Assembly: GCF_039541115.1 (NCBI RefSeq)
Contig: NZ_BAABFP010000002.1
Location: 1 to 64,000, forward strand
Direction: 5' to 3'
From: Angustibacter luteus
GTDB lineage: Bacteria; Actinomycetota; Actinomycetes; Actinomycetales; Angustibacteraceae
DNA length: 64,000 bases
In this document: positions 1 through 64,000 of the stretch, piece after piece
Position numbering within the stretch: the stretch's first letter is position 1
Layout of the letters: each line of letters starts with the position of its first letter
Notes under the pieces: generated by a model
Databases searched by the model: none
Told to the model about the DNA's origin: nothing
What the model saw: only the letters and a program-made list of their open reading frames with translations
Program-made: the position numbers and the translations under genes

Positions 1-837
1 CGACACCTGCTCCACCACCACCCGCACCGACTCCTGCGCCGCATTCAACGCCGCCGCCATCCGGGCCACCTCGTCGGAGCCGGTCACGTTCGCGCGAGCC
101 GTCAGGTCACCGTCCGCCATCGCGGTCAGGGCGTGCTGCACCTTGCGGATCGGGCGCACGATGGACCGCGTGACGAGAAGGCCTGCCGCGGCGGCCAGGG
201 CCACGGCGACGGCGGCGCAGATGAGCACGACGGTCCACACCAGGGTGGCGTCGTGGTCAGCCTGCGTGGCCAGCGTGGCCGCCCGGGCGTCCGCGTACTT
301 GATCAGCTGCTCGGACTGGGTCAGCAGGGCGGACCACTGGGTGTCCAGGTCCCCGGTGCTGAGCATGTCGTAGGCCGTCTTGGTGCCGGCCGGGGTGTCC
401 GTGCGCAGGGCCGCGATCATCTTGTCCGTCGAGGCGAAGTAGGCGTCCCACAGCGCTGCGGTCTTCGTCGCCGTCGCCTTCTCGGCGGGCGAGAGGTCCA
501 GCGTGCTGAGGCCCTCGAAGATCTTCGCGCCCGCGGCCTTGTCGTCCATGATGCCCTTGACGCTCTCGCCGGCCGGGTCGGCCGCCTTCGAGCCGCCGTC
601 GACGACCGCGTGCATCCACAGGTAGGCCTGCCAGCCGCTGACGTCAGCATCCAGGTAGCGCAGCTCCTGGAGCTGGTCGCGCACGGTCTGCACCTGCTTC
701 ATCTGGGTCCGGGTGTCGGACTGCACGTTCTGACCCCAGAGGCCGACGCCGGCCACGACGGCCAGCAGCAGGCAGACGAGCCCGAAGGCGGCCGCCAGCC
801 GGCGCCCGATGGAGCGGTCGAGACGGAGCAGGTGCAT
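1..837 (-). CDS. Methyl-accepting chemotaxis protein, N-terminal part (cut by window edge)
   Basis: The visible 279 residues are the sensory half of a membrane chemoreceptor. A short cytoplasmic start is followed by TM1 (about residues 15-34), a roughly 165-residue helical extracytoplasmic domain resembling four-helix-bundle sensors, TM2 (about 199-221) and a HAMP domain (about 222-275) with the usual R-P-I start and a late S-D-E-V. The signalling domain lies beyond base 1. The ATG at 837 is chosen because TM1 follows directly; GAGG lies upstream. A strong FliA-type promoter lies upstream, so the receptor is probably co-regulated with the flagellar genes. The ligand is unknown. Confidence 0.9.
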   Translation of the reverse strand, partial: MHLLRLDRSIGRRLAAAFGLVCLLLAVVAGVGLWGQNVQSDTRTQMKQVQTVRDQLQELRYLDADVSGWQAYLWMHAVVDGGSKAADPAGESVKGIMDDKAAGAKIFEGLSTLDLSPAEKATATKTAALWDAYFASTDKMIAALRTDTPAGTKTAYDMLSTGDLDTQWSALLTQSEQLIKYADARAATLATQADHDATLVWTVVLICAAVAVALAAAAGLLVTRSIVRPIRKVQHALTAMADGDLTARANVTGSDEVARMAAALNAAQESVRVVVEQVS

Positions 838-884
838 GGCGCAGGTACCTCGTTGCTGTGAAGGGACGACAGGTGTCGCCCTCC

Positions 885-911
885 CCATCGGTCACTACGC
901 CGTTCGGCTGA
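885..911 (-). promoter_or_regulatory. FliA (sigma-28) type promoter of the chemoreceptor gene
   Basis: On the minus strand TCAG is followed by exactly 15 bases and then ACCGATGG. This matches the classical sigma-28 pattern TAAA-N15-GCCGATAA apart from the high-GC variations shared with fliC, flgN and flbD in this window. It lies just after the metZ stop codon and about 48 bases before the chemoreceptor ATG. The assignment is by pattern only. Confidence 0.7.
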
Positions 912-914
912 GAA

Positions 915-2102
915 CTACAGCGAACCCAGTGCGGAGTCGAGGTCGGCGCGCAGGTCGGCGACGTCCTCGAGCCCCACCGAGAGCCGCACCACGCCGTCCG
1001 TGATGCCGACAGCGGCCCGCCCCTCGGGGCCGAGCCGGCGGTGGGTGGTCGTGGCGGGGTGGGTGATCAGGGACTTCGCGTCACCGAGGTTGTTGCTGAT
1101 GTCGATGCAGGTCAGCGCGTCGAGCACGGTGAACGCCGCGTCCTTGCCGCCGTCCAGCTCGAACGTGATGACGGTGCCGCCGCCCGACATCTGCCGCTTC
1201 GCCAGCTCGACCTGCGGGTGGGAGTCCAGGAACGGGTAGCGCACCCACCTCACCCTCGGGTGCTGCTCGAGGTGGCGGGCCAGGGCCAGGGCGGACGCCG
1301 TCTGGTGCTCCACCCGCAGGCGCAGCGTCTCCAGGCCCTTCACCAGGACCCACGCGTTGAACGGGCTGAGCGAGGGACCCGTGTGCCGCATCATCGTCTG
1401 CACCGGGCCGTCGATGAACTCCTGCGTGCCGAGGACCGCCCCACCCAGCGTGCGCCCCTGACCGTCGATGTGCTTGGTCGCCGAGTACACGACGACGTCC
1501 GCTCCGAGCTCGAGCGGGCGCTGCAGCACCGGGGTGGCGAACACGTTGTCCACCACCACCTGGGCGCCGGTCGCGTGGGCGAGGTCACACACCGCCCGGA
1601 CGTCGATCAGCTCCTGCATCGGGTTGGACGGCGACTCGAAGAACACGGCCGTCGCGGGCGTGCTGAGCGCCGCACGCCACTGGTCGAGGTCGTGCCCGTC
1701 GACGAAGTCCGTGTGCACCCCGAACCGCGGCAGGATCTCGTCCAGGATCACGAAGCACGAACCGAACAGGCTGCGCGCCGCCACCACCCGGTCACCGGCC
1801 GAGACCAGGGCCGCCATGGCGACCCAGACCGCAGCCATGCCGCTGGCCGTCGCGTAGCAGGCGGGCGCGCCCTCGATCTGCCGCAGCCGCTCCTCGAACG
1901 CTGCCACGGTGGGGTTCGCGTAGCGGGAGTAGACGAACCGGTCGACCTCACCGGCGAACGCGGCCTCGGCGTCCGCGGCCCGCTCGTAGACGAACCCGGA
2001 GGTCAGGTAGAGGGCCTCCGCGGTCTCCTCGAAGCCGGAGCGGTCCAGCCCGGCCCGGACGGCCCGGGTGTCCGGCCGCCAGCCCTCGCGGGGATCGCTC
2101 AC
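915..2102 (-). CDS. metZ: O-succinylhomoserine sulfhydrylase (PLP-dependent)
   Basis: This 395-residue Cys/Met metabolism PLP enzyme probably converts O-succinyl- or O-acetylhomoserine and sulfide to homocysteine in direct-sulfhydrylation methionine synthesis. The pyridoxal-binding lysine is K210 in SATKHIDGQG, and the family blocks YSRYANPT (about 58-65) and FFESPSNP (about 154-161) are present. MetZ fits better than MetB or MetC by length and by the HIDGQG motif, but the acyl donor cannot be decided from sequence. The GTG start overlaps the DUF1737 stop (GTGA), so translation is coupled; it is the last gene of the nif3-metZ operon. Confidence 0.9.
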   Translation of the reverse strand: MSDPREGWRPDTRAVRAGLDRSGFEETAEALYLTSGFVYERAADAEAAFAGEVDRFVYSRYANPTVAAFEERLRQIEGAPACYATASGMAAVWVAMAALVSAGDRVVAARSLFGSCFVILDEILPRFGVHTDFVDGHDLDQWRAALSTPATAVFFESPSNPMQELIDVRAVCDLAHATGAQVVVDNVFATPVLQRPLELGADVVVYSATKHIDGQGRTLGGAVLGTQEFIDGPVQTMMRHTGPSLSPFNAWVLVKGLETLRLRVEHQTASALALARHLEQHPRVRWVRYPFLDSHPQVELAKRQMSGGGTVITFELDGGKDAAFTVLDALTCIDISNNLGDAKSLITHPATTTHRRLGPEGRAAVGITDGVVRLSVGLEDVADLRADLDSALGSL

Positions 2103-2287
2103 GCCACGCCCTCCGGCAGCAGGACCGCCTGGGCGACGACGACGCGCCCGTCCACGGACGTGATGGACGGCGAGCCGTACAGCTCGTAGCCCTCGGCCAG
2201 GGCCGCGCTCACCCGCTCGCAGAAGGTGCGGTCGTCCGGACCGGACAGCAGCCGGTAGCGCAGACGCTCCGCGGAAACCTCAGTCAT
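2099..2287 (-). CDS. DUF1737 domain small protein
   Basis: This 62-residue protein resembles the DUF1737 family: it starts with a basic stretch (ERLRYRLLSG), has the block GYELYGSPS in the middle, and a short hydrophobic end. The function is unknown. The ATG at 2287 is five bases after the RNase HI/phosphatase stop, and the stop overlaps the metZ GTG, so it is translated as part of the operon. The family is usually a single domain of about this length, so the gene looks complete. Confidence 0.8.
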   Translation of the reverse strand: MTEVSAERLRYRLLSGPDDRTFCERVSAALAEGYELYGSPSITSVDGRVVVAQAVLLPEGVA

Positions 2288-2292
2288 GAGGG

Positions 2293-3474
2293 TCAGCGTA
2301 GGGCGAGGCCCGCAGCGTGCAGGTGGCCCGTCTCGTTGAACGAGACGAGCGAGGCGCCGCCGTCGGACCACCAGCGCGTGGTCGACAGGGACGCCGGGCT
2401 GGACTCCATCCGCCACACCACCTCGGCCGGCGCGCCCATCGCCTCGCGGGCCATCGTCTTGATCGGTCCGGCGTGCGTGACGACGAGGACGCGACCCCGC
2501 GGGTGACCCGCTACCGTCCGGTCCCGAACCCGGCGGATGCGTGCGTCGAGCTCGTCGAAGCTCTCTCCGCCGGGAGCCGCGACGCCCGTCGAGGCGAGCC
2601 ACGCGCGGTACTCCCGCGGCCATCGCTCGGCGACCTCCGCGCTGGTCAGCCCCTCCCAGTCGCCGAACTCGCACTCGGTCCAGGCGGCGTCGGTGCGGAC
2701 GTCGACACCGAGCCGGGCGGCGACGACCTCCGCGGTCTGCTGGGCGCGCATCATGGGCGAGGCCACCACCGCCTCGAACGGCTCGACCGCCGCGAGCGCC
2801 GCGAGCGCCTCGGCCGCGGCCCCGGCCTGGGCGCGTCCCAGCTCGGTGAGCTCGGGCCCGACGCCGCTGCTGGATCCGCTGAACCGCCGGTCCACCGTGT
2901 GCGCGGTCACCCCGTGTCGGAGCAGGACCAGCGTCGCCGCGGCGCCGACGTCCGGCGGCCCGGCGGGCGCTGCGCCCCCGACCTTCAGCGGCGACCTCGG
3001 CGAGGGTTGCTGAGCGGGCGCCCCGGCGATCGTCTCGATCGCGCTGCCCCGCCAGGGCAGCCCGCGGGCCGCGTCGTCCATCGCCTCGTTGGCCAGCCGG
3101 TCCGCCGCCTTGTTCCGCTCCCGCGGGATCCACGTGTAGCTCACCTGGGACGGGTCGACGACGTCCCGGGCCTGCGCGGCGAGCCGGCGCATGTCCTCGT
3201 GCTTGATCTTCCACCGGCCGGACATCTGCTCGACGACGAGCTTGGAGTCCATCCGGACCTCGATGCGCGCGTCCGGGTCGATCTCGACGGCTGCCTTCAG
3301 GCCGGCGACGAGGCCGCCGTACTCGGCCACGTTGTTGCTCGCCACGCCGATGGGCTCCGCGCGCTCGGCGAGCACCTCACCGGTCTGTGCGTCACGCACC
3401 AGCGCGCCGTAGGCCGCCGGGCCGGGGTTGCCGCGCGAGCCGCCGTCCGCCTCGACGACGAGCCGGCGGCTCAC
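2293..3474 (-). CDS. Bifunctional RNase HI / histidine phosphatase protein
   Basis: The 393-residue protein joins two enzymes. Residues 1-135 are an RNase HI domain with acidic residues D10, E51, D76 and D125, expected to cut RNA in RNA-DNA hybrids. Residues about 180-393 are a histidine-phosphatase domain with RHG at 186-188 and a late THAGP motif. The same fusion is known in mycobacteria (Rv2228c type), where the phosphatase half has been linked to alpha-ribazole phosphate or acid phosphatase activity. The GTG start overlaps the zinc-ribbon stop (GTGA). A proline/serine linker (about 150-178) separates the halves. Confidence 0.9.
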   Translation of the reverse strand: MSRRLVVEADGGSRGNPGPAAYGALVRDAQTGEVLAERAEPIGVASNNVAEYGGLVAGLKAAVEIDPDARIEVRMDSKLVVEQMSGRWKIKHEDMRRLAAQARDVVDPSQVSYTWIPRERNKAADRLANEAMDDAARGLPWRGSAIETIAGAPAQQPSPRSPLKVGGAAPAGPPDVGAAATLVLLRHGVTAHTVDRRFSGSSSGVGPELTELGRAQAGAAAEALAALAAVEPFEAVVASPMMRAQQTAEVVAARLGVDVRTDAAWTECEFGDWEGLTSAEVAERWPREYRAWLASTGVAAPGGESFDELDARIRRVRDRTVAGHPRGRVLVVTHAGPIKTMAREAMGAPAEVVWRMESSPASLSTTRWWSDGGASLVSFNETGHLHAAGLALR

Positions 3475-4208
3475 AGCCCGGACTCGCCCGTCCGCACCAG
3501 GATCCGGCGGCACTCCTCGCAGCGCACGACGTCGTCGTCCGCGGCGGCGCGGATGCGCTGCATGTCCTGCGGGTTCAGCTCGAGCCGGCAGCCCTCGCAG
3601 CGACGGGCCCGCAGCATCGCGGCGCCGGTGCCGGTGCTCTCCCGGATCTTCTCGTAGAGGGCGAGCAGGGCAGCGTCCAACCCGAGCACCATGCCGGAGC
3701 GCTCGCGCTCCAGCCGCAGCCTCTCGTCGGCCAGCTTGCCGAGGGCCGCGTCGCGACGCTCGGTGACCTGGCTCGCCGTCGCCGCCAGCTCGGCCTGCTG
3801 CGCGCTCAGCCGCTCGACGTCGGCGCCGGCCCCCTCGAGCCGCTCCATGACCTCGAGCTCGACGTCCTCCAGGTCGCCCTGCCGCCGGGCGAGGGTGGCG
3901 ATCTCGTGCTGCAACGACTCCAGGTCCTTGTGCCCGCCCTGCCCGGAGTCGAGCCGAGCCTGGTCCCGGGCCGCCCGCTGGCGCACCTGCTCCACGTCGG
4001 CCTCGGCCTTGACGAACTCGCGCTGGGTGTCGCTGGCGACGGTCTGCGCCCGCACGAGGTCGTCACGCACCGCGCTGATCTGCTGCTCGAGGTCGGCCAG
4101 CTCGGCGTGCTCGGGAAGCGTCCGCTCGCTGTGCGCGATCTGCTGCATCCGGGTGTCGACGCCTTGCACGTCGAGCAGGCGCCACTGGTCGGTCGTCGGT
4201 GCCTTCAG
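3471..4208 (-). CDS. C4-type zinc ribbon coiled-coil protein
   Basis: The product has a long coiled coil (about residues 20-185, rich in Glu, Arg, Leu and Ala) and a C-terminal zinc ribbon with two Cys pairs (CEGC and CEEC). It belongs to the conserved family next to RNase HI in actinobacteria (Rv2229c type); the cellular role is not established. No ATG or GTG fits the expected N-terminus. Reading from CTG at 4208 gives the family-like LKAPTTDQWRLLD, with AGAGGGAG a few bases upstream and a CTGA overlap with the preceding stop. I therefore propose a CTG start (245 residues); GTG at 4169 is the alternative. Confidence 0.85.
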   Translation of the reverse strand: MKAPTTDQWRLLDVQGVDTRMQQIAHSERTLPEHAELADLEQQISAVRDDLVRAQTVASDTQREFVKAEADVEQVRQRAARDQARLDSGQGGHKDLESLQHEIATLARRQGDLEDVELEVMERLEGAGADVERLSAQQAELAATASQVTERRDAALGKLADERLRLERERSGMVLGLDAALLALYEKIRESTGTGAAMLRARRCEGCRLELNPQDMQRIRAAADDDVVRCEECRRILVRTGESGL

Positions 4209-5392
4209 GGTGTGCTCCCTCTACTGGGGACGTGCATGGTCCAGGGGTCCGTGCGAGTCGTGCTCACGCGGGTCTCCACCGTACTGCCCGCCTCGCCGAG
4301 GGCCGCGACGATCCGGCTCTCGCAGCCGGCCAGCCACGGCCACTCGCTGGCCCAGTGGGAGACGTCCACCAGGTAGGGGCGTCCGTCGCCGGCGCTCTCG
4401 CGAGCCTCCGACGCGGGGTGGTGGCGCAGGTCGGCCGTCAGGTAGACGTCGGCACCGCTGGCCCGGACGGCGTCGAACAGGTCGTCGCCCGCTCCGCCGG
4501 CGACCGCGACCCGCTGCACCAGCGCGTCCTTGTCGCCGCTGACCCGCACACCCTGCACCGTGAACGGCAGTGCGCTGGACACCAACCGGGCGAACTGGTC
4601 CAGGGTCACCGGCTCGGCCAGGACGCCGACGCGCCCCACCCCGGTGCCGTGGCCCATGTCCGCGAGCTCGAGGACGTCGAAGGCCGGCTCCTCGTAGGGG
4701 TGCGCGGCGCGCAGCGCCTGGACGACGTCGGGACGACGGTACCGGGGTAGCACCATCTCGACCCGGGTCTCGTCGAGCGTCTCGACGTCCCCGACCTTTC
4801 CCACCGCCGGCTTCGCCCCCTCCCCCGGCGTGAACGTGCCGCTGCCCGTCGACGTCCAGGCGCACCGGCTGTAGTCGCCGAGCTCACCCGCGCCGGCGGC
4901 GGCCAGCGCGTCCACCACGGCGTCCGCGGACGCGGTCGGGACGAACACCACGATCTTGTCGAGCGCCTCGAGCGGCTGCGGGCTCAGCGGCTGCAGCTCG
5001 TCCAGGCCGAGGACCCGAGCCAGCGCGTCGCTCACGCCCGGCATGGCGATGTCGGCGTTGGTGTGCGCGACGTACAGCGCACACCCCGCCCGGATCAGCC
5101 GGTGCACGATCCGGCCCTTGGCGCTGGTTGCCGCGACCGAGCTGACGGCGCGCAGCAGCAGCGGGTGGTGTGCGACCAGCAGGTCGGCGTCCCACTCGAT
5201 GGCCTCGTCGACGACGGCGGTCGTCGGGTCGACGGCGAACAGGATCTTGCGCACCGGTTGGTCGGGGTCGCCGCAGACCAGCCCGACCGCGTCCCAGTCC
5301 ATCGCGCTGCCGGTCGGGTAGAGGTCGGCCAGCCCCGCCATCACCTCGGCCAGGGTCGGCGGCCGCACCTGCTGCGCGTCGGAGTCGCTCAC
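4205..5392 (-). CDS. Nif3-like dinuclear metal-centre protein
   Basis: The 395-residue protein is of the NIF3/YqfO family, which forms toroidal hexamers with a two-metal site. The family start (WDAVGLVCGDP, about residues 33-43), the metal-ligand block VAHHPLLL (about 74-81) and an HPYEEPAFD motif in the inserted PII-like domain are present. It is often named GTP cyclohydrolase 1 type 2, but the physiological reaction is unproven. It is the first gene of the minus-strand operon ending with metZ. The GTG start has no convincing ribosome site. Confidence 0.88.
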   Translation of the reverse strand: MSDSDAQQVRPPTLAEVMAGLADLYPTGSAMDWDAVGLVCGDPDQPVRKILFAVDPTTAVVDEAIEWDADLLVAHHPLLLRAVSSVAATSAKGRIVHRLIRAGCALYVAHTNADIAMPGVSDALARVLGLDELQPLSPQPLEALDKIVVFVPTASADAVVDALAAAGAGELGDYSRCAWTSTGSGTFTPGEGAKPAVGKVGDVETLDETRVEMVLPRYRRPDVVQALRAAHPYEEPAFDVLELADMGHGTGVGRVGVLAEPVTLDQFARLVSSALPFTVQGVRVSGDKDALVQRVAVAGGAGDDLFDAVRASGADVYLTADLRHHPASEARESAGDGRPYLVDVSHWASEWPWLAGCESRIVAALGEAGSTVETRVSTTRTDPWTMHVPSRGSTP

Positions 5393-5468
5393 GGGAGGAA
5401 ACCTATCGCCCAGCAGGCAGCTGTCGGCAGCATCCGCGCGCCGCGACGTCTCGGACGACCCGGTGTAG

Positions 5469-5544
5469 TGGTGGGCCCGGCCGGGTTCGAACCGACGACA
5501 CCCGCGGTGTAAACGCGGTGCTCTACCAGCTGAGCTACAGGCCC
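5469..5544 (-). tRNA. tRNA-Val (anticodon TAC)
   Basis: The minus strand folds as a full cloverleaf: acceptor GGGCCTG pairs with CGGGCCC (one T-G pair), the D arm reads GCTC...GAGC, the anticodon stem CCGCG/CGCGG encloses loop TTTACAC with anticodon TAC, and the T arm has TTCGAAC. The discriminator is A and CCA is encoded. It is transcribed in the same direction as the peroxiredoxin upstream. Confidence 0.95.
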
Positions 5545-5547
5545 CAA

Positions 5548-5568
5548 CCGCCCGGACCGGCCGGGCGG
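5548..5568 (-). terminator. Hairpin between peroxiredoxin gene and tRNA
   Basis: CCGCCCGG and CCGGGCGG form a perfect 8-bp stem with a five-base loop, just after the peroxiredoxin stop on the minus strand. There is no T tract, as is common for actinobacterial terminators. It probably ends the peroxiredoxin transcript before the tRNA. Confidence 0.5.
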
Positions 5569-5589
5569 CACGTCGTCACGCCGTCGTCG

Positions 5590-6057
5590 TCACAGCGCGG
5601 CGATCGCCTCACGGTACGCGTTCGGGTCGCGCGCCTCGCCCGGACCGTGCACCAGGCTCCAGGCCAGGTTGCCGTCCCCGCCGACCAGGAACGTGCCACG
5701 GGTCGCCATGCCGAAGTCGGGCAGGAAGACGCCGTACGCGCTCGCGGCCGCGCCGTGCGGCCAGAAGTCGGACAGCAGCGGGAACTCGTAGCCCTGGTCG
5801 GCGGACCAGGCGCGCAGCGAGTGCACGGGGTCGCACGAGATCCCGAGCAGCTGGACGTCGTCGTTCTGGAACGCGGACAGGTCGTCGCGCAGCTCGCACA
5901 GCTCACCCGTGCAGGTGCCGCTGAAGGCGAACGGGTAGAACACGAGCAGGACGGCGCGCTCGCCGCGGAACGCCGACAGCGTGACCTCCTCACCGTGCTG
6001 GCTCTTCAGGGTGAAGTCCGGTGCGGGGTCACCGACGGTCAGGGTGGGCTCGGTCAT
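5590..6057 (-). CDS. Peroxiredoxin, AhpE-like
   Basis: This 155-residue thiol peroxidase of the AhpC/TSA family reduces peroxides in the cytosol. The peroxidatic cysteine is C49 in the P-x3-S-x2-C motif (PFAFSGTC). C54 and C75 are further cysteines; the closest named group, actinobacterial AhpE, is usually one-Cys, so the resolving step is uncertain. The ATG at 6057 follows AGAGGATCC. No signal peptide is seen. Confidence 0.9.
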   Translation of the reverse strand: MTEPTLTVGDPAPDFTLKSQHGEEVTLSAFRGERAVLLVFYPFAFSGTCTGELCELRDDLSAFQNDDVQLLGISCDPVHSLRAWSADQGYEFPLLSDFWPHGAAASAYGVFLPDFGMATRGTFLVGGDGNLAWSLVHGPGEARDPNAYREAIAAL

Positions 6058-6098
6058 GGAGGATCCTCTCGGGACTGCGAGGGCGGGTCGGTACAGGA

Positions 6099-6527
6099 CT
6101 ACTTGCGGCCGGAGCGCGGAGCGACGAGCTGGGTGGCGCTCCAGTCCTGCCCGGCGCTGAACGTCGAGGTGCCGTGCAGGCCGGCGGCCAGGGCCGCCTC
6201 GACGACCTCGCTCGGCGGGACGTGACCCTCGCGGCCAGCCTTCGGCGTGAGCAGGACGACGGAACCGCGCTCGCCGAGGTTCGTCAGGGCGTCCACGAGC
6301 GCATCCACGAGGTCGCCCTCGTCGTCCGCCCACCAGAGCAGCACGACGTCGGCCACCTCGTCGGCTTCTTCGTCCAGCAGGTCGGAGTCGACCGCGTCCT
6401 CGATGGCCACGCGGATCTCGTCGTCGACCTCCTCGTGCCAACCCAGCTCCTGCACGACCTGACCCCGTTGCAGACCCAGACGCCCGACGAGCCCCCGGTC
6501 GGCCGCGTCGTCCGCGGTGGCACTCAC
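6099..6527 (-). CDS. DUF3052 domain protein
   Basis: This 142-residue acidic protein is of the actinobacterial DUF3052 family, with the typical VSATADDAAD start, a GQVVQELG block and a central LVDALVDALTNLG motif. The GTG at 6527 is chosen because it gives the family N-terminus and follows AGGAG. The function is unknown. In actinobacteria this gene commonly lies near aceE and the fatty-acid synthase genes, as here. Confidence 0.88.
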   Translation of the reverse strand: MSATADDAADRGLVGRLGLQRGQVVQELGWHEEVDDEIRVAIEDAVDSDLLDEEADEVADVVLLWWADDEGDLVDALVDALTNLGERGSVVLLTPKAGREGHVPPSEVVEAALAAGLHGTSTFSAGQDWSATQLVAPRSGRK

Positions 6528-6769
6528 GATTCCCACTCCTCGCCTACGAGCCTCACTGAGCCCGGCGTTGCTGCCGGACCCGCGCGGGATGCCCCGCGTG
6601 TGCCCGTAGTCCACTAGAGGGGGACGGATCGCGCAAGCGCCTGTCCACAGGGAGGGCCTCTGCGTGTCGCGAATACCGGCACAACGGCGGACATTCACGG
6701 GCTCGCCCGGTGTCCCGCTGGCCCACCGTCCGGCTGTGCGGCTGCCCGCAGCCGTGCGAGGCTGACGGC

Positions 6770-7606
6770 ATGGGACGCATCACGACGCGGACGCCGGTGC
6801 AGCGCGTCACGCTCGACGGCGACCAGGTCTCGGTGGTGCGCCGACCTGACACGGTGACCGTCGAGGAGCCCCTGCAGGTCCGGGTGGACGGCCGCCCGCT
6901 GACCGTGACGATGCGAACGCCCGGGGACGACTTCGACCTGGCGCTCGGGTTCCTGGTCGGTGAGGGCCTGGTGTCGGGGGCGGACGACGTCCGGACGCTC
7001 ATGCACTGCCTGGACGAGGACGCCGACGGCCACCCCACCTACAACGTGGTGGACGTCGCCCTCAGCCCCGGCGTGGTGCTGCCGGAGGTCTCGCTCGAGC
7101 GGTCGTTCGCCTCGACGTCCGCCTGCGGGGTGTGCGGGACGACGAGCATCGACGCGGTGCGCCGCCGGTCGCCGTACGACGTCGCGGCGGACCGCACGCC
7201 GATCGCGCCGCAGGTGCTGGCCGACCTGCCGGAAGCGTTGGCGCGGGAGCAGGCCGCGTTCGAGCGGACCGGCGGGCTGCACGCGGCCGGGCTGTTCACC
7301 GCCGCGGGCGAGCTGCTGGTGGTGCGCGAGGACGTCGGCCGGCACAACGCGGTGGACAAGGTCGTGGGCTGGGCCGCCCGCGAGCACCGGCTGCCGCTGG
7401 CCGGGCACGTCCTCGTGGTCAGCAGCCGGGCGTCCTTCGAGCTCACCCAGAAGGCCGTGATGGCCGGGATCCCTTGTCTCGCAGCGATCTCGGCGCCGTC
7501 CAGCCTCGCCATCGAGCTGGCCGAGCAGTCCGGACTGACCCTGGTGGGCTTCCTGCGGCCGCCCCGGCTGAGCGTCTACGCGGGCGGCGACCGACTGGGG
7601 CTGTAA
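6770..7606 (+). CDS. fdhD: Formate dehydrogenase accessory sulfurtransferase FdhD
   Basis: The 278-residue FdhD transfers sulfur from a cysteine desulfurase to the molybdenum cofactor, making formate dehydrogenase active. The conserved cysteines C119 and C122 lie in SACGVCG, and the family block REDVGRHNAVDK is present near residues 190-201. The ATG at 6770 gives the usual length; an upstream in-frame GTG would add 20 unrelated residues. No formate dehydrogenase lies in the window, so the target is elsewhere. Confidence 0.92.
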   Translation: MGRITTRTPVQRVTLDGDQVSVVRRPDTVTVEEPLQVRVDGRPLTVTMRTPGDDFDLALGFLVGEGLVSGADDVRTLMHCLDEDADGHPTYNVVDVALSPGVVLPEVSLERSFASTSACGVCGTTSIDAVRRRSPYDVAADRTPIAPQVLADLPEALAREQAAFERTGGLHAAGLFTAAGELLVVREDVGRHNAVDKVVGWAAREHRLPLAGHVLVVSSRASFELTQKAVMAGIPCLAAISAPSSLAIELAEQSGLTLVGFLRPPRLSVYAGGDRLGL

Positions 7607-7619
7607 GTCGGCCGGCCGG

Positions 7620-8042
7620 TCAGCCGGCGAGGAACGACAGGCGGACCCGGCGGTCGGGGTTGTCCACGTTGGTGTCGACGAGCACCACGCTCTGCCAGGT
7701 GCCGAGCACGAGGCGTCCGCCGAGCACCGGCAGCGTGGCGTACGGCGGGACCAGGCCGGGCAGCACGTGGTCGCGCCCGTGCCCGGGCGAGCCGTGCCGG
7801 TGCCGCCAGCCGCGACCGGCCGGCCCGGACGGCGGCAGCACGTCGCGCAGCGCGGCGAGCAGGTCGTCGTCGCTGCCCGCACCGGTCTCGATGACCGCGA
7901 CGCCGGCCGTCGCGTGCGGCACGAACACGTGCAGCAGACCGTCTCCGGCGCCGACGTCCGCGAGGAACTGCTCGCACCGCGAGGTCAGGTCGACGACCCG
8001 CTCGACCGCACCCGTGTGCACGTTCAGCTCGAGGCTCTCCAC
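7620..8042 (-). CDS. YjbQ family protein (UPF0047)
   Basis: This 140-residue protein belongs to the YjbQ family, with FVPHATAGV near residues 40-48, HRHGSPGHGRDH near 81-92 and GTWQSVVLVD near 113-122. Family members can replace thiamin phosphate synthase activity weakly, but the true role is unknown. The start is GTG at 8042. TAGGGT lies seven bases upstream, suggesting a leaderless mRNA. It converges with fdhD. Confidence 0.85.
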   Translation of the reverse strand: MESLELNVHTGAVERVVDLTSRCEQFLADVGAGDGLLHVFVPHATAGVAVIETGAGSDDDLLAALRDVLPPSGPAGRGWRHRHGSPGHGRDHVLPGLVPPYATLPVLGGRLVLGTWQSVVLVDTNVDNPDRRVRLSFLAG

Positions 8043-8049
8043 GCCGCCG

Positions 8050-8055
8050 ACCCTA
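8050..8055 (-). promoter_or_regulatory. -10 element of leaderless yjbQ transcript
   Basis: TAGGGT on the minus strand ends seven bases before the GTG start, so transcription should begin at or next to the start codon. No clear -35 hexamer was found. Other genes here show the same spacing (fasR, csrA, glsA, the TetR at 54836). Confidence 0.5.
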
Positions 8056-8145
8056 GCCGCGGACCGGCTACCGGTGGGTAGATGTGACGCGCCGGGCGGC
8101 GAGGGGCAGGATGGTGCCGTCTACGGATCGTGAGAGAGGACGACA

Positions 8146-10887
8146 GTGAGCAGTCGCGAGGACGCGGGACCCATCCTGAACGGGATCCCGAGCCAGCTGC
8201 CGGACATCGACCCGGACGAGACCCAGGAGTGGCTCGACTCGCTCGACGGTGTCCTCGACGAGAAGGGCCGCACCCGCACCCGGTACCTGATGCTCAAGCT
8301 GCTCGAGCGGGCCCGCGAGCGCCAGGTCGGTGTGCCCAGCCTGACCGCCACGGACTACATCAACACGATCAGCCCCGAGTCCGAGCCGTGGTTCCCCGGC
8401 GATGAGGAGGTCGAGCGTCGTTACCGCGCCTGGCTGCGCTGGAACGCCGCGGTCATCGTGCACCGCGCGCAGCGCCCCGGCATCGGCGTCGGCGGGCACA
8501 TCAGCAGCTACGCCTCGAGCGCGACGCTGTACGAGGTCGGCTTCAACCACTTCTTCCGCGGCGCCGACCACGAGGGCGGCGGCGACCAGATCTACATCCA
8601 GGGCCACGCCTCCCCCGGCATCTACGCCCGCGCGTACCTGGAGGGCCGGCTCAGCGAGGACCAGCTGTCCGGGTTCCGGCAGGAGCTCAGCCACCCCGGC
8701 GGCGGCATGCCGTCGTACCCGCACCCGCGCCTCATGCCGGACTTCTGGCAGTTCCCCACGGTGTCCATGGGTCTGGGCCCGATGAACGCCATCTACCAGG
8801 CCCAGTTCAACAAGTACCTGCACGGACGGGGCATCAAGGACACCAGCCAGCAGCGCGTGTGGGCGTTCCTCGGCGACGGCGAGATGGACGAGCCGGAGAG
8901 CCGCGGCCTGCTGCACGTCGCCGCTTTCGAGGAGCTCGACAACCTGACGTTCGTGGTCAACTGCAACCTGCAGCGGCTCGACGGTCCGGTGCGCGGCAAC
9001 GGCAAGATCATCCAGGAGCTCGAGGCGTCGTTCCGCGGCGCCGGCTGGAACGTGGTCAAGGTGACGTGGGGCCGCGAGTGGGACCCGCTGCTGGCCGCCG
9101 ACCGGGACGGCGCGCTGGTGCACCTGATGAACTCCACCCCGGACGGCGACTACCAGACCTACCGGGCCAACGACGGCGCCTACATCCGCGAGCACTTCTT
9201 CGGCCGGGACCCGCGGACCCGCAAGATGGTCGAGAACCTCTCGGACGACGACATCTGGAAGCTCAAGCGCGGTGGCCACGACTACCGCAAGATGTACGCC
9301 GCCTACGACGCCGCCGTGCACCACACCGGCCAGCCCACCGTCGTCCTCGCCCAGACCATCAAGGGCTACGGCCTCGGGCCGCACTTCGCCGGCCGCAACG
9401 CGACGCACCAGATGAAGAAGCTGACGGTGGACGACGCGAAGCTGTTGCGGGACAGCCTGCGCATCCCGATCAGCGACGCGCAGATCGAGGCGGACCCGTA
9501 CAAGCTGCCCTTCTACCACCCGGGCGCGGAGGACGAGGCCATCAAGTACCTGCTGGAGCGCCGCGCCAAGCTGGGCGGCTCCATCCCGCGGCGCCGCTCG
9601 CACGGCAAGCAGCTGGCCCTGCCGCCGGACTCGACGTACGACGTGGTCAAGCGCGGGTCCGGCAAGCAGGAGGTCGCCACCACGATGGCGTTCGTCCGGC
9701 TGCTGCGCGACCTCATGCGGGACAAGGAGATCGGCCCGCGCATCGTGCCGATCATCCCGGACGAGGCGCGGACCTTCGGCATGGACTCGTTCTTCCCGAC
9801 GGCCAAGATCTACAACCCGCACGGGCAGAACTACGTGTCCGTGGACGCCGACCTGATGTTGGCCTACAAGGAGTCGACGTCCGGGCAGATCCTGCACGTG
9901 GGGATCAACGAGGCCGGGTCCGTGGCCGCCTTCACCGCGGCCGGGTCGTCGTACTCGACGCACGGCGAGCCGATGATCCCGGTCTACGTCTTCTACTCGA
10001 TGTTCGGCTTCCAGCGGACGGCGGACAGCCTGTGGGCGGCCGCCGACCAAATGGCCCGTGGCTTCCTGATCGGGGCGACGGCCGGCCGCACGACGCTGAC
10101 CGGCGAGGGCCTTCAGCACGCGGACGGCCACTCGCCGATCCTGGCCGCGACCAACCCCGCGGTCGTCGCCTACGACCCGGCCTACGGCTACGAGATCGGG
10201 CACATCGTCCGCGACGGCCTGCGTCGGATGTACGGGGACGACCCGGAGAACGTCTTCTACTACCTGACGGTCTACAACGAGCCGATCGTCCAGCCGGCCG
10301 AGCCGGAGAACCTCGACGTGGACGCGCTGCTCAAGGGCATGTACCTGCTGCGCCCGGGTCAGGCCGACACCGGCCGCCCGCGGGTGCAGCTGCTGGCCTC
10401 GGGCGTCGCGATGTCCTGGGCGCTCGAGGCCCAGGAGCTGCTCGGGACGGACTTCGGGGTGGACGCCGACGTGTGGAGCGTGACGTCCTGGAACGAGTTG
10501 CGCCGTGACGGGCTGGCCTGCGACGAGCAGTCCTTCCTCGCCCCGGAGCAGCCGGTGCGGGTGCCGTTCGTCACCCAGCAGCTCGGACGTCGGCACGGTC
10601 CGGTGGTCGCGGTCAGCGACTACATGCGGGCGGTGCCGGACCAGATCCGCGAGTGGGTCCCGTCGGACTACGCGACGCTCGGGGCCGACGGCTTCGGCCT
10701 GTCCGACACCCGACCCGCCGCGCGCCGGCACTTCCACATCGACGGCCCGTCGGTCGCCGTCCGGGCGCTGCAGTCCCTGGCCGCGCGGGGCGAGATCGAC
10801 CCGCGCACGCCAGCGGTGGCGGCCGAGAAGTACCAGCTGCTGGACATCTCGGCGGGCACGTCGGGCAACGCCGGCGGCGAATCCTAA
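8146..10887 (+). CDS. aceE: Pyruvate dehydrogenase E1 component, homodimeric type
   Basis: The 913-residue thiamin diphosphate enzyme decarboxylates pyruvate and passes the acetyl group to the lipoyl E2 of the pyruvate dehydrogenase complex. The ThDP motif begins [12 protein letters not shown] near residue 243 and continues to [15 protein letters not shown]. Length and motifs fit the AceE homodimer, not alpha/beta E1. The GTG at 8146 follows GAGAGAGGAC. E2 and E3 are not nearby. A long hairpin follows the stop. Confidence 0.96.
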
Positions 10888-10897
10888 CCCGTCCGCT

Positions 10898-10955
10898 GGG
10901 GCGAACGTGCATGATCACCGCGGAGCGCGTCCGCGGTGATCATGCGCGTTCGCCC
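10898..10955. repeat. Long intergenic palindrome, copy 1 (bidirectional terminator candidate)
   Basis: Two 26-base arms (10899-10924 and 10930-10955) pair with a single T-G mismatch around a five-base loop. It sits between the convergent aceE and TPR-like genes. Its core (GCGAACGTGCATGATCACC) recurs at 35398-35452, also after a gene end. There is no T tract; a terminator role is inferred from position. Confidence 0.75.
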
Positions 10956-10975
10956 GATCCGCCGGTGGGGTCGGC

Positions 10976-11635
10976 TCAGCGGGCTGCGGGGCGACGCGAG
11001 GCGAGCGCGTCCAGCTGCTCGCGCAGGTCGACGACGTCCGCCTCGGGGTGCTCGGCGAGCGCGTCGAGGTGGCGGCGGGCCTCGCCGATCCGCCCGGCCT
11101 CGGCGGCGGCCTGCACGAGCTCGCGGCCCGCGCCCGGCACGTGCTCGCGCGGGCGCCAGTGCCCGACGCCCAGGGCCAGTGCCACCTCGGGCATCCCCTC
11201 GCGCCGCAGCATCGCCAGGCTCTCGGCGAGCGCCCGACCGGTGGGCTCGCGCTCGACGGCGATCCCGAGCCGGCGCTGCGCGCCCTCGAGGTCCTCGCGC
11301 AGCGAGAGCCGGCCGAGCTCGATCAGCGGGTACCAGGCGCGGGAGTTGTGCGCGAGCTCCTCGGCCAGCGCCCACTCGGCGTCGGCGACGGCCCGCGGCC
11401 GACGTTCCTCGTCCTCGTGGCCCTCGGCGGCCTCGCGGCGGACCACCTCGGCGAGCTGGGCGAAGGCGACGGAGTCGTTGGGGTCCTGGTGCAGGCGGGC
11501 GCGCAGGGCGACCTGGTTGTCGTCGGAGGCGGGCCCGACGAGACGGCGGCGCTTGAGCAGGGTCGGCGCTGCGCTGGTGCCCGCAGCGGCGGCAGAACCG
11601 CGCACCCGTTCACGAAGTCGGTCCAGCAGTCCCAC
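10976..11635 (-). CDS. Tetratricopeptide-like helical protein, function unknown
   Basis: The 219-residue soluble protein has a basic start (MGLLDRLRERV) and then paired helices rich in Ala, Leu and Glu from about residue 45. The spacing of W, Y, A and L (for example NSRAWYPLIELGRLSLRE) suggests TPR-like repeats, consistent with a scaffold role. No catalytic motif is seen. The GTG at 11635 follows a strong AAGGAGGAC site. It stands alone between aceE and fasR and is divergent from fasR. Confidence 0.7.
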   Translation of the reverse strand: MGLLDRLRERVRGSAAAAGTSAAPTLLKRRRLVGPASDDNQVALRARLHQDPNDSVAFAQLAEVVRREAAEGHEDEERRPRAVADAEWALAEELAHNSRAWYPLIELGRLSLREDLEGAQRRLGIAVEREPTGRALAESLAMLRREGMPEVALALGVGHWRPREHVPGAGRELVQAAAEAGRIGEARRHLDALAEHPEADVVDLREQLDALASRRPAAR

Positions 11636-11791
11636 GTCGTCCTCCTTGCGTCCCGGTCAGGGTCCGAGGATCCGGCAGATGCTCAACCGATCCGCACTGC
11701 GACGATAACCCAGGATTGTCCGTTCGGCAGCCCCCGGAGCCGCCGGGTGGGCCGCTGAGCGCCCGGCGTCACCATCTCGTGACCATTGTGT

Positions 11792-11816
11792 TGCGTCCAC
11801 AAAGACGCATTAGGCT
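11792..11816 (+). promoter_or_regulatory. fasR promoter with overlapping dyad
   Basis: TAGGCT (11811-11816) lies six bases before the fasR GTG and acts as a -10 for a leaderless transcript. Immediately before it TGCGTC (11792-11797) and GACGCA (11804-11809) form a perfect dyad around CACAAA. A protein bound there would cover the -10/-35 spacer, so it is a candidate operator, possibly for autoregulation. Confidence 0.5.
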
Positions 11817-11822
11817 GCCAGC

Positions 11823-13091
11823 GTGAGTGAGCACGCCGAGAACGTGCGCCCGAGCGTCGTCGCGGGCGTCGCCGGCGCGCGCACGAGGCGACGCATCGAG
11901 CAGGGCATGCCGGAGCTGGCCCGGCTCGCGACGTCCCGGATGGAGGCGACCCTCCCCTGGTACCGCGCCCTGTCCGCCCAGGACCGGTCGTGGGTGGGCC
12001 TGGTGGCGCAGGCGGGCGTGGGTGCGTTCCTGGCCTGGTTCCGCCACCCGAGCGGGGTGCTGGAGATCACGGCTGACGTGTTCGGCACGGCACCGCGCGA
12101 GCTGACCCGCGCGATCACGCTGCGCCAGACCCTCGACCTGGTCCGCACGGTGGTGGACGTCGTCGAGGACCAGGTCGACGAGCTGGCCGCGCCGGGCGAG
12201 GAGCAGGCCCTGCGGCTGGCCGTGCTGCGCTACTCCCGCGAGGTCGCCTTCGCGGCCGCCGAGGTCTACGCCCAGGCCGCCGAGTCCCGCGGCGCCTGGG
12301 ACGCCCGGCTCGAGGCCCTGGTGGTCGACGCGGTGCTGCGCGGCGAGGCGGACGACGCCCTGCAGTCGCGCGCCGCGGCGCTCGGCTGGGACGCGCAGAC
12401 GGACGTCGTCGTGGTGGCCGGCGAGGCGGCCTCGGGGTCGGCGGCGGAGGTCGTGGAGTCCCTGCGGCAGCACGCTCGTCGCCTCGGCGTCGACGCGCTG
12501 GCCGCGGTGCAGGGTGGCCGGCTGGTCGCCGTGCTGGGTGGCGTGACGAACCCCCTGGCCACGGCGGACGGTCTCTCGCTCGCGTTCGCCGAGGGGCCGG
12601 TCGTGGTCGGGCCGACGGTGCCGCACCTGTTCGCGGCGGGACGTTCGGCGCGGGCCGCGCTCGCGGGGCTCGTCGCGGCTCGCGCGTGGCCCGAGGCACC
12701 CCGCCCCGTGCTGGCGGACGACCTGCTGCCCGAGCGGGTGCTGGCCGGGGACACCCCCGCCCGGCGCGCGCTGGTCGACCGGGTCTACCGCCGCCTGCAG
12801 GACGCACGCGGGAGCCTGCTCGACACGGTCAGCACGTACCTGGAGTCCGGCGGTTCGCTGGAGGCGTCGGCGCGCATCCTGTTCGTGCACCCCAACACGG
12901 TGCGGTACCGGCTGCGCCGGGCGGCCGAGACCTGCGGGTACGACGTGATGCAGCCCCGGGACGCCCACGTCGTCCGGATGGCGCTGGCGCTGGGCCGGTT
13001 GTCCGGATCGACCCGGCGGCCGCTGCCGCCCGCCGACGCCGACCTCGAACCGGTTGTGGCCCCGACCGGGGCCGCCCGGACCGCTGATTGA
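11823..13091 (+). CDS. fasR: PucR-family transcriptional regulator of fatty acid synthesis, FasR-like
   Basis: This 422-residue regulator has a long N-terminal sensory region (about 1-320) and a C-terminal PucR-type helix-turn-helix (about 330-395) with the typical LFVHPNTVRYRLRR block. FasR of streptomycetes has the same build and the same place immediately before fabD, where it activates the fab operon. The GTG start at 11823 appears leaderless. An imperfect dyad in the fasR-fabD gap is its most likely target. Confidence 0.85.
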   Translation: MSEHAENVRPSVVAGVAGARTRRRIEQGMPELARLATSRMEATLPWYRALSAQDRSWVGLVAQAGVGAFLAWFRHPSGVLEITADVFGTAPRELTRAITLRQTLDLVRTVVDVVEDQVDELAAPGEEQALRLAVLRYSREVAFAAAEVYAQAAESRGAWDARLEALVVDAVLRGEADDALQSRAAALGWDAQTDVVVVAGEAASGSAAEVVESLRQHARRLGVDALAAVQGGRLVAVLGGVTNPLATADGLSLAFAEGPVVVGPTVPHLFAAGRSARAALAGLVAARAWPEAPRPVLADDLLPERVLAGDTPARRALVDRVYRRLQDARGSLLDTVSTYLESGGSLEASARILFVHPNTVRYRLRRAAETCGYDVMQPRDAHVVRMALALGRLSGSTRRPLPPADADLEPVVAPTGAARTAD

Positions 13092-13097
13092 CGCCGT

Positions 13098-13116
13098 TTT
13101 GTAGGAAACCTCCAAA
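13098..13116 (+). promoter_or_regulatory. Candidate FasR operator upstream of fabD
   Basis: TTTGTAGG and CCTCCAAA form an inverted repeat (seven of eight bases matching) around AAA. It stands out because the surrounding DNA is very GC-rich. It lies about 67 bases before the fabD GTG and seven bases after the fasR stop, where an activator of the fab operon would bind. Assignment to FasR is inference. Confidence 0.55.
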
Positions 13117-13182
13117 TCGAGGGCGCAAGGTTGGTCCGCGTCGGCAGCCGGTTCCGGCCCCTGCAGCAGACAGGGTGGGTAC

Positions 13183-14367
13183 GTGCTCGTCATCGCCTGC
13201 CCTGGACAGGGCTCCCAGACCCCCGGCTTCCTGCGCCCCTGGCTCGAGCTGCCGGGCTTCGAGGACCGGTTGAGCTGGCTGTCCGTCGTCGCCGGGATCG
13301 ACCTGGTCAAGCACGGCACCGAGTCGGACGCCGACACCATCCGGGACACGGCCGTGGCGCAGCCGCTGATCGTGGCGAGCGGCCTGGTGTCACTGCTGGC
13401 GCTCTTCCCGCACCCCGCCGAGGCGTTCCGGCAGATCGCCGCCGGTGCAGGGCACAGCGTCGGTGAGATCACGGCCGCCACCGGCGCGGGCGTGCTGACC
13501 GCCGAGCAGGCCATGGTGTTCGTCCGCGAGCGTGGCCGGGCGATGGCCGAGGCCAGCGCAGTGACGGCGACGGGCATGACGGCCGTCCTCGGTGGTGACC
13601 CGGACGAGGTCGCGGCTGCCCTGGCCAAGCACGGCCTGACCGCGGCGAACGCGAACGGTGCGGGGCAGACGGTTGCGGCCGGCACCCTCGAGCAGCTGGC
13701 CGCCCTGAAGGACGTCCCGCCCGCCAAGGCCCGCCTGATGCCCCTGCAGGTCGCCGGGGCCTTCCACACCGAGCACATGCGGCCGGCCGTCGACGTCCTG
13801 TCCGGCTACGCCCGCGCCATCACCACGCACGACCCGCGCACCCGGCTGCTCTCGAACGCCGACGGGCACGTCGTGCACGACGGGCGCGAGGTGCTGCGCC
13901 GGCTGGTCAGCCAGGTCAGCAACCCGGTGCGCTGGGACCTGTGCATGGAGGCCATGCGCGACCTGGGCGTCACCGGCTTCATCGAGATCCCCCCGGCCGG
14001 CGCGCTGACCGGGTTGGTCAAGCGGTCGCTGCCGGACGTCGAGACGCTGGCCCTGAAGACCCCCGACGACCTGGACAAGGCCAAGGAGATGGTGGCCCGG
14101 CACGGCCAGTCCAGCGGCCTGTCGCAGAGCCCGACCTGGCGCCTGGTCGTCGCCCCGCTGAAGGGCATCGTGCACTTCACCGCGCTGGACGCCGGCGCGT
14201 CCGTCGGCGACGGAGACACCATCGCCACCGTGGCCACCCTGCGCGACACCTTCGACGTCGTCGCCCCGCACGGCGGTCGCGTCGTCGAGTGGCTGGTCGA
14301 GGACGGCGACCCCGTCTCGCCCGGTCAGCCCATCGTCCGACTGCACCCGCAGGAGGTACCGGCATGA
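13183..14367 (+). CDS. fabD: Malonyl-CoA:ACP transacylase with C-terminal lipoyl/biotinyl-like domain
   Basis: Residues 1 to about 310 are a normal FabD that moves malonyl from CoA to ACP: the nucleophile is S92 in GHSVGE and the partner histidine H195 in GAFHT. The protein has 394 residues, about 80 more than usual. The extra part (about 325-394) reads like a biotinyl/lipoyl hammerhead domain (VVAPLKGIVHFTAL, then VVAPHGGRVVEWLVEDGD and SPGQPIVRL), but the modified lysine of the E-A-M-K turn is replaced (VATLRDT). It may be a docking or fold remnant. ATGA overlap with fabH. Confidence 0.93.
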   Translation: MLVIACPGQGSQTPGFLRPWLELPGFEDRLSWLSVVAGIDLVKHGTESDADTIRDTAVAQPLIVASGLVSLLALFPHPAEAFRQIAAGAGHSVGEITAATGAGVLTAEQAMVFVRERGRAMAEASAVTATGMTAVLGGDPDEVAAALAKHGLTAANANGAGQTVAAGTLEQLAALKDVPPAKARLMPLQVAGAFHTEHMRPAVDVLSGYARAITTHDPRTRLLSNADGHVVHDGREVLRRLVSQVSNPVRWDLCMEAMRDLGVTGFIEIPPAGALTGLVKRSLPDVETLALKTPDDLDKAKEMVARHGQSSGLSQSPTWRLVVAPLKGIVHFTALDAGASVGDGDTIATVATLRDTFDVVAPHGGRVVEWLVEDGDPVSPGQPIVRLHPQEVPA

Positions 14368-15371
14368 CCGAACGCCCCCAGATCTCGCCGCCCAGCGGCG
14401 CCCCGCACGCCCGGATCTACGGCGTGGGCGGCTACCGGCCCGAGCGGGTCGTGCCCAACTCCGAGCTCGTCGAGCGGATCGACTCGAGCGACCAGTGGAT
14501 CCGGGAGCGCTCCGGCATCGTCTCGCGTCGTTGGGCCGCCGCCGACGAGACCGTGGTGGACATGGCCGAGGCCGCGTGCCGCCAGGCCCTGGACGCCGCG
14601 GGCCTGGACGCCTCGCGCATCGGCGCGGTGCTGGTGGCCACGGTCACCCACCCGTTCCAGACGCCGTCCGCGGCCTCCATGCTGACCCACCGGCTCGGCG
14701 CCACCCCGGCGGCGGCCATGGACATCTCAGCCGCCTGCGCCGGCTTCTGCCACGGCGTCGCGCTGGCCGGCGACATGGTGCGCGGTGGCAGCGCCGAGTA
14801 CGTGCTGGTCGTGGGGGTCGAGAAGCTCTCCGACTTCACCGACCTCAGCGACCGCGGCACCGCCTTCATCTTCGGCGACGGTGCGGGCGCGGTGGTGATC
14901 GGCCCGTCCGACACCCCGGGCATCGGCCCCACCGTCTGGGGCTCGGACGGCGCGCAGTGGGACGCGATCCGCCAGCGCGAGAGCTGGATCGCCGTCCGCG
15001 ACGGCAGCACCGACTGGCCGCACATCACGATGGCCGGCCAGACCGTGTTCCGCTGGGCCGTCTGGCAGATGGCACCCATCGCCCAGCAGGCGCTGGAGAA
15101 GGCCGGCATCAGCGCGGAGCAGCTGGACGCGTTCATCCCGCACCAGGCGAACATGCGGATCATCGACTCGATGATCAAGGCGCTGCGGCTGCCCGAGGGC
15201 ATCCCGGTGGCGCGCGACATCGCCGAGACCGGGAACACCTCCGCCGCCTCGATCCCGCTGGCGATGGAGCGGATGCTCCGCGAGGGTGAGGCGCCGCACG
15301 GCGGCCTGGCCCTGCTCATCGGCTTCGGCGCCGGCCTGTCCTACGCCGCGCAGGTCGTCACCCTCCCCTGA
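14364..15371 (+). CDS. fabH: 3-oxoacyl-ACP synthase III (KAS III)
   Basis: The 335-residue FabH starts fatty acid synthesis by joining an acyl-CoA primer to malonyl-ACP. The catalytic triad is visible: C125 in SAACAGF, H260 in IPHQANMR and N291 in ETGNTSAAS. The ATG overlaps the fabD stop (ATGA). In actinobacteria this enzyme selects branched-chain primers; the primer used here cannot be read from sequence. Confidence 0.96.
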   Translation: MTERPQISPPSGAPHARIYGVGGYRPERVVPNSELVERIDSSDQWIRERSGIVSRRWAAADETVVDMAEAACRQALDAAGLDASRIGAVLVATVTHPFQTPSAASMLTHRLGATPAAAMDISAACAGFCHGVALAGDMVRGGSAEYVLVVGVEKLSDFTDLSDRGTAFIFGDGAGAVVIGPSDTPGIGPTVWGSDGAQWDAIRQRESWIAVRDGSTDWPHITMAGQTVFRWAVWQMAPIAQQALEKAGISAEQLDAFIPHQANMRIIDSMIKALRLPEGIPVARDIAETGNTSAASIPLAMERMLREGEAPHGGLALLIGFGAGLSYAAQVVTLP

Positions 15372-15449
15372 TTCCCCGCCACCCGACGGGACCTTCGGGC
15401 AGCACGCAGGCAGTTCATTCCGGAACGTCACACACAAGGAGCGCCACGC

Positions 15450-15698
15450 ATGGCCAACAGCGAGCAGGAGATCCTCAGCGGTCTCGCCGAGATCGTGAAC
15501 GAGGAGACCGGGCTCCCCACCGACTCCGTCGAGCTGGACAAGAGCTTCACCGACGACCTCGACATCGACTCGCTGTCGATGATGACGATCGTGGTCAACG
15601 CCGAGGAGAAGTTCTCGGTCCGCATCCCCGACGACGACGTGAAGAACCTGTCGACCGTCCGCGACGCCGTCGCGTACATCGCGCAGGCCCAGGGCTGA
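15450..15698 (+). CDS. acpP: Acyl carrier protein
   Basis: The 82-residue acidic carrier protein has the phosphopantetheine attachment serine S41 in the DIDSLS motif. It carries growing acyl chains between FabD, FabH, FabF and the reductases. It lies 78 bases after fabH. A hairpin after its stop may set apart its high expression from that of fabF. Confidence 0.97.
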   Translation: MANSEQEILSGLAEIVNEETGLPTDSVELDKSFTDDLDIDSLSMMTIVVNAEEKFSVRIPDDDVKNLSTVRDAVAYIAQAQG

Positions 15699-15719
15699 GT
15701 CCCTCCCCCGTGCAGTCCG

Positions 15720-15753
15720 GGGACGGCGTCCGGGTCTCCTCCGGCGCCGTCCC
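15720..15753 (+). terminator. Hairpin after acpP (attenuator or processing site)
   Basis: GGGACGGCG pairs with CGCCGTCCC over nine bases, with a 16-base loop. It lies in the 117-base acpP-fabF gap. It could give partial termination or stabilise the acpP end; fabF still appears to belong to the same gene set. Confidence 0.4.
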
Positions 15754-15815
15754 TGGGCGACACACCGCAGCACCTGCACATCTCACGACCCGACGTACGA
15801 GGAGCTGACCCGAGC

Positions 15816-17069
15816 ATGGCCACGAGCCAGAACCGTCGTGTCGTCGTCACCGGCCTCGGTGCGACGACCCCCCTGGGTGGTGACGTCGCCACGACCTGGC
15901 AGGCCGCCCTTGACGGCACGTCCGGCGCCCGCACCCTGACCCAGGACTGGGTCGCCGAGTTCGACCTGCCGGTCACCTTCGCCGCGTCGGTCGCCGTACA
16001 GCCCATCGACCAGCTGGCGCGGGTCGAGACCCGCCGCCTCGACCCGTCCGGCCAGTTCGCGCTCGTCGCGGCCCGCGAGGCCTGGGCGGACGCCGGATCC
16101 CCCGAGGTCGACGGCGAGCGCCTCGGCGTCGTCGTGGCCAGCGGCATCGGCGGCGTCTGGACCCTCCTGTCGTCGTACGACACCTTGCGCGAGAAGGGGC
16201 CCCGCCGGATCTTCCCGCTGACCGTGCCGATGCTGATGCCGAACGGCCCGGCCGCCGCGGTCAGCCTCGAGCTCGGCGCCCGGGCCGGTGTGCACACCCC
16301 GGTCAGCGCCTGCGCGTCGGGCGCCGAGGCGATCGGGTACGCCGTCGACATGATCCGCACGGGCCGCGCGGACGTCGTCGTCGCGGGCGGCACCGAGGCC
16401 GCGATCCACCCGCTGCCGATCGCCGGGTTCGCGGCGATGCAAGCGCTCTCGACCCGCAACGACGACCCGGCCAAGGCCAGTCGTCCGTATGACCTGAACC
16501 GGGACGGCTTCGTGCTCGGCGAGGGCGCCGGAGTGGTCGTGCTCGAGTCCGAGGAGTACGCCCGCGCCCGCGGCGCCCGGATCTACGCCGAGGTGGCCGG
16601 AGCCGGCCTGACCAGCGACGCCCACCACATCGCCGCACCCGACCCGTCCGGCGCCGGCGCCGCCCGGGCCATGCTCGCGGCCCTCGAGGCCGCGGACGCC
16701 AGCCCCTCGGACGTCGTCCACCTCAACGCGCACGCGACGTCCACGCCGGTGGGCGACACGGCCGAGGCCAACTCGATCCGCGCCGCCCTCGGCAGCGCGA
16801 CCGACCAGGTCTGTGTCTCGGCGACCAAGTCGATGACGGGCCACCTGCTGGGCGCCGCGGGGGCGGTCGAGGGCATCTTCACCATCCTCGCCCTGCACCA
16901 CCGGCTCGCCCCACCGACCATCAACGTCGACGACCTCGACCCCGAGGTCAACCTTGACGTCGTGATCGACAAGCCTCGCCCGCTCGGGGACGGCGACCTG
17001 GTCGCCCTCAACAACTCGTTCGGTTTCGGCGGCCACAACGTGGCCCTGGCCATCCGGAGCGCCTCGTGA
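15816..17069 (+). CDS. fabF: 3-oxoacyl-ACP synthase II (KAS II)
   Basis: The 417-residue condensing enzyme elongates acyl-ACP with malonyl-ACP. C166 in SACASGAEA is the active-site cysteine, and the two histidines lie in LNAHATSTPVGD and KSMTGHLLGAAG, as in KAS I/II enzymes. The C-terminal NNSFGFGGHN is typical. Its TGA overlaps the GTG of accD. The order fabD-fabH-acpP-fabF matches Streptomyces. Confidence 0.96.
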   Translation: MATSQNRRVVVTGLGATTPLGGDVATTWQAALDGTSGARTLTQDWVAEFDLPVTFAASVAVQPIDQLARVETRRLDPSGQFALVAAREAWADAGSPEVDGERLGVVVASGIGGVWTLLSSYDTLREKGPRRIFPLTVPMLMPNGPAAAVSLELGARAGVHTPVSACASGAEAIGYAVDMIRTGRADVVVAGGTEAAIHPLPIAGFAAMQALSTRNDDPAKASRPYDLNRDGFVLGEGAGVVVLESEEYARARGARIYAEVAGAGLTSDAHHIAAPDPSGAGAARAMLAALEAADASPSDVVHLNAHATSTPVGDTAEANSIRAALGSATDQVCVSATKSMTGHLLGAAGAVEGIFTILALHHRLAPPTINVDDLDPEVNLDVVIDKPRPLGDGDLVALNNSFGFGGHNVALAIRSAS

Positions 17070-18484
17070 CCGCCACCCACCCCGGGCAGGACCTCAAGGT
17101 CGAGGTCGACCCCCGCGATCCCGAGCTGCGGCTGGGCATCTTCTTCGACGAGGGCAGTGTCGAGCTGCTGACCGAGCGCGACGACAGCGGCATGCTCGCC
17201 GCGCGCGGCACGGTGAACGGCACCCCCGCGGTGGCCTTCGCCAGTGACGCCACCATCCAGGGCGGCGCGATGGGCGAGGCGGGCTGCAAGGTCTGCCTGG
17301 TGGCCTACGAGCGGGCGCTGGCGGACGGCGTCCCGGTCGTCGGGCTCTGGCACTCCGGCGGTGCACGGCTGCGTGAGGGCGTGGTGTCCCTGCACGCGGT
17401 CGGCGAGGTCTTCGCGATCATGACCCGCGCGTCCGGCAAGATCCCGCAGATCTCCGTGGTGATCGGTGCGGCGGCCGGCGGTGCGGCGTACGGGCCGGCC
17501 CTGACCGACATCGTCATCCTCGGCCCGGACGGGCGCGTCTTCGTCACCGGCCCGGACGTCGTCCGCTCGGTGACCGGCGAGAACGTCGACGCGCTGCGCC
17601 TGGGCGGTCCGGAGCCGCACGGCCGCCGCTCGGGCGTCGTGCACGTCGTCACCGAGACCACTGAGCAGGCGTACGAGCGGGCCCAGCTGATCACCCACCT
17701 GCTCGGCAGCCAGGGGTCGATGGACCTGTCGGCGGTCGACGAGCGGCCCCTCGAGGACCTGCTGCCCGAGTCACACAAGCGCGCCTACGACGTGCACCCG
17801 CTCGTCACCAACCTGCTGGACTCGCCGGAGACCTCGGTCGAGCTCTTCCCCAAGTGGGCGCCGAACATCGTCACCACGCTGGGCCGGCTGGGCGGTCGCA
17901 CCGTCGGCGTCATCGCGAACAACCCGATGCGCCTCGGCGGTTGCCTGGACTCCTCGTCGGCCGAGAAGGCGGCGCGGTTCGTCCGGATGTGCGACGCGTT
18001 CGGCGTCCCGCTGATCGTCGTCGTCGACGTCCCGGGGTACCTACCGGGCGTCGGGCAGGAGTGGGACGGCGTCGTCCGGCGCGGCGCCAAGCTGCTGCAC
18101 GCCTTCGCCGAGGCGGTGGTCCCCCGGGTGACGCTGGTGACCCGCAAGTCCTACGGCGGCGCGTACATCGCCATGAACTCGCGCTCGCTCGGTGCGACCA
18201 AGGTGTTCGCCTGGCCCGGCGCGCAGATCGCCGTGATGGGCGCAGTCGCCGCGGTGCGGATCCTGCACCGCCGCAAGTTGGCGGACGTGGCTGAGGACGC
18301 GCGGGCGGACGTGGAGGCCGAGCTGGCGGCCGAGCACGAGGTCCTCGCCGGCGGCCTGCCGCGCGCGGTCGAGATCGGTGTGGTCGACGAGATCGTCGCG
18401 CCCGTCGACACCCGGGGCGCGCTGGCCCGGGCGATCGATGCCGCGCCGCACGAGCGCGGCCAGCACGGCAACATCCCGCTCTGA
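17066..18484 (+). CDS. Acyl-CoA carboxylase carboxyltransferase subunit
   Basis: The 472-residue crotonase-fold carboxyltransferase moves the carboxyl group from biotin to acetyl- or propionyl-CoA to make malonyl- or methylmalonyl-CoA. Family blocks include AAAGGAAYGPALTD (first oxyanion loop) and VPGYLPGVGQE with KSYGGAYIAMNS in the second half. It has no separate zinc-finger N-terminus, so it is of the AccD/PccB type. Its position after fabF mirrors mycobacterial accD6 after kasB. The GTG overlaps the fabF stop. The biotin-carrier subunit is not in the window. Confidence 0.92.
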   Translation: MTATHPGQDLKVEVDPRDPELRLGIFFDEGSVELLTERDDSGMLAARGTVNGTPAVAFASDATIQGGAMGEAGCKVCLVAYERALADGVPVVGLWHSGGARLREGVVSLHAVGEVFAIMTRASGKIPQISVVIGAAAGGAAYGPALTDIVILGPDGRVFVTGPDVVRSVTGENVDALRLGGPEPHGRRSGVVHVVTETTEQAYERAQLITHLLGSQGSMDLSAVDERPLEDLLPESHKRAYDVHPLVTNLLDSPETSVELFPKWAPNIVTTLGRLGGRTVGVIANNPMRLGGCLDSSSAEKAARFVRMCDAFGVPLIVVVDVPGYLPGVGQEWDGVVRRGAKLLHAFAEAVVPRVTLVTRKSYGGAYIAMNSRSLGATKVFAWPGAQIAVMGAVAAVRILHRRKLADVAEDARADVEAELAAEHEVLAGGLPRAVEIGVVDEIVAPVDTRGALARAIDAAPHERGQHGNIPL

Positions 18485-18491
18485 CGCTCAC

Positions 18492-18540
18492 CTGACGCGA
18501 AAGGGGCACCCGAGCCGTTCGGGTGCCCCTTTCGCGTCAG
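18492..18540 (+). terminator. Strong hairpin terminator after the fab-accD operon
   Basis: A perfect 22-bp stem (arms 18492-18513 and 18519-18540) closes on a five-base loop just after the accD stop. No long T run follows. It is one of the strongest hairpins in the window and should end the fatty-acid operon. Confidence 0.8.
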
Positions 18541-18554
18541 CCGGCGAAAGCTGG

Positions 18555-18583
18555 TTGCACGGCGCCCCTCGCTGACGTACGGT
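18555..18583 (+). promoter_or_regulatory. Promoter of tetR-MFS pair
   Basis: TTGCAC (18555-18560) and TACGGT (18578-18583) are separated by 17 bases, a good housekeeping sigma factor match. The expected start point is next to the operator at 18591-18611. Confidence 0.6.
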
Positions 18584-18590
18584 TCTCGAT

Positions 18591-18611
18591 GGAACGAAAC
18601 CGTTTCGTTTC
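18591..18611 (+). promoter_or_regulatory. TetR operator (dyad)
   Basis: GGAACGAAAC and GTTTCGTTTC form an inverted repeat around one C (nine of ten bases match). It is AT-richer than its surroundings and sits at the start point of the promoter before the TetR gene, where bound repressor would block transcription of both tetR and the efflux gene. Confidence 0.7.
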
Positions 18612-18637
18612 ATCCGTGTCAACGGCGAGGGGGCATC

Positions 18638-19243
18638 GTGACCAGCGCGACCGACGAGCGAGCGCGTCCTCGCATCGAGGGCGAGCGCGAGGAGCAGATC
18701 TTCGCCGCGACGCTGAGCCTGCTGAGCGACGTCGGCTACGACCGCCTGACGATGGACGCCGTGGCCAGCGCGGCCCGCGCCAGCAAGGCCACCCTCTACC
18801 GGCGCTGGTCCACCAAGGCGGACCTGGTCGTGGACGCCGTGTCCCGGGCGGCGTGCATGCCGTCGCCGGACGCCGTCGACACCGGTTCCCTGCGCGGTGA
18901 CCTGCTCGCCATGTCGTGCGGCGTCGGCGGCCTGACCGACACCGTGCCGTTGGCCGTGATGTCCAGCCTGGTCACGGCCCTGCACCGCGAGCCCGAGCTC
19001 AAGGACGCGTTCCACCGCCGGTTCCTGGCCCCACGGCTGCAGCTGACGCAGGAGCTGTTCGAGCGAGCCGCCGCCCGGGGTGAGCTCGCCGAAGGCGCCG
19101 ACCCCGAGCTCCTGGCCCAGGTGCTGCCGGCGGTCGCGATCCACCGGACCTTCATCTTCGGCGAGGCGCCCAAGGACGGGTTCGTCGAGCGCGTCATCGA
19201 CGAGATCGTCCTGCCCGCCTGTCGCACCGAGACCGTGCGATGA
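18638..19243 (+). CDS. TetR-family repressor of adjacent efflux pump
   Basis: This 201-residue TetR protein has an N-terminal helix-turn-helix (about 17-62: ATLSLLSDVGYDRLTMDAV, then ASKATLYRRW) and a C-terminal ligand/dimer domain of the TetR_C type. The GTG start at 18638 is the only one giving the standard length before the HTH. It lies 99 bases upstream of an MFS exporter and probably represses both genes through the dyad at 18591-18611, released by an exported drug-like ligand. Confidence 0.9.
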   Translation: MTSATDERARPRIEGEREEQIFAATLSLLSDVGYDRLTMDAVASAARASKATLYRRWSTKADLVVDAVSRAACMPSPDAVDTGSLRGDLLAMSCGVGGLTDTVPLAVMSSLVTALHREPELKDAFHRRFLAPRLQLTQELFERAAARGELAEGADPELLAQVLPAVAIHRTFIFGEAPKDGFVERVIDEIVLPACRTETVR

Positions 19244-19342
19244 ACGTGCGCTGAACGTGCGCTGACCGACCGCCGAGTGCGGCGACATCTGGCTGTCACA
19301 CCCGTAGCAGAGACTTCCGTTCAACCGATCAGAGGAACACAC

Positions 19343-20887
19343 ATGTCACACGACAGCGCGGCCACGCAAGAGCTGGCCGCACCCGAGCCGGACGGCGCGG
19401 AGCACGACCACGGGCACCGCCACCTCGGCCTCGCCCTGGCGCTGATCAGCGCCGCGCAGCTCATGGTGGTGCTGGACGGCACGATCGTGAACATCGCGCT
19501 GCCGCACATCCAGACCGACCTGGACTTCACCCCGTCGAACCTGTCCTGGGTGGTGAACGCGTACACCCTGGCCTTTGGAGGCCTGCTGCTGCTGGGTGGC
19601 CGCGCCGGCGACCTGCTGGGCCGCCGCAAGATGTTCATGGTCGGCGTCGGCCTCTTCGCGCTGGCGTCGCTGTTCGGCGGCATCGCGCAGAGCGAGGGCC
19701 AGATGCTGGCCGCGCGCGTGCTGCAGGGCGTGGGCGCCGCGATCGCGTCACCGACCGCACTCGCGCTGATCACCACGACCTTCCCGGCCGGTCAGGCCCG
19801 CAACCGCGCGTTCGGCGTCTACGCCGCGATGTCCGGAGCGGGTGCCGCCGTCGGGCTGATCCTCGGTGGCGTGCTCACCGAGTACAGCTGGCGCTGGACG
19901 TTCTTCATCAACGTGCCCATCGGCCTGCTGGTGCTGTTCCTCGCCCCGCGCTTCCTCGGTGAGTCCGAGCGTGAGTCCGGCGGCTTCGACATCCCCGGTG
20001 CGATCACCGCGACCACGGGCCTCGTCTCGCTGGTCTACGGCCTGACGCACGCGGCGTCGACCAGCTGGAGCAACCCCACCACCATCACGACCATCACGGT
20101 CGGGCTCGTGCTCATCGCGACCTTCCTGGTGATCGAGTCCCGGACGACGCACCCGCTGCTGCCGTTCCGCATCCTGGCCAACCGGACCCGCGCGGTGAGC
20201 TTCGTGGTGATGCTCATCGTCGGTGCGGCGATGTTCGCGATGTTCTACTTCCTCGGCCTGTTCATCCAGCAGGTGCTGGGCTACAGCTCGCTGAAGGCCG
20301 GCCTCGCGTTCCTGCCGTTCAGCTTCGGCATCGTCTTCGGCGCCCAGCTCGCCTCCGCGCTGCTGTCGCGCGTTGACCCGCGCTGGATCTCCGGCGCCGG
20401 CGCCGTGCTGGCCGCCGGGGCGATGCTCGGCCTCAACCAGCTGCAGGTCGACTCGACGTACGTCACCGGTCTCCTGCCGTGGATCATCCTGCTGTCGCTC
20501 GGCCTGGGCCTGGTCTTCGTGCCGCTGACCCTGACCGCGGTCAGCGGGGTGGCTCGGGAGGACTCGGGCGTCGGCTCCGCCGTGCTGAACACGATGCAGC
20601 AGGTCGGCGGCGCGCTCGGCCTGGCCACCCTGTCGACCGTGGCGGTCTCCGCCGCGACCGAGAAGGGCAACAGCCTGGCTGCTGCGCTGGCCGGCAGCGG
20701 CACCAAGCCGACGGCGGACCAGCTGCACCAGGTCGCGCTCGCGGCCCAGACCCACGGTGCGCAGCAGGCGTTCCTGGTGGCGGCCGGCATGGTGCTGGCC
20801 GGCGCCGTGGTCATCCTGTTCGGGCTCAACATCAAGCACGAGACGCTGGCTGCTGACGGTGTCGCGCCGGGGGCGCACATCGGCTGA
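19343..20887 (+). CDS. MFS drug efflux transporter, DHA2 (14-TM) type
   Basis: The 514-residue membrane protein has the 14-helix pattern of DHA2 proton-drug antiporters. It shows the LDGTIVNIALP motif in helix 1 (about residues 44-54), the motif A loop GRAGDLLGRRKMF (about 87-99) and an antiporter-type glycine-rich stretch (about 145-175). The N-terminus is a His-rich cytoplasmic tail. The ATG at 19343 follows AGAGGA; an earlier in-frame start would add 22 poorly supported residues. It is likely controlled by the TetR gene upstream; the substrate is unknown. Confidence 0.92.
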   Translation: MSHDSAATQELAAPEPDGAEHDHGHRHLGLALALISAAQLMVVLDGTIVNIALPHIQTDLDFTPSNLSWVVNAYTLAFGGLLLLGGRAGDLLGRRKMFMVGVGLFALASLFGGIAQSEGQMLAARVLQGVGAAIASPTALALITTTFPAGQARNRAFGVYAAMSGAGAAVGLILGGVLTEYSWRWTFFINVPIGLLVLFLAPRFLGESERESGGFDIPGAITATTGLVSLVYGLTHAASTSWSNPTTITTITVGLVLIATFLVIESRTTHPLLPFRILANRTRAVSFVVMLIVGAAMFAMFYFLGLFIQQVLGYSSLKAGLAFLPFSFGIVFGAQLASALLSRVDPRWISGAGAVLAAGAMLGLNQLQVDSTYVTGLLPWIILLSLGLGLVFVPLTLTAVSGVAREDSGVGSAVLNTMQQVGGALGLATLSTVAVSAATEKGNSLAAALAGSGTKPTADQLHQVALAAQTHGAQQAFLVAAGMVLAGAVVILFGLNIKHETLAADGVAPGAHIG

Positions 20888-20900
20888 CCCAGCAACGCAC

Positions 20901-20968
20901 GAAGGCCGGGGGACCTCCGGTCGGCTGTCGCCAGCTCCTTGACGCCGACCCGCGGTCCCCCGGCCTTC
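20901..20968 (+). terminator. Terminator hairpin after the MFS gene
   Basis: GAAGGCCGGGGGACC (20901-20915) pairs perfectly with GGTCCCCCGGCCTTC (20954-20968), giving a 15-bp stem with a 38-base loop that can fold further. It starts 13 bases after the MFS stop. Confidence 0.65.
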
Positions 20969-20987
20969 CTGCGTTCCCGTCCTCACG

Positions 20988-21046
20988 CAGATGTCCCGCT
21001 ATCCGGGCTTGTGGCGCCAGGTTGACCCCGGATAGCGGGACATCTG
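20988..21046. repeat. Perfect 20-bp inverted repeat, second hairpin in the MFS-DUF3145 gap
   Basis: Arms 20988-21007 and 21027-21046 are perfect reverse complements, separated by 19 bases. The gap lies between two convergent genes, so a bidirectional terminator is likely; three separate hairpins in one 258-base gap is unusual. Confidence 0.65.
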
Positions 21047-21073
21047 GGGTCTTGCGCGGCTCGGCCAAGTCTC

Positions 21074-21136
21074 CGCACCATTCGCGAGTCGTGTGGTGTT
21101 GGAGGCCCTCTAAGCACGTGTAGCGCGAATGGTGCG
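21074..21136. repeat. 13-bp inverted repeat, third hairpin in the gap
   Basis: CGCACCATTCGCG (21074-21086) is the exact reverse complement of 21124-21136, with a 37-base loop. It ends ten bases before the DUF3145 stop codon and would terminate that minus-strand transcript. Confidence 0.55.
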
Positions 21137-21145
21137 AGGGCGGGG

Positions 21146-21649
21146 CTAGCCGACTTGGTGGAGCCAGCGGACCGGCGCGCCGTCCCCGGCGTACCGGAAG
21201 GGCTCGAGCTCGTCGTCCCACGCCTGGCCCAGGGCGGCGCCGAGCTCGGTGAGCAGCGCCGTCCCGTCGCCGGCCGAGGCCTGGACGGCGGCCCGCAGGC
21301 GGTCCTCGCCGACCAGCACGTCGCCGTGCACGCCGACCACGGCGTGGTGGATGCCGAGCCGGGGCGTGTGGCTCCAGCGAGCTCCGTCGGCGCCCGCGGA
21401 GGGCTCTTCGGTCACCTCGAACCGCAGCTTGGCCCAGCCCCGCAAGGCGGAGGCCAGCCGAGCACCCGTGCCCGCGACGCCCTGCCACGACAGCTCGCCG
21501 CGGACGGTGCCGGGCTCGGCCGGCTGGTTCGTCCAGTCCAGGTGCACCCGGGCATCCAGCACTCCGGCGGCGGCCCACTCCACGTGCGGGCACAGCGCCG
21601 GGGGCGCGGAGTGCACGAAAACGACACCACGCGTCATCGCGGCAGACAT
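21146..21649 (-). CDS. DUF3145 domain protein
   Basis: This 167-residue soluble protein is of the actinobacterial DUF3145 family, with the typical start MTRGVVFVHSAPPALCPHVE, a WxGxxGTGARLASAL block near residues 55-70 and a C-terminal RWLHQVG. The function is unknown. The ATG at 21649 is chosen because AAGGAGG lies directly before it. Confidence 0.85.
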   Translation of the reverse strand: MSAAMTRGVVFVHSAPPALCPHVEWAAAGVLDARVHLDWTNQPAEPGTVRGELSWQGVAGTGARLASALRGWAKLRFEVTEEPSAGADGARWSHTPRLGIHHAVVGVHGDVLVGEDRLRAAVQASAGDGTALLTELGAALGQAWDDELEPFRYAGDGAPVRWLHQVG

Positions 21650-21839
21650 CACGACCTCCTTGGCCTCGAGGGACGTCTTCCCCAACGACCTCGAGCTCGG
21701 AGCGTGAACAACCACGTGCTGCTGGCGTACGGCGCGACGAGCGCGCTGCCACCAGTGTGCCTCACCAACCCCACCAGCACCAGCCCTCCCGCCAGCGGCA
21801 GATTGACGCCCGGAAGCGCTGAAGTCGGTCGCTCCCCCT

Positions 21840-21847
21840 GCCGATCA
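21840..21847 (+). promoter_or_regulatory. Weak FliA-type -10 before the unknown gene at 21880
   Basis: GCCGATCA is preceded, 15 bases upstream, by GAAG (21821-21824), three of four bases matching the T(A/C)A(A/G) element used before the flagellar genes. The start codon lies 32 bases downstream with a good ribosome site between. This is suggestive only. Confidence 0.35.
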
Positions 21848-21879
21848 TGCGAACAGAGCGTCGAGTGGAGGGACCGCAC

Positions 21880-22305
21880 GTGGAGAAGAGCGAGCTGTTG
21901 ATGGCTGAGGCGTACGACGAGGGTGTCGTCTCGGAGGTCATCCGTCCCGCCGCGATCGTGCCCGAGGAGGCCGCCCGCGCCGTCCTCGTGGAGCTGGCTC
22001 TGCGCGACGTCCAGAATGGTGGTGTCTGGCAGTCCGAGCCGCAGCTCTGGAGCCTGTACGACCGGCCCTGGCACGGGTACAACAACCCGGCCGGCGCCGA
22101 GCTGATCGGCACCATCCAGGTCGCCTACGGCACGCCCACCAAGTACGAGATCACGATCTACCGGGTGACCGTGACCCGGTTCGGCGTGGACCACGGGTGG
22201 ACCGTGCACAGCCTCACCGACGCGGCGCTGGAGTTCGGCGGCCTGACGCTCGACGCGTGCCCGCGCGCCACGATGTCCGCTCCCCCGCGGCCCTTCAAGT
22301 ACTGA
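21880..22305 (+). CDS. Conserved-looking protein of unknown function
   Basis: This predicted 141-residue soluble protein was not recognised. It has an alpha-helical start (VEKSELLMAEAYDEG), then aromatic-rich segments (QLWSLYDRPWHGYNNP near 69-84) and strands (TKYEITIYRVTVTRFGV) suggesting a small alpha/beta fold. There is no signal peptide, cysteine pair or known catalytic motif. GTG at 21880 follows GGAGGGA; ATG at 21847 would add 11 residues but lacks a site. A weak FliA-type promoter suggests a possible link to motility. Confidence 0.65.
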   Translation: MEKSELLMAEAYDEGVVSEVIRPAAIVPEEAARAVLVELALRDVQNGGVWQSEPQLWSLYDRPWHGYNNPAGAELIGTIQVAYGTPTKYEITIYRVTVTRFGVDHGWTVHSLTDAALEFGGLTLDACPRATMSAPPRPFKY

Positions 22306-22382
22306 CGGCTTCACGTCCTGACCGGCTTCACGTCCTGACCGGCTTCACGTCCTGACCGGCTTCACGTCCTGACCGGCTTCAC
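22302..22382. repeat. 17-bp tandem repeats after the unknown gene
   Basis: The unit CTGACCGGCTTCACGTC occurs three times exactly (22318-22334, 22335-22351, 22352-22368), with a one-base-shorter first copy from 22302 and a truncated last copy at 22369-22382. The first copy contains the stop codon of the upstream gene. The rest of the 203-base gap to 22508 shows no gene. Confidence 0.9.
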
Positions 22383-22508
22383 GAGCCGGCGACGCGCGCC
22401 AGGCCGAGCACCACCGCGCGCGCAGATCGCTGCCGCGCCTCGTCGTCCTCCAGACGCAGGCGCAGACGCCCACGCGTCGCCCGCGACGGGGCGCAGAGCC
22501 GGGCTCGG

Positions 22509-23729
22509 TCAGCCGAGCGTGACGAGCTCGTGGCCCCAGACCACCGCGGCCAGGTGGGACATCTGCACGTCGAGCGGCGCACCCAGGTCGAAGCCCGAGA
22601 CGTGCCGGTCGACGTCGCGGACGAGTCGCCCGAGCTCGTCGGTGCCGTCGAGCACCGCCCGGCGGATCTCGTCGTTGGCGCCGATGGTCTCCAGCATCTG
22701 GTGGCTGCTCAGGCCGGTCACCTCGGCCAGGGCCGGCAGCAGCCCGGCGAGGAAGGCGACGCCCGGCTTGCTGGTGCCACGGGCGGACGCGACCAGCTGG
22801 CACGCGCGGGCCCGTACGAGCACCTCGACCGAGGTCATCACGTCGGCGGAGTCCTGCCCGGCGACCAGCATCAGCGCGATCCAGCCGGACAGCGTGCCCG
22901 GGCCGACCAGCACGAGGGCCTGGTGCACCGAGCCGATGGTGCGACCTGCGCCGGCGGCGGCGCTGTTCGCCATCCGCAGGGTGCGAACCGTCAGCACCGC
23001 GTCGGAGCTGACCAGCTCCTCGATGTGGGTGAGGTCGATGTCGTCCTGGGCCAGGGCGGTCAGCAGCCGGAGGCAGATCGCGTGGCGGGGAGACATCGGC
23101 ATCGACGGCTGGTCCGCGGGCCGCGCGTACAGGTAGCCCTGGAAGAGGTCGAACCCGGCCGCCAGCGCTCGCTCGTGGGTCTCGGCGTCCTCGACCTTCT
23201 CCGCGACCACCTGCAAGCCGAGGTCGTGCAGGCGTGAGACCAGGTCGGGCCAGGCGTCGGCGGGGGTCTGCAGGACGTCGATCTTGACGATGTCGGCCAG
23301 CGGCAGCAGGCGCTCGGCGGAGGAGTCGGGGACGAAGTCGTCCAGCGCGACCCGGAAGCCGGACTCGCGCAGCGCGACGATCCGCTCGACCACCAGGTCG
23401 CTCACCTCGACGCCCTCGACGACCTCGATGACCGTCTCGGCCGCCGGCGCGAGGTCGATGAGCTCACCGAGGAGCAGCCCGACGTCCACGTTCAGGAAGA
23501 GCGGGTGGCCGCCACCCAGCCGCTCCCAGCCCAGGTCGCAGGCAGCGGTGACCAGCACCTCGGCGGTGGCCCGGTCGCCGTCGAACGCGTGGTGGGTGGG
23601 CGACGGCGAGCCGCGGAACAGCAGCTCGTAGCCGTGCAGCTTGCCGGACCGGTCCACGATGGGCTGGCGGGCGAGCGACGCCGTACCGGCCTGGTTCACC
23701 TGCGGGCCGGATCCGAGAGTCGTCGTCAC
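22509..23729 (-). CDS. EAL-HDOD signalling protein
   Basis: The 406-residue cytoplasmic protein has an N-terminal EAL-like domain (about 18-210) and a C-terminal HDOD domain (about 215-390), the YuxH arrangement. EAL-type positions kept include FLNVD, the glutamate in VIEVVEG, LDDF, VKIDV, AEKVED and FQGY; the first motif reads YELLF. Whether it cleaves cyclic di-GMP or only binds it is open. It lies beside csrA at the end of the flagellar locus and has its own FliA-type promoter, so it may link second-messenger state to motility. GTG start. Confidence 0.88.
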   Translation of the reverse strand: MTTTLGSGPQVNQAGTASLARQPIVDRSGKLHGYELLFRGSPSPTHHAFDGDRATAEVLVTAACDLGWERLGGGHPLFLNVDVGLLLGELIDLAPAAETVIEVVEGVEVSDLVVERIVALRESGFRVALDDFVPDSSAERLLPLADIVKIDVLQTPADAWPDLVSRLHDLGLQVVAEKVEDAETHERALAAGFDLFQGYLYARPADQPSMPMSPRHAICLRLLTALAQDDIDLTHIEELVSSDAVLTVRTLRMANSAAAGAGRTIGSVHQALVLVGPGTLSGWIALMLVAGQDSADVMTSVEVLVRARACQLVASARGTSKPGVAFLAGLLPALAEVTGLSSHQMLETIGANDEIRRAVLDGTDELGRLVRDVDRHVSGFDLGAPLDVQMSHLAAVVWGHELVTLG

Positions 23730-23736
23730 GAGTTCT

Positions 23737-23763
23737 CCATCGGCAACCGATGCACCGGCCTTA
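23737..23763 (-). promoter_or_regulatory. FliA-type promoter of the EAL-HDOD gene, leaderless
   Basis: On the minus strand TAAG, 15 bases, then GCCGATGG, followed by only seven bases to the GTG start codon. The fit to TAAA-N15-GCCGATAA is among the best here. The spacing implies that the mRNA begins at or near the start codon. Confidence 0.7.
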
Positions 23764-23801
23764 ATGGAACGGCGACTTCCGTTCGAGGTGGAGCGTGCTC
23801 C

Positions 23802-24050
23802 TCAGCCCGGAGGCGCGGGCCGTCGGTTGCGCACGGCGTCCTGCAGCGCGACCAGCGTCTCCTCGTTCGCCGCGGCGGCGGCGCGGTTGGCCGCCATCAC
23901 CGCCTCGTAGACCTCTTGCCGGTGAACCTGCACGTGCCGGGGTGCATCGACCCCGATCCGGACGACGTCGCCCTTGACGTCGAGTACGCGGATGACCACG
24001 TCATCGCCGATGACGAGGCTCTCGCCGACGCGCCGGGTGAGTACGAGCAT
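23802..24050 (-). CDS. csrA: Carbon storage regulator CsrA
   Basis: This 82-residue RNA-binding protein starts with the typical [18 protein letters not shown] and includes [13 protein letters not shown], so both RNA-binding strand regions are present. The C-terminal tail (about 25 residues, Ala-rich then NRRPAPPG) is longer than in E. coli, as in Gram-positive CsrA. It probably represses flagellin translation and is opposed by FliW, encoded at 53401. A -10-like TATGCT sits six bases before its ATG, so besides reading from flhF it may be made from a leaderless mRNA. Confidence 0.93.
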
Positions 24051-24056
24051 CGGTCC

Positions 24057-24062
24057 AGCATA
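24057..24062 (-). promoter_or_regulatory. -10 element for leaderless csrA transcript
   Basis: TATGCT on the minus strand ends six bases before the csrA ATG, in the 21-base gap after flhF. No good -35 is visible inside flhF, so this is only a candidate. Confidence 0.45.
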
Positions 24063-24071
24063 GGTGCGACG

Positions 24072-25313
24072 TCAGCGCCAGCGGTCCAGGCACGGCGACG
24101 CCCACGCCCCGACCGTGGCCGGCCGGCCATCCAGCCAGGTCACCGGGAGGTCGTGCTCGAGCAGGCCGAGCGGGTCGGGCGTGTCGTGGATCGCGTAGGC
24201 CGCGAGCCGTCCGGCCGCCGGACCGTCGCCGCCCAGGGCGGCCAGCCACCCCTTCGTCCGGGCCACGTCCCAGCACGCGTCGACGACAGCCGTGACGGTG
24301 CACCCGCCGACCTCGGTGACGGTGCCGGCGGCCCGGCTCGCGTCCGCGAGCTCCTCACCGGACGGGACGACGACCAGGACGCCCCCGTGCTCGCGAGCCA
24401 GGTCCTGGACGACGTCCTGGGTGCTCTGCTGCCCGGCCCACGGCCGCGATGCGTCGCCGAGCTCCACGATGCACGCCGGGTCCGCGCCGCAGGCCTTGGC
24501 CCAGGCGTGCGCCACCTCCGTAGCGCGCTCGGCGTCACCGACCAGGACCTGGACGCCGACCAGCCGGCGCGGTGCCGTGACGGCGACGTCGTCGAGCAGC
24601 TCGAGCAGGCAGAGCCGGTCGGTGTCGACGTCGGGTGTCTGCACGGGCAGGCCGAGCTGGGCCACTGCCGGCGTGACCAGCCAGGTCCGGCGAGCGTGCG
24701 GGGACGAGGACGGCGCCGCCGGGGTTTCGGCTGCCACGGGTTCCGGAGCAGCGACCGGGGCAGTGACCGGGGCAGTGACCGGGGCAGTGACCGGGGCAGT
24801 GACCGGGGCAGTGACCGGGGCAGCGACCGGGGCAGCGACGTGGGTGATCGCGGGCGCGGGTGCCGGCGGGATGACCCGCGGGACGGCCGGCGCGAACTCC
24901 ACCGGGGACGACGTCCGGGTCTCCGGCGCGGCCCGGGCGACCAGCTCGCGCACCAGCGAGTCGAACGACTCGGACTCGGTGGACAGCGCGCGGCCCGGAG
25001 CGCGATCGGCGGGCGGGTCCGCACCCGGGTGCATCCCGCCGTCCTGGGCGTCGGCGACGGCCAGCAGGTCCTCGAGCGACGACGGCGCGCGGTGGGCCGG
25101 GGCAGGAACGGCAACCGGTACGGCGGCCGGCACCGCGGGCCTCTCGTCCACGGCGACGGCGACCTCGTACCGGAGCTTGGCGAAGAACCCGGCGAACCCG
25201 CCCACCAGCTTGCGCTCGGCGTGCACGATGCGGGCGTCCGGGCCGTGCTCGCTGCGGACGCGGACGAGGAGCTCGTCGATGTCCGGGCCCTCAAGCAGCA
25301 ATTGCTGTGCCAA
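24072..25313 (-). CDS. flhF: FlhF-like protein lacking GTPase motifs
   Basis: The 413-residue product follows flhA, the normal place of flhF. Residues 1-55 match the FlhF N-terminal B domain (LVRVRSEHGPDARIVHAERK, then GFAGFFAKLRYEV). A Pro/Ala-rich middle includes tetrapeptide APV(T/A) repeats (about 161-190). The C-terminal half resembles an SRP-GTPase fold (VGVQVLVGD, GGVLVVVPSG, and a closing LPVTWLDG) but has no P-loop G-x4-G-K-[ST] and no D-T-A-G. It is probably a pseudo-GTPase. The TTG start at 25313 lies inside the flhA end (23-base overlap). Confidence 0.75.
   Translation of the reverse strand: MAQQLLLEGPDIDELLVRVRSEHGPDARIVHAERKLVGGFAGFFAKLRYEVAVAVDERPAVPAAVPVAVPAPAHRAPSSLEDLLAVADAQDGGMHPGADPPADRAPGRALSTESESFDSLVRELVARAAPETRTSSPVEFAPAVPRVIPPAPAPAITHVAAPVAAPVTAPVTAPVTAPVTAPVTAPVAAPEPVAAETPAAPSSSPHARRTWLVTPAVAQLGLPVQTPDVDTDRLCLLELLDDVAVTAPRRLVGVQVLVGDAERATEVAHAWAKACGADPACIVELGDASRPWAGQQSTQDVVQDLAREHGGVLVVVPSGEELADASRAAGTVTEVGGCTVTAVVDACWDVARTKGWLAALGGDGPAAGRLAAYAIHDTPDPLGLLEHDLPVTWLDGRPATVGAWASPCLDRWR
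24748..24838 (-). repeat. 12-bp tandem repeats inside flhF
   Basis: The plus-strand unit GCAGTGACCGGG occurs five times exactly (24760-24819), flanked by variants with GCAGCGACCGGG. In the protein it encodes a run of A-P-V-T or A-P-V-A. Being a multiple of three, copy changes keep the reading frame. Confidence 0.9.
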
Positions 25314-27354
25314 CGTTCACCACTCCCGTCGTCTCGATCTGCAGCGTGGGGTCGATCTCGGCGTACGACAGGACGGGCAGCCGAGGGACATGCGGCGCCA
25401 GCAGGCGGCGCAGCGCGGCCCGGACCAGGGGCGGGCACACCAGCACTGGCTGGGCGCCGGTGCGCTCGGCCTCGACGAGGCGCTGCATCGCCGAGTCCAC
25501 CACCCGCTCAGCGGTGCCGCCGGGCAGCGCGATGACCGTTCCCGTCTCGGTCGGGCGGGCGGACTCCACGAGCTGCTGCTCGAGCACGGGGTCGAGCGTC
25601 ATGACCTGCAGGACGCCGTCGCGCGCCCAGGTGTCGCAGATGGCGGGGCCCAGCGCGAGGCGCGAGGCCTCGACCAACCCGTCCAGGTCCGAGCCCGCCT
25701 TGGCGCGCTGGGACAGCGCCTCGAACACCCGGACCAGGTCGCGGACCGATACGCCCTCGGCCAGCAGCGCCTGCAGGACGCGCTGCACCTCGCCCGTCGT
25801 CATCAGCGCCGGCGTGAGCTCCTCGACGACGACGGGGTGGGTGCGCCGGACGGACTCGACGAGCGCCTTCACGTCCTCGCGGCCGAGCAGCCGCGCCGCG
25901 TGGGTCTGGACGATCTCGGCGAGGTGGGTGATGAGCACGCTGGAGCGGTCCACCACGGAAGCGCCGTACAGCTCGGCCTGCTGGCGGGCCTCGACGGGCA
26001 CCCACTTGCCGGCCAGCCCGAAGACCGGCTCGGTGGTCGGGCGACCGGGCACGTTGTCCAGGTCCTCGCCGATCGCCAGCACGTGCCCGGGGGGCGCCTG
26101 GCCCCGGCCGACCTCGACGCCGCTGATCCGGATCGAGTAGCCGGACTGCGGCAGGTCGAGGCTGTCCCGGGTGCGGACGGGAGGCATGACCAGCCCGAGC
26201 TGGAGCGCGAGCTTGCGGCGCAGGGCACGCACCCGGTCGAGGAGGTCTCCACCGACGCCGGAGTCGACCAGGTCGACGAGGTCCGGGGCGAGCACGACCT
26301 CGAGCGGATCGACGCGCATCTCCCCCATCAACGAGTCGGGGGTCTCCTCCTGCGAGGGCGCGTTGGCCGCCGCCACGGTCAGCTCGGTCTTCGCGGCCTT
26401 CGCGGCCCCGGACGAGGTGCGCTGGGCGATGAGCAGCACGGCGGCGCCGACGAGGATGAACGGCAGCTTGGGGATTCCCGGCAGCAGACCGATGCCGATG
26501 GCGGCCGCACCGGCGATGAACAGGGCGCGCGGCTGGGCGCCGATCTGCGCCGCCGCATCCGTGCCCATGTCGCCGTTGGTGGTCGAGCGGGTCACGATGA
26601 GACCGGTGGCCACCGAGAGCAGCAGCGCCGGGATCTGCGAGACCAGTCCGTCGCCGATCGTCAGCAGGCTGTAGGTCTGCAGCGCCTCGGCCGGGGACAG
26701 CCCGCGCTGGAGCATCCCGATGGCGAACCCGCCGACCAGGTTGATGATCGTGATGACGATGGCCGCGATCGCGTCACCCTTGACGAACTTCGAGCCACCG
26801 TCCATCGCACCGTAGAAGTCGGCCTCGGCGGTGACGTCGGCCCGCCGGCGGCGCGCCTCGTCCTCGTCGATCAGGCCGGAGTTCAGGTCGGCGTCGATGG
26901 CCATCTGCTTGCCCGGCATCGCGTCCAGGGTGAACCGTGCGCCCACCTCGGCGACGCGGCCCGCACCGTTGGTGATGACCGCGAACTGGATGACCACGAG
27001 GATCAGGAAGATGACCAGGCCGATGACCAGCGAGCCGCCGACCACGAAGTGCCCGAACGAGTCGATCACCTTGCCGGCGTAGCCGTCGCGCAGCACCAGG
27101 CGCGTCGCAGACACGTTGAGCGAGAGCCGCAGCAGGGTCAGGACCAGGATCAGCGAGGGGAAGATCGAGAAGTCGAGCGGCCGCCGGATGTACATCGACA
27201 CCAGCAGGATCGCGATCGCCGCGGTGATGTTGAACGCGATCAGCAGGTCCAGGAACGCCGAGGGCAGCGGGACGACGAGCAGCAGGACGACGCCGACGAC
27301 GCCGATAGGCAGCGCGAGCTGGCTGGCACGAGAGGTCACGAACGAAGGGCCCAT
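25291..27354 (-). CDS. flhA: Flagellar export gate protein FlhA
   Basis: The 687-residue FlhA has eight predicted membrane helices in its first 320 residues, the conserved cytosolic loop with AEVGARFTLDAMPGKQMAIDAD (FHIPEP region, partly quoted as GARFTLDAMPGKQM), and a large C-terminal cytosolic domain that docks chaperone-substrate complexes such as FliS-FliC and FlgN-FlgK. It is part of the type III export gate in the inner membrane. It is separated from flhB by 169 bases containing a possible FliA-type promoter. Confidence 0.97.
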   Translation of the reverse strand: MGPSFVTSRASQLALPIGVVGVVLLLVVPLPSAFLDLLIAFNITAAIAILLVSMYIRRPLDFSIFPSLILVLTLLRLSLNVSATRLVLRDGYAGKVIDSFGHFVVGGSLVIGLVIFLILVVIQFAVITNGAGRVAEVGARFTLDAMPGKQMAIDADLNSGLIDEDEARRRRADVTAEADFYGAMDGGSKFVKGDAIAAIVITIINLVGGFAIGMLQRGLSPAEALQTYSLLTIGDGLVSQIPALLLSVATGLIVTRSTTNGDMGTDAAAQIGAQPRALFIAGAAAIGIGLLPGIPKLPFILVGAAVLLIAQRTSSGAAKAAKTELTVAAANAPSQEETPDSLMGEMRVDPLEVVLAPDLVDLVDSGVGGDLLDRVRALRRKLALQLGLVMPPVRTRDSLDLPQSGYSIRISGVEVGRGQAPPGHVLAIGEDLDNVPGRPTTEPVFGLAGKWVPVEARQQAELYGASVVDRSSVLITHLAEIVQTHAARLLGREDVKALVESVRRTHPVVVEELTPALMTTGEVQRVLQALLAEGVSVRDLVRVFEALSQRAKAGSDLDGLVEASRLALGPAICDTWARDGVLQVMTLDPVLEQQLVESARPTETGTVIALPGGTAERVVDSAMQRLVEAERTGAQPVLVCPPLVRAALRRLLAPHVPRLPVLSYAEIDPTLQIETTGVVNVGTAIAA

Positions 27355-27433
27355 CGGTTCGTGGCCGGTCCTTGGCCCTGGTGTCGCGCCGTCCTGGCGG
27401 GAGAACGACCGGTCATCTGTCCGGTCCCTTTCT

Positions 27434-27461
27434 CCCTCGGCAGGATCGGCCGAGAACTTGA
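27434..27461 (-). promoter_or_regulatory. Weak FliA-type promoter before flhA
   Basis: TCAA, 16 bases, then GCCGAGGG on the minus strand. The spacing is one base longer than in the strong sites and the -10 is less good. It lies in the only long gap (169 bases) of the fliM-csrA run. The rest of the gap shows no gene. Confidence 0.35.
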
Positions 27462-27523
27462 GTCCGCCGCCCGGCGTCCCGACGTCGTCCCCGGCCCGTC
27501 GGGTCCGGGCGTGGTCACCGGCG

Positions 27524-28627
27524 TCAGACGGACGACGGCACGCCGGGCCGGACGCCAGCCGGCATCACGTGGGAGCCGGCCGCGGCACCGCGCTTGCGCA
27601 GCCCCATCACGAAGGCGAGCACGTGCGCGACGGCGGAGTACAGGTCGGCCGGGATCTCCTGGCCGATCTCGCAGGCCGCGTGCAGCGCCCGCGCGAGCGG
27701 CACGTCCTGCACGAGCGGGACCCGCTCCTGCGTGGCCCGCTCTCGGATCGCGGCGGCGACGGCGCCGGAGCCCTTCGCCACGACGACCGGCGCCCCGGTG
27801 CCCGGCACGTAGCGCAGCGCCACGGCGACGTGCGTGGGGTTGACCAGCACCACGTCCGCCGACGCCAGGTCGGCCATCATCCGGTTGCGGCTCATGGCGA
27901 ACGCGAGAGCCCGGCGGTGGCCCTTGATGTGCGGGTCCCCCTCGGACTGCTTGTGCTCCTGCTGGATGTCGTGCTTGGACATCTTGATCTGCTTGTTGAT
28001 GTGCCGGCGCTTGACCATGTAGTCGCCGATGGCCATCACGAGCCCGACGAGCACGGCGGCTCGAACCAGGTTCAGCACCCCGGAGGCCGTGACACCCAGC
28101 GTGCTCGCCAAGGGCGCGTTCACCGCGCCGGTGAGCTTCGGGGTGATCGCGGCGACGACGCCCCAGAGCACCGCGGCCAGCAGCGCCGTCTTGATCAGGA
28201 TCTTGCCGGCCTCCCACCACGTCATCACCCCGACGAGGCGCTTGACGCCCTGCACCAGGTTGAGCGGCTTGAAGCTCGGCTTCAGCTTCTTGGTCGCCGG
28301 GTGGATACCGCCCTGGGCCGCCGCGGCGGCGATGCCGATCACCATGATCCCGGCGACCAGCGGCAGCATGGCCATCGCCGCACCGGAGAGCCCCTTGCCG
28401 AGCAGCGCGAGCGCACGGTCCGGATCGGGGTCGACGATGGCGGCGCTCACACCCATCATCAGGGCCACCAGCACGTCCATCACGGACTGCGCGGCGCGCG
28501 GCACCAGGAAGGTCGCAGCGAGCATCGCCAGCCACGCCCCCAGGTCCGGGGTCCGCGCGACCTGCCCCTCCTTGCGCGCCTCCTTGAGCCGCTTGGCGGT
28601 GGGCTTCTCGGTCTTCTCGCCGCTCAC
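27524..28627 (-). CDS. flhB: Flagellar export protein FlhB
   Basis: The 367-residue FlhB has four membrane helices (between about 30 and 205) and a cytosolic domain with the self-cleaving NPTH motif at 263-266, which switches export from rod/hook to filament substrates. The N-terminus GEKTEKPTAKRLKEARKEG is typical. The GTG overlaps the fliR stop (GTGA). Confidence 0.97.
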   Translation of the reverse strand: MSGEKTEKPTAKRLKEARKEGQVARTPDLGAWLAMLAATFLVPRAAQSVMDVLVALMMGVSAAIVDPDPDRALALLGKGLSGAAMAMLPLVAGIMVIGIAAAAAQGGIHPATKKLKPSFKPLNLVQGVKRLVGVMTWWEAGKILIKTALLAAVLWGVVAAITPKLTGAVNAPLASTLGVTASGVLNLVRAAVLVGLVMAIGDYMVKRRHINKQIKMSKHDIQQEHKQSEGDPHIKGHRRALAFAMSRNRMMADLASADVVLVNPTHVAVALRYVPGTGAPVVVAKGSGAVAAAIRERATQERVPLVQDVPLARALHAACEIGQEIPADLYSAVAHVLAFVMGLRKRGAAAGSHVMPAGVRPGVPSSV

Positions 28628-29388
28628 AGCCCCACCACCTTGAGCATCGTCGCGCCCGCGGTGCCGGCCAACCCGTCGACCACACCGGGCAGGGCGACGA
28701 GCACCGAGCCCACCAGGACCAGGGTCAGCATGATCTTGAACGGGAACCCGAGCGAGAACGCGTTGAGGGACGGCGCGATCCGGGTCAGCAGCCCGAGCGC
28801 GACGTCGGCCAGGAACAGCACGGCCAGCACGGGCGCGGCGATCTGCAGCGCGGCGAGCATCATCTGCCCGATCCCGCCGGCCAGCACGTCGGAGAACGTG
28901 GCGAGGTTCAGCCCCGCGTCCAACGGGATCGCCCGATAGCTGCGGAAGAAGCCCTGCAGCACGATCAGGTACGCGCCGGAGGCCATCAGCAGCGTGGTCG
29001 ACAGCAGCTGGAAGAACTTGCCGAACACGGCGTTCCCCTGCTGCATCAACGGGTCGAAGGCGAACGACAGCGAGAACCCGCCGAACACGTCGAGCAGGTC
29101 ACCGGCCGCCTGCACGGCGGTGAAGATGAGCAGGCACAGGAAGCCGAGTGCGGCCCCGGTGACCAGCTGCAGCACCATCGCGGAGATCACGGCAGCGGTT
29201 TCGGCGGGTGGCGGTTTCAGGTCGCCGGCCGCCACCACGGGAAGCGCGATCACCACGGACAACAGGGCCTTGACGGTGCGCGGGATCGCCTTGTTGGAGA
29301 ACGGCGGGGCGATCGCCAGCCACGCCGCCGCGCGCATGGCGGCCAGCATGACCGTCAGCAGCAGGTCGGCGGGCAGGTCGATCGGCAC
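28624..29388 (-). CDS. fliR: Flagellar export protein FliR
   Basis: This 254-residue multi-helix membrane protein has the FliR start (LTVMLAAMRAAAWLAIAPPF) and is part of the FliP5-FliQ4-FliR1 export channel. GTG start, four bases after fliQ. Length is normal. Confidence 0.95.
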   Translation of the reverse strand: MPIDLPADLLLTVMLAAMRAAAWLAIAPPFSNKAIPRTVKALLSVVIALPVVAAGDLKPPPAETAAVISAMVLQLVTGAALGFLCLLIFTAVQAAGDLLDVFGGFSLSFAFDPLMQQGNAVFGKFFQLLSTTLLMASGAYLIVLQGFFRSYRAIPLDAGLNLATFSDVLAGGIGQMMLAALQIAAPVLAVLFLADVALGLLTRIAPSLNAFSLGFPFKIMLTLVLVGSVLVALPGVVDGLAGTAGATMLKVVGL

Positions 29389-29391
29389 GGC

Positions 29392-29667
29392 TCAGCCGTT
29401 CAACAGGATCGCGGGGATGCGTTCGTAGAGCTGGGTGGTGAAGCTGACGAGCTCGTGCAGCATCCAGTTGCCGCAGATCACGATGACCAGGGCGATGCCG
29501 ATGGCCTTGGGGACGAAGCTGAGCGTGGCTTCCTGGATCTGGGTGACCGACTGGAACAGGGACACCCCGAACCCGATGGCCAGCGCCGTGAGCAGGATCG
29601 GCGCACACAGCTTGGCGGAGAGCAGCATCGCCTGCAGGCCGAGCTCGATGACGGTCTGGTCCTTCAC
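29392..29667 (-). CDS. fliQ: Flagellar export protein FliQ
   Basis: This 91-residue protein has two membrane helices joined by the conserved SLFQSVTQIQEATLSFVPK loop. It is an export-gate subunit with FliP and FliR. The GTG at 29667 lies 13 bases after the fliP stop. Confidence 0.96.
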   Translation of the reverse strand: MKDQTVIELGLQAMLLSAKLCAPILLTALAIGFGVSLFQSVTQIQEATLSFVPKAIGIALVIVICGNWMLHELVSFTTQLYERIPAILLNG

Positions 29668-29680
29668 GCGGCGGCCCCCC

Positions 29681-30562
29681 TCACCGGTAGCTCGCGACGA
29701 GGGCGTGCACGATCAGTCCCCAACCGTCCACCAGGACGAAGAGCAGGAGCTTGAACGGCAGCGACACGGTCACCGGCGGCAGCATCATCATGCCGAGCGA
29801 CATCAGCGCAGCGGAGACGACCAGGTCGATGACCAGGAACGGGATGAAGACCAGGAAGCCGATCAGGAACGCCGACCGGAGCTCGGACAGCGCGAACGCC
29901 GGCACCAGGGTGGACAGCGGCACGGACGCCGCGTTCTTCGGCTTCGGCTGGTTCGCGGCACTGGTGATCAGCGCCAGCTCCTCGGGCCGGGTCTTGGACA
30001 CCATGAACTTCTTGAGCGGCTTGCTGCCGGCGTCGAACGCCTGGCTCGCCGTCATGTCGCCCTTCAGGTACGGCTGGATGCCGTCCTGGTTCACCGCAGT
30101 GAACACGGGTGCCATCACGAACATCGTGAGGAACAGCGCGAGCCCGGCCAGCACCTGGTTCGGCGGCGTCGTCTGCAGCCCGAGGGCGTTCCGGGTGATG
30201 CTGAGCACCACGAAGATCTTGGTGAAGCTCGTGGTGAGCAGCAGCAGGGCCGGGGCCACCGAGAGTGCGGTGACGGCCAGGATGATGACGATCGAGCTGG
30301 ACGGCTTCTGGCCGTCCGAACCCGTGCCACCGATCTGGATGCTGACTCCCCCGGACGCCGGGTCGGTCGGCTTCGTGGGGGCCTTCGGGTCGGCCATGAA
30401 CGCGGCCGGCGCCGCAGAGACCGTCGTCGAGACCGCGGCAGACACGGAAGCGGGGGCGGCGGCCGGGACGTCGGCCGAGGCCGGTCCGGCGAGCGCGAGA
30501 CCGAGCGCGGACAGCAGCCCGACCAGCAGCGTCGCAGCGAGCAGCCGGCCACTCGAGATCAC
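29681..30562 (-). CDS. fliP: Flagellar export protein FliP
   Basis: The 293-residue FliP has a cleavable-looking signal peptide (about 1-30), a Pro/Ala/Thr-rich extracytoplasmic N-terminal stretch (about 30-85) and four membrane helices with FTKIFVVLSITRNALG and FVLVDGWGLIV. It is the main subunit of the export channel. The long N-terminal stretch is common in actinobacteria. The GTG overlaps the fliO stop. Confidence 0.96.
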   Translation of the reverse strand: MISSGRLLAATLLVGLLSALGLALAGPASADVPAAAPASVSAAVSTTVSAAPAAFMADPKAPTKPTDPASGGVSIQIGGTGSDGQKPSSSIVIILAVTALSVAPALLLLTTSFTKIFVVLSITRNALGLQTTPPNQVLAGLALFLTMFVMAPVFTAVNQDGIQPYLKGDMTASQAFDAGSKPLKKFMVSKTRPEELALITSAANQPKPKNAASVPLSTLVPAFALSELRSAFLIGFLVFIPFLVIDLVVSAALMSLGMMMLPPVTVSLPFKLLLFVLVDGWGLIVHALVASYR

Positions 30563-31029
30563 TTGCGCACCGTCATCTCACGCACGGCGTCGAGGGCCTT
30601 GGACCAGGTGGCCGGCGAGAGAGCCGACCCTGCGAGCGGCCCCGTCGCGGGCTGGGAGACCTTCCGCTGCGGGGGCACGGCGACCGTGGCGTCGTTCCCG
30701 ACGACCGGCGCGGGCGTCACCTCGGTGGGGAGGTCCGCGCCGTCCTCGCTCTCCGCGATCGCGTCAGCGAGCATCAGGGACGCGACAGGATGGTCGGCGA
30801 GCAGCTCGACCCGGCTCTCGGTGACGCCGAGCACGAGCGCCCGGTCGCCGACCTTCACGACGGCCACGGACGCGCTGCGCGCGAGCGGCTGGCGAGCCAG
30901 GACGTCGACGTCCACCCCGCGTGAGGTACGGCGCTGGTTCTTGCGCATGGTCCGCGCAGCGAGCCAGAGCAGCACCAGCACCACGGCCAGGGACAGGATG
31001 ACCCGTCCGGCCAGGGCGAGGAAATCCAT
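30559..31029 (-). CDS. fliO: Flagellar assembly protein FliO
   Basis: The 156-residue FliO has one N-terminal membrane helix (about 7-26), a basic stop-transfer RTMRKNQRR, and a small cytosolic domain with LGVTESRVELL. FliO assists assembly of the FliP ring. The start ATG overlaps the fliN stop by one base (TGATG). Confidence 0.9.
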   Translation of the reverse strand: MDFLALAGRVILSLAVVLVLLWLAARTMRKNQRRTSRGVDVDVLARQPLARSASVAVVKVGDRALVLGVTESRVELLADHPVASLMLADAIAESEDGADLPTEVTPAPVVGNDATVAVPPQRKVSQPATGPLAGSALSPATWSKALDAVREMTVRK

Positions 31030-31757
31030 CAGGCGTGGTCCGGCAGGGAGCTGGAGATGAGTTCGGTGATCTTCAACGCGTAGTCCTCGTCGACGACGAC
31101 CACCTCGCCGCGAGCGATGAGCCGTCCGTTCACCAGCAGGTCGGCGGGGCTGCCGGCGAGCCGGTCCAGCTCGACGACGGCGCCGGGCTGCAGGTTCAGC
31201 AGCTCGCGCACGGTCATCGTGGTGCGGCCGAGCTCGGCGCTGAGCTCCATGACGACGTCCTGCAGGAGCTCCATGCCCGCACTGGGGCCGGCCGGGCGCG
31301 CGGCGGGGGCCGCTGCGCTGGACGGGGCGGCAGAGACGGCGATCCAGGCGGCCGGCCCCGTCGTGCCCTGCAGCGGGATGATCGTGGCGTCCTGAGCCTG
31401 CAGCAGCGTGATCGCGCCGGCCGCGGTGGTCTCCGCGACGGTGGCGAGGGTGCCGACACCGAGGGCGACCCGCAGGGCCTCGAGGGCGGGCCGCAGCGCG
31501 TCCACCAGCGGCAGCGGTCCCATGGGCGAGTCGGCGAGCGACGCTGCCAGCTCGCGCTGGACGATCACCACGACCGAGCCGACGCGGGCGCCGAGCACGT
31601 CGGCGTGGGCGGCGACGGCGTCCGGCGGGATGGACGACGCCGCCTCGTCGAGGCTCATGACCTGCCCGGCGGACAACGGCGCGCTCGTCGGCAAGAGGTC
31701 CGCCACGGCCTGCGCGGTGGCGAGGACGTCCTGCTCGAGGTGGGTGATCGTGGTCAT
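31029..31757 (-). CDS. fliN: Flagellar switch protein FliN with N-terminal extension
   Basis: Residues about 160-238 form the SpoA domain of FliN (ELGRTTMTVRELLNLQPGAV, then NGRLIARGEVVVVDEDYALK). The first 150 residues resemble the CheC-like region of FliY-type proteins in Gram-positive bacteria, but no CheC phosphatase E-x3-N pair is clear. It builds the C-ring with FliM and FliG. ATGA overlap with fliM. Confidence 0.93.
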   Translation of the reverse strand: MTTITHLEQDVLATAQAVADLLPTSAPLSAGQVMSLDEAASSIPPDAVAAHADVLGARVGSVVVIVQRELAASLADSPMGPLPLVDALRPALEALRVALGVGTLATVAETTAAGAITLLQAQDATIIPLQGTTGPAAWIAVSAAPSSAAAPAARPAGPSAGMELLQDVVMELSAELGRTTMTVRELLNLQPGAVVELDRLAGSPADLLVNGRLIARGEVVVVDEDYALKITELISSSLPDHA

Positions 31758-32731
31758 TCGCTGGCCCTTCTGGACAGAACAGAGTTGGCGAGGGACGCGG
31801 CAGCCGAGGAGCTGATCGCGGAGTCGGTGATGGCGGAGTCGGTGATCAGGCAGGCGGCGCGCGGGCCCTGGGCGCCGGCGACGCCGCGGGCGAAGACGAT
31901 GCCGGCGGACACCAGGTCCAGCGGGCGGTCGACCGGGTGGCCGAGCTTGACGAGGTCACCCTCGCGCAGCTCGAGCAGGCGGGCGGTGGGGGTGGCGCGG
32001 GGCACGAACCGGACCGAGACGTCGACCGGAACGTCCTCGACGAGCTGGGTCATCGTCGCGCGGGCGACGGCCTTCGCCTGCCGGGCGCCGGGGTCGTCCG
32101 CCCCGCTGCCGTCGCCGCTGCGCATGACCAGCGTGGCCGCGGGCAGCGCGACGCTGGCCGGCGCGGAGGCCTCACCGATCGTGATGATGAAGGTCGCCAC
32201 GATGTAGAGGTCCGTGGCGGCCGCGACCTGCACGAACTGCGGGTTGAACTCGAGCGACTTGAAGACCGGGTCGACGTCGGTCACCGCGGCCAGCCCGTAG
32301 CGCAGCTCGCCGAGCATCCGCTCGATGACCCGGAGCAGCAGCTGGGTCTCGATCTCGGTGGGGATGCGGTCGGGCTGCTCGCCACCGGTGCCGCCGAGCA
32401 TGCGCTCGATGGCCTCGAAGCCGAGGTGTGGCGCGACCTGCAGGAACGCGGCGCCGCCGTGCGGGTCCGGCGCGAAGACGGCCAGCAGGTTCGGCGAGGG
32501 CAGCTCGCTGACGTAGTCGTCGTAGCTGCGCTGCTCGACGCCGCTGAACGCCACCTGGCACGCCGCGCCCAGCTCGGAGCCGAGCACCGTCGCCCACTGG
32601 CGGGCCACGGTCTCGTACACCATCTCCAGCAGCCGACCCTGCTCGCGGGCGAGCTTGGTCGGTCGACGGAAGTCGTACGGCTGCGGTTCAGCGCGGCCAG
32701 CAGTCACGTCGACGCTGTCGTTCGAGGGCAT
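31754..32731 (-). CDS. fliM: Flagellar switch protein FliM
   Basis: The 325-residue C-ring protein has the middle CheC-like domain (about 50-230) and a C-terminal SpoA domain (about 240-310) with LLELREGDLVKLGHPVD. The N-terminal CheY-binding motif LSQxEIDALL is not seen: the start reads MPSNDSVDV. Either it uses a diverged CheY contact or binding rests with another protein. No ribosome site precedes the ATG; a FliA-type promoter ends seven bases upstream, so the transcript may be leaderless. Confidence 0.95.
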   Translation of the reverse strand: MPSNDSVDVTAGRAEPQPYDFRRPTKLAREQGRLLEMVYETVARQWATVLGSELGAACQVAFSGVEQRSYDDYVSELPSPNLLAVFAPDPHGGAAFLQVAPHLGFEAIERMLGGTGGEQPDRIPTEIETQLLLRVIERMLGELRYGLAAVTDVDPVFKSLEFNPQFVQVAAATDLYIVATFIITIGEASAPASVALPAATLVMRSGDGSGADDPGARQAKAVARATMTQLVEDVPVDVSVRFVPRATPTARLLELREGDLVKLGHPVDRPLDLVSAGIVFARGVAGAQGPRAACLITDSAITDSAISSSAAASLANSVLSRRASE

Positions 32732-32738
32732 GTGCCAT

Positions 32739-32765
32739 GTATCGGCAAGCAGCCGTCGACCTTTA
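32739..32765 (-). promoter_or_regulatory. FliA-type promoter of fliM, leaderless
   Basis: TAAA, exactly 15 bases, then GCCGATAC on the minus strand: seven of the eight -10 bases and all four -35 bases of the classical sigma-28 consensus. The ATG of fliM follows seven bases later. It lies in the 91-base fliL-fliM gap and would restart transcription of fliM-flhB. Confidence 0.75.
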
Positions 32766-32822
32766 CGCCGAATGGGGCATCTTCTGCCCGTGATCTTGAG
32801 TTACCGGGTCATCCTCGGCGGG

Positions 32823-33305
32823 CTACTGCATCACCAGCGTCGTCGGGTACAGGTCGATGACGTCCTCGCCGTACGCCTTCTCCACGGCCTCGGTCAGCTC
32901 CTTGACCGCCTTGCGGCGCGCGGCGGGCTGGGACAGCACCGTCATCGACTCGCCGCTGAACTGGTCGATCGCGATCGCCAGGGCCCGGCTGGGGTCCGGG
33001 TCCTCCTTCACGCCCTTGGCGAGCTGCAGCGAGAACGACAGCTTCAGGTAGTGCCCGCCCTCGAGGTTGATGTTGATCGGGTCCACCGGGAGCACGGTCC
33101 CCAGCTCGGGCTTCTTGGCCTCGGCCTTGCCGTCGCCACCGCGCAGCAGGAAGAACCAGGCGGCTCCGGCGGCGGCGAGCACCAGCACGACCAGGATCAG
33201 CAGCTTCTTCTTCGACTTCTTCTTGGCCGGCTCCTCCGCCGGCGCGGCGCCAGCGGGGGCAGACGTGCGCATGGTGCTCACGACGCGCTCCTCGGTCTTG
33301 TTCAT
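32823..33305 (-). CDS. fliL: Flagellar basal body protein FliL
   Basis: The 160-residue FliL has a lysine-rich cytoplasmic start (EEPAKKKSKKK), one membrane helix (about 35-54) and a periplasm-side domain with VDPININLEGGHYLKLSFSL. FliL encircles stator units and supports torque. It follows motB by eight bases. Confidence 0.93.
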   Translation of the reverse strand: MNKTEERVVSTMRTSAPAGAAPAEEPAKKKSKKKLLILVVLVLAAAGAAWFFLLRGGDGKAEAKKPELGTVLPVDPININLEGGHYLKLSFSLQLAKGVKEDPDPSRALAIAIDQFSGESMTVLSQPAARRKAVKELTEAVEKAYGEDVIDLYPTTLVMQ

Positions 33306-33313
33306 CTGATGTC

Positions 33314-34240
33314 CTACATGTCGGAGAGCTGGGGGGCGAGCTTGGGAAGCAGCGCGCGGACCTCAGGGCTCTGGTTGCTGACGAGCACGATGTCGACGCG
33401 CCGGTTGAACGCGATGGAGCGGGGGTCGGAGGCGGGGAACATCGGCCGGGAGGACCCGTAGCCGGTCGCGGACAGCTGGGTGGCGCGGAACTGCCCGTTG
33501 CTGATCAGCCAGCGCACGACGCCGGCTGCGCGCGCCCCGGACAGCTCCCAGTTGGTCGGGTAGACGGAGCTGGTCAGCTTCAGCCGGTTCGCGTGGCCTT
33601 CGACGGCGATGTCGTTCGGCACGTTCCGGATGGCCGGGGACACTGCCTGCAGGACCGTGATGCCCCGCGGGCGCAGGGTGGCGCTGGCGCTCTCGAAGAA
33701 GACGTCGTCCGAGACCATCGCGACGACCAGGCCCCGCTCGGTCACCTTGAAGCGGACGTCGTTCTGCAGGCCCTTGGCCTTCAGGGCCTCCCGGATCTTC
33801 TTCTCGATGCCGTCGAGGCGCTGGACCTCCTTGATCGCGTTGGCCTGGGTGACCTGCTCCTGGGACTGGGCGGTCGGACCCTTGCTGGCGTCCTTGCCGT
33901 CACTGGAGTCCTTGTAGGCCTTCTGGTCCTCGCCGGAGTGCCCGCTGGAGACGGTGCCCAGGCCGACGTCCATGTTCATCGGCTCGGGGACCACGCCGTC
34001 CTGCTGCTGGATGCCGCTGCCACCGGAGATCGGGATGTTCGTGGTGGCCCCGAAGCCGGAGCTCAGCCCTTCCTTCAGCGCGGCGAACTTGTGCTGGTCG
34101 ACCTGGCTGATCGCGAACATCACGATGAACAGCACCATGAGCAGCGTCATCATGTCCGCGTAGGAGACGAGCCACCGCTCGTGGTTCTCGTGCTCCTCCT
34201 CGTGGGCGCCACCGCGTCGACCGCCCCCGCGGGCAGACAT
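33314..34240 (-). CDS. motB: Flagellar motor stator protein MotB
   Basis: The 308-residue MotB has a charged N-terminus, one membrane helix with the proton-carrying aspartate D29 (VSYADMMTLLMVLFIVMFA), a linker with a plug-like region, and a C-terminal OmpA-like peptidoglycan-binding domain (about 175-295, with EGHAN and the closing NRRVDIVL). The ATG at 34240 overlaps the motA stop (TGATG); longer readings upstream are not supported. Confidence 0.95.
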   Translation of the reverse strand: MSARGGGRRGGAHEEEHENHERWLVSYADMMTLLMVLFIVMFAISQVDQHKFAALKEGLSSGFGATTNIPISGGSGIQQQDGVVPEPMNMDVGLGTVSSGHSGEDQKAYKDSSDGKDASKGPTAQSQEQVTQANAIKEVQRLDGIEKKIREALKAKGLQNDVRFKVTERGLVVAMVSDDVFFESASATLRPRGITVLQAVSPAIRNVPNDIAVEGHANRLKLTSSVYPTNWELSGARAAGVVRWLISNGQFRATQLSATGYGSSRPMFPASDPRSIAFNRRVDIVLVSNQSPEVRALLPKLAPQLSDM

Positions 34241-35007
34241 CAGGCCGCTTCCTTCTGCGCGGGTGCCGGCGGCAGGAAGCTCTGCAGCTTCTCCTGGACG
34301 ACCCGCGGGCTGGTGCCGGACTGGATGGCCAGCACGCCCTCGACGGCGACCTCCATCTGGTGGCAGGCGCTCTCGGACAGCCGCTTGAGCCGGCTGGCGA
34401 TGGGCAGCCACAGGATGTTGGCGCTGAGCACGCCCCAGAGGGTCGCGACGAAGGCGCCGGCGATCAGGTGGCCGAGCTCAGCGGGCTCGCTGAGGTTCTC
34501 CAGCACGTGCACCAGGCCGATGACGGTGCCGATGATGCCGATGGTCGGTGCGTAGCCGCCCATGTCGGCGTAGAACTTCGCGGCGCGCTTGTCCTCGGCG
34601 CGCTTGGTGTCGATCTGCGCGTAGAGGATGTCGCGCAGCTCCTCGGGGTCGGCGCCGTCGATCGCGGACTGCAGGCCCTGGCGCAGGAACGCGTCCTCGA
34701 TGTCCTGGACGGCGGACTCCAGCGCCAGCAGGCCCTCGCGGCGCGCGCTCTCGGCGAGCCGGACCACGGTGGCGACGGTCTCGTCGGCACTGGTCGGCGC
34801 ACCCATGAAGGCGTCCTTCAGAGCGGCCGCGGACTTCTTGGCGTCACTGAGCAGGCCACCGGCCAGTCCCGCGCCGATGGTGCCGACGAACACGAGCAGC
34901 AGCGGCGGCAGCAGGAAGATCGCCATCGGGTTGCCGCCCTCGAGGATCATCGAGGCGAAGATGGCCACGAAGGCCAGCACGATGCCAATGATCGTCGCGG
35001 GATCCAT
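34240..35007 (-). CDS. motA: Flagellar motor stator protein MotA
   Basis: The 255-residue MotA has four membrane helices, the cytoplasmic loop that contacts FliG (about 55-145, rich in charged residues) and the conserved PTIGIIGTVIGLVHVLENL in helix 3. It forms proton-driven stator units with MotB. Start ATG overlaps the flbD stop. Confidence 0.95.
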   Translation of the reverse strand: MDPATIIGIVLAFVAIFASMILEGGNPMAIFLLPPLLLVFVGTIGAGLAGGLLSDAKKSAAALKDAFMGAPTSADETVATVVRLAESARREGLLALESAVQDIEDAFLRQGLQSAIDGADPEELRDILYAQIDTKRAEDKRAAKFYADMGGYAPTIGIIGTVIGLVHVLENLSEPAELGHLIAGAFVATLWGVLSANILWLPIASRLKRLSESACHQMEVAVEGVLAIQSGTSPRVVQEKLQSFLPPAPAQKEAA

Positions 35008-35282
35008 CAGTGGCTCCGCAGGGGCCGCAGCGGCACGGCAGTGGCGATGTACTCCTCGACGGGCTCGGGCTCCTCGGCGATGACAGCCAAGTGCTGGGCG
35101 AGCGCCACGACGGACGCTCGGTGGGTCAGGACGCGCTCGCTGAGCACCTCGATGGGCTCGACGACGACGTACTTCGTGCCGTCGACGAGCGTCACGACGG
35201 TGTCAGGCGTCGCTTCGGCCTTCTGGATCAGGTCGGGATTCAGTACGAATCCGGGCCCGTTCAGGCGGGTGAGGTGAATCAC
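35007..35282 (-). CDS. flbD: FlbD family protein
   Basis: The 91-residue product starts VIHLTRLNGPGFVLNPDLI, the typical FlbD/SwrD start, followed by the domain core TLVDGTKYVVVEP. SwrD of Bacillus raises flagellar torque by affecting MotA/MotB, and here the gene lies directly before motA. The GTG at 35282 gives the family N-terminus. It heads the mot-fli operon with a FliA-type promoter. Confidence 0.88.
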   Translation of the reverse strand: MIHLTRLNGPGFVLNPDLIQKAEATPDTVVTLVDGTKYVVVEPIEVLSERVLTHRASVVALAQHLAVIAEEPEPVEEYIATAVPLRPLRSH

Positions 35283-35335
35283 GGGGTCCGTCCCTGGGGT
35301 GCTGCGGCCACCCGTCCATGAGTGGCTCATCCCCC

Positions 35336-35362
35336 CCATCGGCCGACGTCCCGCGGTCCTGA
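35336..35362 (-). promoter_or_regulatory. FliA-type promoter of the flbD-motA-motB operon
   Basis: TCAG, 15 bases, then GCCGATGG on the minus strand. The -10 lies about 54 bases before the flbD GTG, and the leader holds an ACGGA motif (35287-35291). Confidence 0.7.
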
Positions 35363-35397
35363 GTGCTTCGTCGCCGAAGTGCTCGACAGACGACAAC

Positions 35398-35452
35398 GGG
35401 GCGAACGTGCATGATCACCGCGGAGTGGGTGGTGATCATGCACGTTCGCCCC
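35398..35452. repeat. Long intergenic palindrome, copy 2 (terminator after flgE)
   Basis: Arms 35398-35419 and 35431-35452 are perfect 22-base reverse complements with an 11-base loop. The first 22 bases are identical to those of the palindrome at 10898. It lies 20 bases past the flgE stop and separates the hook operon from flbD. Confidence 0.8.
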
Positions 35453-35471
35453 GGGCCGGGCTGGTTCAGGG

Positions 35472-36650
35472 TCAGCGCTTGATGTTGACCAGGTCCTGCA
35501 GGATCTCGTCGCCGGCGGTGATGATGCGCGAGTTCGCCTGGAAGCCGCGCTGGGCGACGATCAGGTTGGTGAACTCGGCGGCCAGGTCGACGTTGGACAT
35601 CTCCAGGGCGCCCACGGCCAGCGCGCCGCGCGAGCCGCTGCCCGGCGTACCGAGCTGCACCAGACCGGAGTTGCTCGATGCCAGGTAACCGGACGCCCCA
35701 CCCTTGATCAGGCCGTTCGGGTTCGCGAAGGTCGCCATGGCCAGCTGGCCGAGGGCCTTGGTCTGGCCGTTGCTGAACGTGCCGGTGACGACGCCGTCGG
35801 CGCCGAACATGAAGCCCTGCAGGGTGCCGGCCTCGGCGCCGTCCGCCTTCGCGACGGCCAGGGTGCTCAGGCCCGAGTAGCCGGTCAGGTTCGACAGGTC
35901 GACGGCCACGCCGCCCACCGTCATGGACGCCGGGTTCGGGGCGCTGCCGTCGGCCGCGAAGGTCAGCGTGCCGGTGGAGGTCGCGGTTCCGTCGGTCATC
36001 GTGATGTCCCACGTGGTGGCGGAGGTGCGGGTGAAGGTGGCGTTCAGCGAGCGCGCCTTGCCCTGCGCGTCGTAGACGTCGACGGACGTCTGCGGCGACG
36101 TGGTCAGCGAACCGTCCGCCGGCAGGTTGCCACTGAGCTGCACCGTGGAGGTGGCCTGCGGCTGGATCGTCGAGGCGATCGGGATGGACAGGTCGGTGAC
36201 GGCGCCGTTGACGTTGATGTTGCCGTTGGTGTCGGCCATCCAGCCCTGCAGGATGCCGCCGTCCGGGCCGACGAGGCGGCCGTTGGCGTCGAAGCCGAGC
36301 GCGCCGTTGCGGGTGTACACGTTCTGTCCGTTGAGCCGCTCCACGAAGAAGCCGTCGCCCTGGATCATCAGGTCGGCGCCGCGGCCGGTGCTCTGCGCCG
36401 CGCCCGGGTTGAAGTTGGTGGTGATCGCCGCCACGCGGACGCCCAGGCCGATCTGGGACGGGTTGGTGCCACCGCGGCCGGCGCTCGGCGCGCTGGCGCC
36501 CTGGACGAGCTGGCTCAGGGTGTCCTGGAAGACCGTGTTGGAGGCCTTGAAGCCGGTGGTGTTCACGTTCGCGATGTTGTTGCCGACGACGTCCATCATC
36601 GTCTGGTTGGCGCGCAGGCCGCTGATGCCGGAGTACAGGGAGCGAAGCAT
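35472..36650 (-). CDS. flgE: Flagellar hook protein FlgE
   Basis: The 392-residue hook protein has the N-terminal rod/hook motif (MMDVVGNNIANVNTTGFKAS, about 18-37) and the C-terminal coiled coil SNVDLAAEFTNLIVAQRGFQ. The D1 region with QGDGFFVERLNG is typical. No flgF or flgG lies in the locus, so FlgE-family roles here rest on this gene. ATG follows GAGGAG. Confidence 0.94.
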   Translation of the reverse strand: MLRSLYSGISGLRANQTMMDVVGNNIANVNTTGFKASNTVFQDTLSQLVQGASAPSAGRGGTNPSQIGLGVRVAAITTNFNPGAAQSTGRGADLMIQGDGFFVERLNGQNVYTRNGALGFDANGRLVGPDGGILQGWMADTNGNINVNGAVTDLSIPIASTIQPQATSTVQLSGNLPADGSLTTSPQTSVDVYDAQGKARSLNATFTRTSATTWDITMTDGTATSTGTLTFAADGSAPNPASMTVGGVAVDLSNLTGYSGLSTLAVAKADGAEAGTLQGFMFGADGVVTGTFSNGQTKALGQLAMATFANPNGLIKGGASGYLASSNSGLVQLGTPGSGSRGALAVGALEMSNVDLAAEFTNLIVAQRGFQANSRIITAGDEILQDLVNIKR

Positions 36651-36779
36651 TCGTCTTCTCCTCTAAGGGGCGGGACGTCGGTCCCGCTGGGGCTCATGGG
36701 TTCTGGCGCATCCGTGCGCCCGACCTTCGCTTCCGTGCAGTGGTCTGGGGTGGGGCCGGCTGGCCCCGCGGTCTCGCCG

Positions 36780-37226
36780 TCAGCCTCCCGACCGGACGGT
36801 GGTGACCTGGGAGAGCGGCACGTCGGTGTCGCCGATCTTGAGGGACGGCTCAGCCGTGAGGCTGCCGCCGAAGGTGGCCGAGGTGACCTTGCCGTCATGG
36901 CTGGTGCCGTCGGTGTCCACCCACGAGATGTCCTTGCCGACCATGCTGCTGGCCGCCAGGCCCTGCTGCAGGGACAGCGCGGCCGTGGAGTCCGCGGCCA
37001 TCTGCTCCAGCTTCTCGACCTGCGTGAACTGCGCGGTCTGCGCCATGAACTCGCTGGAGTCGACCGGCTTGGACGGGTCCTGGTAGCGCAGCTGGGCGAC
37101 CAGCAGCTTCAGGAACGCGTCCTTGTCGAGCTGGGTCTTGTCCACGGCCACGCTGGCCGTCGGGGAGGCCTTGGACACCGGGACGACGATGGCGGCGCTG
37201 GTCGCGGTGCTCACCGGGTTGGTCAT
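36780..37226 (-). CDS. flgD: Flagellar hook cap protein FlgD
   Basis: The 148-residue FlgD has the conserved N-terminal block DKDAFLKLLVAQLRYQDPSKP (quoted in part: FLKLLVAQLRYQDP) and the SSEFMAQTAQFTQVE helix. It caps the growing hook. It is short, with only a reduced C-terminal Tudor-like part, as in other Gram-positive FlgD. Gaps on both sides (129 bases to flgE, 84 to fliK) suggest partial separation from the operon. Confidence 0.93.
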   Translation of the reverse strand: MTNPVSTATSAAIVVPVSKASPTASVAVDKTQLDKDAFLKLLVAQLRYQDPSKPVDSSEFMAQTAQFTQVEKLEQMAADSTAALSLQQGLAASSMVGKDISWVDTDGTSHDGKVTSATFGGSLTAEPSLKIGDTDVPLSQVTTVRSGG

Positions 37227-37241
37227 GTCAGGGCTCCTGTC

Positions 37242-37292
37242 GGGTCGGGCTGGGGTTCGGGTCGGGCTGGGGTTCGGGTCGGGCTGAGGTTC
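37242..37292. repeat. Three 17-bp tandem repeats between fliK and flgD
   Basis: GGGTCGGGCTGGGGTTC occurs at 37242-37258 and 37259-37275, and with one change at 37276-37292. It lies in the 84-base gap just upstream of flgD on the coding strand, where it may affect flgD expression. Confidence 0.85.
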
Positions 37293-37310
37293 GCCGTGCT
37301 GGGGTTGCCG

Positions 37311-38720
37311 TCACAAGGTCACGTCCACCCGGGTCTGCCGACCGCCGCCGGTGCGGCGGACCGCGACCGGGTCGACGCGCGTGGGCACGCGTTCGACCGA
37401 ACCGGGGCGACTGCTCCCCGCGGCCGTGGCGACGGCCCGTCCGGACCGCTCGTCGGAGCCGGCGGCCGTGCCCGGCTGCTGCTGCGGTGCCTGGTACGAG
37501 GACTGCTCGGACACGTCGACCGTGGCCTGGCCGAGGCCCTGCTCCCCCAGGTCGACCCGCAGGTCGGCCAGCGCGCTGCGCAGCAGCTCACGGGTGACGT
37601 CGCTGGCGGCGTGCAAGTTCAGGCTGAGCCCGGCCGCGCCCATGGTCGCCACCACCTGGATCGCACCGAGCTCGGCCGGTCGCAGCTGGACGGTGATGGT
37701 GTGCAGGCCGGTCCGGGTCGCCTCGACGGCGGCCGCGAGCGCCCGCGCGGACACCTGGGCGGCGACCTGGGCGGCCAGCTGGGTGGACGGCTGGGTGGCC
37801 AGCGGCGCACTCACCTGCGGCGAGGTCGTCGAGCTGGACGCCGCCACCGGCGGGCTGAGCGGCACGGCCGCGGTCGTGACGTCCGCCAGGGCCGAGGCCG
37901 CGTCCGGGCCGGCGGGAGCGGGCTGGTCGGGCGAACCCACCCGGTCGAGGGACGGCGCCGCAGCGGCGGCGTCCACCTGCACGGTCAGGGACGCCGGGAC
38001 ACCCGGTACCCCGGCCGTCGGGCCCACGGCACCGGCGCTCTGGCCGGCGGTTGAGCCCGCACTGGTTGCAGCGGTGGTGGTCGCGGTCGTGGCAGTCGTC
38101 GTGGTGGTCACCGCCACCGGGGCGGTCTCGGCGAAGGCGGTGCCCGCGGTCCCGTCGGGCGAGGTGGGGCTCGTCGCCACCGTGCTGGCGGGCTCGGCGT
38201 GAGCCGGTCCGGTCGCGCCCACCGGGAGGGCGGTCACCGCTGAGCCGGCGACCGCGGCGGTGTCGACGGGCGCGGCAGCGTCGGCGGGCACAGCGGACTG
38301 GCCGGCCGCTGCCACCTGCGCAGCGGTCGCAGCCGCGCTGGTCGGGTCGACCACGGGGGCCTGGCCGGCGGTGGCGACCTGGTCGGTGGCCTGGTCGGTG
38401 GCCTGGTCGGTGACGTGGTCGGTGGCTCGGTCGGTGGCTCGGTCGGTGGCCCGGTCGGTGACGCGGTCGGTGACGTTCCCCTGGGCGGCGGTCGCGCTCT
38501 GGTCGGACGTCGCACCCTGATGGGCCGCGGCGTCGCTGCGGCGGCGGCTCGGCGCGGGCCTCGGCTCGCGCTCGGGGGTCTGCGCGCGACGCAGCACGTC
38601 GTCGAACCGGTCGCGGTCACCGGGCACGTCGCCGTGGGTCTGGCGACGCGAGGTGGGGGCACCGGTCTCGGGGCGGCCGGGGGCCGCCTTCGCGAGCACG
38701 GCGGGCAGCGTGGTGCTCAT
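37311..38720 (-). CDS. fliK: Flagellar hook-length control protein FliK
   Basis: The 469-residue protein is a long low-complexity ruler rich in Ala, Thr, Val and Pro, ending in a FliK C-terminal domain (about 330-410) with VQLRPAELGAIQV. It sets hook length and flips FlhB specificity. Residues about 80-115 contain tetrapeptide repeats of the T-D-(R/Q)-(V/A) kind encoded by 12-bp DNA repeats. ATGA overlap with the upstream hydrolase gene. Confidence 0.88.
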   Translation of the reverse strand: MSTTLPAVLAKAAPGRPETGAPTSRRQTHGDVPGDRDRFDDVLRRAQTPEREPRPAPSRRRSDAAAHQGATSDQSATAAQGNVTDRVTDRATDRATDRATDHVTDQATDQATDQVATAGQAPVVDPTSAAATAAQVAAAGQSAVPADAAAPVDTAAVAGSAVTALPVGATGPAHAEPASTVATSPTSPDGTAGTAFAETAPVAVTTTTTATTATTTAATSAGSTAGQSAGAVGPTAGVPGVPASLTVQVDAAAAAPSLDRVGSPDQPAPAGPDAASALADVTTAAVPLSPPVAASSSTTSPQVSAPLATQPSTQLAAQVAAQVSARALAAAVEATRTGLHTITVQLRPAELGAIQVVATMGAAGLSLNLHAASDVTRELLRSALADLRVDLGEQGLGQATVDVSEQSSYQAPQQQPGTAAGSDERSGRAVATAAGSSRPGSVERVPTRVDPVAVRRTGGGRQTRVDVTL

Positions 38721-39703
38721 GCTGCTCCTTCCATCGTTGCGGTCACTCGACGCACGTAGGTGCGCGTCTCCTCGTACGGCGGGATGCCGTGGTACTTGCG
38801 GACGGCGCCCGGCCCGGCGTTGTACGCGGCGAGGGCGAGCGGGACGGTCCCGAAGCTGTTCAGGTGCTTCTTGAGCAGCCGGGCGGCGCCGTCCACGGCC
38901 TGCGCCGGGTTCGACGGGTCGACACCGAGCTCGCGCGCCGTGCCGGGCATCAGCTGCATGAGCCCGACGGCGCCGGCGCCGCTGCGGGCCGAGGCGTCGA
39001 AGCCGGACTCGGCCTTCGCGACGGCCTTGAGCAGCCCGGACGGCAGGCCGTACCTCGAGGTGGCGTCCGCGAAGAGCGCGTCGTAGCGGGTCGAGCCGCT
39101 GCTGGCCTCGCGCAGCGCGCTCGGCCGGGCCACGGAGGCCTGGGCGGTGCTGGTCGTGTCGGTCCCGCCGGCCGGCAGCACCCGACGGATCCGGGTGGGC
39201 GTCTCGTAGACGTCGGCGATCTTGACGTTCGTGCCGGTGTGCGGAGCGTGCAGCATCTTGCCGTGGCCGACGTAGATGCCGATGTGGTGGTTGCCGAACA
39301 CCAGCAGGTCGCCGGGCTTCGCGTCCTTCATGGACGCCACCGGCTCTCCGGAGCTCTTCTGCTCCGAGACGGTGCGAGGCAGCTCGACGCCGAGGTCCTT
39401 GAAGACCCGCTGCACCAGGCCCGAGCAGTCCAGTCCGGTCTTCGGGTCCGTGCCACCCCACTTGTAGGGGACGCCGAGGTACTGGCGGGCATCGGCGACG
39501 ACGTCGTCGCCGTCCGGGGCGCTGCCGGCCGCCGAACCGGTGGCACCGCTCGTCCCGGTGGTGGTCCCGGTGGCGGCGGCCAGCTGGGCGGCGAACGCGG
39601 ACGCGCTGGTGCCGGACGTCGACGCGAGCTGCGTCGGGGCGGTGAGGGTGGCGATGGTCGTGCGGATCTCGTCGATCCGCGACATGACGGCGCCGGCGCT
39701 CAT
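38717..39703 (-). CDS. Bifunctional NlpC/P60 endopeptidase and lytic transglycosylase
   Basis: The 328-residue protein combines two peptidoglycan hydrolases. Residues about 65-178 form an NlpC/P60 domain with C93 (LDCSGL) and H140 (NHHIGIYVG). Residues about 205-325 form an SLT domain with catalytic E232 (AKAESGFD), GLMQLMPGTA and AAYNAGPGAV. No signal peptide is seen, so it may be exported by the flagellar gate like FlgJ. It sits between fliJ and fliK with ATGA overlaps on both sides, which strongly ties it to rod passage through the wall. Confidence 0.92.
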   Translation of the reverse strand: MSAGAVMSRIDEIRTTIATLTAPTQLASTSGTSASAFAAQLAAATGTTTGTSGATGSAAGSAPDGDDVVADARQYLGVPYKWGGTDPKTGLDCSGLVQRVFKDLGVELPRTVSEQKSSGEPVASMKDAKPGDLLVFGNHHIGIYVGHGKMLHAPHTGTNVKIADVYETPTRIRRVLPAGGTDTTSTAQASVARPSALREASSGSTRYDALFADATSRYGLPSGLLKAVAKAESGFDASARSGAGAVGLMQLMPGTARELGVDPSNPAQAVDGAARLLKKHLNSFGTVPLALAAYNAGPGAVRKYHGIPPYEETRTYVRRVTATMEGAA

Positions 39704-40149
39704 GACAGACCCCCCGCGGTCGCCGGCCCGCCGGTCCGGGCCGCGTGCCGGGCACCGGCCAGGTCGTCGCTGAGCGCCTGGTCGGCGCGGGCGCGGGCGG
39801 CCGCCTGCTGCTCACGGTGGCGCTCGGCCAGCCGCTCGATGGCGCGGGCGCGCATCCGCGACTGCAGCCACTGCTCGCGAGCCTGCTCGAGGTCCTGCTG
39901 GGAGATCTCGCGGGCGGCGATCGCCTCGCTGACCGCGGCGACCATCGCGGAGCGGCTCGCGGCCGCGGCGAGGAAGTGCGGCGCCGGCCCACCGGGGACC
40001 GCGCCGGCGGCGTCCAGGGACGACGACCGGCGCAGCACGGTGGCCTGCGCGGCGGACAGCCGCGCCTGGGCCTGGCCCAGCTCGCGGCGGGACTGCTCCT
40101 CCTGGACGCCGCGCACGCGCAGCAGACCGGACAGGGCGAACTTGCTCAT
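39700..40149 (-). CDS. fliJ: Flagellar export chaperone FliJ
   Basis: This 149-residue predicted all-helical coiled coil starts MSKFALSGLLRVRGVQEEQS and is rich in Ala, Arg, Gln and Glu. FliJ forms the central stalk of the FliI ATPase ring. Identified by position after fliI, length and coiled-coil build; sequence conservation in the family is low. ATGA overlap with fliI. Confidence 0.85.
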   Translation of the reverse strand: MSKFALSGLLRVRGVQEEQSRRELGQAQARLSAAQATVLRRSSSLDAAGAVPGGPAPHFLAAAASRSAMVAAVSEAIAAREISQQDLEQAREQWLQSRMRARAIERLAERHREQQAAARARADQALSDDLAGARHAARTGGPATAGGLS

Positions 40150-41480
40150 GACCGGGCCCCCGCGTCGACCAGGGCGCCGACCAGCGCGTTCAGGTGCGAC
40201 CACGACGTCTGGCTGGGCACCGTCTCCTCGATGGGCTGGCGCAGGAAGCCGTTCACGGCGTCCCAGTGCACGAGCGCGGCGTCGACGTCCGGGTCGGCCC
40301 CGGGTGCGTAGGCGCCGACCTCGATGAGCTCGCGGGCGTCGCGGTGCGCGGCGAGCACCCGGCGCAGGACGGTCGCGGCGGCGCGCTGCTCGGACGTGGT
40401 GACGGCGCCCGCGACGCGGGACACCGACTCCAGGACGTCGATGGTCGGGAAGTGCCCGGCGGTGGCGAGCCGGCGGGACAGGGTCACGTGCCCGTCCAGG
40501 ATCGAGCGGGCCGCGTCGGCGATCGGCTCGTTGTGGTCGTCGCCGTCGACGAGGACGGTGTAGATGCCGGTGATGGTGCCGTGCTCGGCCGGTCCGGCCC
40601 GCTCCAGCAGCTTGGGCAGCAGGGCGAAGGTGGACGGCGGGTAGCCCCGGGTGGCCGGCGGCTCGCCGTTGGACAGGCCGATCTCGCGCTGGGCCATGGC
40701 GACGCGGGTGAGGCTGTCCATCATCAGCAGGACGTCGAGGCCGCCGTCGCGGAACCACTCGGCGATCCGGGTGGCGACGAACGCGGCCCGCAACCGGGTG
40801 ACGGCGGGGGCGTCGGACGTGGCCACGACGACGACGGAGCGGGCCAGCCCCGCTTCGCCCAGGTCGCCCTCGACGAACTCGCGGACCTCACGACCACGCT
40901 CCCCGACGAGCGCGAGGACGCTGACGGAGGCGCTGGTGCCGCGGGCGATCATCGACAGCAGGCTGGACTTGCCGACGCCGCTGCCGGCGAAGATGCCGAG
41001 TCGCTGGCCGCGGCCGGCGGGCACCAGGGTGTCCAGGGCGCGGACGCCGAGCGTGACGGGGGCGTCGACCCGCTGGCGCAGCAGCGCCTGCGGTGCCCGG
41101 TGGTGCACGCCGACGAGCTCTCCGCTCAGTGCGGGCCCGCCGTCCGCGGGCTGCCCGATGCCGTCCAGCACGCGGCCGAGCAGGTCCGGACCGACGCGGA
41201 TGCGCAGACCGTCGCCGGAGGCGAAGACGGGGTCGCCGGCGCGCAGGCCCTCGACCTCGCCGAGGGGCATGCAGCGCACCCGGTCGGCGGTGAGTCCGAC
41301 GACCTCGGCGGGGACGCCGTCCAGGCCGGTGGTGGAAGCGAGCAGCAGGAGGTCGCCCACCGCGGCGTCGACGCCGACGACCTCGACGACGAGTCCGACG
41401 ACGGCGCTGACCCGACCCACCCGCTGCGGCGCCGCCGCACGGGTGGCCGTGCCGAGCCGGCTCATCAGGGTGCTGCTCAT
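40146..41480 (-). CDS. fliI: Flagellar export ATPase FliI
   Basis: The 444-residue F1-beta-like ATPase has the Walker A motif GSGVGKSS (166-173, K171) and Walker B LLMMDSLTR, and powers protein export. ATGA overlaps at both ends couple it to fliH and fliJ. Confidence 0.97.
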   Translation of the reverse strand: MSSTLMSRLGTATRAAAPQRVGRVSAVVGLVVEVVGVDAAVGDLLLLASTTGLDGVPAEVVGLTADRVRCMPLGEVEGLRAGDPVFASGDGLRIRVGPDLLGRVLDGIGQPADGGPALSGELVGVHHRAPQALLRQRVDAPVTLGVRALDTLVPAGRGQRLGIFAGSGVGKSSLLSMIARGTSASVSVLALVGERGREVREFVEGDLGEAGLARSVVVVATSDAPAVTRLRAAFVATRIAEWFRDGGLDVLLMMDSLTRVAMAQREIGLSNGEPPATRGYPPSTFALLPKLLERAGPAEHGTITGIYTVLVDGDDHNEPIADAARSILDGHVTLSRRLATAGHFPTIDVLESVSRVAGAVTTSEQRAAATVLRRVLAAHRDARELIEVGAYAPGADPDVDAALVHWDAVNGFLRQPIEETVPSQTSWSHLNALVGALVDAGARS

Positions 41481-42136
41481 GCGGTCACCGGACCGGTCGG
41501 TGCGGTGGAGCGGATGGTTTCCAGCGCTCGCTGCAGCGCGGTCTCGATGCGGGCGTCGACGACCGAGCCGGCCTGCTCGGCGATGGCGTCGCCCTGGCGG
41601 AGCGTGGCGTCCGGCACGAGCCGCACCTCGTGCGTGTCGAACCGGAAGGTGCCGTCGTCGTCCGACCGGGTCTCGTGCTCCAGCACGAGCGCGTGGTCGG
41701 TCGGGTGCAGCCTGACGGTCACGGCGACGTCGGTCGGCAGCGGCGCGAGCGAACGGCGCACCGCGGCGAGCGCGGCGGCGTCCACGGTGGACAGCTCGGC
41801 CTGCAGGATCCCGCGGGCCAGCGCCACGGCGGCCTCGAGGACGACGTCGGCGACGTCCTCGAGCAGCGGCAGGCTGGACGCCGACATCCGGACGACGGCC
41901 TGGCCGAGGCTGCGCACGGCGTGGTCCACCTGGATCCGGGCGGCCTGGGTGTTGGCCTTGCGGTCGCGCTCGGCGGCGTCCACGGTCGCCTGCAGCTGGG
42001 CCGCGACCACGCGCTGACCGGCGGCCATCCCCTCGGCGTAGCCGAGCGAGCGGGCACCGAGCCGGACCTCGCTCAGGTCGGCACCGGACCCCGCGGAGAG
42101 CGGTGCGAAGCGCCGGGCGTCAGTCGACGTACTCAT
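41477..42136 (-). CDS. fliH: Flagellar assembly protein FliH
   Basis: This 219-residue helical protein has a central coiled coil and a C-terminal domain resembling the F1-delta/b-like part of FliH (about 95-215). It negatively regulates and tethers FliI to the C-ring. The ATG at 42136 overlaps the fliG end by 17 bases; longer in-frame readings fall inside fliG. Confidence 0.85.
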   Translation of the reverse strand: MSTSTDARRFAPLSAGSGADLSEVRLGARSLGYAEGMAAGQRVVAAQLQATVDAAERDRKANTQAARIQVDHAVRSLGQAVVRMSASSLPLLEDVADVVLEAAVALARGILQAELSTVDAAALAAVRRSLAPLPTDVAVTVRLHPTDHALVLEHETRSDDDGTFRFDTHEVRLVPDATLRQGDAIAEQAGSVVDARIETALQRALETIRSTAPTGPVTA

Positions 42137-43148
42137 CGTCGCCCCCACGGCGCAGCATGATCTGACCGCTCTCCTCGAGCGAGCGGATGACCTGGACGAT
42201 CTTGGAGCGCGCCTCCTCGACGGCCGCGACACGCTGCGGGCCGAGCAGGCCGATCTCCTCCAGCAGGTTCTCCCGAGCGCGCTCGGAGACGTTGCTGAGC
42301 ACCTTCTCGCGCACGATGTCGGTGACACCCTTGAGCGCGACGGCGAGGTCGCCGGTCTCGACCTGGCGCAGCACGAGCTGGACGCCGCGGTCCTCCAGGG
42401 TCGTGATGTCCTCGAAGACGAACAGGCGGGCCCGGACGGCCTCGGCGAGCGCCGGGTCGCGGCTCTCCAGGCTCTCCAGGATGATCCGCTCGGTGGCCGG
42501 GTCGGCGCGGTTGATCAGGTCGACCAGCGGCTGGACGCCGCCGACGGCGGCGGCGTTGCGGCCCGGCTGGAGCACGGAGGAGGTCTGGCGCTCGAGCACC
42601 TCGGCGACGACGCGGACCATGTCGTGGTTGGTGCGCTCCATGGTGCCGATCCGGTGCGCGACCTCGGCCTGCTGCTCGGGCGGAAGCCCGGACAGGATCA
42701 CCGAGGCCTGGTCCAGCTGCAGGTGCGCCAGCACGACGGCGACCACCTGCGGGTGCTCGCCGGACAGGAAGCCGACGAGGGTGCGCGGGTCGGCGTCGGC
42801 CAGGAACGAGAAGGCGTCCGTCGCGTGCGCCTTGGCGAGCCGGTCGATGACCGCCGAGGCGCGCTCGGAGCCGAACGTCGCCGAGAGCAGCTCGTGGGCC
42901 GCCTCGACCCCGCCGCCGGCGGAGGTCGTGCCGGTGCCGAACGCCTCCTGGAACTCGCGCAGCACGGTCTCGACGACCTCGGGTGCCACGGAGCGCAGCC
43001 GGACGATCTCGCCGGCCACCTCCTCGATCTCGGCCTCGCGCAGCTGGGACAGGATGGGCGCGGAGCGCTCCCGGCCGATCTGCATGAGGACGATGGCCAC
43101 CTTCTGCGGCCCGGTCAGCGCCAGCGGCGCCTCGGTCGTGGTCGCCAC
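42120..43148 (-). CDS. fliG: Flagellar motor switch protein FliG
   Basis: The 342-residue FliG shows the three armadillo-like domains, with EHPQVVAVVLAHL (about 120-132) in the middle domain and the charged torque helix region near residues 275-300 (VLRQVETGDLAVALKGV). It links the MS-ring to the C-ring and to MotA. GTG start, two bases after fliF. Confidence 0.96.
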   Translation of the reverse strand: MATTTEAPLALTGPQKVAIVLMQIGRERSAPILSQLREAEIEEVAGEIVRLRSVAPEVVETVLREFQEAFGTGTTSAGGGVEAAHELLSATFGSERASAVIDRLAKAHATDAFSFLADADPRTLVGFLSGEHPQVVAVVLAHLQLDQASVILSGLPPEQQAEVAHRIGTMERTNHDMVRVVAEVLERQTSSVLQPGRNAAAVGGVQPLVDLINRADPATERIILESLESRDPALAEAVRARLFVFEDITTLEDRGVQLVLRQVETGDLAVALKGVTDIVREKVLSNVSERARENLLEEIGLLGPQRVAAVEEARSKIVQVIRSLEESGQIMLRRGGDDEYVD

Positions 43149-43150
43149 GG

Positions 43151-44743
43151 TCAGCCCCTACGGTCCGCGAGCCAGCCGCGCAGCAGCTCGGCGACCTCGT
43201 CGGGCTGGCGCTCCACCAGGGCGAGGACGTCGTCCTTGCGGCGCTGCGGGATCGCCGGGGCCGGCGAGTCGCCGTCGCCGGCGGGCAGGGCGAGCCGGTC
43301 GGCAGCCTCGAGCGCCTGGCGCTGGGCGGGGATGCCTACCTGGGACTCGACGAGGTCCAGCTGCACGAGCTCGTCGATCGTCTGGCCCTTCTTCTTCTTA
43401 CGGGACAGCCAGACCACCAGCAGCAGGACGAGGATGCCGAGGACGATCGCCGCCTGCTTGGCCCAGCCGACCAGCTGCGCCCGCTGCTGGGCCTGCTCGG
43501 CCTTCTTCAGCTCGGCGGCCGCGGTCTTGGTGGCGGTCTGGTCGAACGGCATGCTCGTCACGTTCAGCGCGTCGCCGCGGGTCGGGTCGATGCCGGCGGC
43601 GGTGCTGACCGCGGTCTGCAGCTTGGTCAGGTCGACGCCCTTGACCTTGTCGTCGACCACGACCGAGACGGACTGGCGGACCACGGCCCCGGGGGCGGCC
43701 TTCTTGTGCTCGGTGACCTTGGACTGCGCGTTGTTCGTGGTGGTCGTGGACTTCTCGTAGTTCCCCGAGCCGGAGCCCGAGCTCGGCACCGCGAGGTTGT
43801 CGGTGCCCAGCACGCCGCTCGCGGTCCCGCTGCCACCGGCGTACTTCTCGGTGGTCGTCGACGTCGCCAGCGGCTTGGCGTCCTTGTCGGTGTAGACCCG
43901 CTCGGTGGTGGTGTCGATCGCGTCGAACTGCAGCGTCGCGTTGACCTGCGCCACGGCGTGGCCGGGGCCGACGATCTTGTCCAGCACGCCCTGCAGCTCG
44001 GCGGCCTGGCGGGTCTCGTAGTCCTGCGTCAGCTGGTCGTTGCTGGCGCCACCGGCGCCCGTGGCGCCGTCAGAACCCTTGGTGGACAGCAGGTTCCCCT
44101 TGCCGTCGACCACGGTGACGTCGTCCGCGCTCATGCCCTCGATGCTCGAGGCGACGAGGTGCACGATGCTCTGCACCTGCTGGTTGCTCAGCTCGGAGCC
44201 GGGCTTCATGGCGACCAGGACGGAGGCGGTGGGCTTGCTCTCGGAGTCCAGGAAGACGTCCTTGGCCGGGATGGCCAGGTGCACGACCGAGCTGCTCACC
44301 CCGTCGATGGCCTGGACCGTCTTGGCCAGCTCGCCCTCCAGGGCGCGCTGGTAGGTGACCTGCTGCTGGAACTGCGAGGCGGTCACGCCCTGCTTGTCCA
44401 GCAACGAGTACCCGCCCTCGGACGACGAGGGCAGGCCCTGGCCGGAGAGCTTGACGCGCTCGGCGTAGACGACGTCCTTCGGCACGAGCACCGTGCTGCC
44501 ACCGTCGGTCAGCTGGTACTTCACGCCGTCGGCGTCCAGCTTGTCGACGATGGCGCTGGCGTCCTCGCCGGCCAGGCTGCCGAACAGCGGCGCGTACGTC
44601 GGGGCGCTGGCCCACTTGAAGAACGCGAACCCGCCGAGCAGCAGCCCGACGACCAGCAGTCCGCCGATGACGCGCTGGGCGGCGCTGAAGCCGCCGAGCT
44701 GGGTCTGCACCCGACGGAGGGTGACCTGCATCGCCTGCGGCAT
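43151..44743 (-). CDS. fliF: Flagellar MS-ring protein FliF
   Basis: The 530-residue FliF has two membrane helices (about 24-45 and 432-452), ring-building motifs between them (YAPLFGSLAGEDASAI, then SVVHLAIPAKDVFL) and a cytosolic tail that binds FliG. It is the base on which the motor assembles. Confidence 0.97.
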   Translation of the reverse strand: MPQAMQVTLRRVQTQLGGFSAAQRVIGGLLVVGLLLGGFAFFKWASAPTYAPLFGSLAGEDASAIVDKLDADGVKYQLTDGGSTVLVPKDVVYAERVKLSGQGLPSSSEGGYSLLDKQGVTASQFQQQVTYQRALEGELAKTVQAIDGVSSSVVHLAIPAKDVFLDSESKPTASVLVAMKPGSELSNQQVQSIVHLVASSIEGMSADDVTVVDGKGNLLSTKGSDGATGAGGASNDQLTQDYETRQAAELQGVLDKIVGPGHAVAQVNATLQFDAIDTTTERVYTDKDAKPLATSTTTEKYAGGSGTASGVLGTDNLAVPSSGSGSGNYEKSTTTTNNAQSKVTEHKKAAPGAVVRQSVSVVVDDKVKGVDLTKLQTAVSTAAGIDPTRGDALNVTSMPFDQTATKTAAAELKKAEQAQQRAQLVGWAKQAAIVLGILVLLLVVWLSRKKKKGQTIDELVQLDLVESQVGIPAQRQALEAADRLALPAGDGDSPAPAIPQRRKDDVLALVERQPDEVAELLRGWLADRRG

Positions 44744-45075
44744 CAGCCCTGCATCCTCATGATCTCGTTGAACGCGTCGAGCGCCTTGTTCCGCAAGGTG
44801 ACGGTGAGCTCGGTGGTCAGCTCGGCCTTGGTCGCCGCGATCATGTAGTCGTGGACGTCGGTGAGGTCACCGGTCGCAGCCTTGACGCCGAGGTCGTCGG
44901 CCTTGGTCTGCACGTCGGACAGGTTCTGCAGACCGCCCTCGAGGGCCTGGGCGAAGCCGGTGCCCGAGGTGGCCCCGGTGCCGGTCGCGGCACCGGCGGA
45001 CCCGGTCGAGGCGAGCCCGGTGGTGGGGACCGAGGCGGACGACGCCAGTGCGGCGCCGATGGCGGCGATGCTCAT
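44743..45075 (-). CDS. fliE: Flagellar hook-basal body protein FliE
   Basis: The 110-residue FliE ends with the typical [20 protein letters not shown] and AFNEIMRMQ. It joins the MS-ring to the rod. The first 45 residues are Ala/Thr/Gly-rich. ATG overlaps the flgC stop by one base. Confidence 0.94.
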
Positions 45076-45470
45076 CAGTTCCTCCCGAGCGCGAGCGCGG
45101 CCTGGTAGGCCTCACGGGCGCGGTCGACGACGCTGAGGTTCGCCTGGTAGCCGCGCTGGGCCATGATCAGCTGGCCCATCTGCTGGCCCAGGTCGACGTC
45201 CGGCATCCGCACGTACCCGTCGGCGTCGGCGAGCGGGTGGGTGGGGTCGTAGACCAGCCGGCCCTCGGCGCTGCCCTTGGCGACGCCGGACACCTGCACG
45301 CCCTGGCCGTCCCCCATCTCGCTGGCGATGATGCTGGTCTGCTGGTACGCCGCCTCGGACGTCGAGGTGACGTTGTTCATGTTGGCGATGTTGTCGCTGA
45401 CCGCGTCGAGCCACTTGCGGTAGACGGCGACGCCGGACTGGGCGATCCCGATGCTGTCGAAGATGGGCAT
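45075..45470 (-). CDS. flgC: Flagellar rod protein FlgC
   Basis: The 131-residue proximal rod protein has the N-terminal rod motif ([18 protein letters not shown]) and the C-terminal [23 protein letters not shown] overlaps the flgB stop. Confidence 0.96.
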
Positions 45471-45829
45471 CAGGCGCTCCGCATCGACGTCTTGAGGATG
45501 CTGAAGTCGTGGTCGACCGCGCGCAGCGTGAGCTGGTAGCGCAGGTTCGTGTCGACGCTGGACAGCGTCTCGGTGTCCAGGTTCACGTTGCTGCCGTTGA
45601 GCCGGGTGGGCTCGAGCGACTTCTGGGAGGTCGGGCCGACCGAGGTCACGGAGCCCGAGGCGATGCTGCCGTCGTCCACGGCGCTGCGCAGGCTGTCCTC
45701 GAAGCTGACCCGGGTCGCGTGGTACCCCGGCGTCTCGACGTTCGCGATGTTGTCAGCGATGGCTCGCTGTCGAGCGGCCAGACCGGTCAGCGCGCTGCCC
45801 AGGGCAACACTGGTCACATCGTCGAACAC
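45470..45829 (-). CDS. flgB: Flagellar rod protein FlgB
   Basis: The proximal rod protein has the motif RQRAIADNIANVETPGYHAT near its start and a C-terminal coiled coil. GTG at 45829 gives the family start VFDDVTSVAL (119 residues); GTG at 45844 would add five residues and cannot be excluded. First gene of the basal-body operon, preceded by a possible FliA-type promoter. Confidence 0.93.
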   Translation of the reverse strand: MFDDVTSVALGSALTGLAARQRAIADNIANVETPGYHATRVSFEDSLRSAVDDGSIASGSVTSVGPTSQKSLEPTRLNGSNVNLDTETLSSVDTNLRYQLTLRAVDHDFSILKTSMRSA

Positions 45830-45909
45830 GGATCGCACCACCAAGGTGAGTCGTCTTGCAGGTGACGGCCGATCCGTGGCCGAGGTTGAGCGATCCTTGC
45901 TCCCTCATG

Positions 45910-45936
45910 TTCTCGTCAGAGGGGGGTGGGACTTGA
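45910..45936 (-). promoter_or_regulatory. Possible FliA-type promoter of the flgB operon
   Basis: TCAA, 15 bases, then GACGAGAA on the minus strand. The -10 is weaker than at fliC and flgN. It sits in the 209-base fliT-flgB gap, which otherwise shows no gene. Confidence 0.45.
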
Positions 45937-46038
45937 GCGCTGGGCCGCAACGATTTTCAACGGTTCGTCGCGGTGTTCACCCGAACGCCCTAGTCGTTCA
46001 CCCGTTCGCCGCCCCGTATGGAGTAACGGGGCGCTCAG

Positions 46039-46386
46039 TCAGTACGTAGCGTCGACGTACAGGGGCCGACTGGGTGCCTGGTCGAAGCGCATCCGGCGTG
46101 AGACCTCGTGGTGCTGGCGCGAGCTGGTGGCCGCTCGGGCGAGGTCCTCGATGACCCGGAGCTGGCGCTCCAGCACGATCCGGGCCCGCTCCTGCAACGA
46201 CTCTGGCAGCGGCGCGATGCCGGTCGGCGGGGCCCAGGACCCCAGCATCGTGGGCAGCTCGTCCTGGTCGCCGCGACGCACGGCCGCCAGGACCGCCTCG
46301 GCCGCGTCGACGTCCTCCTCGAGGTCGGTCAGCGTGGCAACCCACACGGCGCGCCAGTCCTGCTCGGCGTCGTGGGTGAGGGTCAT
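46039..46386 (-). CDS. Small helical protein after fliS, FliT-like position
   Basis: The 115-residue product is helical and charged, with an opening LTHDAEQDWRAVWVATLTDL and a long helix ESLQERARIVLERQLRVIED. It has no motif I can assign, but its ATGA overlap with fliS and its place in fliD-fliS-x match fliT, a chaperone of FliD. That function is inferred from place only. Confidence 0.7.
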   Translation of the reverse strand: MTLTHDAEQDWRAVWVATLTDLEEDVDAAEAVLAAVRRGDQDELPTMLGSWAPPTGIAPLPESLQERARIVLERQLRVIEDLARAATSSRQHHEVSRRMRFDQAPSRPLYVDATY

Positions 46387-46820
46387 GCCGAGGCGCCGAG
46401 CAGCGGGGTGCCGGCGGTCGGCGAGGCGGCCATGGTCATCGCCTCGGTCCAGGCCTGGCGCAACGGCTCGACGACGGTGATGCAACCGGCGGTGCGGGTG
46501 GCGTCCATCCGCGTGTTGGCCGCGATCAGCTCGCGGATGAGCCACCGGTAGAGGCTGGCCAGGTTGTGGCCGCCCTCCCAGGCGTCGACGTCCAGGCTGG
46601 TGAGCAGCTCGGCGATGATGTCCTGCGCGTGCGCGATGTTGTCGTTCGCGACCTCGCGGTCGCCGTCCAGCTGCGCCTGGTGCGCGCGGGTGAGGTCGAG
46701 GGAGAGCCGGTCGTAGAGCATGACCAGCAGGCGGGCCGGCGACGCGGTGGCGGTGGTGTCGGAGCCGTAGCGTCCGGCCGCGCGCTGGTACGCCTGGTTC
46801 TGCGCCATCGGGAAGGTCAT
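46383..46820 (-). CDS. fliS: Flagellin chaperone FliS
   Basis: The 145-residue four-helix chaperone has the FliS blocks SPARLLVMLYDRLSLDL and NIAHAQDIIAELLTSLD. It binds the flagellin C-terminus before export. In other bacteria FliS-flagellin complexes also feed into the FliW-CsrA control seen here. ATGA overlap with fliD. Confidence 0.95.
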   Translation of the reverse strand: MTFPMAQNQAYQRAAGRYGSDTTATASPARLLVMLYDRLSLDLTRAHQAQLDGDREVANDNIAHAQDIIAELLTSLDVDAWEGGHNLASLYRWLIRELIAANTRMDATRTAGCITVVEPLRQAWTEAMTMAASPTAGTPLLGASA

Positions 46821-48199
46821 GAGTTGCTCCCGCTGTTGCTGAGCTGGTTGATCTGACCGGCCAGCCAGGTGGACTGGCTCTTGAGCTTGCCCAGCGCGAC
46901 CTCGAGCGCCGAGTACTGCTTCTGCAGGCTCGACTGCCGGGCCGCCAGGGTGACGTCCCAGCCGGCGATGCGATCCGTGAGGTCCGAGATCGTGGACTGC
47001 CGGCCCGTGACCGCCGACGCGATGGTGCCGGAGCTGCTGGAGGCGTCCTTCGCCAGACCGGCGACCACGTCCGCGAAACCGGTGCCGGCAGTGGTCGACG
47101 TGGTGAACATGGACTGCGTGCCAGCCGGATCGGCCGTCATCGCTGCGGCGAACTTGTCCTTGTCGAAGGTGACGATGCCGTCCTTGTTGACGCCGATGCC
47201 GGCCGTCGAGAGGGACTTGCCTCCGACGCCCGCGGTCACCTTCGACAGGATCTGGCTGGTCAGCTGGCGCATCAGTCCGTCACCGGCGAGCGCTCCGACC
47301 CCCGATCGCGTCCCATCCGTGCCGACGACACCGTTCGAGCTGACCGACTTGATCCCGACGAGCGCCGAGTTCGCGGCGTCCACCAGGGCCTGGACGGCCG
47401 AGGTGATCGCCGCCTGGTCGGGGTCGACGGACAGGGTCACGTCGTTGGCCTTGGCGCTCACCTTGACGGTGACCCCGGGCATGACGCCCTCGACGGTGTT
47501 GCTGGCCGAGGTGATGTCGAAGCCGGCACCGACGTCACCGACGTGCAGCTTGGCGTCCTGCGCGGCGTTGACCTGGGTGAACGACAGGCCCCCGAGGGCT
47601 GCGCCGCCGGTGCCGGTCAGCGTGAAGGCGTTCTTCTCACCGGTGTCGGTGGCGCTGAGCTGCAGCCGGTACTGGCCGGGTGAGACCTGGACCGCGGCGG
47701 CGCGCACGCCGGCATCGCTGGTCGAGTTGATCGCGGTGACCAGGGCCTGCAGGGAGCCGTCGGTCGGCGTCGCGATGGTGATCGTCTTGGCGTCGGCACC
47801 GGAGCCGCGGTGGATCTCGAAGCCGCTGTCGGTGATCGCACTCGTGCTGGTCAGCGACGAGAAGGTGGCCGAGCTGACCGAGGACTGCGCGGTGGCGAGC
47901 TGGACGACGGAGAAGGTCGTGGAGCCGGACAGGGCGCCGGCCGCGGCCGTCGCCGTCACGGCGGACGAGCTGGAGCTGGCCCTCGCGGCGCCCCAGGTGG
48001 TCAGCTTCTGCAGGTTCTCGGCGGCGGCCTGCAGGTTCGTCATCTTGGTGTTGACGGACTGCAGGGCGCTCAGCGCGGACTGCTGCTGGGTGAGCGAGGT
48101 CTTCAGGCGGGTCTGCGGTGCCGCCTGGATCTGCATCAGCTGGCTGATGATCGTGGTGGTGTCCAGTCCACTGACCAGACCGTCGACGGTCGTCGCCAC
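46817..48199 (-). CDS. fliD: Filament cap protein FliD
   Basis: The 460-residue cap protein starts VATTVDGLVSGLDTTTIISQ, the FliD N-terminal block, and ends in a coiled coil (QSSLQKQYSALEVALGKLKS). The GTG at 48199 follows GGAGGAG; an earlier start would add 20 residues running into a terminator hairpin. Confidence 0.94.
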   Translation of the reverse strand: MATTVDGLVSGLDTTTIISQLMQIQAAPQTRLKTSLTQQQSALSALQSVNTKMTNLQAAAENLQKLTTWGAARASSSSSAVTATAAAGALSGSTTFSVVQLATAQSSVSSATFSSLTSTSAITDSGFEIHRGSGADAKTITIATPTDGSLQALVTAINSTSDAGVRAAAVQVSPGQYRLQLSATDTGEKNAFTLTGTGGAALGGLSFTQVNAAQDAKLHVGDVGAGFDITSASNTVEGVMPGVTVKVSAKANDVTLSVDPDQAAITSAVQALVDAANSALVGIKSVSSNGVVGTDGTRSGVGALAGDGLMRQLTSQILSKVTAGVGGKSLSTAGIGVNKDGIVTFDKDKFAAAMTADPAGTQSMFTTSTTAGTGFADVVAGLAKDASSSSGTIASAVTGRQSTISDLTDRIAGWDVTLAARQSSLQKQYSALEVALGKLKSQSTWLAGQINQLSNSGSNS

Positions 48200-48225
48200 G
48201 AGATCTCCTCCGCTGATGGATGGAA

Positions 48226-48266
48226 GCGATCGGTGGGCGGGGCAGGGCGCCCCGCCCACCGATCGC
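48226..48266 (-). terminator. Terminator between fliC and fliD
   Basis: Perfect 18-bp stem (arms 48226-48243 and 48249-48266) with a five-base loop. It lies between the fliC stop and fliD start and would make fliC monocistronic, matching high flagellin expression. Confidence 0.75.
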
Positions 48267-48280
48267 GACTGTGGTGCTGG

Positions 48281-48310
48281 TACTGCTGGTTACTGCTGGT
48301 TACTGCTGGG
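48281..48310. repeat. Three 10-bp tandem repeats in the fliC 3' region
   Basis: TACTGCTGGT occurs at 48281-48290 and 48291-48300, and with a final G at 48301-48310. It lies between the flagellin stop and its terminator hairpin, so it would be in the flagellin mRNA 3' end. Confidence 0.85.
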
Positions 48311-48331
48311 TCGTGCTAGGTGCTACCGGGC

Positions 48332-49450
48332 TCAGCCGAGCAGCTTCAGGACGGACTGCTGCGAGGAGTTCGCCTGGGCGAGCATCGACGTACCGGCCTG
48401 CTGCAGGATCTGCGCGCGGGTGAAGCTGGTCATCTCCGCAGCCATGTCGGTGTCGCGGATCTGGCTCTCGGACGCGGACAGGTTCTCCACCGCGACGTTG
48501 AGGTTGTTCACGGTGTGCTCGAAGCGGTTCTGCAGCGCACCGAGGTTGCCACGAGCCGAGGAGACCGACTTGATGGCGGTGTCGATCTTGGTGATCGCAG
48601 CGGTCGCACCGGTCTGCGAGGCCAGGTCGACCGAGCTCACGCCGAGGTCGGTCGAGCTGAAGCCCGCGTTGGCGCCCGGAGCGGCGTTGGTGCCCGCAGC
48701 CGTCAGGGTGCCGGTGACGGCGATGGCGCCGGCGAGGCCGTCCTTGGAGGACACGACCAGGCCACCGTTGGTGTCCACCGAGGCCGAGTAGCTACCAGCG
48801 AAGCCGGCGTCGGCGTTCAGCTGGGTGGCGATGGCGTTGGCGTCGGTGCTGGCGGTCACCGCGACGGTCGTCGCGACGGCGCCGTGGGTGAAGACCGCGT
48901 TACCCGCCGTGGTAGCGGCCGAACCGTTGGCCCACGAGGACTTGGCGCCACCGGTGCCGGTCGAGGAGATCGCCACGCCGATGGTGTCGTTCGCCGCGTA
49001 GCCGACCTGGAAGGACTTGCCGGTGAAGGAGCCGTCCAGCAGGTTCACGTTGTTGAACGTGGTCTTGCTGGCGATCCGGTCCAGCTCCGAGTTGAGCTGC
49101 TTGGCCTCGGCGTCGATGGCGCTGCGCGAGTTGGTGTCGTTGCTGCCGTTCGCCGACTGCACCGCGAGGTCACGCATGCGCTGCAGGATGGCGGTGGACT
49201 CGTTCAGGGCGCCGTCAGCCGTCTGCACGACGTTGATGCCGTCCTGAGCGTTGCGGACGGCGACCTTCAGGCCACCGATCTGCGAGCGCAGGCCCTCGGA
49301 GATCGAGAGGCCGGCAGCGTCGTCCGCCGCGCGGTTGATGCGGAAGCCGCTGGAGAGCTTCTCCAGGGACTTGCTCATCTGGTTGTCGGTGACCGACAGG
49401 TTGCGGTACGAGTTCTGCGCCGCGATGTTCTGGTTGATGCGAAGACCCAT
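48332..49450 (-). CDS. fliC: Flagellin
   Basis: The 372-residue filament protein has the conserved D0/D1 ends: N-terminal about 1-140 ([20 protein letters not shown]) and C-terminal about 290-372 ([19 protein letters not shown], then ending VLKLLG). The middle is a Ser/Thr/Ala-rich variable region of about 150 residues. It is the only flagellin in the window. ATG follows GGAGGA. The leader has a FliA-type promoter and two ACGGA motifs that may bind CsrA. Confidence 0.97.
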
Positions 49451-49461
49451 GATGAAACTCC

Positions 49462-49490
49462 TCCGTGATGGGGTCCGAGTGCCCTTCCGT
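49462..49490 (-). promoter_or_regulatory. Candidate CsrA-binding leader of fliC
   Basis: The minus-strand leader contains ACGGA at 49486-49490 and again at 49462-49466; the second overlaps the ribosome site GGAGGA. Two A-N-G-G-A motifs, one at the ribosome site, is the standard CsrA repression layout. Confidence 0.5.
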
Positions 49491-49507
49491 GGGCTGTGTC
49501 AACCGCT

Positions 49508-49534
49508 GCATCGTCCGAGCGGCTGGGGTGCTGA
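49508..49534 (-). promoter_or_regulatory. FliA-type promoter of fliC
   Basis: TCAG, 15 bases, then GACGATGC on the minus strand. The -10 ends 57 bases before the flagellin ATG. Flagellin is the classical sigma-28 target, which anchors the reading of the similar sites in this window. Confidence 0.7.
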
Positions 49535-49544
49535 GGGTTTTTGG

Positions 49545-50528
49545 CTACGCCGTTCGGGTGGCGTCGAAGCGCAGGTCAGCGGACGACGTCCCGGGCTCCG
49601 CGGTGCGCTGCACCGGGACGGCCGGCGCCGCGGCGAAGGCCGCGACCTTGGCGTAGTAGGCACTGCGGCGACGCGCGACGACTCCGTCGGGCCGTTCGGG
49701 CTCGACGACCCGCTCGGGGTCGAGGTGGGTGTTCATCCCGTCGCGCAGCAGGACGAGGGCCTCGGCGCGCAGCTGGGACACCCGCGACTCGGTGACCCCG
49801 AGCTCGGCGGCGATCTCGGCCATGGGGCGCTCACCCAGGAAGTACTGCTCGACGACCACCCGCAGCCGCTCCGGCAGCGCATGCACGGCGGCCATCAGGT
49901 AGCGCATCTTCTCGGCCTGCACGACGAACTGACCGGCGTCCACCTGGTGCGCCTCGGCGGTCAGGTGCTCGTCGGCGGAGCCGTTGAGGTCCACCAGCTG
50001 GTCCAGGCTGATGACGACGCTGCGGTGCAGGTCACCGCGCGTAGTCGTCACGCTCCGCACCTCGACGTCGAGCTCACGCGCGAGCTCGACGTCCGTGGGC
50101 CAGCGGCCCAGCTCGCTGGCCATCCGGTCCTCGGCCTGAGCCATCTGGCGGCCCTTGCTGCGAACCCCGCGACTAGCCCAATCGGATGCACGTAGCTCGT
50201 CAACCAGTGCGCCGCGTATCCGAGTCCTGGCATAGTGGCCGAACGGCACCCCAGTGGTGGGGTCGTACGCACGAGCTGCCTTCACCAGGGCCAGCTGGCC
50301 GGCCGAGACCAGGTCGCCACGCTGGACGTGGGCGGGCACTCGGCCGAGGACCTCGGAGACGAGGTAGCCGACGATCGGCAGGTGCTCGCGCACCAGGTTT
50401 CGGCCAGCGTCGTCCAAGGGCGCGTCGGGTCCACCGGAGTCCAGCGCGGGCCGTACCTCGGTTTTGCGTGAGAACTGCATGAGTCGGTTCTCGGCGCGCC
50501 TGCGCACGATCTGTAGCGAACCGACCAT
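49545..50528 (-). CDS. fliA: Flagellar sigma factor FliA / WhiG type (sigma-28)
   Basis: The product (327 residues from ATG 50528; 311 if ATG 50480 is used) has sigma region 2 (GQLALVKAARAYDPTTGVPF, about 77-96), region 3, and region 4 with the helix-turn-helix MAEIAAELGVTESRVSQLR (about 236-254). It directs RNA polymerase to late flagellar promoters. About 65 residues beyond region 4 (Pro/Arg/Ala-rich) are additional to usual FliA. No flgM anti-sigma gene is nearby. It is divergent from flgN. Confidence 0.93.
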   Translation of the reverse strand: MVGSLQIVRRRAENRLMQFSRKTEVRPALDSGGPDAPLDDAGRNLVREHLPIVGYLVSEVLGRVPAHVQRGDLVSAGQLALVKAARAYDPTTGVPFGHYARTRIRGALVDELRASDWASRGVRSKGRQMAQAEDRMASELGRWPTDVELARELDVEVRSVTTTRGDLHRSVVISLDQLVDLNGSADEHLTAEAHQVDAGQFVVQAEKMRYLMAAVHALPERLRVVVEQYFLGERPMAEIAAELGVTESRVSQLRAEALVLLRDGMNTHLDPERVVEPERPDGVVARRRSAYYAKVAAFAAAPAVPVQRTAEPGTSSADLRFDATRTA

Positions 50529-50558
50529 GATCGTCTCGTCATTTCTCTGTCCTAATGC

Positions 50559-50585
50559 TCAGGTCGCCTCTGATCGGACCGATGC
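50559..50585 (+). promoter_or_regulatory. FliA-type promoter of flgN-flgK-flgL-fliW
   Basis: TCAG, 15 bases, then ACCGATGC on the plus strand, 41 bases before the flgN ATG. The leader contains one ACGGA (50594-50598) and a GGAGGG ribosome site. Confidence 0.7.
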
Positions 50586-50626
50586 AGTGCTTGACGGAGA
50601 TGTGCTCCGGCGGAGGGTTCGTTTTC

Positions 50627-51112
50627 ATGGGGCTTGCTGAGGTGTCCACCGTGCTGTGGACCGAGCGTGAGCTGCTCGAGCTGCTGCTGTTCAAGCTCGA
50701 GGAGGAGCAGCTCGTGCTCGCCAGTGGTCGTGCTCGCTGGCTGGCGCACGCGACCCGCGAGGTCGAGATGGTCATCGAGCAGATCCGTGGCGCCGAGCTG
50801 TCCCGTGCCGTCGCCGTCGACGAGCTGGCCGCCGAGCTGGGCCTGCTGCCCGGCCCGAGCCTCACCGCGCTCGCCGACGCCGCACCCGCACCGTGGAGCG
50901 AGATGCTGCGCGACCACCGCCAGGCCTTCCTGGACCTGACGGACGAGATCAGCCAGATCTCCAAGTCCAACCGCGAGCTGCTGCTGCAGGCGGCCCGGAC
51001 CAGCCGCGAGGTGCTGATGGGCGTCGAGGGACACGCGGCGCAGACCTACACCCCGCACGGCACCAAGACGATGCCGGCGCCCTCCACCCGCGTCATCGAC
51101 CGGGCTCTGTGA
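50627..51112 (+). CDS. flgN: FlgN-type flagellar chaperone
   Basis: The 161-residue all-helical protein (TERELLELLLFKLEEEQLVL near the start, DHRQAFLDLTDEISQISKSN later) sits before flgK and flgL, as FlgN does. It escorts the hook-filament junction proteins to the export gate. ATG at 50627 follows GGAGGG. Identified mainly by context and build. Confidence 0.85.
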   Translation: MGLAEVSTVLWTERELLELLLFKLEEEQLVLASGRARWLAHATREVEMVIEQIRGAELSRAVAVDELAAELGLLPGPSLTALADAAPAPWSEMLRDHRQAFLDLTDEISQISKSNRELLLQAARTSREVLMGVEGHAAQTYTPHGTKTMPAPSTRVIDRAL

Positions 51113-51119
51113 GGCCCTG

Positions 51120-52520
51120 ATGTCCAGCACCTTCTCCGGCCTGAGCACCGCGCTGAACGCGCTGATGTCCCAGCGTGCCGCGCTGACGGTGACGGGGCAG
51201 AACATCGCCAACGCGAACACGGTCGGGTACACCCGCCAGCGCGCCGAGCTCGCCTCGGTGCTGTCGTCCACCAAGGCCGGCATGATGTCCGGCACCGCGA
51301 TCGGCAACAACGGTGGCGGTGTCACCGTGTCGTCGATCCGCCGGCTCGCCGACGCCTTCGTCGACGCCCGCCAGCGCGACGCGCACTCCAACGCCTCGTA
51401 CGCCACGGCGCAGGGTGCCGCGCTGGACCAGGTCGAGGGCATGCTCGGCGAGCCGTCCACGAACGGCCTGTCCGCGCAGCTGTCCGACTTCTGGGGCGCC
51501 TGGCAAGGTCTGTCCAACAACCCGGACAGCGTCCCGGCGCGGCAGGCGCTGCTCAGCAAGGCCGCCACCATCGTGGGGACCATCAAGCAGGGCCGGGCCA
51601 GCGTCGACTCGGCGTTCACCGACACCCGCGCCCAGTTGGACGCCCTCGTCACGGACGTGAACACGACGGCGAAGAGCATCGCGGACCTCAACGACCAGAT
51701 CCGTGCGCTCACCGCCGGCGGCAACCCGCCCAACGAGCTCATCGACCAGCGTGACCAGCTCTCGCTGCACCTGTCCGAGCTGGTCGGCGGCCGCAGCACC
51801 ACGAACGACGACGGCACCGTGAGCATCAGCGTCAACGGCGTCAGCGTGGTCAGCGGCACCCGGGCCGCGACGCTGGCCGTCAGCGGCGGCAACACGATCG
51901 ACACGCTCGCCGCGACGCCGCTGCAGCTCACCTGGTCCAGCGGGTCCACCGCGACGTTCGGCTCCGGTCAGGTCGCCGGCACCATCGATGCCCTGACGAG
52001 CACGTTCGTGGACGCCGCGAACAGCTACGACCAGGTCGCGTCCGTGCTGGCCAGCTCGGTCAACGCCGTGCACTCCACGGGCCAGGACCTGGACGCCGTG
52101 GCGACCGGCGACTTCTTCGCCGGGACGACGGCGAAGACCCTGTCCGTCGCCATCACCGACCCGCGCAAGATCGGCGCTGCGGCACTGGCCCCCGACGGCA
52201 AGCCGTCGCTGGACGCCTCGGTCGCCGACGCGATGGCCGCGCTCGCGACCTCGCGCACCGGGGCCGACGTCCAGTGGAGCTCGTTCGTCGCCGCCACCGG
52301 GGTCGCGGCCGCGATGGCGCACAGCAACGTGTCCGTCCGGACGTCGATCAGCACCCAGTCAGACGCGAACCGCGCCTCGGCGTCGGGGGTCAGCCTGGAC
52401 GAGGAGATGTCCAACATGCTCATGTTCCAGCGGGCGTACGAAGGCGCGGGGCGGGTGATGACGGCGGTCGACGAGATGCTCGACACCCTCATCAACCGCA
52501 CCGGTCAGGTCGGGAGGTAG
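51120..52520 (+). CDS. flgK: Flagellar hook-associated protein FlgK
   Basis: The 466-residue FlgK has the N-terminal block QRAALTVTGQNIANANTVGY and the C-terminal coiled coil SLDEEMSNMLMFQRAYEGAG. It forms the first hook-filament junction layer. ATG is seven bases after the flgN stop. Confidence 0.96.
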   Translation: MSSTFSGLSTALNALMSQRAALTVTGQNIANANTVGYTRQRAELASVLSSTKAGMMSGTAIGNNGGGVTVSSIRRLADAFVDARQRDAHSNASYATAQGAALDQVEGMLGEPSTNGLSAQLSDFWGAWQGLSNNPDSVPARQALLSKAATIVGTIKQGRASVDSAFTDTRAQLDALVTDVNTTAKSIADLNDQIRALTAGGNPPNELIDQRDQLSLHLSELVGGRSTTNDDGTVSISVNGVSVVSGTRAATLAVSGGNTIDTLAATPLQLTWSSGSTATFGSGQVAGTIDALTSTFVDAANSYDQVASVLASSVNAVHSTGQDLDAVATGDFFAGTTAKTLSVAITDPRKIGAAALAPDGKPSLDASVADAMAALATSRTGADVQWSSFVAATGVAAAMAHSNVSVRTSISTQSDANRASASGVSLDEEMSNMLMFQRAYEGAGRVMTAVDEMLDTLINRTGQVGR

Positions 52521-52522
52521 TC

Positions 52523-53404
52523 GTGCGGATCACCCAGAGCTCGATCGCGGCGTCCAGCCTCGCCAACCTGCAGGCGAGCCTCGCCCGCAACGCGCAGCTG
52601 CAGGAGCAGATGACCAGCGGCAAGGTCATCAACCGCCCCTCCGACTCCCCCACCGGCATCGTCACCGTGATGTCGATGAAGTCGCAGATCGCCTCCAGCA
52701 CGCAGTACTCCCGCAACGCCTCCGATGGTGCGGCCTGGCTCGGCACCGTGGACAGCACGCTGCAGACCGTGAACGAGCGGCTCCAGCGGGTCCGCGACCT
52801 CGTGCTGCAGGGGTCGTCGACCGGCACGCTGGACCCGACCTCACGCCAGGCCCTCGCCACCGAGGTCACCAGCCTGCGGGGCGAGCTGATGGGCCTGGCG
52901 AACACGTCCTACTCGGGTCGGCCCATCTTCGGCGGCACGACTGCGAACGCCAAGGCCTACGACGACACCACCTACGCCTACCAGGGCAACGACGGTCAGG
53001 TCACCCGTCGGCTGGACTCGGCGACGACCGTCGAGGTCGGCGCCAGTGGCCCGACCGTCTTCGGCGACGGTGCGACGTCCATGTTCAAGATGCTCGACGA
53101 CATCGCCACCAACCTGGTCAGCAACACCCCGGCCCTGGCCGGGAACCTCGCCCAGATCGACGGCCGGATGAACGACGTCCTGCAGACGCTCACCGACGTC
53201 GGCGTCCGCACCAACCGGGTGACCGCGGCGCAGACCAACGCCGACGACAACGTCCTGTCGATGAGCAGCACGCTGTCCGGCGTCGAGGACATCGACCTGC
53301 CCAAGACGATCCTGGACATGCAGCTGTCCAGCAACGCGTACCAGGCCGCCCTGTCGGCCACCGCGAAGGTGCTTCAGCCGTCTCTGATGGACTTCCTCAG
53401 GTGA
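52523..53404 (+). CDS. flgL: Flagellar hook-associated protein FlgL
   Basis: The 293-residue FlgL starts VRITQSSIAASSLANLQASL and has the flagellin-like MTSGKVINRPSDSPTGI block and C-terminal QLSSNAYQAALSATAKVLQP. It is the second junction layer. GTG follows GGGAGG, two bases after flgK. Confidence 0.95.
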   Translation: MRITQSSIAASSLANLQASLARNAQLQEQMTSGKVINRPSDSPTGIVTVMSMKSQIASSTQYSRNASDGAAWLGTVDSTLQTVNERLQRVRDLVLQGSSTGTLDPTSRQALATEVTSLRGELMGLANTSYSGRPIFGGTTANAKAYDDTTYAYQGNDGQVTRRLDSATTVEVGASGPTVFGDGATSMFKMLDDIATNLVSNTPALAGNLAQIDGRMNDVLQTLTDVGVRTNRVTAAQTNADDNVLSMSSTLSGVEDIDLPKTILDMQLSSNAYQAALSATAKVLQPSLMDFLR

Positions 53405-53817
53405 GTGAGCAGATGACCGACACCCCGACCGACAACGACCTGCCCGTGCTGGAGTTCGTGGACGCCGTCCCCGGGCTGCCCGGCATGTCCCGGTGCGTGC
53501 TGGTCCAGATCGACGAGGCCGGTGCCCTGTTCCGGCTGCAGTCCGTCGTCGACCCCGACCTGCGCCTGGTCGTCGCGGCACCGTCCTTCTTCTACGCCGA
53601 GTACGCCCCGGAGATCGACGAGGACACGGCCGCCAGCATCCACCTGGACGACGTCGCGGACGCCCTGCTGCTCGTCGTCATCACCGTGGGCGCCTCGCTC
53701 GCCGAGTCGACCGCGAACCTGATGGCCCCCATCGTGGTGAACCAGCGGACCCGCCAGGCCGTCCAGGTGCTGCAGCTCGAGGGCAGCCACTCGCTGCGCG
53801 AGCCACTGCCCGTCTGA
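53401..53817 (+). CDS. fliW: Flagellar assembly factor FliW
   Basis: The 138-residue FliW binds either newly made flagellin or CsrA. When flagellin is exported, FliW is free to sequester CsrA and so allow flagellin translation. The block FRLQSVVDPDLRLVVAAPSF near residues 44-63 and the LMAPIVVNQRTRQAVQVLQ near the C-terminus are family hallmarks. The GTG overlaps the flgL stop (GTGA). Confidence 0.93.
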   Translation: MSEQMTDTPTDNDLPVLEFVDAVPGLPGMSRCVLVQIDEAGALFRLQSVVDPDLRLVVAAPSFFYAEYAPEIDEDTAASIHLDDVADALLLVVITVGASLAESTANLMAPIVVNQRTRQAVQVLQLEGSHSLREPLPV

Positions 53818-53837
53818 CCCGCTCGCTCGACCCCCGG

Positions 53838-54737
53838 TCAGCTGATCGGGGTCTCGAAGTAGTGCCCCTCGTCGAGGTCGGCGATCAGTCCGGGGTGGGT
53901 GGGCGCCCATCCCGTCAGCTCGCACGTCAGCGTGTTCGAGGCCGGCGCGTCGGCCCCGAAGAAGCCACCCAGCCAGGCGAAGTGGTCCATCGCCTGGGCC
54001 GCCGGGATCGAGACGACCGGCACGTCCAGACCGCGGCCGATCGCCTCGGCGATCTCCCGGGTCGGCACGCCCTCCTCAGCGACGGCGTGCAGCACCGAGC
54101 CCCCGGGCGCCTCGAGCACCGCCTGCCGGACGAGCCGGCCCGCATCGATCCGGTGCACTGCGGGCCAACGGTTCTCGCCGGCCTCGATGTACGCCGAGAC
54201 GCCCTTGTCCCGCGCGGTGGCCACCAGGGCGGCCACGAAGCCGTGGTCCCCCGCACCGTGCACCGTGGGGGCGAACCGCACCACGACCGGGCGGACGCCG
54301 CGCTCGGCGAAGGCCAGCGCGGCGAGCGCGTTGGCCACCCGCGGGTGAACGGCGGCGTCCGGGACGTCGCGTTCGGTGCCCACCCGGCCGGGCGCCAGAC
54401 CCAGGGTGCCGGAGGCGATCACCAGCGCTCCGCCGGAGCCCTCCAGGACGGCGCCGACGGCCTCGATCGCCGCCAGGTCGATCTGCGCCGCCCGCTCCAT
54501 CTGCGAGAAGTCGTGGTGGTAACCGAGGTGGACGGCGCTGTCGGCTGCCGCCGCACCCGCGCGCAGGCTGTCGAGGTCCTCCAGGCTCCCCCGCTGCACG
54601 TCGGCACCGAGCCGCGCGACCGACTCCGCCGAGGCATCCGAGCGGGCCAGGCCGAGGACCTGGTGGCCCGAGCCGAGCAGCTCGGTGACGACGGTTGACC
54701 CGATCCAGCCGGACGCTCCGGTGACGAACACGCGCAT
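53838..54737 (-). CDS. NAD(P)-dependent epimerase/SDR family protein
   Basis: The 299-residue extended-SDR-like protein has the nucleotide-binding GASGWIGS (about 8-15) and later HLGYHHDFS and RFAPTVHGAGDHGF. The usual Y-x3-K active pair is not apparent, which points to an atypical SDR. The substrate is unknown. ATG at 54737 follows AAGGGG. It diverges from a TetR gene across a region with two operator dyads and is probably regulated by it. Confidence 0.85.
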   Translation of the reverse strand: MRVFVTGASGWIGSTVVTELLGSGHQVLGLARSDASAESVARLGADVQRGSLEDLDSLRAGAAAADSAVHLGYHHDFSQMERAAQIDLAAIEAVGAVLEGSGGALVIASGTLGLAPGRVGTERDVPDAAVHPRVANALAALAFAERGVRPVVVRFAPTVHGAGDHGFVAALVATARDKGVSAYIEAGENRWPAVHRIDAGRLVRQAVLEAPGGSVLHAVAEEGVPTREIAEAIGRGLDVPVVSIPAAQAMDHFAWLGGFFGADAPASNTLTCELTGWAPTHPGLIADLDEGHYFETPIS

Positions 54738-54768
54738 GACGAACCCCTTGCTGAGGTGACACCCTGGT

Positions 54769-54787
54769 GATGTCACGTGATGACATC
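54769..54787. promoter_or_regulatory. TetR operator site 1
   Basis: GATGTCA-N5-TGACATC, a perfect seven-base dyad, in the gap between the SDR and TetR genes. It is repeated with the same arms and spacing 13 bases further on. Confidence 0.7.
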
Positions 54788-54800
54788 ACCGTACCACCCC

Positions 54801-54819
54801 GATGTCATCGCATGACATC
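54801..54819. promoter_or_regulatory. TetR operator site 2
   Basis: A second GATGTCA-N5-TGACATC dyad, 32 bases centre to centre from the first (about three helical turns). It ends four bases before the -10 of the TetR gene. Confidence 0.7.
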
Positions 54820-54822
54820 ACC

Positions 54823-54828
54823 TACACT
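54823..54828 (+). promoter_or_regulatory. -10 element of leaderless tetR transcript
   Basis: TACACT is followed by seven bases and the ATG at 54836. No ribosome site is present, so the transcript is probably leaderless; the operator next to it would block polymerase. Confidence 0.55.
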
Positions 54829-54835
54829 GCCCGTC

Positions 54836-55399
54836 ATGGGTCGATGGGAGCCGGGTGCGAGCGGTCGGCTCCGCCAAGCGGCCATGGAGCTGTACGTGGA
54901 GCGCGGGTACGACCAGACGACGGTGGCCGCGATCGCTGACCGCGCAGGACTGACCGCGCGGACCTTCTTCCGGTACTTCGCCGACAAGCGCGAGGTGCTG
55001 TTCGCCGGGTCCGAGTCGTTGCAGGACAGCCTCGTCGCCGCTCTGGACGACGCGGCGCCGGACGCCTCGCCGATGCAGGCGGTGGCTGCTGCCCTCGATG
55101 CCGCCGCCGACTTCCTCGGCGACCGTCGCGACTACTCCCGACAGCGGCAGTCCGTCATCGCCGCCAACGCCGAGCTGCGCGAGCGCGAGCTGATCAAGAT
55201 GGCGTCGCTGGCACACGCGCTGGGCGACGGGCTGCGCCGCCGCGGCGTCCCCGAGCCGGACGCCAGCCTGGCCGCCGAGGCCGGCGTCGCCGTGTTCCGG
55301 GTTGCCTTCGATCGCTGGGTCAACGACCCGGTCGACCGTCCGCTCGCTCAGGTCATGCGCGAGTCGCTCGTCCAGCTGAGGACCGTGACGACCCGCTAG
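54836..55399 (+). CDS. TetR-family regulator of the divergent SDR gene
   Basis: The 187-residue protein has an N-terminal TetR helix-turn-helix (about 12-55, with YDQTTVAAIADRAGLTARTF, then FRYFADKREVLF) and a C-terminal ligand domain. Starts further upstream (54812 or 54770) would place coding sequence inside the operators, so ATG 54836 is chosen. It probably represses itself and the SDR gene. Confidence 0.9.
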   Translation: MGRWEPGASGRLRQAAMELYVERGYDQTTVAAIADRAGLTARTFFRYFADKREVLFAGSESLQDSLVAALDDAAPDASPMQAVAAALDAAADFLGDRRDYSRQRQSVIAANAELRERELIKMASLAHALGDGLRRRGVPEPDASLAAEAGVAVFRVAFDRWVNDPVDRPLAQVMRESLVQLRTVTTR

Positions 55400-55415
55400 C
55401 CCGCACCCCGCACCA

Positions 55416-55461
55416 GATCGTGGCAACCTCGCATCGCCAGTGATGCGACGTTGCCACGATC
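55416..55461 (+). terminator. Terminator hairpin after the TetR gene
   Basis: Arms 55416-55435 and 55442-55461 pair at 19 of 20 positions around a six-base loop, 16 bases after the TetR stop. No T tract. Confidence 0.7.
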
Positions 55462-55544
55462 GTGGGGTCGGGCGCTGCCAATTGAGCCTGCCCGCTCCCG
55501 CTCTGCGGTTTACTGGGCCGGTGCGGCGAGAGGAAACTCAACGG

Positions 55545-55835
55545 ATGTCGGAGCCGCCTTCGGGGTGGGAGCTGGAGCGGGCGCGCACGGAGCGGCTCGC
55601 TCGCGCGGAGGTGCTGCGACTCGAGGGCCTCGTGGCGCTGGCGCCGATCGGCTCCGGACGCGGCCAGCGGCTCGCCGCCGACCTCGGGGTCGCTCGGCAC
55701 AAGCTCAGGACGTCGCTGTCCATGATCCAGTACGTTGAGTACCTCGAGACGACCAACCCAGCGCGCTACCTGGCGCTGTGGCGAGAGAACGGCCCTCCGG
55801 ACCCTGGCCGCGCCGCTCGACGTGCGAGCGACTGA
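55545..55835 (+). CDS. Small protein of unknown function
   Basis: The 96-residue basic product (MSEPPSGWELERARTERLAR) is predicted helical with a region LAADLGVARHKLRTSLSMIQ that could be a helix-turn-helix. I do not recognise a family. The start is uncertain: GTG at 55521 would add eight residues. Coding is supported only by frame length and codon use, so it may not be expressed. Confidence 0.45.
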   Translation: MSEPPSGWELERARTERLARAEVLRLEGLVALAPIGSGRGQRLAADLGVARHKLRTSLSMIQYVEYLETTNPARYLALWRENGPPDPGRAARRASD

Positions 55836-55935
55836 CCTCCTTCCGCACCGCGAAACTCATCACCGCATCCGGTATCAACCGGGGCGCCGCCGCGATCTGT
55901 GGTTCTGAACACCCTTGTCGACGGAAGGCCAGACG

Positions 55936-56787
55936 ATGACGTACCGCACGATCCACACGAGCACCGACGGTGAGCACCCGCTCGGCCGGCACGTGAACCA
56001 CGACCCCCGTTCGCGCGCCTACGCGCACCTCAGCACGGGCCGCACCCTGCAGTCCGTGCGGCACACCCGGCACGTCCCGGTGTTCGACCAGGGCAGCCTG
56101 GGCTCCTGCACGGGCAACGCCCTGACCGGCGCACTGGCCACCGACCCGCTGTTCGGCGGCCTGCCCCAGGGCACCACCCTCGACGAGGACAAGGCCGTCG
56201 AGATCTACTCGGCCGCCACCAAGATCGACCCGTACGACGGGGAGTACCCCCCGGACGACACCGGCTCGGACGGCCTGTCCGTCGCCAAGGTGGCCCAGAG
56301 CCTCGGCCTGATCTCCGGGTACCGCCACGCGTTCAGCCTGGCCGACGCGCTGGACGCGCTGCAGGACGGGCCGGTCATCACCGGCGTCGAGTGGTTCGCC
56401 GGGTTCGACCGCCCGAGTGCGGACGGCACCGTAGAGATCAGCGGCGAGGTGCGCGGCGGCCACGAGATCGTGGTCGACGAGTACGACGCCGCGACCGGCA
56501 AGATCGGCCTGACCAACTCGTGGGGTGACGGCTGGGGCGTGGACGGCCGCTTCCACATGACGGCAGCCACGTGGGGCAAGCTGCTCGACCGCCAGGGCGA
56601 CGTCACGATCCTGGTCCCGGCCACGGCGCCGGCGCCGACCCCGGACCCGACGCCCGTCCCCGACTCCGCCACGTTCCTCAACGCCGACCCGGTCGTCGCC
56701 GCTCGGGTGGCCCGCGCCGCAGCACGCCGCGGGCTGAGCATCGAGGAGTGGCTGCTGCGTCACCTGAAGGGCTACTTCGACCGCTGA
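55936..56787 (+). CDS. Papain-like C1-family cysteine peptidase
   Basis: The 283-residue protein has the papain triad: C58 in QGSLGSCTGNA, H176 in GGHEIVV and N194 in TNSWGDGWG. There is no signal peptide or propeptide; the enzyme domain starts near residue 40 and ends near 230. A Pro/Thr/Asp linker (about 233-243) leads to a 40-residue basic helical tail. Targets are unknown. The gene stands alone between two hairpins, and no toxin, phage or secretion genes are adjacent. Confidence 0.87.
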   Translation: MTYRTIHTSTDGEHPLGRHVNHDPRSRAYAHLSTGRTLQSVRHTRHVPVFDQGSLGSCTGNALTGALATDPLFGGLPQGTTLDEDKAVEIYSAATKIDPYDGEYPPDDTGSDGLSVAKVAQSLGLISGYRHAFSLADALDALQDGPVITGVEWFAGFDRPSADGTVEISGEVRGGHEIVVDEYDAATGKIGLTNSWGDGWGVDGRFHMTAATWGKLLDRQGDVTILVPATAPAPTPDPTPVPDSATFLNADPVVAARVARAAARRGLSIEEWLLRHLKGYFDR

Positions 56788-56796
56788 CCGGCGGTA

Positions 56797-56832
56797 CCCG
56801 ACGAGGCCTGGCAGTGTTCAGGCCTCGTCGGG
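56797..56832 (+). terminator. Terminator hairpin after the C1 peptidase gene
   Basis: CCCGACGAGGCCTG (56797-56810) and its exact reverse complement (56819-56832) form a 14-bp stem with an eight-base loop, ten bases past the stop. Confidence 0.7.
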
Positions 56833-56871
56833 GCGGCAGCGGTAAGCACCCAGCAGCGGCCGACGACCGTC

Positions 56872-56877
56872 TAGTCT
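56872..56877 (+). promoter_or_regulatory. -10 element of leaderless glutaminase transcript
   Basis: TAGTCT lies six bases before the GTG start of the glutaminase, and no ribosome site is present, consistent with a leaderless mRNA. Confidence 0.5.
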
Positions 56878-56883
56878 GCCGAC

Positions 56884-57870
56884 GTGTCCGACACGCACCC
56901 CGCGCGCTACGTCTCCGCGGGCCGCCTCCCCGAGCGCACGTCCGTCCAGGCGATCGTCGACGAGGCCCGGGCGCTCTTCGCGGACGACGACAGCGGCCGG
57001 TTGTCGGCGGTCTACCCGGCACTGGCCGAGGCTGACCCGTCCGCGTTCGGGCTCTGTGTCGTGTCGGCCAGCGGGGACGTGGTCGCGTCCGGCGACGCGC
57101 GCAGCCCGTTCACCATCATGAGCGTGGCCAAGCCCTTCGTGTACGCGCTGGTCGGCGAGGCGGTGGGCATCGAGGAGCTGCGCCGCCGGGTCGGCGTCAA
57201 CGCGACCGGCCTGGCCTTCAACTCGGCGCACGCCGTCGAGCGGGATCCGTCGGGGCGCACCAACCCCATGGTCAACCCCGGCGCGATCGCCACCACCGCA
57301 CTGGCTCGGGGCGGCGACGTGGAGGCCCAGTGGTCTCGCCTGGTCGAGGGGCTCTCCCGGTTCGCCGGCCACGACCTGCAGTTGGACGACGCGACGCTGG
57401 CGTCCGCGCGCGCCAGCAACCACCGCAACCGCGCACTGGCGAACATGCTGAAGGAACTCGGTGCGCTGGACGGCGATCCGGGGGACGTGGTCGACCTCTA
57501 CACGCGGCAGAGCTGCCTGTCGGTCAGCGCCCTGGACATCGCGGTCATGGGCGCCACGCTCGCCGACGGCGGGATGAACCCGCTCACCGGCGAACGCGTC
57601 GTGGATGCCGAGACCGCCCACGCGACGCTGGCCGTGATGACCATCGCCGGGCTCTACGAGACCTCCGGTGACTGGCTGTTCGACGTCGGGATGCCCGGCA
57701 AGAGCGGGATCGGCGGCGGGATCGTCACCGTGTCCCCCGGAAAGGGTGCCCTCGGCACCTACTCCCCCTTGCTGGACCCGACCGGGAACAGCGTGCGCGG
57801 GCAGCTGGCCGCGCAGTACCTGGCCCGGCGCCTGGGACTGGACCTGCTGGCCTCGCAGGCACTGACCTGA
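56884..57870 (+). CDS. glsA: Glutaminase
   Basis: The 328-residue serine-dependent glutaminase hydrolyses glutamine to glutamate and ammonia. It has the catalytic S-x2-K pair S80-K83 (IMSVAKPF), NPMVNPGAIA near 127-136 and SCLSVSALD, all typical of the beta-lactamase-like fold family. GTG start, apparently leaderless. Length is normal. Confidence 0.95.
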   Translation: MSDTHPARYVSAGRLPERTSVQAIVDEARALFADDDSGRLSAVYPALAEADPSAFGLCVVSASGDVVASGDARSPFTIMSVAKPFVYALVGEAVGIEELRRRVGVNATGLAFNSAHAVERDPSGRTNPMVNPGAIATTALARGGDVEAQWSRLVEGLSRFAGHDLQLDDATLASARASNHRNRALANMLKELGALDGDPGDVVDLYTRQSCLSVSALDIAVMGATLADGGMNPLTGERVVDAETAHATLAVMTIAGLYETSGDWLFDVGMPGKSGIGGGIVTVSPGKGALGTYSPLLDPTGNSVRGQLAAQYLARRLGLDLLASQALT

Positions 57871-57944
57871 CGACCGCCGACCAAGATCATCGATGACCCT
57901 TGCTGCCACATGACTGCTCTGCCAGAGTGAGTGTGGAGGCGACG

Positions 57945-59465
57945 ATGGGGGACAACCCAGCACGAGGCAACTTCGATCCGGTGCCGTCGACCCGGCATCC
58001 GGCGTCCGTCACGGTCGTGACCACCCTGCCCGGCGTGGCGGACGTCGCGGCGCTCGCCGTCCCGGTCTCGCTCGGCTCCGAGCCGCCACCGGACCTCGGG
58101 CACGACGCCGCCAGCCTGGCCGTCGCCGGGTTCACCGCCAAGCGCAACCAGACCCTGGTGATCCCCGGCGCCGACGGCCGCGCGCTCGTCGCGCTGGGCG
58201 TCGGCGACGCGAGTGACCTGGATCTGACGACGGTTCGCGACCTGGCCGCCGACTTCGCCCGCGCCGTTCCGCAGCACAAGACCTTGGCGGTCGAGCTCCC
58301 CGCGGGCGAGTTCGCCGTCTCCCCGGGCGACTTCGCCCAGGTCGTCGTCGAGGGCGTCCTGCTGGCCCGCTGGCGCTTCTTCGTCGGTTCGGGCGGCGAC
58401 GAGCCGTTGCTGACGGCCCTGACGATCGTCGCCCCGGAGGCCGTGGCCGAGGACGTGCGGGCCGGGGTCGAGCGCGGCCTGGTGATCGCCGCCGCAGCCG
58501 CGATCAGCCGGGACCTGTCGAACTGCCCGGCGACCACGCTGTCCGCCGTCCGGATGGCGCAGGTGGCCCAGGAGCTCGGCCCGCCGGCCGGCCTGGAGGT
58601 CGAGGTCTTCGACGAGCAGCAGCTCATCGAGATGGGCTGCGGCGGCATCCTGGGGGTCAACCTCGGCAGCATCGACGAGCCGCGGCTGATCCGGCTGCGC
58701 TACTCGCCGGCCGCGGCGACCGGCCACCTGGCCCTGGTGGGCAAGGGAATCATGTACGACTCGGGGGGCATCAGCCTCAAGCCGAGTGACGAGTCGCACG
58801 CGCAGATGAAGAACGACATGACCGGCGCCGCAGCGATCCTGGGCGCCATGACCGCCCTGCAGGCCCTGGGCTGCGCGTCGGCGGTCACGGCGTACCTGTG
58901 CTGCACGGACAACATGCCCTCGGGGTCGGCGATGAAGCTGGGCGACGTGCTGACGATGCGCAACGGCACGACGGTCGAGGTGCTCAACACGGACGCCGAG
59001 GGTCGGCTGGTGATGGCCGACGGGCTCTGCCTGGCCGTCGAGGACGGCGTCGACGCCATCGTCGACGTCGCCACGCTCACCGGTGCCGCGCTGCGCGCCC
59101 TCGGGGTGGAGATCGCGGCCGTGATGGGCAACGACGACGACCTCATCGGACAGCTGGAGACGGCCGGCGACATCGCGGACGAGCCGCTGTGGGAGCTGCC
59201 CCTCTACCGGCCCTACCGCGTGCAGCTGGAGTCGGGCATCGCCGACCTGACCAACATGGGCGGCGCGAACGCGGGGTCGATCACCGCCGCGCTGTTCCTC
59301 GAGGAGTTCGTGTCCGGGGTCCCGTGGGCGCACGTGGACATCGCCGGCACCGCCCAGCAACCAGCCGTCCGGACGTGGCGCAACAAGGGAGCCAGTGGCT
59401 TCGGTGCCAAGCTGCTCATCGAGCTCGCCACCCGGTTCGAGGTCCCGAGCGGAGCGTCGTCATGA
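57945..59465 (+). CDS. pepA: Leucyl aminopeptidase, M17 family
   Basis: The 506-residue two-metal aminopeptidase removes N-terminal residues from peptides. The M17 signature NTDAEGRLVMAD is at about 346-357, and the metal/catalytic lysine block GKGIMYDSGGISLKPS near 266-281. ATG at 57945 follows GGAGGC; GTG at 57930 is an alternative. Its stop overlaps the abgT start (ATGA), so peptide cleavage and transport are translationally coupled. Confidence 0.95.
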   Translation: MGDNPARGNFDPVPSTRHPASVTVVTTLPGVADVAALAVPVSLGSEPPPDLGHDAASLAVAGFTAKRNQTLVIPGADGRALVALGVGDASDLDLTTVRDLAADFARAVPQHKTLAVELPAGEFAVSPGDFAQVVVEGVLLARWRFFVGSGGDEPLLTALTIVAPEAVAEDVRAGVERGLVIAAAAAISRDLSNCPATTLSAVRMAQVAQELGPPAGLEVEVFDEQQLIEMGCGGILGVNLGSIDEPRLIRLRYSPAAATGHLALVGKGIMYDSGGISLKPSDESHAQMKNDMTGAAAILGAMTALQALGCASAVTAYLCCTDNMPSGSAMKLGDVLTMRNGTTVEVLNTDAEGRLVMADGLCLAVEDGVDAIVDVATLTGAALRALGVEIAAVMGNDDDLIGQLETAGDIADEPLWELPLYRPYRVQLESGIADLTNMGGANAGSITAALFLEEFVSGVPWAHVDIAGTAQQPAVRTWRNKGASGFGAKLLIELATRFEVPSGASS

Positions 59466-61159
59466 GCGACTCGGCAGCGGCTGAGCCCGCGAAGTCACCG
59501 GAGCCGGCTGAGTCGGCGGAGTCGGCGGAGTCGCGCGGGCTGCTCGGCTGGATCGAGCGGGTGGGCAACAAGATCCCGCACCCCGCGATGATCTTCCTCG
59601 GGCTGATCTTCGGCGTGATCATCCTGTCCGCGATCCTGGCCTGGGCCGGGGTCAGCGTGACGACCGAGGTGGCCGAGCCGCAGGGAACGACGGTCACCCA
59701 GACCGACACCGACGCCGGCTCGACGTACCCCTCGGTGGAGCGCCCGCCGGAGCAGGCGGTCCCGGAGTACGACGTCAAGACCGAGACCATCGAGGCCAAG
59801 AGCCTGCTCAGCGCCGACGGCATCCGGCACATGTTCACCACCGTCGTGCAGAACTTCAACGACTTCGGTGTGGTCGCCGTGATCCTGGTCGCGATGATCG
59901 GCGTCGGCGTCGCGGAGGAGGCGGGGCTGATCGCCGCCCTGATCCGCAAGATGGTGCAGGTCGCGCCCGCGTCGGCGATCACGTTCATCATCGTGCTGCT
60001 CGGCGGCATCTCCAGCGTCGCCTCGGACGCCGGGTACCTCGTGCTGATCCCGTTGGGAGCCGCCGCGTTCGTCAGCATGGGCCGGCACCCGTTGGCCGGC
60101 ATCGCGGCCGCCTACGCCGGGGTCAGCGCGGCGTTCTTCGTGAACATCCTCATCACGCCCGCCGACGGCATCATCACCGAGGTCAGCAACGAGATCATCG
60201 CCGGCGTCGCGCCGAACGCCCCAGCGCTCAACGTGACCCAGAACCTGTACTTCTCGATCGGGTCCACGATCTTCTGCGCACTGGTCATGACGGTCCTGAC
60301 CGAGAAGTACGTCGAGCCGCGGCTCGGGACGTGGGACCCGGCCGAGCGGCCGGCCGACGCCCCGGTCGACCACGTGCCCACCGGGGACGAGCTGTCCCAC
60401 GAGTCCCGCGGCCTGAAGCTCGCCGGGCTCTACACCCTGGGCGCCGCGGCGATCATCTCGCTGCTGACGTTCCTGCCGAACGCTCCCCTGCGCAACCCCG
60501 AGACCGGCGAGATCTTCGGCAACTCCCCCTTCATGAGCAGCCTGCTCTTCATCATCTCGATGCTGTTCCTGGCCGCGGGCCTGGGCTACGGGCGCGGGGC
60601 GTCGACGCTGACCGGCAGCACCAACGTGGTCAATGCCATCACCAAGACCTTCAACGGTCTCGGCGGGCTGATCTTCCTGATGCTGCTGATCGCCCAGTTC
60701 ATCGCGTTCTTCAACTACTCCAACATGTCCCGGCTGGCCGCCACGTCGCTGGCCGACCTGCTGGGCCGGGCCGACATCGGCGCGCTGCCGCTGCTGGTCG
60801 GGTTCATCGTGCTGGTGTTCGTGATCGACATCATCATGCCCGGCGTGATTCCCAAGTGGGCCATCATCGCGCCGATCTTCGTACCGCTGTTCTACAACCT
60901 GGGCATCGCACCCCAGACCGTGATCGCCGCCTACCGGGTGGGCGACGGGCCGGTGAACGTGATCACGCCGCTGATGGTCTACCTGCCCTTCATCATCCTG
61001 GTCTGCCAGCGCTACCGCGCCAACGCAGGGATGGGCACCGTCGTCTCGATGATGCTGCCGTACACCGTCATCGTGCTGGTGACCTGGATCCTGTTCTTCG
61101 TCGGCTGGTACCTCATCGGCATCGACTGGGGACCCGGCGCGCCCGTCCACCTGCCTTGA
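59462..61159 (+). CDS. AbgT-family transporter
   Basis: The 565-residue membrane protein is of the AbgT family. A conserved start LGWIERVGNKIPHPAMIFLG (about 32-51), SVASDAGYLVLIPL near 184-197 and PADGIITEVSNEII near 238-251 fit AbgT. Known members import p-aminobenzoyl-glutamate or export sulfonamides. Coupling with an aminopeptidase suggests use of imported peptide-like substrates. About 12 membrane segments are seen. Confidence 0.92.
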   Translation: MSDSAAAEPAKSPEPAESAESAESRGLLGWIERVGNKIPHPAMIFLGLIFGVIILSAILAWAGVSVTTEVAEPQGTTVTQTDTDAGSTYPSVERPPEQAVPEYDVKTETIEAKSLLSADGIRHMFTTVVQNFNDFGVVAVILVAMIGVGVAEEAGLIAALIRKMVQVAPASAITFIIVLLGGISSVASDAGYLVLIPLGAAAFVSMGRHPLAGIAAAYAGVSAAFFVNILITPADGIITEVSNEIIAGVAPNAPALNVTQNLYFSIGSTIFCALVMTVLTEKYVEPRLGTWDPAERPADAPVDHVPTGDELSHESRGLKLAGLYTLGAAAIISLLTFLPNAPLRNPETGEIFGNSPFMSSLLFIISMLFLAAGLGYGRGASTLTGSTNVVNAITKTFNGLGGLIFLMLLIAQFIAFFNYSNMSRLAATSLADLLGRADIGALPLLVGFIVLVFVIDIIMPGVIPKWAIIAPIFVPLFYNLGIAPQTVIAAYRVGDGPVNVITPLMVYLPFIILVCQRYRANAGMGTVVSMMLPYTVIVLVTWILFFVGWYLIGIDWGPGAPVHLP

Positions 61160-61174
61160 CCCGCGGCGGCCCCG

Positions 61175-62971
61175 ATGGATGACGCCACCACGGCGCTGCT
61201 CGTCCTCGCCGCGGTCGTGGCCCTGTTCATCTGGAACCGCCTCCCCGTGGGCGCAGTGGCGATCCTGGCTGCCCTCGGCCTGTGGGCGACCGGCCTGGTC
61301 ACGGCGAACGAGGCGGTGTCGGGCTTCGGTGACCCCGTGGTGATCTTCATCGCCACCCTGTTCGTGGTCAGCGAGGGAATCGACTCCACCGGTGTGACGA
61401 CCTGGGCCGGTCAGGCGCTGATCGCGCGCGCCGGCACCGCCCACACCCGGGTGCTGGTGGCGGTCTCGCTGCTGTCGGCCCTGCTCGCGTCCTTCATCAC
61501 CCTGAACGGCGCCGTCGCCGCACTGCTCCCCCTGGTCGTGCTCCTCGCGATGCGGATCCAGCAGTCCCCGTCCCAGCTGCTGTTGCCGATGGTGTTCGCC
61601 GGCAGCTGCGGCGGCTTGCTCATGCTGATGAGCAGCCCGATCAACATCATCGTGTCCGAGGCCGCGCAGGACGCCGGAGCACCCGCGTTCCCCTTCTTCT
61701 CGTTCGCCCTCGTCGGCCTACCGCTGCTGGCCGGCACCGTGACGATCTGTGCGGTCTTCGGGCCCCGACTGCTGCCCCGCACGACACCGGAGCACGCGGC
61801 TCCCGACCTGGGCGAGCACGCGCAGACCCTGGAGGCGCACTACGAGCTCACCGACGGCTTCAACCGCCTGCGGGTGCGCACCCGCTCGGCGCTGATCGGG
61901 CGGTCCCCCGCGGACGTCGACCTCGCCGGGTACCCGGGGGTCGCGCTGATCGCGGTGGAGGACCACGCCGGTTCGTCTGTCCTGGGCGAGGTGCACGACG
62001 ACGACGTCCTCGTGGTGACCGGCCCGCCGTCCGAGGTCACCCACTTCGCGCTCGCTGAGGGCCTGGCGGTGCACATGACTGGTTCGGCCGACGCCGCGGA
62101 CCTCCTGACCCGCGAGGGTGGCGTGGCCGAGGTCGTTGTGCCACCACGCTCCCGACTGGTCGGCGAGACGGTCTACCCGGGGATGCAGCGCCAGCACGAG
62201 CTGGTGATCCTGGCCGTCCAGCGGCTCGGCAAGGACCTGGGCAGCGGTCCGCTGGAGCTCGCCGAGGGTGACGCGATCCTCCTGCACGGGCGCTGGTCGG
62301 CGCTCGACCAGCTGAACCGGGACCGGGACGTGCTGCTGGTGGACTCCCCTGACGTCGTGCGACGGCAGGCCGTGCCGTGGGGGCCGAAGGCGACCCGGGC
62401 GGTCGTGGTGCTGGCCGGGCTGGTGGCGATGCTCGCCTCGGGACAGGTCCCGCCCGCGATCGCCGGACTGGCCGCCGCGCTGGCGATGGTGCTGGCCCGG
62501 GTCGTGACCGTCCCGCAGGCCTACCGCTCCGTCTCGTGGCAGACCGTGGTGCTGGTCGGCGCGATGATCCCGTTGTCCACCGCGATCCAGAGCAGCGGAG
62601 CGGCGGACCTGGTCTCGGGCTGGATCATCGACCTGGTCGGCGGCGGCAGCCCGTACCTGCTGCTCGTCGCGCTGTTCGTCCTGACCGCCACCCTGGGGCA
62701 GGTGGTGAGCAACACCGCGACGGTGCTCGTGGTCACGCCGATCGCGGTGGCGGCCGCGCAGGCCACCGGCACCTCGGTCCAGCCCGTGCTGATGCTGGTC
62801 GCCGTCGCCGGCTGCGCCGCCCTGCTCACCCCGATCGCCACCCCGGGCAACATGATGATCATGACGCCCGGCGGCTACCGGTTCGGCGACTACTGGAAGC
62901 TCGGCCTGCCGGTGATGCTGTGGTGGTTCGCGGTCGCGATCGGGGTGATCCCGCTGGTCTGGCGGCCCTAG
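61175..62971 (+). CDS. SLC13-type anion transporter with RCK_C domains
   Basis: The 598-residue protein has SLC13/ArsB-like membrane halves (about 1-200 and 400-598) with signature-like SSPINIIVSEA and a closing TPIATPGNMMIM. Two TrkA_C-like (RCK_C) domains (about 225-305 and 310-390) lie between them. Such proteins move sulfate, dicarboxylates or similar anions; the substrate is not resolved. It starts 15 bases after abgT, in the same operon, and its stop overlaps that of the convergent usp gene. Confidence 0.9.
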   Translation: MDDATTALLVLAAVVALFIWNRLPVGAVAILAALGLWATGLVTANEAVSGFGDPVVIFIATLFVVSEGIDSTGVTTWAGQALIARAGTAHTRVLVAVSLLSALLASFITLNGAVAALLPLVVLLAMRIQQSPSQLLLPMVFAGSCGGLLMLMSSPINIIVSEAAQDAGAPAFPFFSFALVGLPLLAGTVTICAVFGPRLLPRTTPEHAAPDLGEHAQTLEAHYELTDGFNRLRVRTRSALIGRSPADVDLAGYPGVALIAVEDHAGSSVLGEVHDDDVLVVTGPPSEVTHFALAEGLAVHMTGSADAADLLTREGGVAEVVVPPRSRLVGETVYPGMQRQHELVILAVQRLGKDLGSGPLELAEGDAILLHGRWSALDQLNRDRDVLLVDSPDVVRRQAVPWGPKATRAVVVLAGLVAMLASGQVPPAIAGLAAALAMVLARVVTVPQAYRSVSWQTVVLVGAMIPLSTAIQSSGAADLVSGWIIDLVGGGSPYLLLVALFVLTATLGQVVSNTATVLVVTPIAVAAAQATGTSVQPVLMLVAVAGCAALLTPIATPGNMMIMTPGGYRFGDYWKLGLPVMLWWFAVAIGVIPLVWRP

Positions 62972-63369
62972 CCGACGCCGGCTCGCTTGACCGCGAGGAC
63001 CGGGCAGTCCGCCTCCAGCAGGATGCGCTGGGCGGTGCTGCCCAGGATGAGCTTGCCCACGGGGGTGCGCCGGCGCAGCCCGATCACGATCATCGAGGCG
63101 TCGCGCGAGCGCGCCTGGGTCAGGATCTCGGTGGCCGGGTCGGCGGTCGGGTCGTGCGGGACGACGACGTTCTGGAGGTCCAGCCGGTCAAGCTTGTCGC
63201 TGAGCGCGTCCGCGTGCTGCTCGGGCGAGATGTCGAAGTCGCTGTCACTCACGGCGTCGACGCCGCTGACGACCACGAGGCCCGCCGCGAGCCGGCGCGC
63301 CTCGACGATCGCGGCTTCGAGCGCCGCTTCGCCCTCGGGGGTGGGTAGGTAGCCGATCACGATGGTCAT
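62968..63369 (-). CDS. Universal stress protein, UspA family
   Basis: The 133-residue single-domain protein has the UspA fold with the ATP-binding pattern G-x2-R-x-T-P-x-G-K-x3-G-S-x-A near residues 97-112, so it probably binds ATP. The ATG at 63369 is 31 bases after the mannitol dehydrogenase stop. It may be transcribed with that gene. Confidence 0.9.
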   Translation of the reverse strand: MTIVIGYLPTPEGEAALEAAIVEARRLAAGLVVVSGVDAVSDSDFDISPEQHADALSDKLDRLDLQNVVVPHDPTADPATEILTQARSRDASMIVIGLRRRTPVGKLILGSTAQRILLEADCPVLAVKRAGVG

Positions 63370-63400
63370 GACGCCGTCCCTTCTCGCTGCGCTGGATCGT

Positions 63401-64000
63401 TCACGTCAGGCTCTTGATGGCGCCTCGTGCGCCGTGTCGTTGCAGGCTGGTCCGGGCGTCGGCGAACGCGGCCCGCAGCACCGGATCCGCGCCGAGGTCG
63501 CCGAACACCGGAGGGTAGTCCAGGAAGGCTCCGGGCTCGTCCTGCTCGGCCGCCACGGCGCGGAGCAAACCGTCGATCCGCTTGTCCTGCACCGAGATCG
63601 GTGCACCGGCATCGTCCACGCCCTCCAGGAACCGGCACCAGGCCGCCAGCACGAGGGCACTCCGGGCGATCGACCTCCCGGCGGCGAGCTGGTCGCGCAC
63701 CACCGGCAACAGGAACTTGGGGATCCGGTCGGACCCGTCCACGACCTGGCGTCCCAGCGTGTCGCGGATGGCTTCGCTGCTGAACCGCGCGATCAGCTGG
63801 TCGCAGTAGGCGTCGACGTCGATGCCGGGCACGTCCCGCAGCGTCGGGATCGCCTCGTGGTGCATGTAGTCGAGCAGGAACCCGGCGAACAGCGGGTCCC
63901 GGCACACGTCGTGGACGAAGGTCTCGCCGGCCAGGACGGCCAGGTAGCCCATCGCCTGGTGGGACGCGTTGAGCAGCCTCAGCTTCATCAGCTCGTACGG
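63401..64000 (-). CDS. Mannitol dehydrogenase-family protein, C-terminal part (cut by window edge)
   Basis: The visible 199 residues are the C-terminal domain of a long-chain polyol/hexuronate dehydrogenase: PYELMKLRLLNASHQAMGYL is the family block with the K-x4-N-x2-H catalytic residues. It probably oxidises a polyol or reduces a ketose or hexuronate with NAD. The NAD-binding N-terminal half lies beyond base 64000. Confidence 0.92.
   Translation of the reverse strand, partial: PYELMKLRLLNASHQAMGYLAVLAGETFVHDVCRDPLFAGFLLDYMHHEAIPTLRDVPGIDVDAYCDQLIARFSSEAIRDTLGRQVVDGSDRIPKFLLPVVRDQLAAGRSIARSALVLAAWCRFLEGVDDAGAPISVQDKRIDGLLRAVAAEQDEPGAFLDYPPVFGDLGADPVLRAAFADARTSLQRHGARGAIKSLT

Follow-up and report, generated by a model that had tools for sequence, protein, structure and literature searches.

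A lysine-less biotinyl-like domain of FabD in Actinomycetota that tends to be lost together with the carboxyltransferase gene accD

Gene content of the locus

The window (the whole stretch of DNA that was analysed, 64,000 nucleotides of an Angustibacter luteus contig) carries a fab operon in the order pucR-fabD-fabH-acpP-fabF-accD, all genes being on the + strand. The fabD gene (13183..14367) is a single open frame with a GTG start. It encodes a malonyl-CoA:ACP malonyltransferase of 394 aa with a C-terminal biotinyl-like domain. Its stop codon is overlapped by the ATG start of fabH (14364..15371; four bases, ATGA). The next genes are acpP (acyl carrier protein; 15450..15698), fabF (ketoacyl-ACP synthase II; 15816..17069) and accD (17066..18484), which overlaps fabF by four bases. 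The accD product is an AccD6-like carboxyltransferase (PF01039, E 2e-114); its top PDB match is M. tuberculosis AccD6 (4fb8, E 5.3e-190; next kind of match, 1e-118). The first-pass annotation had likewise placed a carboxyltransferase gene in the fabD operon. A PucR-type regulator is encoded upstream of fabD (11823..13091). It corresponds by its place to MabR, which PMC11617747 describes as binding the fas-II promoter of M. tuberculosis.

The catalytic part of FabD (residues 1-300; 13183..14082, + strand) is recognised from Pfam Acyl_transf_1 (PF00698; 63.2 bits, cut-off 32.7) and from its active-site residues. S92 (in GHSVGE), R117, H195 and Q9 of the active site are all present. Among solved structures, S. 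coelicolor FabD (1nm2; E 2.8e-105) is closest, the match extending up to residue 309. Identity over the catalytic part is 60% to 1nm2 and 48% to M. tuberculosis FabD (2qc3). NCBIfam TIGR00128 is not reached (164.7 bits, cut-off 260.9); the mdcH model TIGR03131 scores higher (182.4), yet below its own cut-off. The protein is named an actinobacterial FabD by homology to 1nm2 and not as a TIGR00128 equivalog.

Fold and family of the C-terminal domain

The catalytic part is followed by a linker (residues 301-316; 14083..14130, + strand) that overlaps the stretch of low confidence (residues 312-317) in the AlphaFold2 model of the whole protein (pLDDT 89.5). All of the 50 matches listed by Foldseek for this whole model are malonyltransferases or polyketide-synthase acyltransferases, and the domain was therefore modelled separately.

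The lysine-less biotinyl-like (pseudo-BCCP) domain spans approximately residues 317-390 (14131..14352, + strand). The FabD C-terminus scores 27.2 bits with Pfam Biotin_lipoyl (PF00364; E 3.6e-6), above the cut-off of 22.1, and the last half of the domain also passes the cut-off of the related family HlyD_3 (26.0, cut-off 22.2). The AlphaFold2 model of the domain alone, built from an alignment of 85 relatives, has a pLDDT of 86.2. Foldseek ranks the E. coli acetyl-CoA carboxylase biotinyl domain (1bdo; E 1.1e-5, rmsd 1.5) first among its PDB matches, and a flattened beta-barrel (hammerhead) fold is predicted accordingly. The VIA ranking puts 2ejf_C and 1bdo on top (Z 12.2 each; rmsd 1.2 over 68 residues for 2ejf_C, 2.6 over 73 residues for 1bdo). 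The profile of the fused domain matches that of nine true BCCP domains in hhalign with an E of 7e-22. The first-pass annotation had read a biotin-carrier hammerhead pattern in the last 70 or so residues and had suggested a fold prediction against BCCP; both the Pfam match and the model bear it out. A lipoyl rather than biotinyl ancestry is disfavoured, as the carrier domains inspected among the profile matches are mostly BCCPs with MKM, the top structural matches are biotinyl and lipoyl domains come lower; this is a leaning and not a proof.

Loss of the biotinylated lysine and conservation of the domain

On alignment to the MKM hairpin of biotin carriers, the biotinylated M-K-M is replaced in the window protein by L353-R354-D355 (14239..14247, + strand). 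Among 129 distinct domain-bearing FabDs (identical copies removed), the biotin-lysine position is occupied by R in 121 and by Q in four, while S, G, D and A each occur once. It is never occupied by K, so that the loss of the E-A-M-K site, noticed earlier in the window protein, holds for the whole set. In 11/129 there is a lysine at some other place of the hairpin or next to it, immediately before the arginine in two of them, and the next position is D or E in 119/129.

R320, G328, G365 and E369 are invariant in the same 129 proteins. In a wider set, E369 is found in 133/133, G365 in 131/133 and R320 in 127/133, and W370 and R386 are nearly invariant. Over 19 close pairs (one more pair was skipped, one of its rows having gone as a duplicate), the domain has a median dN/dS of 0.12, compared with 0.13 in the 16-residue linker and 0.10 in the catalytic part. 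With such a value the domain is not decayed. As neither the fused nor the stand-alone form (see below) has a modifiable lysine, the domain is not classed as a carrier.

Distribution among Actinomycetota

A FabD match at E <= 1e-10 is found in 275/296 genomes of the class. Among those listed, the match covers the full length in many families and breaks off near residue 310 in others; conservation in relatives, on which the first-pass annotation had made its reading depend, thus extends across many families. When named genomes were scanned with the domain profile, 367 relatives came up; the named organisms among the best 80 include Knoellia, Janibacter, Jiangella, Phytoactinopolyspora, Kribbella, Nocardioides, Actinopolymorpha, Pseudokineococcus and one Streptomyces. 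Searches with an alignment spanned Actinomycetota, and other phyla were covered through the best 80 of the named-genome scan. The domain is absent from the solved FabDs of S. coelicolor (1nm2, 317 residues) and M. tuberculosis (2qc3, 303 residues). A literature search found the FabD domain described nowhere in the titles and abstract beginnings of the matches listed.

Seven genomes of one genus (G026, G104, G115, G228, G246, G255 and G271; f33/g39), 99-100% complete, have no FabD match at E <= 1e-10; they perhaps represent a FAS-I lineage. Another genome (G941) encodes two domain-bearing FabDs, on contigs C22 and C73.

A stand-alone form encoded behind fabD

The search of the phylum (396 genomes) with the domain profile returned mostly ordinary BCCPs, the carrier domains that were inspected being mostly BCCPs with MKM, and in addition small lysine-less proteins encoded beside fabD. 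The module also exists, therefore, as a separate gene behind fabD in other lineages, which lay beyond the sight of the first-pass annotation. In 8/12 closely inspected cases, the gene has an in-frame start codon that overlaps the fabD stop by four bases. A profile of these 12 proteins matches 37 of the 396 genomes at E <= 1.6e-14, outside those with the fused form; the locus counts that follow refer to the 30 loci that were fetched. In 30/30 the first gene found after fabD is the small one, and fabH comes after it in 28/30, the remaining two loci stopping there. Longer loci have the order fabD-X-fabH-fabG-acpP-fabF, where X is the small gene.

K is present at the modified site in 0/35 distinct stand-alone proteins and within two residues of it in 3/35. 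Nine of the proteins were scanned against domain models: Biotin_lipoyl passes its cut-off in six and HlyD_3 in one, and no NCBIfam model scores above cut-off in these nine. The fab operon thus holds a small, conserved gene for which Pfam and NCBIfam give generic matches only.

In profile comparisons, the fused domain matches the stand-alone form with an E of 5e-20 and true BCCPs with an E of 7e-22; the stand-alone form matches true BCCPs with an E of 4e-17. The fused profile being no nearer to the stand-alone proteins than to BCCPs, it is the gene position and the lack of the lysine that argue for common descent of the two forms. The FabD tail would be the small subunit in fused form.

An AccD ortholog was found in 0/29 searched genomes among the 37 with the stand-alone gene (best matches 35-51%, one genome without match), and accD lies 3' of fabF in only 3/13 stand-alone loci that are long enough. 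As these genomes have no AccD ortholog, the ancestral partner may differ from AccD. Candidates are a FAS component or a carboxylase part other than AccD, and the link to AccD would then be special to the fused form. In three stand-alone loci (L262, L263, L266), the gene after fabF encodes a carboxyltransferase with 38-40% identity to the window AccD.

Joint presence and loss of the domain and accD

The domain was called from HMM matches within 600 bases of fabD and accD from a 1.5 kb window behind fabF. Among 223 complete loci, 127 have the domain and an adjacent accD, 62 have neither, 15 have accD only, seven have the domain only and 12 are undetermined; five refetched loci were dropped from this set, some places are counted twice under different loci, and rows are non-independent. 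The Fisher p for the association is 1e-30, which leaves kinship uncontrolled and is not taken as proof. Some genomes of the relatives are incomplete, and the trees are quick ones (FastTree for the test on R354 given below).

A first test with independent pairs (FabD tree of 126 rows, ten domain changes) gave 3.4 pairs in the same direction and 0.5 in the other out of seven (median p 0.25). Since it was not significant, families mixed for the domain were sampled in a targeted way. The 60 targeted loci come from two families and from a further, partly overlapping set of mixed genera (f33, f4, f45); families and genera were picked for their mixed domain state, without prior knowledge of accD in the loci added. 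Domain and accD are both present in 27 of these loci and both absent in 31; two loci have the domain only and none has accD only (58/60 concordant). On the larger FabD tree (184 rows, two long ones omitted), the domain state changes 23 times. Over 11 independent pairs on supported branches, accD differs in the same way in 7.0, in the opposite way in 0.5 and not at all in 3.5 (median p 0.039, range 0.008-0.29).

Eleven genera contain both domain states, and accD tracks the domain in every row in nine of them. In g417, one of two domain-bearing rows has no accD; in g413, accD is missing in both states. Thirteen domain-less FabDs have a domain-bearing FabD as nearest row, and 12 of them are without accD. 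The exception, L293, retains accD; for L334, the nearest domain-bearing neighbour is also without accD. The C-terminal tail of the domain-bearing L342 is for the most part retained (DATEVTR / DATEATR) in two domain-less FabDs of the same genus (L343 and L344; f45, g429), which indicates that the domain was excised in place.

Whole genomes were checked in 57 cases (30/31 domain-less and 24/29 domain-bearing targeted genomes, G045, G263 and the window genome). An AccD ortholog is found in 23/25 domain-bearing genomes (68-81% identity, 100% in the window genome) and in 0/32 domain-less genomes searched whole (best match 35-48%). AccA, the biotin-carboxylase subunit (BC-BCCP), is retained in 57/57 of the same genomes. 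All 60 targeted loci have acpP and fabF, and all but L328, L333 and L334 have fabH. With AccA, acpP and fabF kept and fabH mostly so, the loss singles out AccD from the genes examined. Conversely, accD is found without the domain in 15/77 determined domain-less loci. These fall in eight families (f10, f19, f20 with one genome, f23, f24, f29, f32 and f38), so AccD does not depend on the domain.

Among 85 domain positions scanned, position 354 contrasts most with accD (0.81), H388 being close (0.78). R354 is present in 120/126 domains with accD and in 1/7 domains without adjacent accD. For two of the six R354-less domain-bearing FabDs without adjacent accD (G939, G961), the AccD ortholog is absent from the genome. 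With independent pairs, R354 varies in the same direction in 4.8 and in the opposite direction in 0 out of six (median p 0.0625). Small as these numbers are, they fit an order of events in which AccD is lost first and the domain decays after. Six domains have accD yet no R354: L330 (f45/g420), L291, L292, L294 and L157 (all f20) and L205 (f39). Much of the middle of the domain is missing in L294.

On the side of AccD, the most contrasting of 472 columns is R178 (window 17597-17599), located before an LGG motif that presumably has an oxyanion-hole role. It is R in 124/126 AccDs of domain-bearing operons and in 1/15 of domain-less ones; this contrast is post hoc, with two informative independent pairs, and counts as no more than a lead. 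Both groups have the N-terminal 40 residues of AccD.

Proposed role and alternative explanations

It is on balance probable, by a narrow judgement, that the FabD tail is an unmodified BCCP mimic that ties FabD to the carboxylase containing the operon-encoded, AccD6-type AccD. The basis is the fold, the missing lysine, purifying selection, the like stand-alone gene and the repeated joint loss with AccD. Since the domain tends to vanish together with the AccD gene, it is a probable link between the enzyme that makes malonyl-CoA and the one that uses it. In the simplest model, the tail would dock FabD onto this acetyl-CoA carboxylase, the likeliest site being the AccD surface that is visited by the true biotin carrier, or its vicinity, and arginine 354 would occupy the place of the biotin-lysine in the docked domain. 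Malonyl-CoA would then be released beside its consumer FabD; alternatively, assembly of the carboxylase would be tied to FabD. We infer physical binding of the domain to AccD, the binding site and an effect on flux. The first-pass annotation had proposed that the domain could bind carboxylase parts and pass malonyl-CoA directly; the repeated joint loss and the R354 contrast speak for AccD as such a part, binding itself and direct passing being conjectural steps.

The domain could instead serve inside FAS-II, as a scaffold that binds ACP and FabH or as a stabiliser of FabD, the link to AccD being a by-product of operon remodelling. This is unlikely: the stand-alone form does lie between fabD and fabH in genomes without an AccD ortholog, and AccD also occurs without the domain, but the domain is lost along with AccD while fabH, acpP and fabF generally remain, and R354 varies with the presence of AccD. 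A regulator resembling plant BADC, in which the domain would compete with the genuine BCCP of AccA and so hold back the carboxylase when FabD is free, is a distinctly doubtful alternative. The FabD domain is of the same fold class and without the lysine, and BADC proteins are described as inhibitors or assembly glue in PMC11926652 and PMC7712654; however, AccA is retained upon loss of the domain, which points to AccD as partner rather than BC, the partner of BADC.

The joint losses might also reflect horizontal replacement by whole fab operons devoid of both domain and accD. A mixed multi-family cluster on the FabD tree, domain-less and accD-less in 15/16 rows, has this appearance, but the 13 domain-less FabDs nearest to domain-bearing rows (12 without accD) do not, and the tail that L343 and L344 share with L342 points to removal in place; replacement is very improbable. 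That the domain is a functionless remnant of a carrier domain, the other possibility named in the first-pass annotation, is hardly credible. The modified lysine is gone, the domain state changes 23 times on the tree of 184 rows, and the dN/dS of the linker about equals that of the domain. Against this, the dN/dS of the domain is far below 1 and close to that of the catalytic part, E369 never varies, W370, R386 and G365 hardly do, and the domain is retained over many families.

The preferred reading, a BCCP mimic that ties FabD to the AccD-containing carboxylase, can be carried further to an ancient undescribed subunit, free in some lineages and fused to FabD in others, that plugs FabD into AccD and has arginine in the place of the biotin-lysine, malonyl-CoA being passed from AccD to FabD within the complex. 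This extended version is rather unlikely as a whole. As a candidate physical link between malonyl-CoA production and its use in bacteria, the domain offers named partners, one mutable residue (R354), genera that include natural knock-outs, and a relative that exists on its own.

Comparison with known systems

The domain shares its fold and profile similarity with the biotinyl domain of BCCP (1bdo; C-terminus of AccA). It differs from BCCP by the replacement of the lysine, mostly by arginine, and by its own motifs TWR, VEW and RLHP. The FabDs of S. coelicolor (1nm2) and M. tuberculosis (2qc3) share the catalytic part but end without the C-terminal domain. M. tuberculosis AccD6 (4fb8) is the best solved relative of the operon AccD, and accD6 is within the fabD operon in that species too, according to PMC11617747. 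M. tuberculosis FabD nevertheless has no pseudo-BCCP domain.

Among known systems, plant BADC proteins come closest; PMC11926652 and PMC7712654 describe them as BCCP-like proteins without the biotinylated lysine (AMKL motif) and as inhibitors or assembly glue of plastid acetyl-CoA carboxylase. The definition given in PMC11926652, BCCP-like without the biotinylation motif, also describes both the fused and the stand-alone forms reported here. The likeness is drawn from descriptions, and membership in the BADC family is not claimed. Plant BADC and the FabD domain are both BCCP-like, lysine-less and attached to fatty-acid synthesis; according to PMC11926652 and PMC7712654, BADC proteins are non-catalytic subunits of their own, with BCCP and BC as interaction partners. 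The FabD domain, unlike plant BADC, is bacterial, is fused to FabD or encoded beside it, and is linked by co-loss to the carboxyltransferase AccD.
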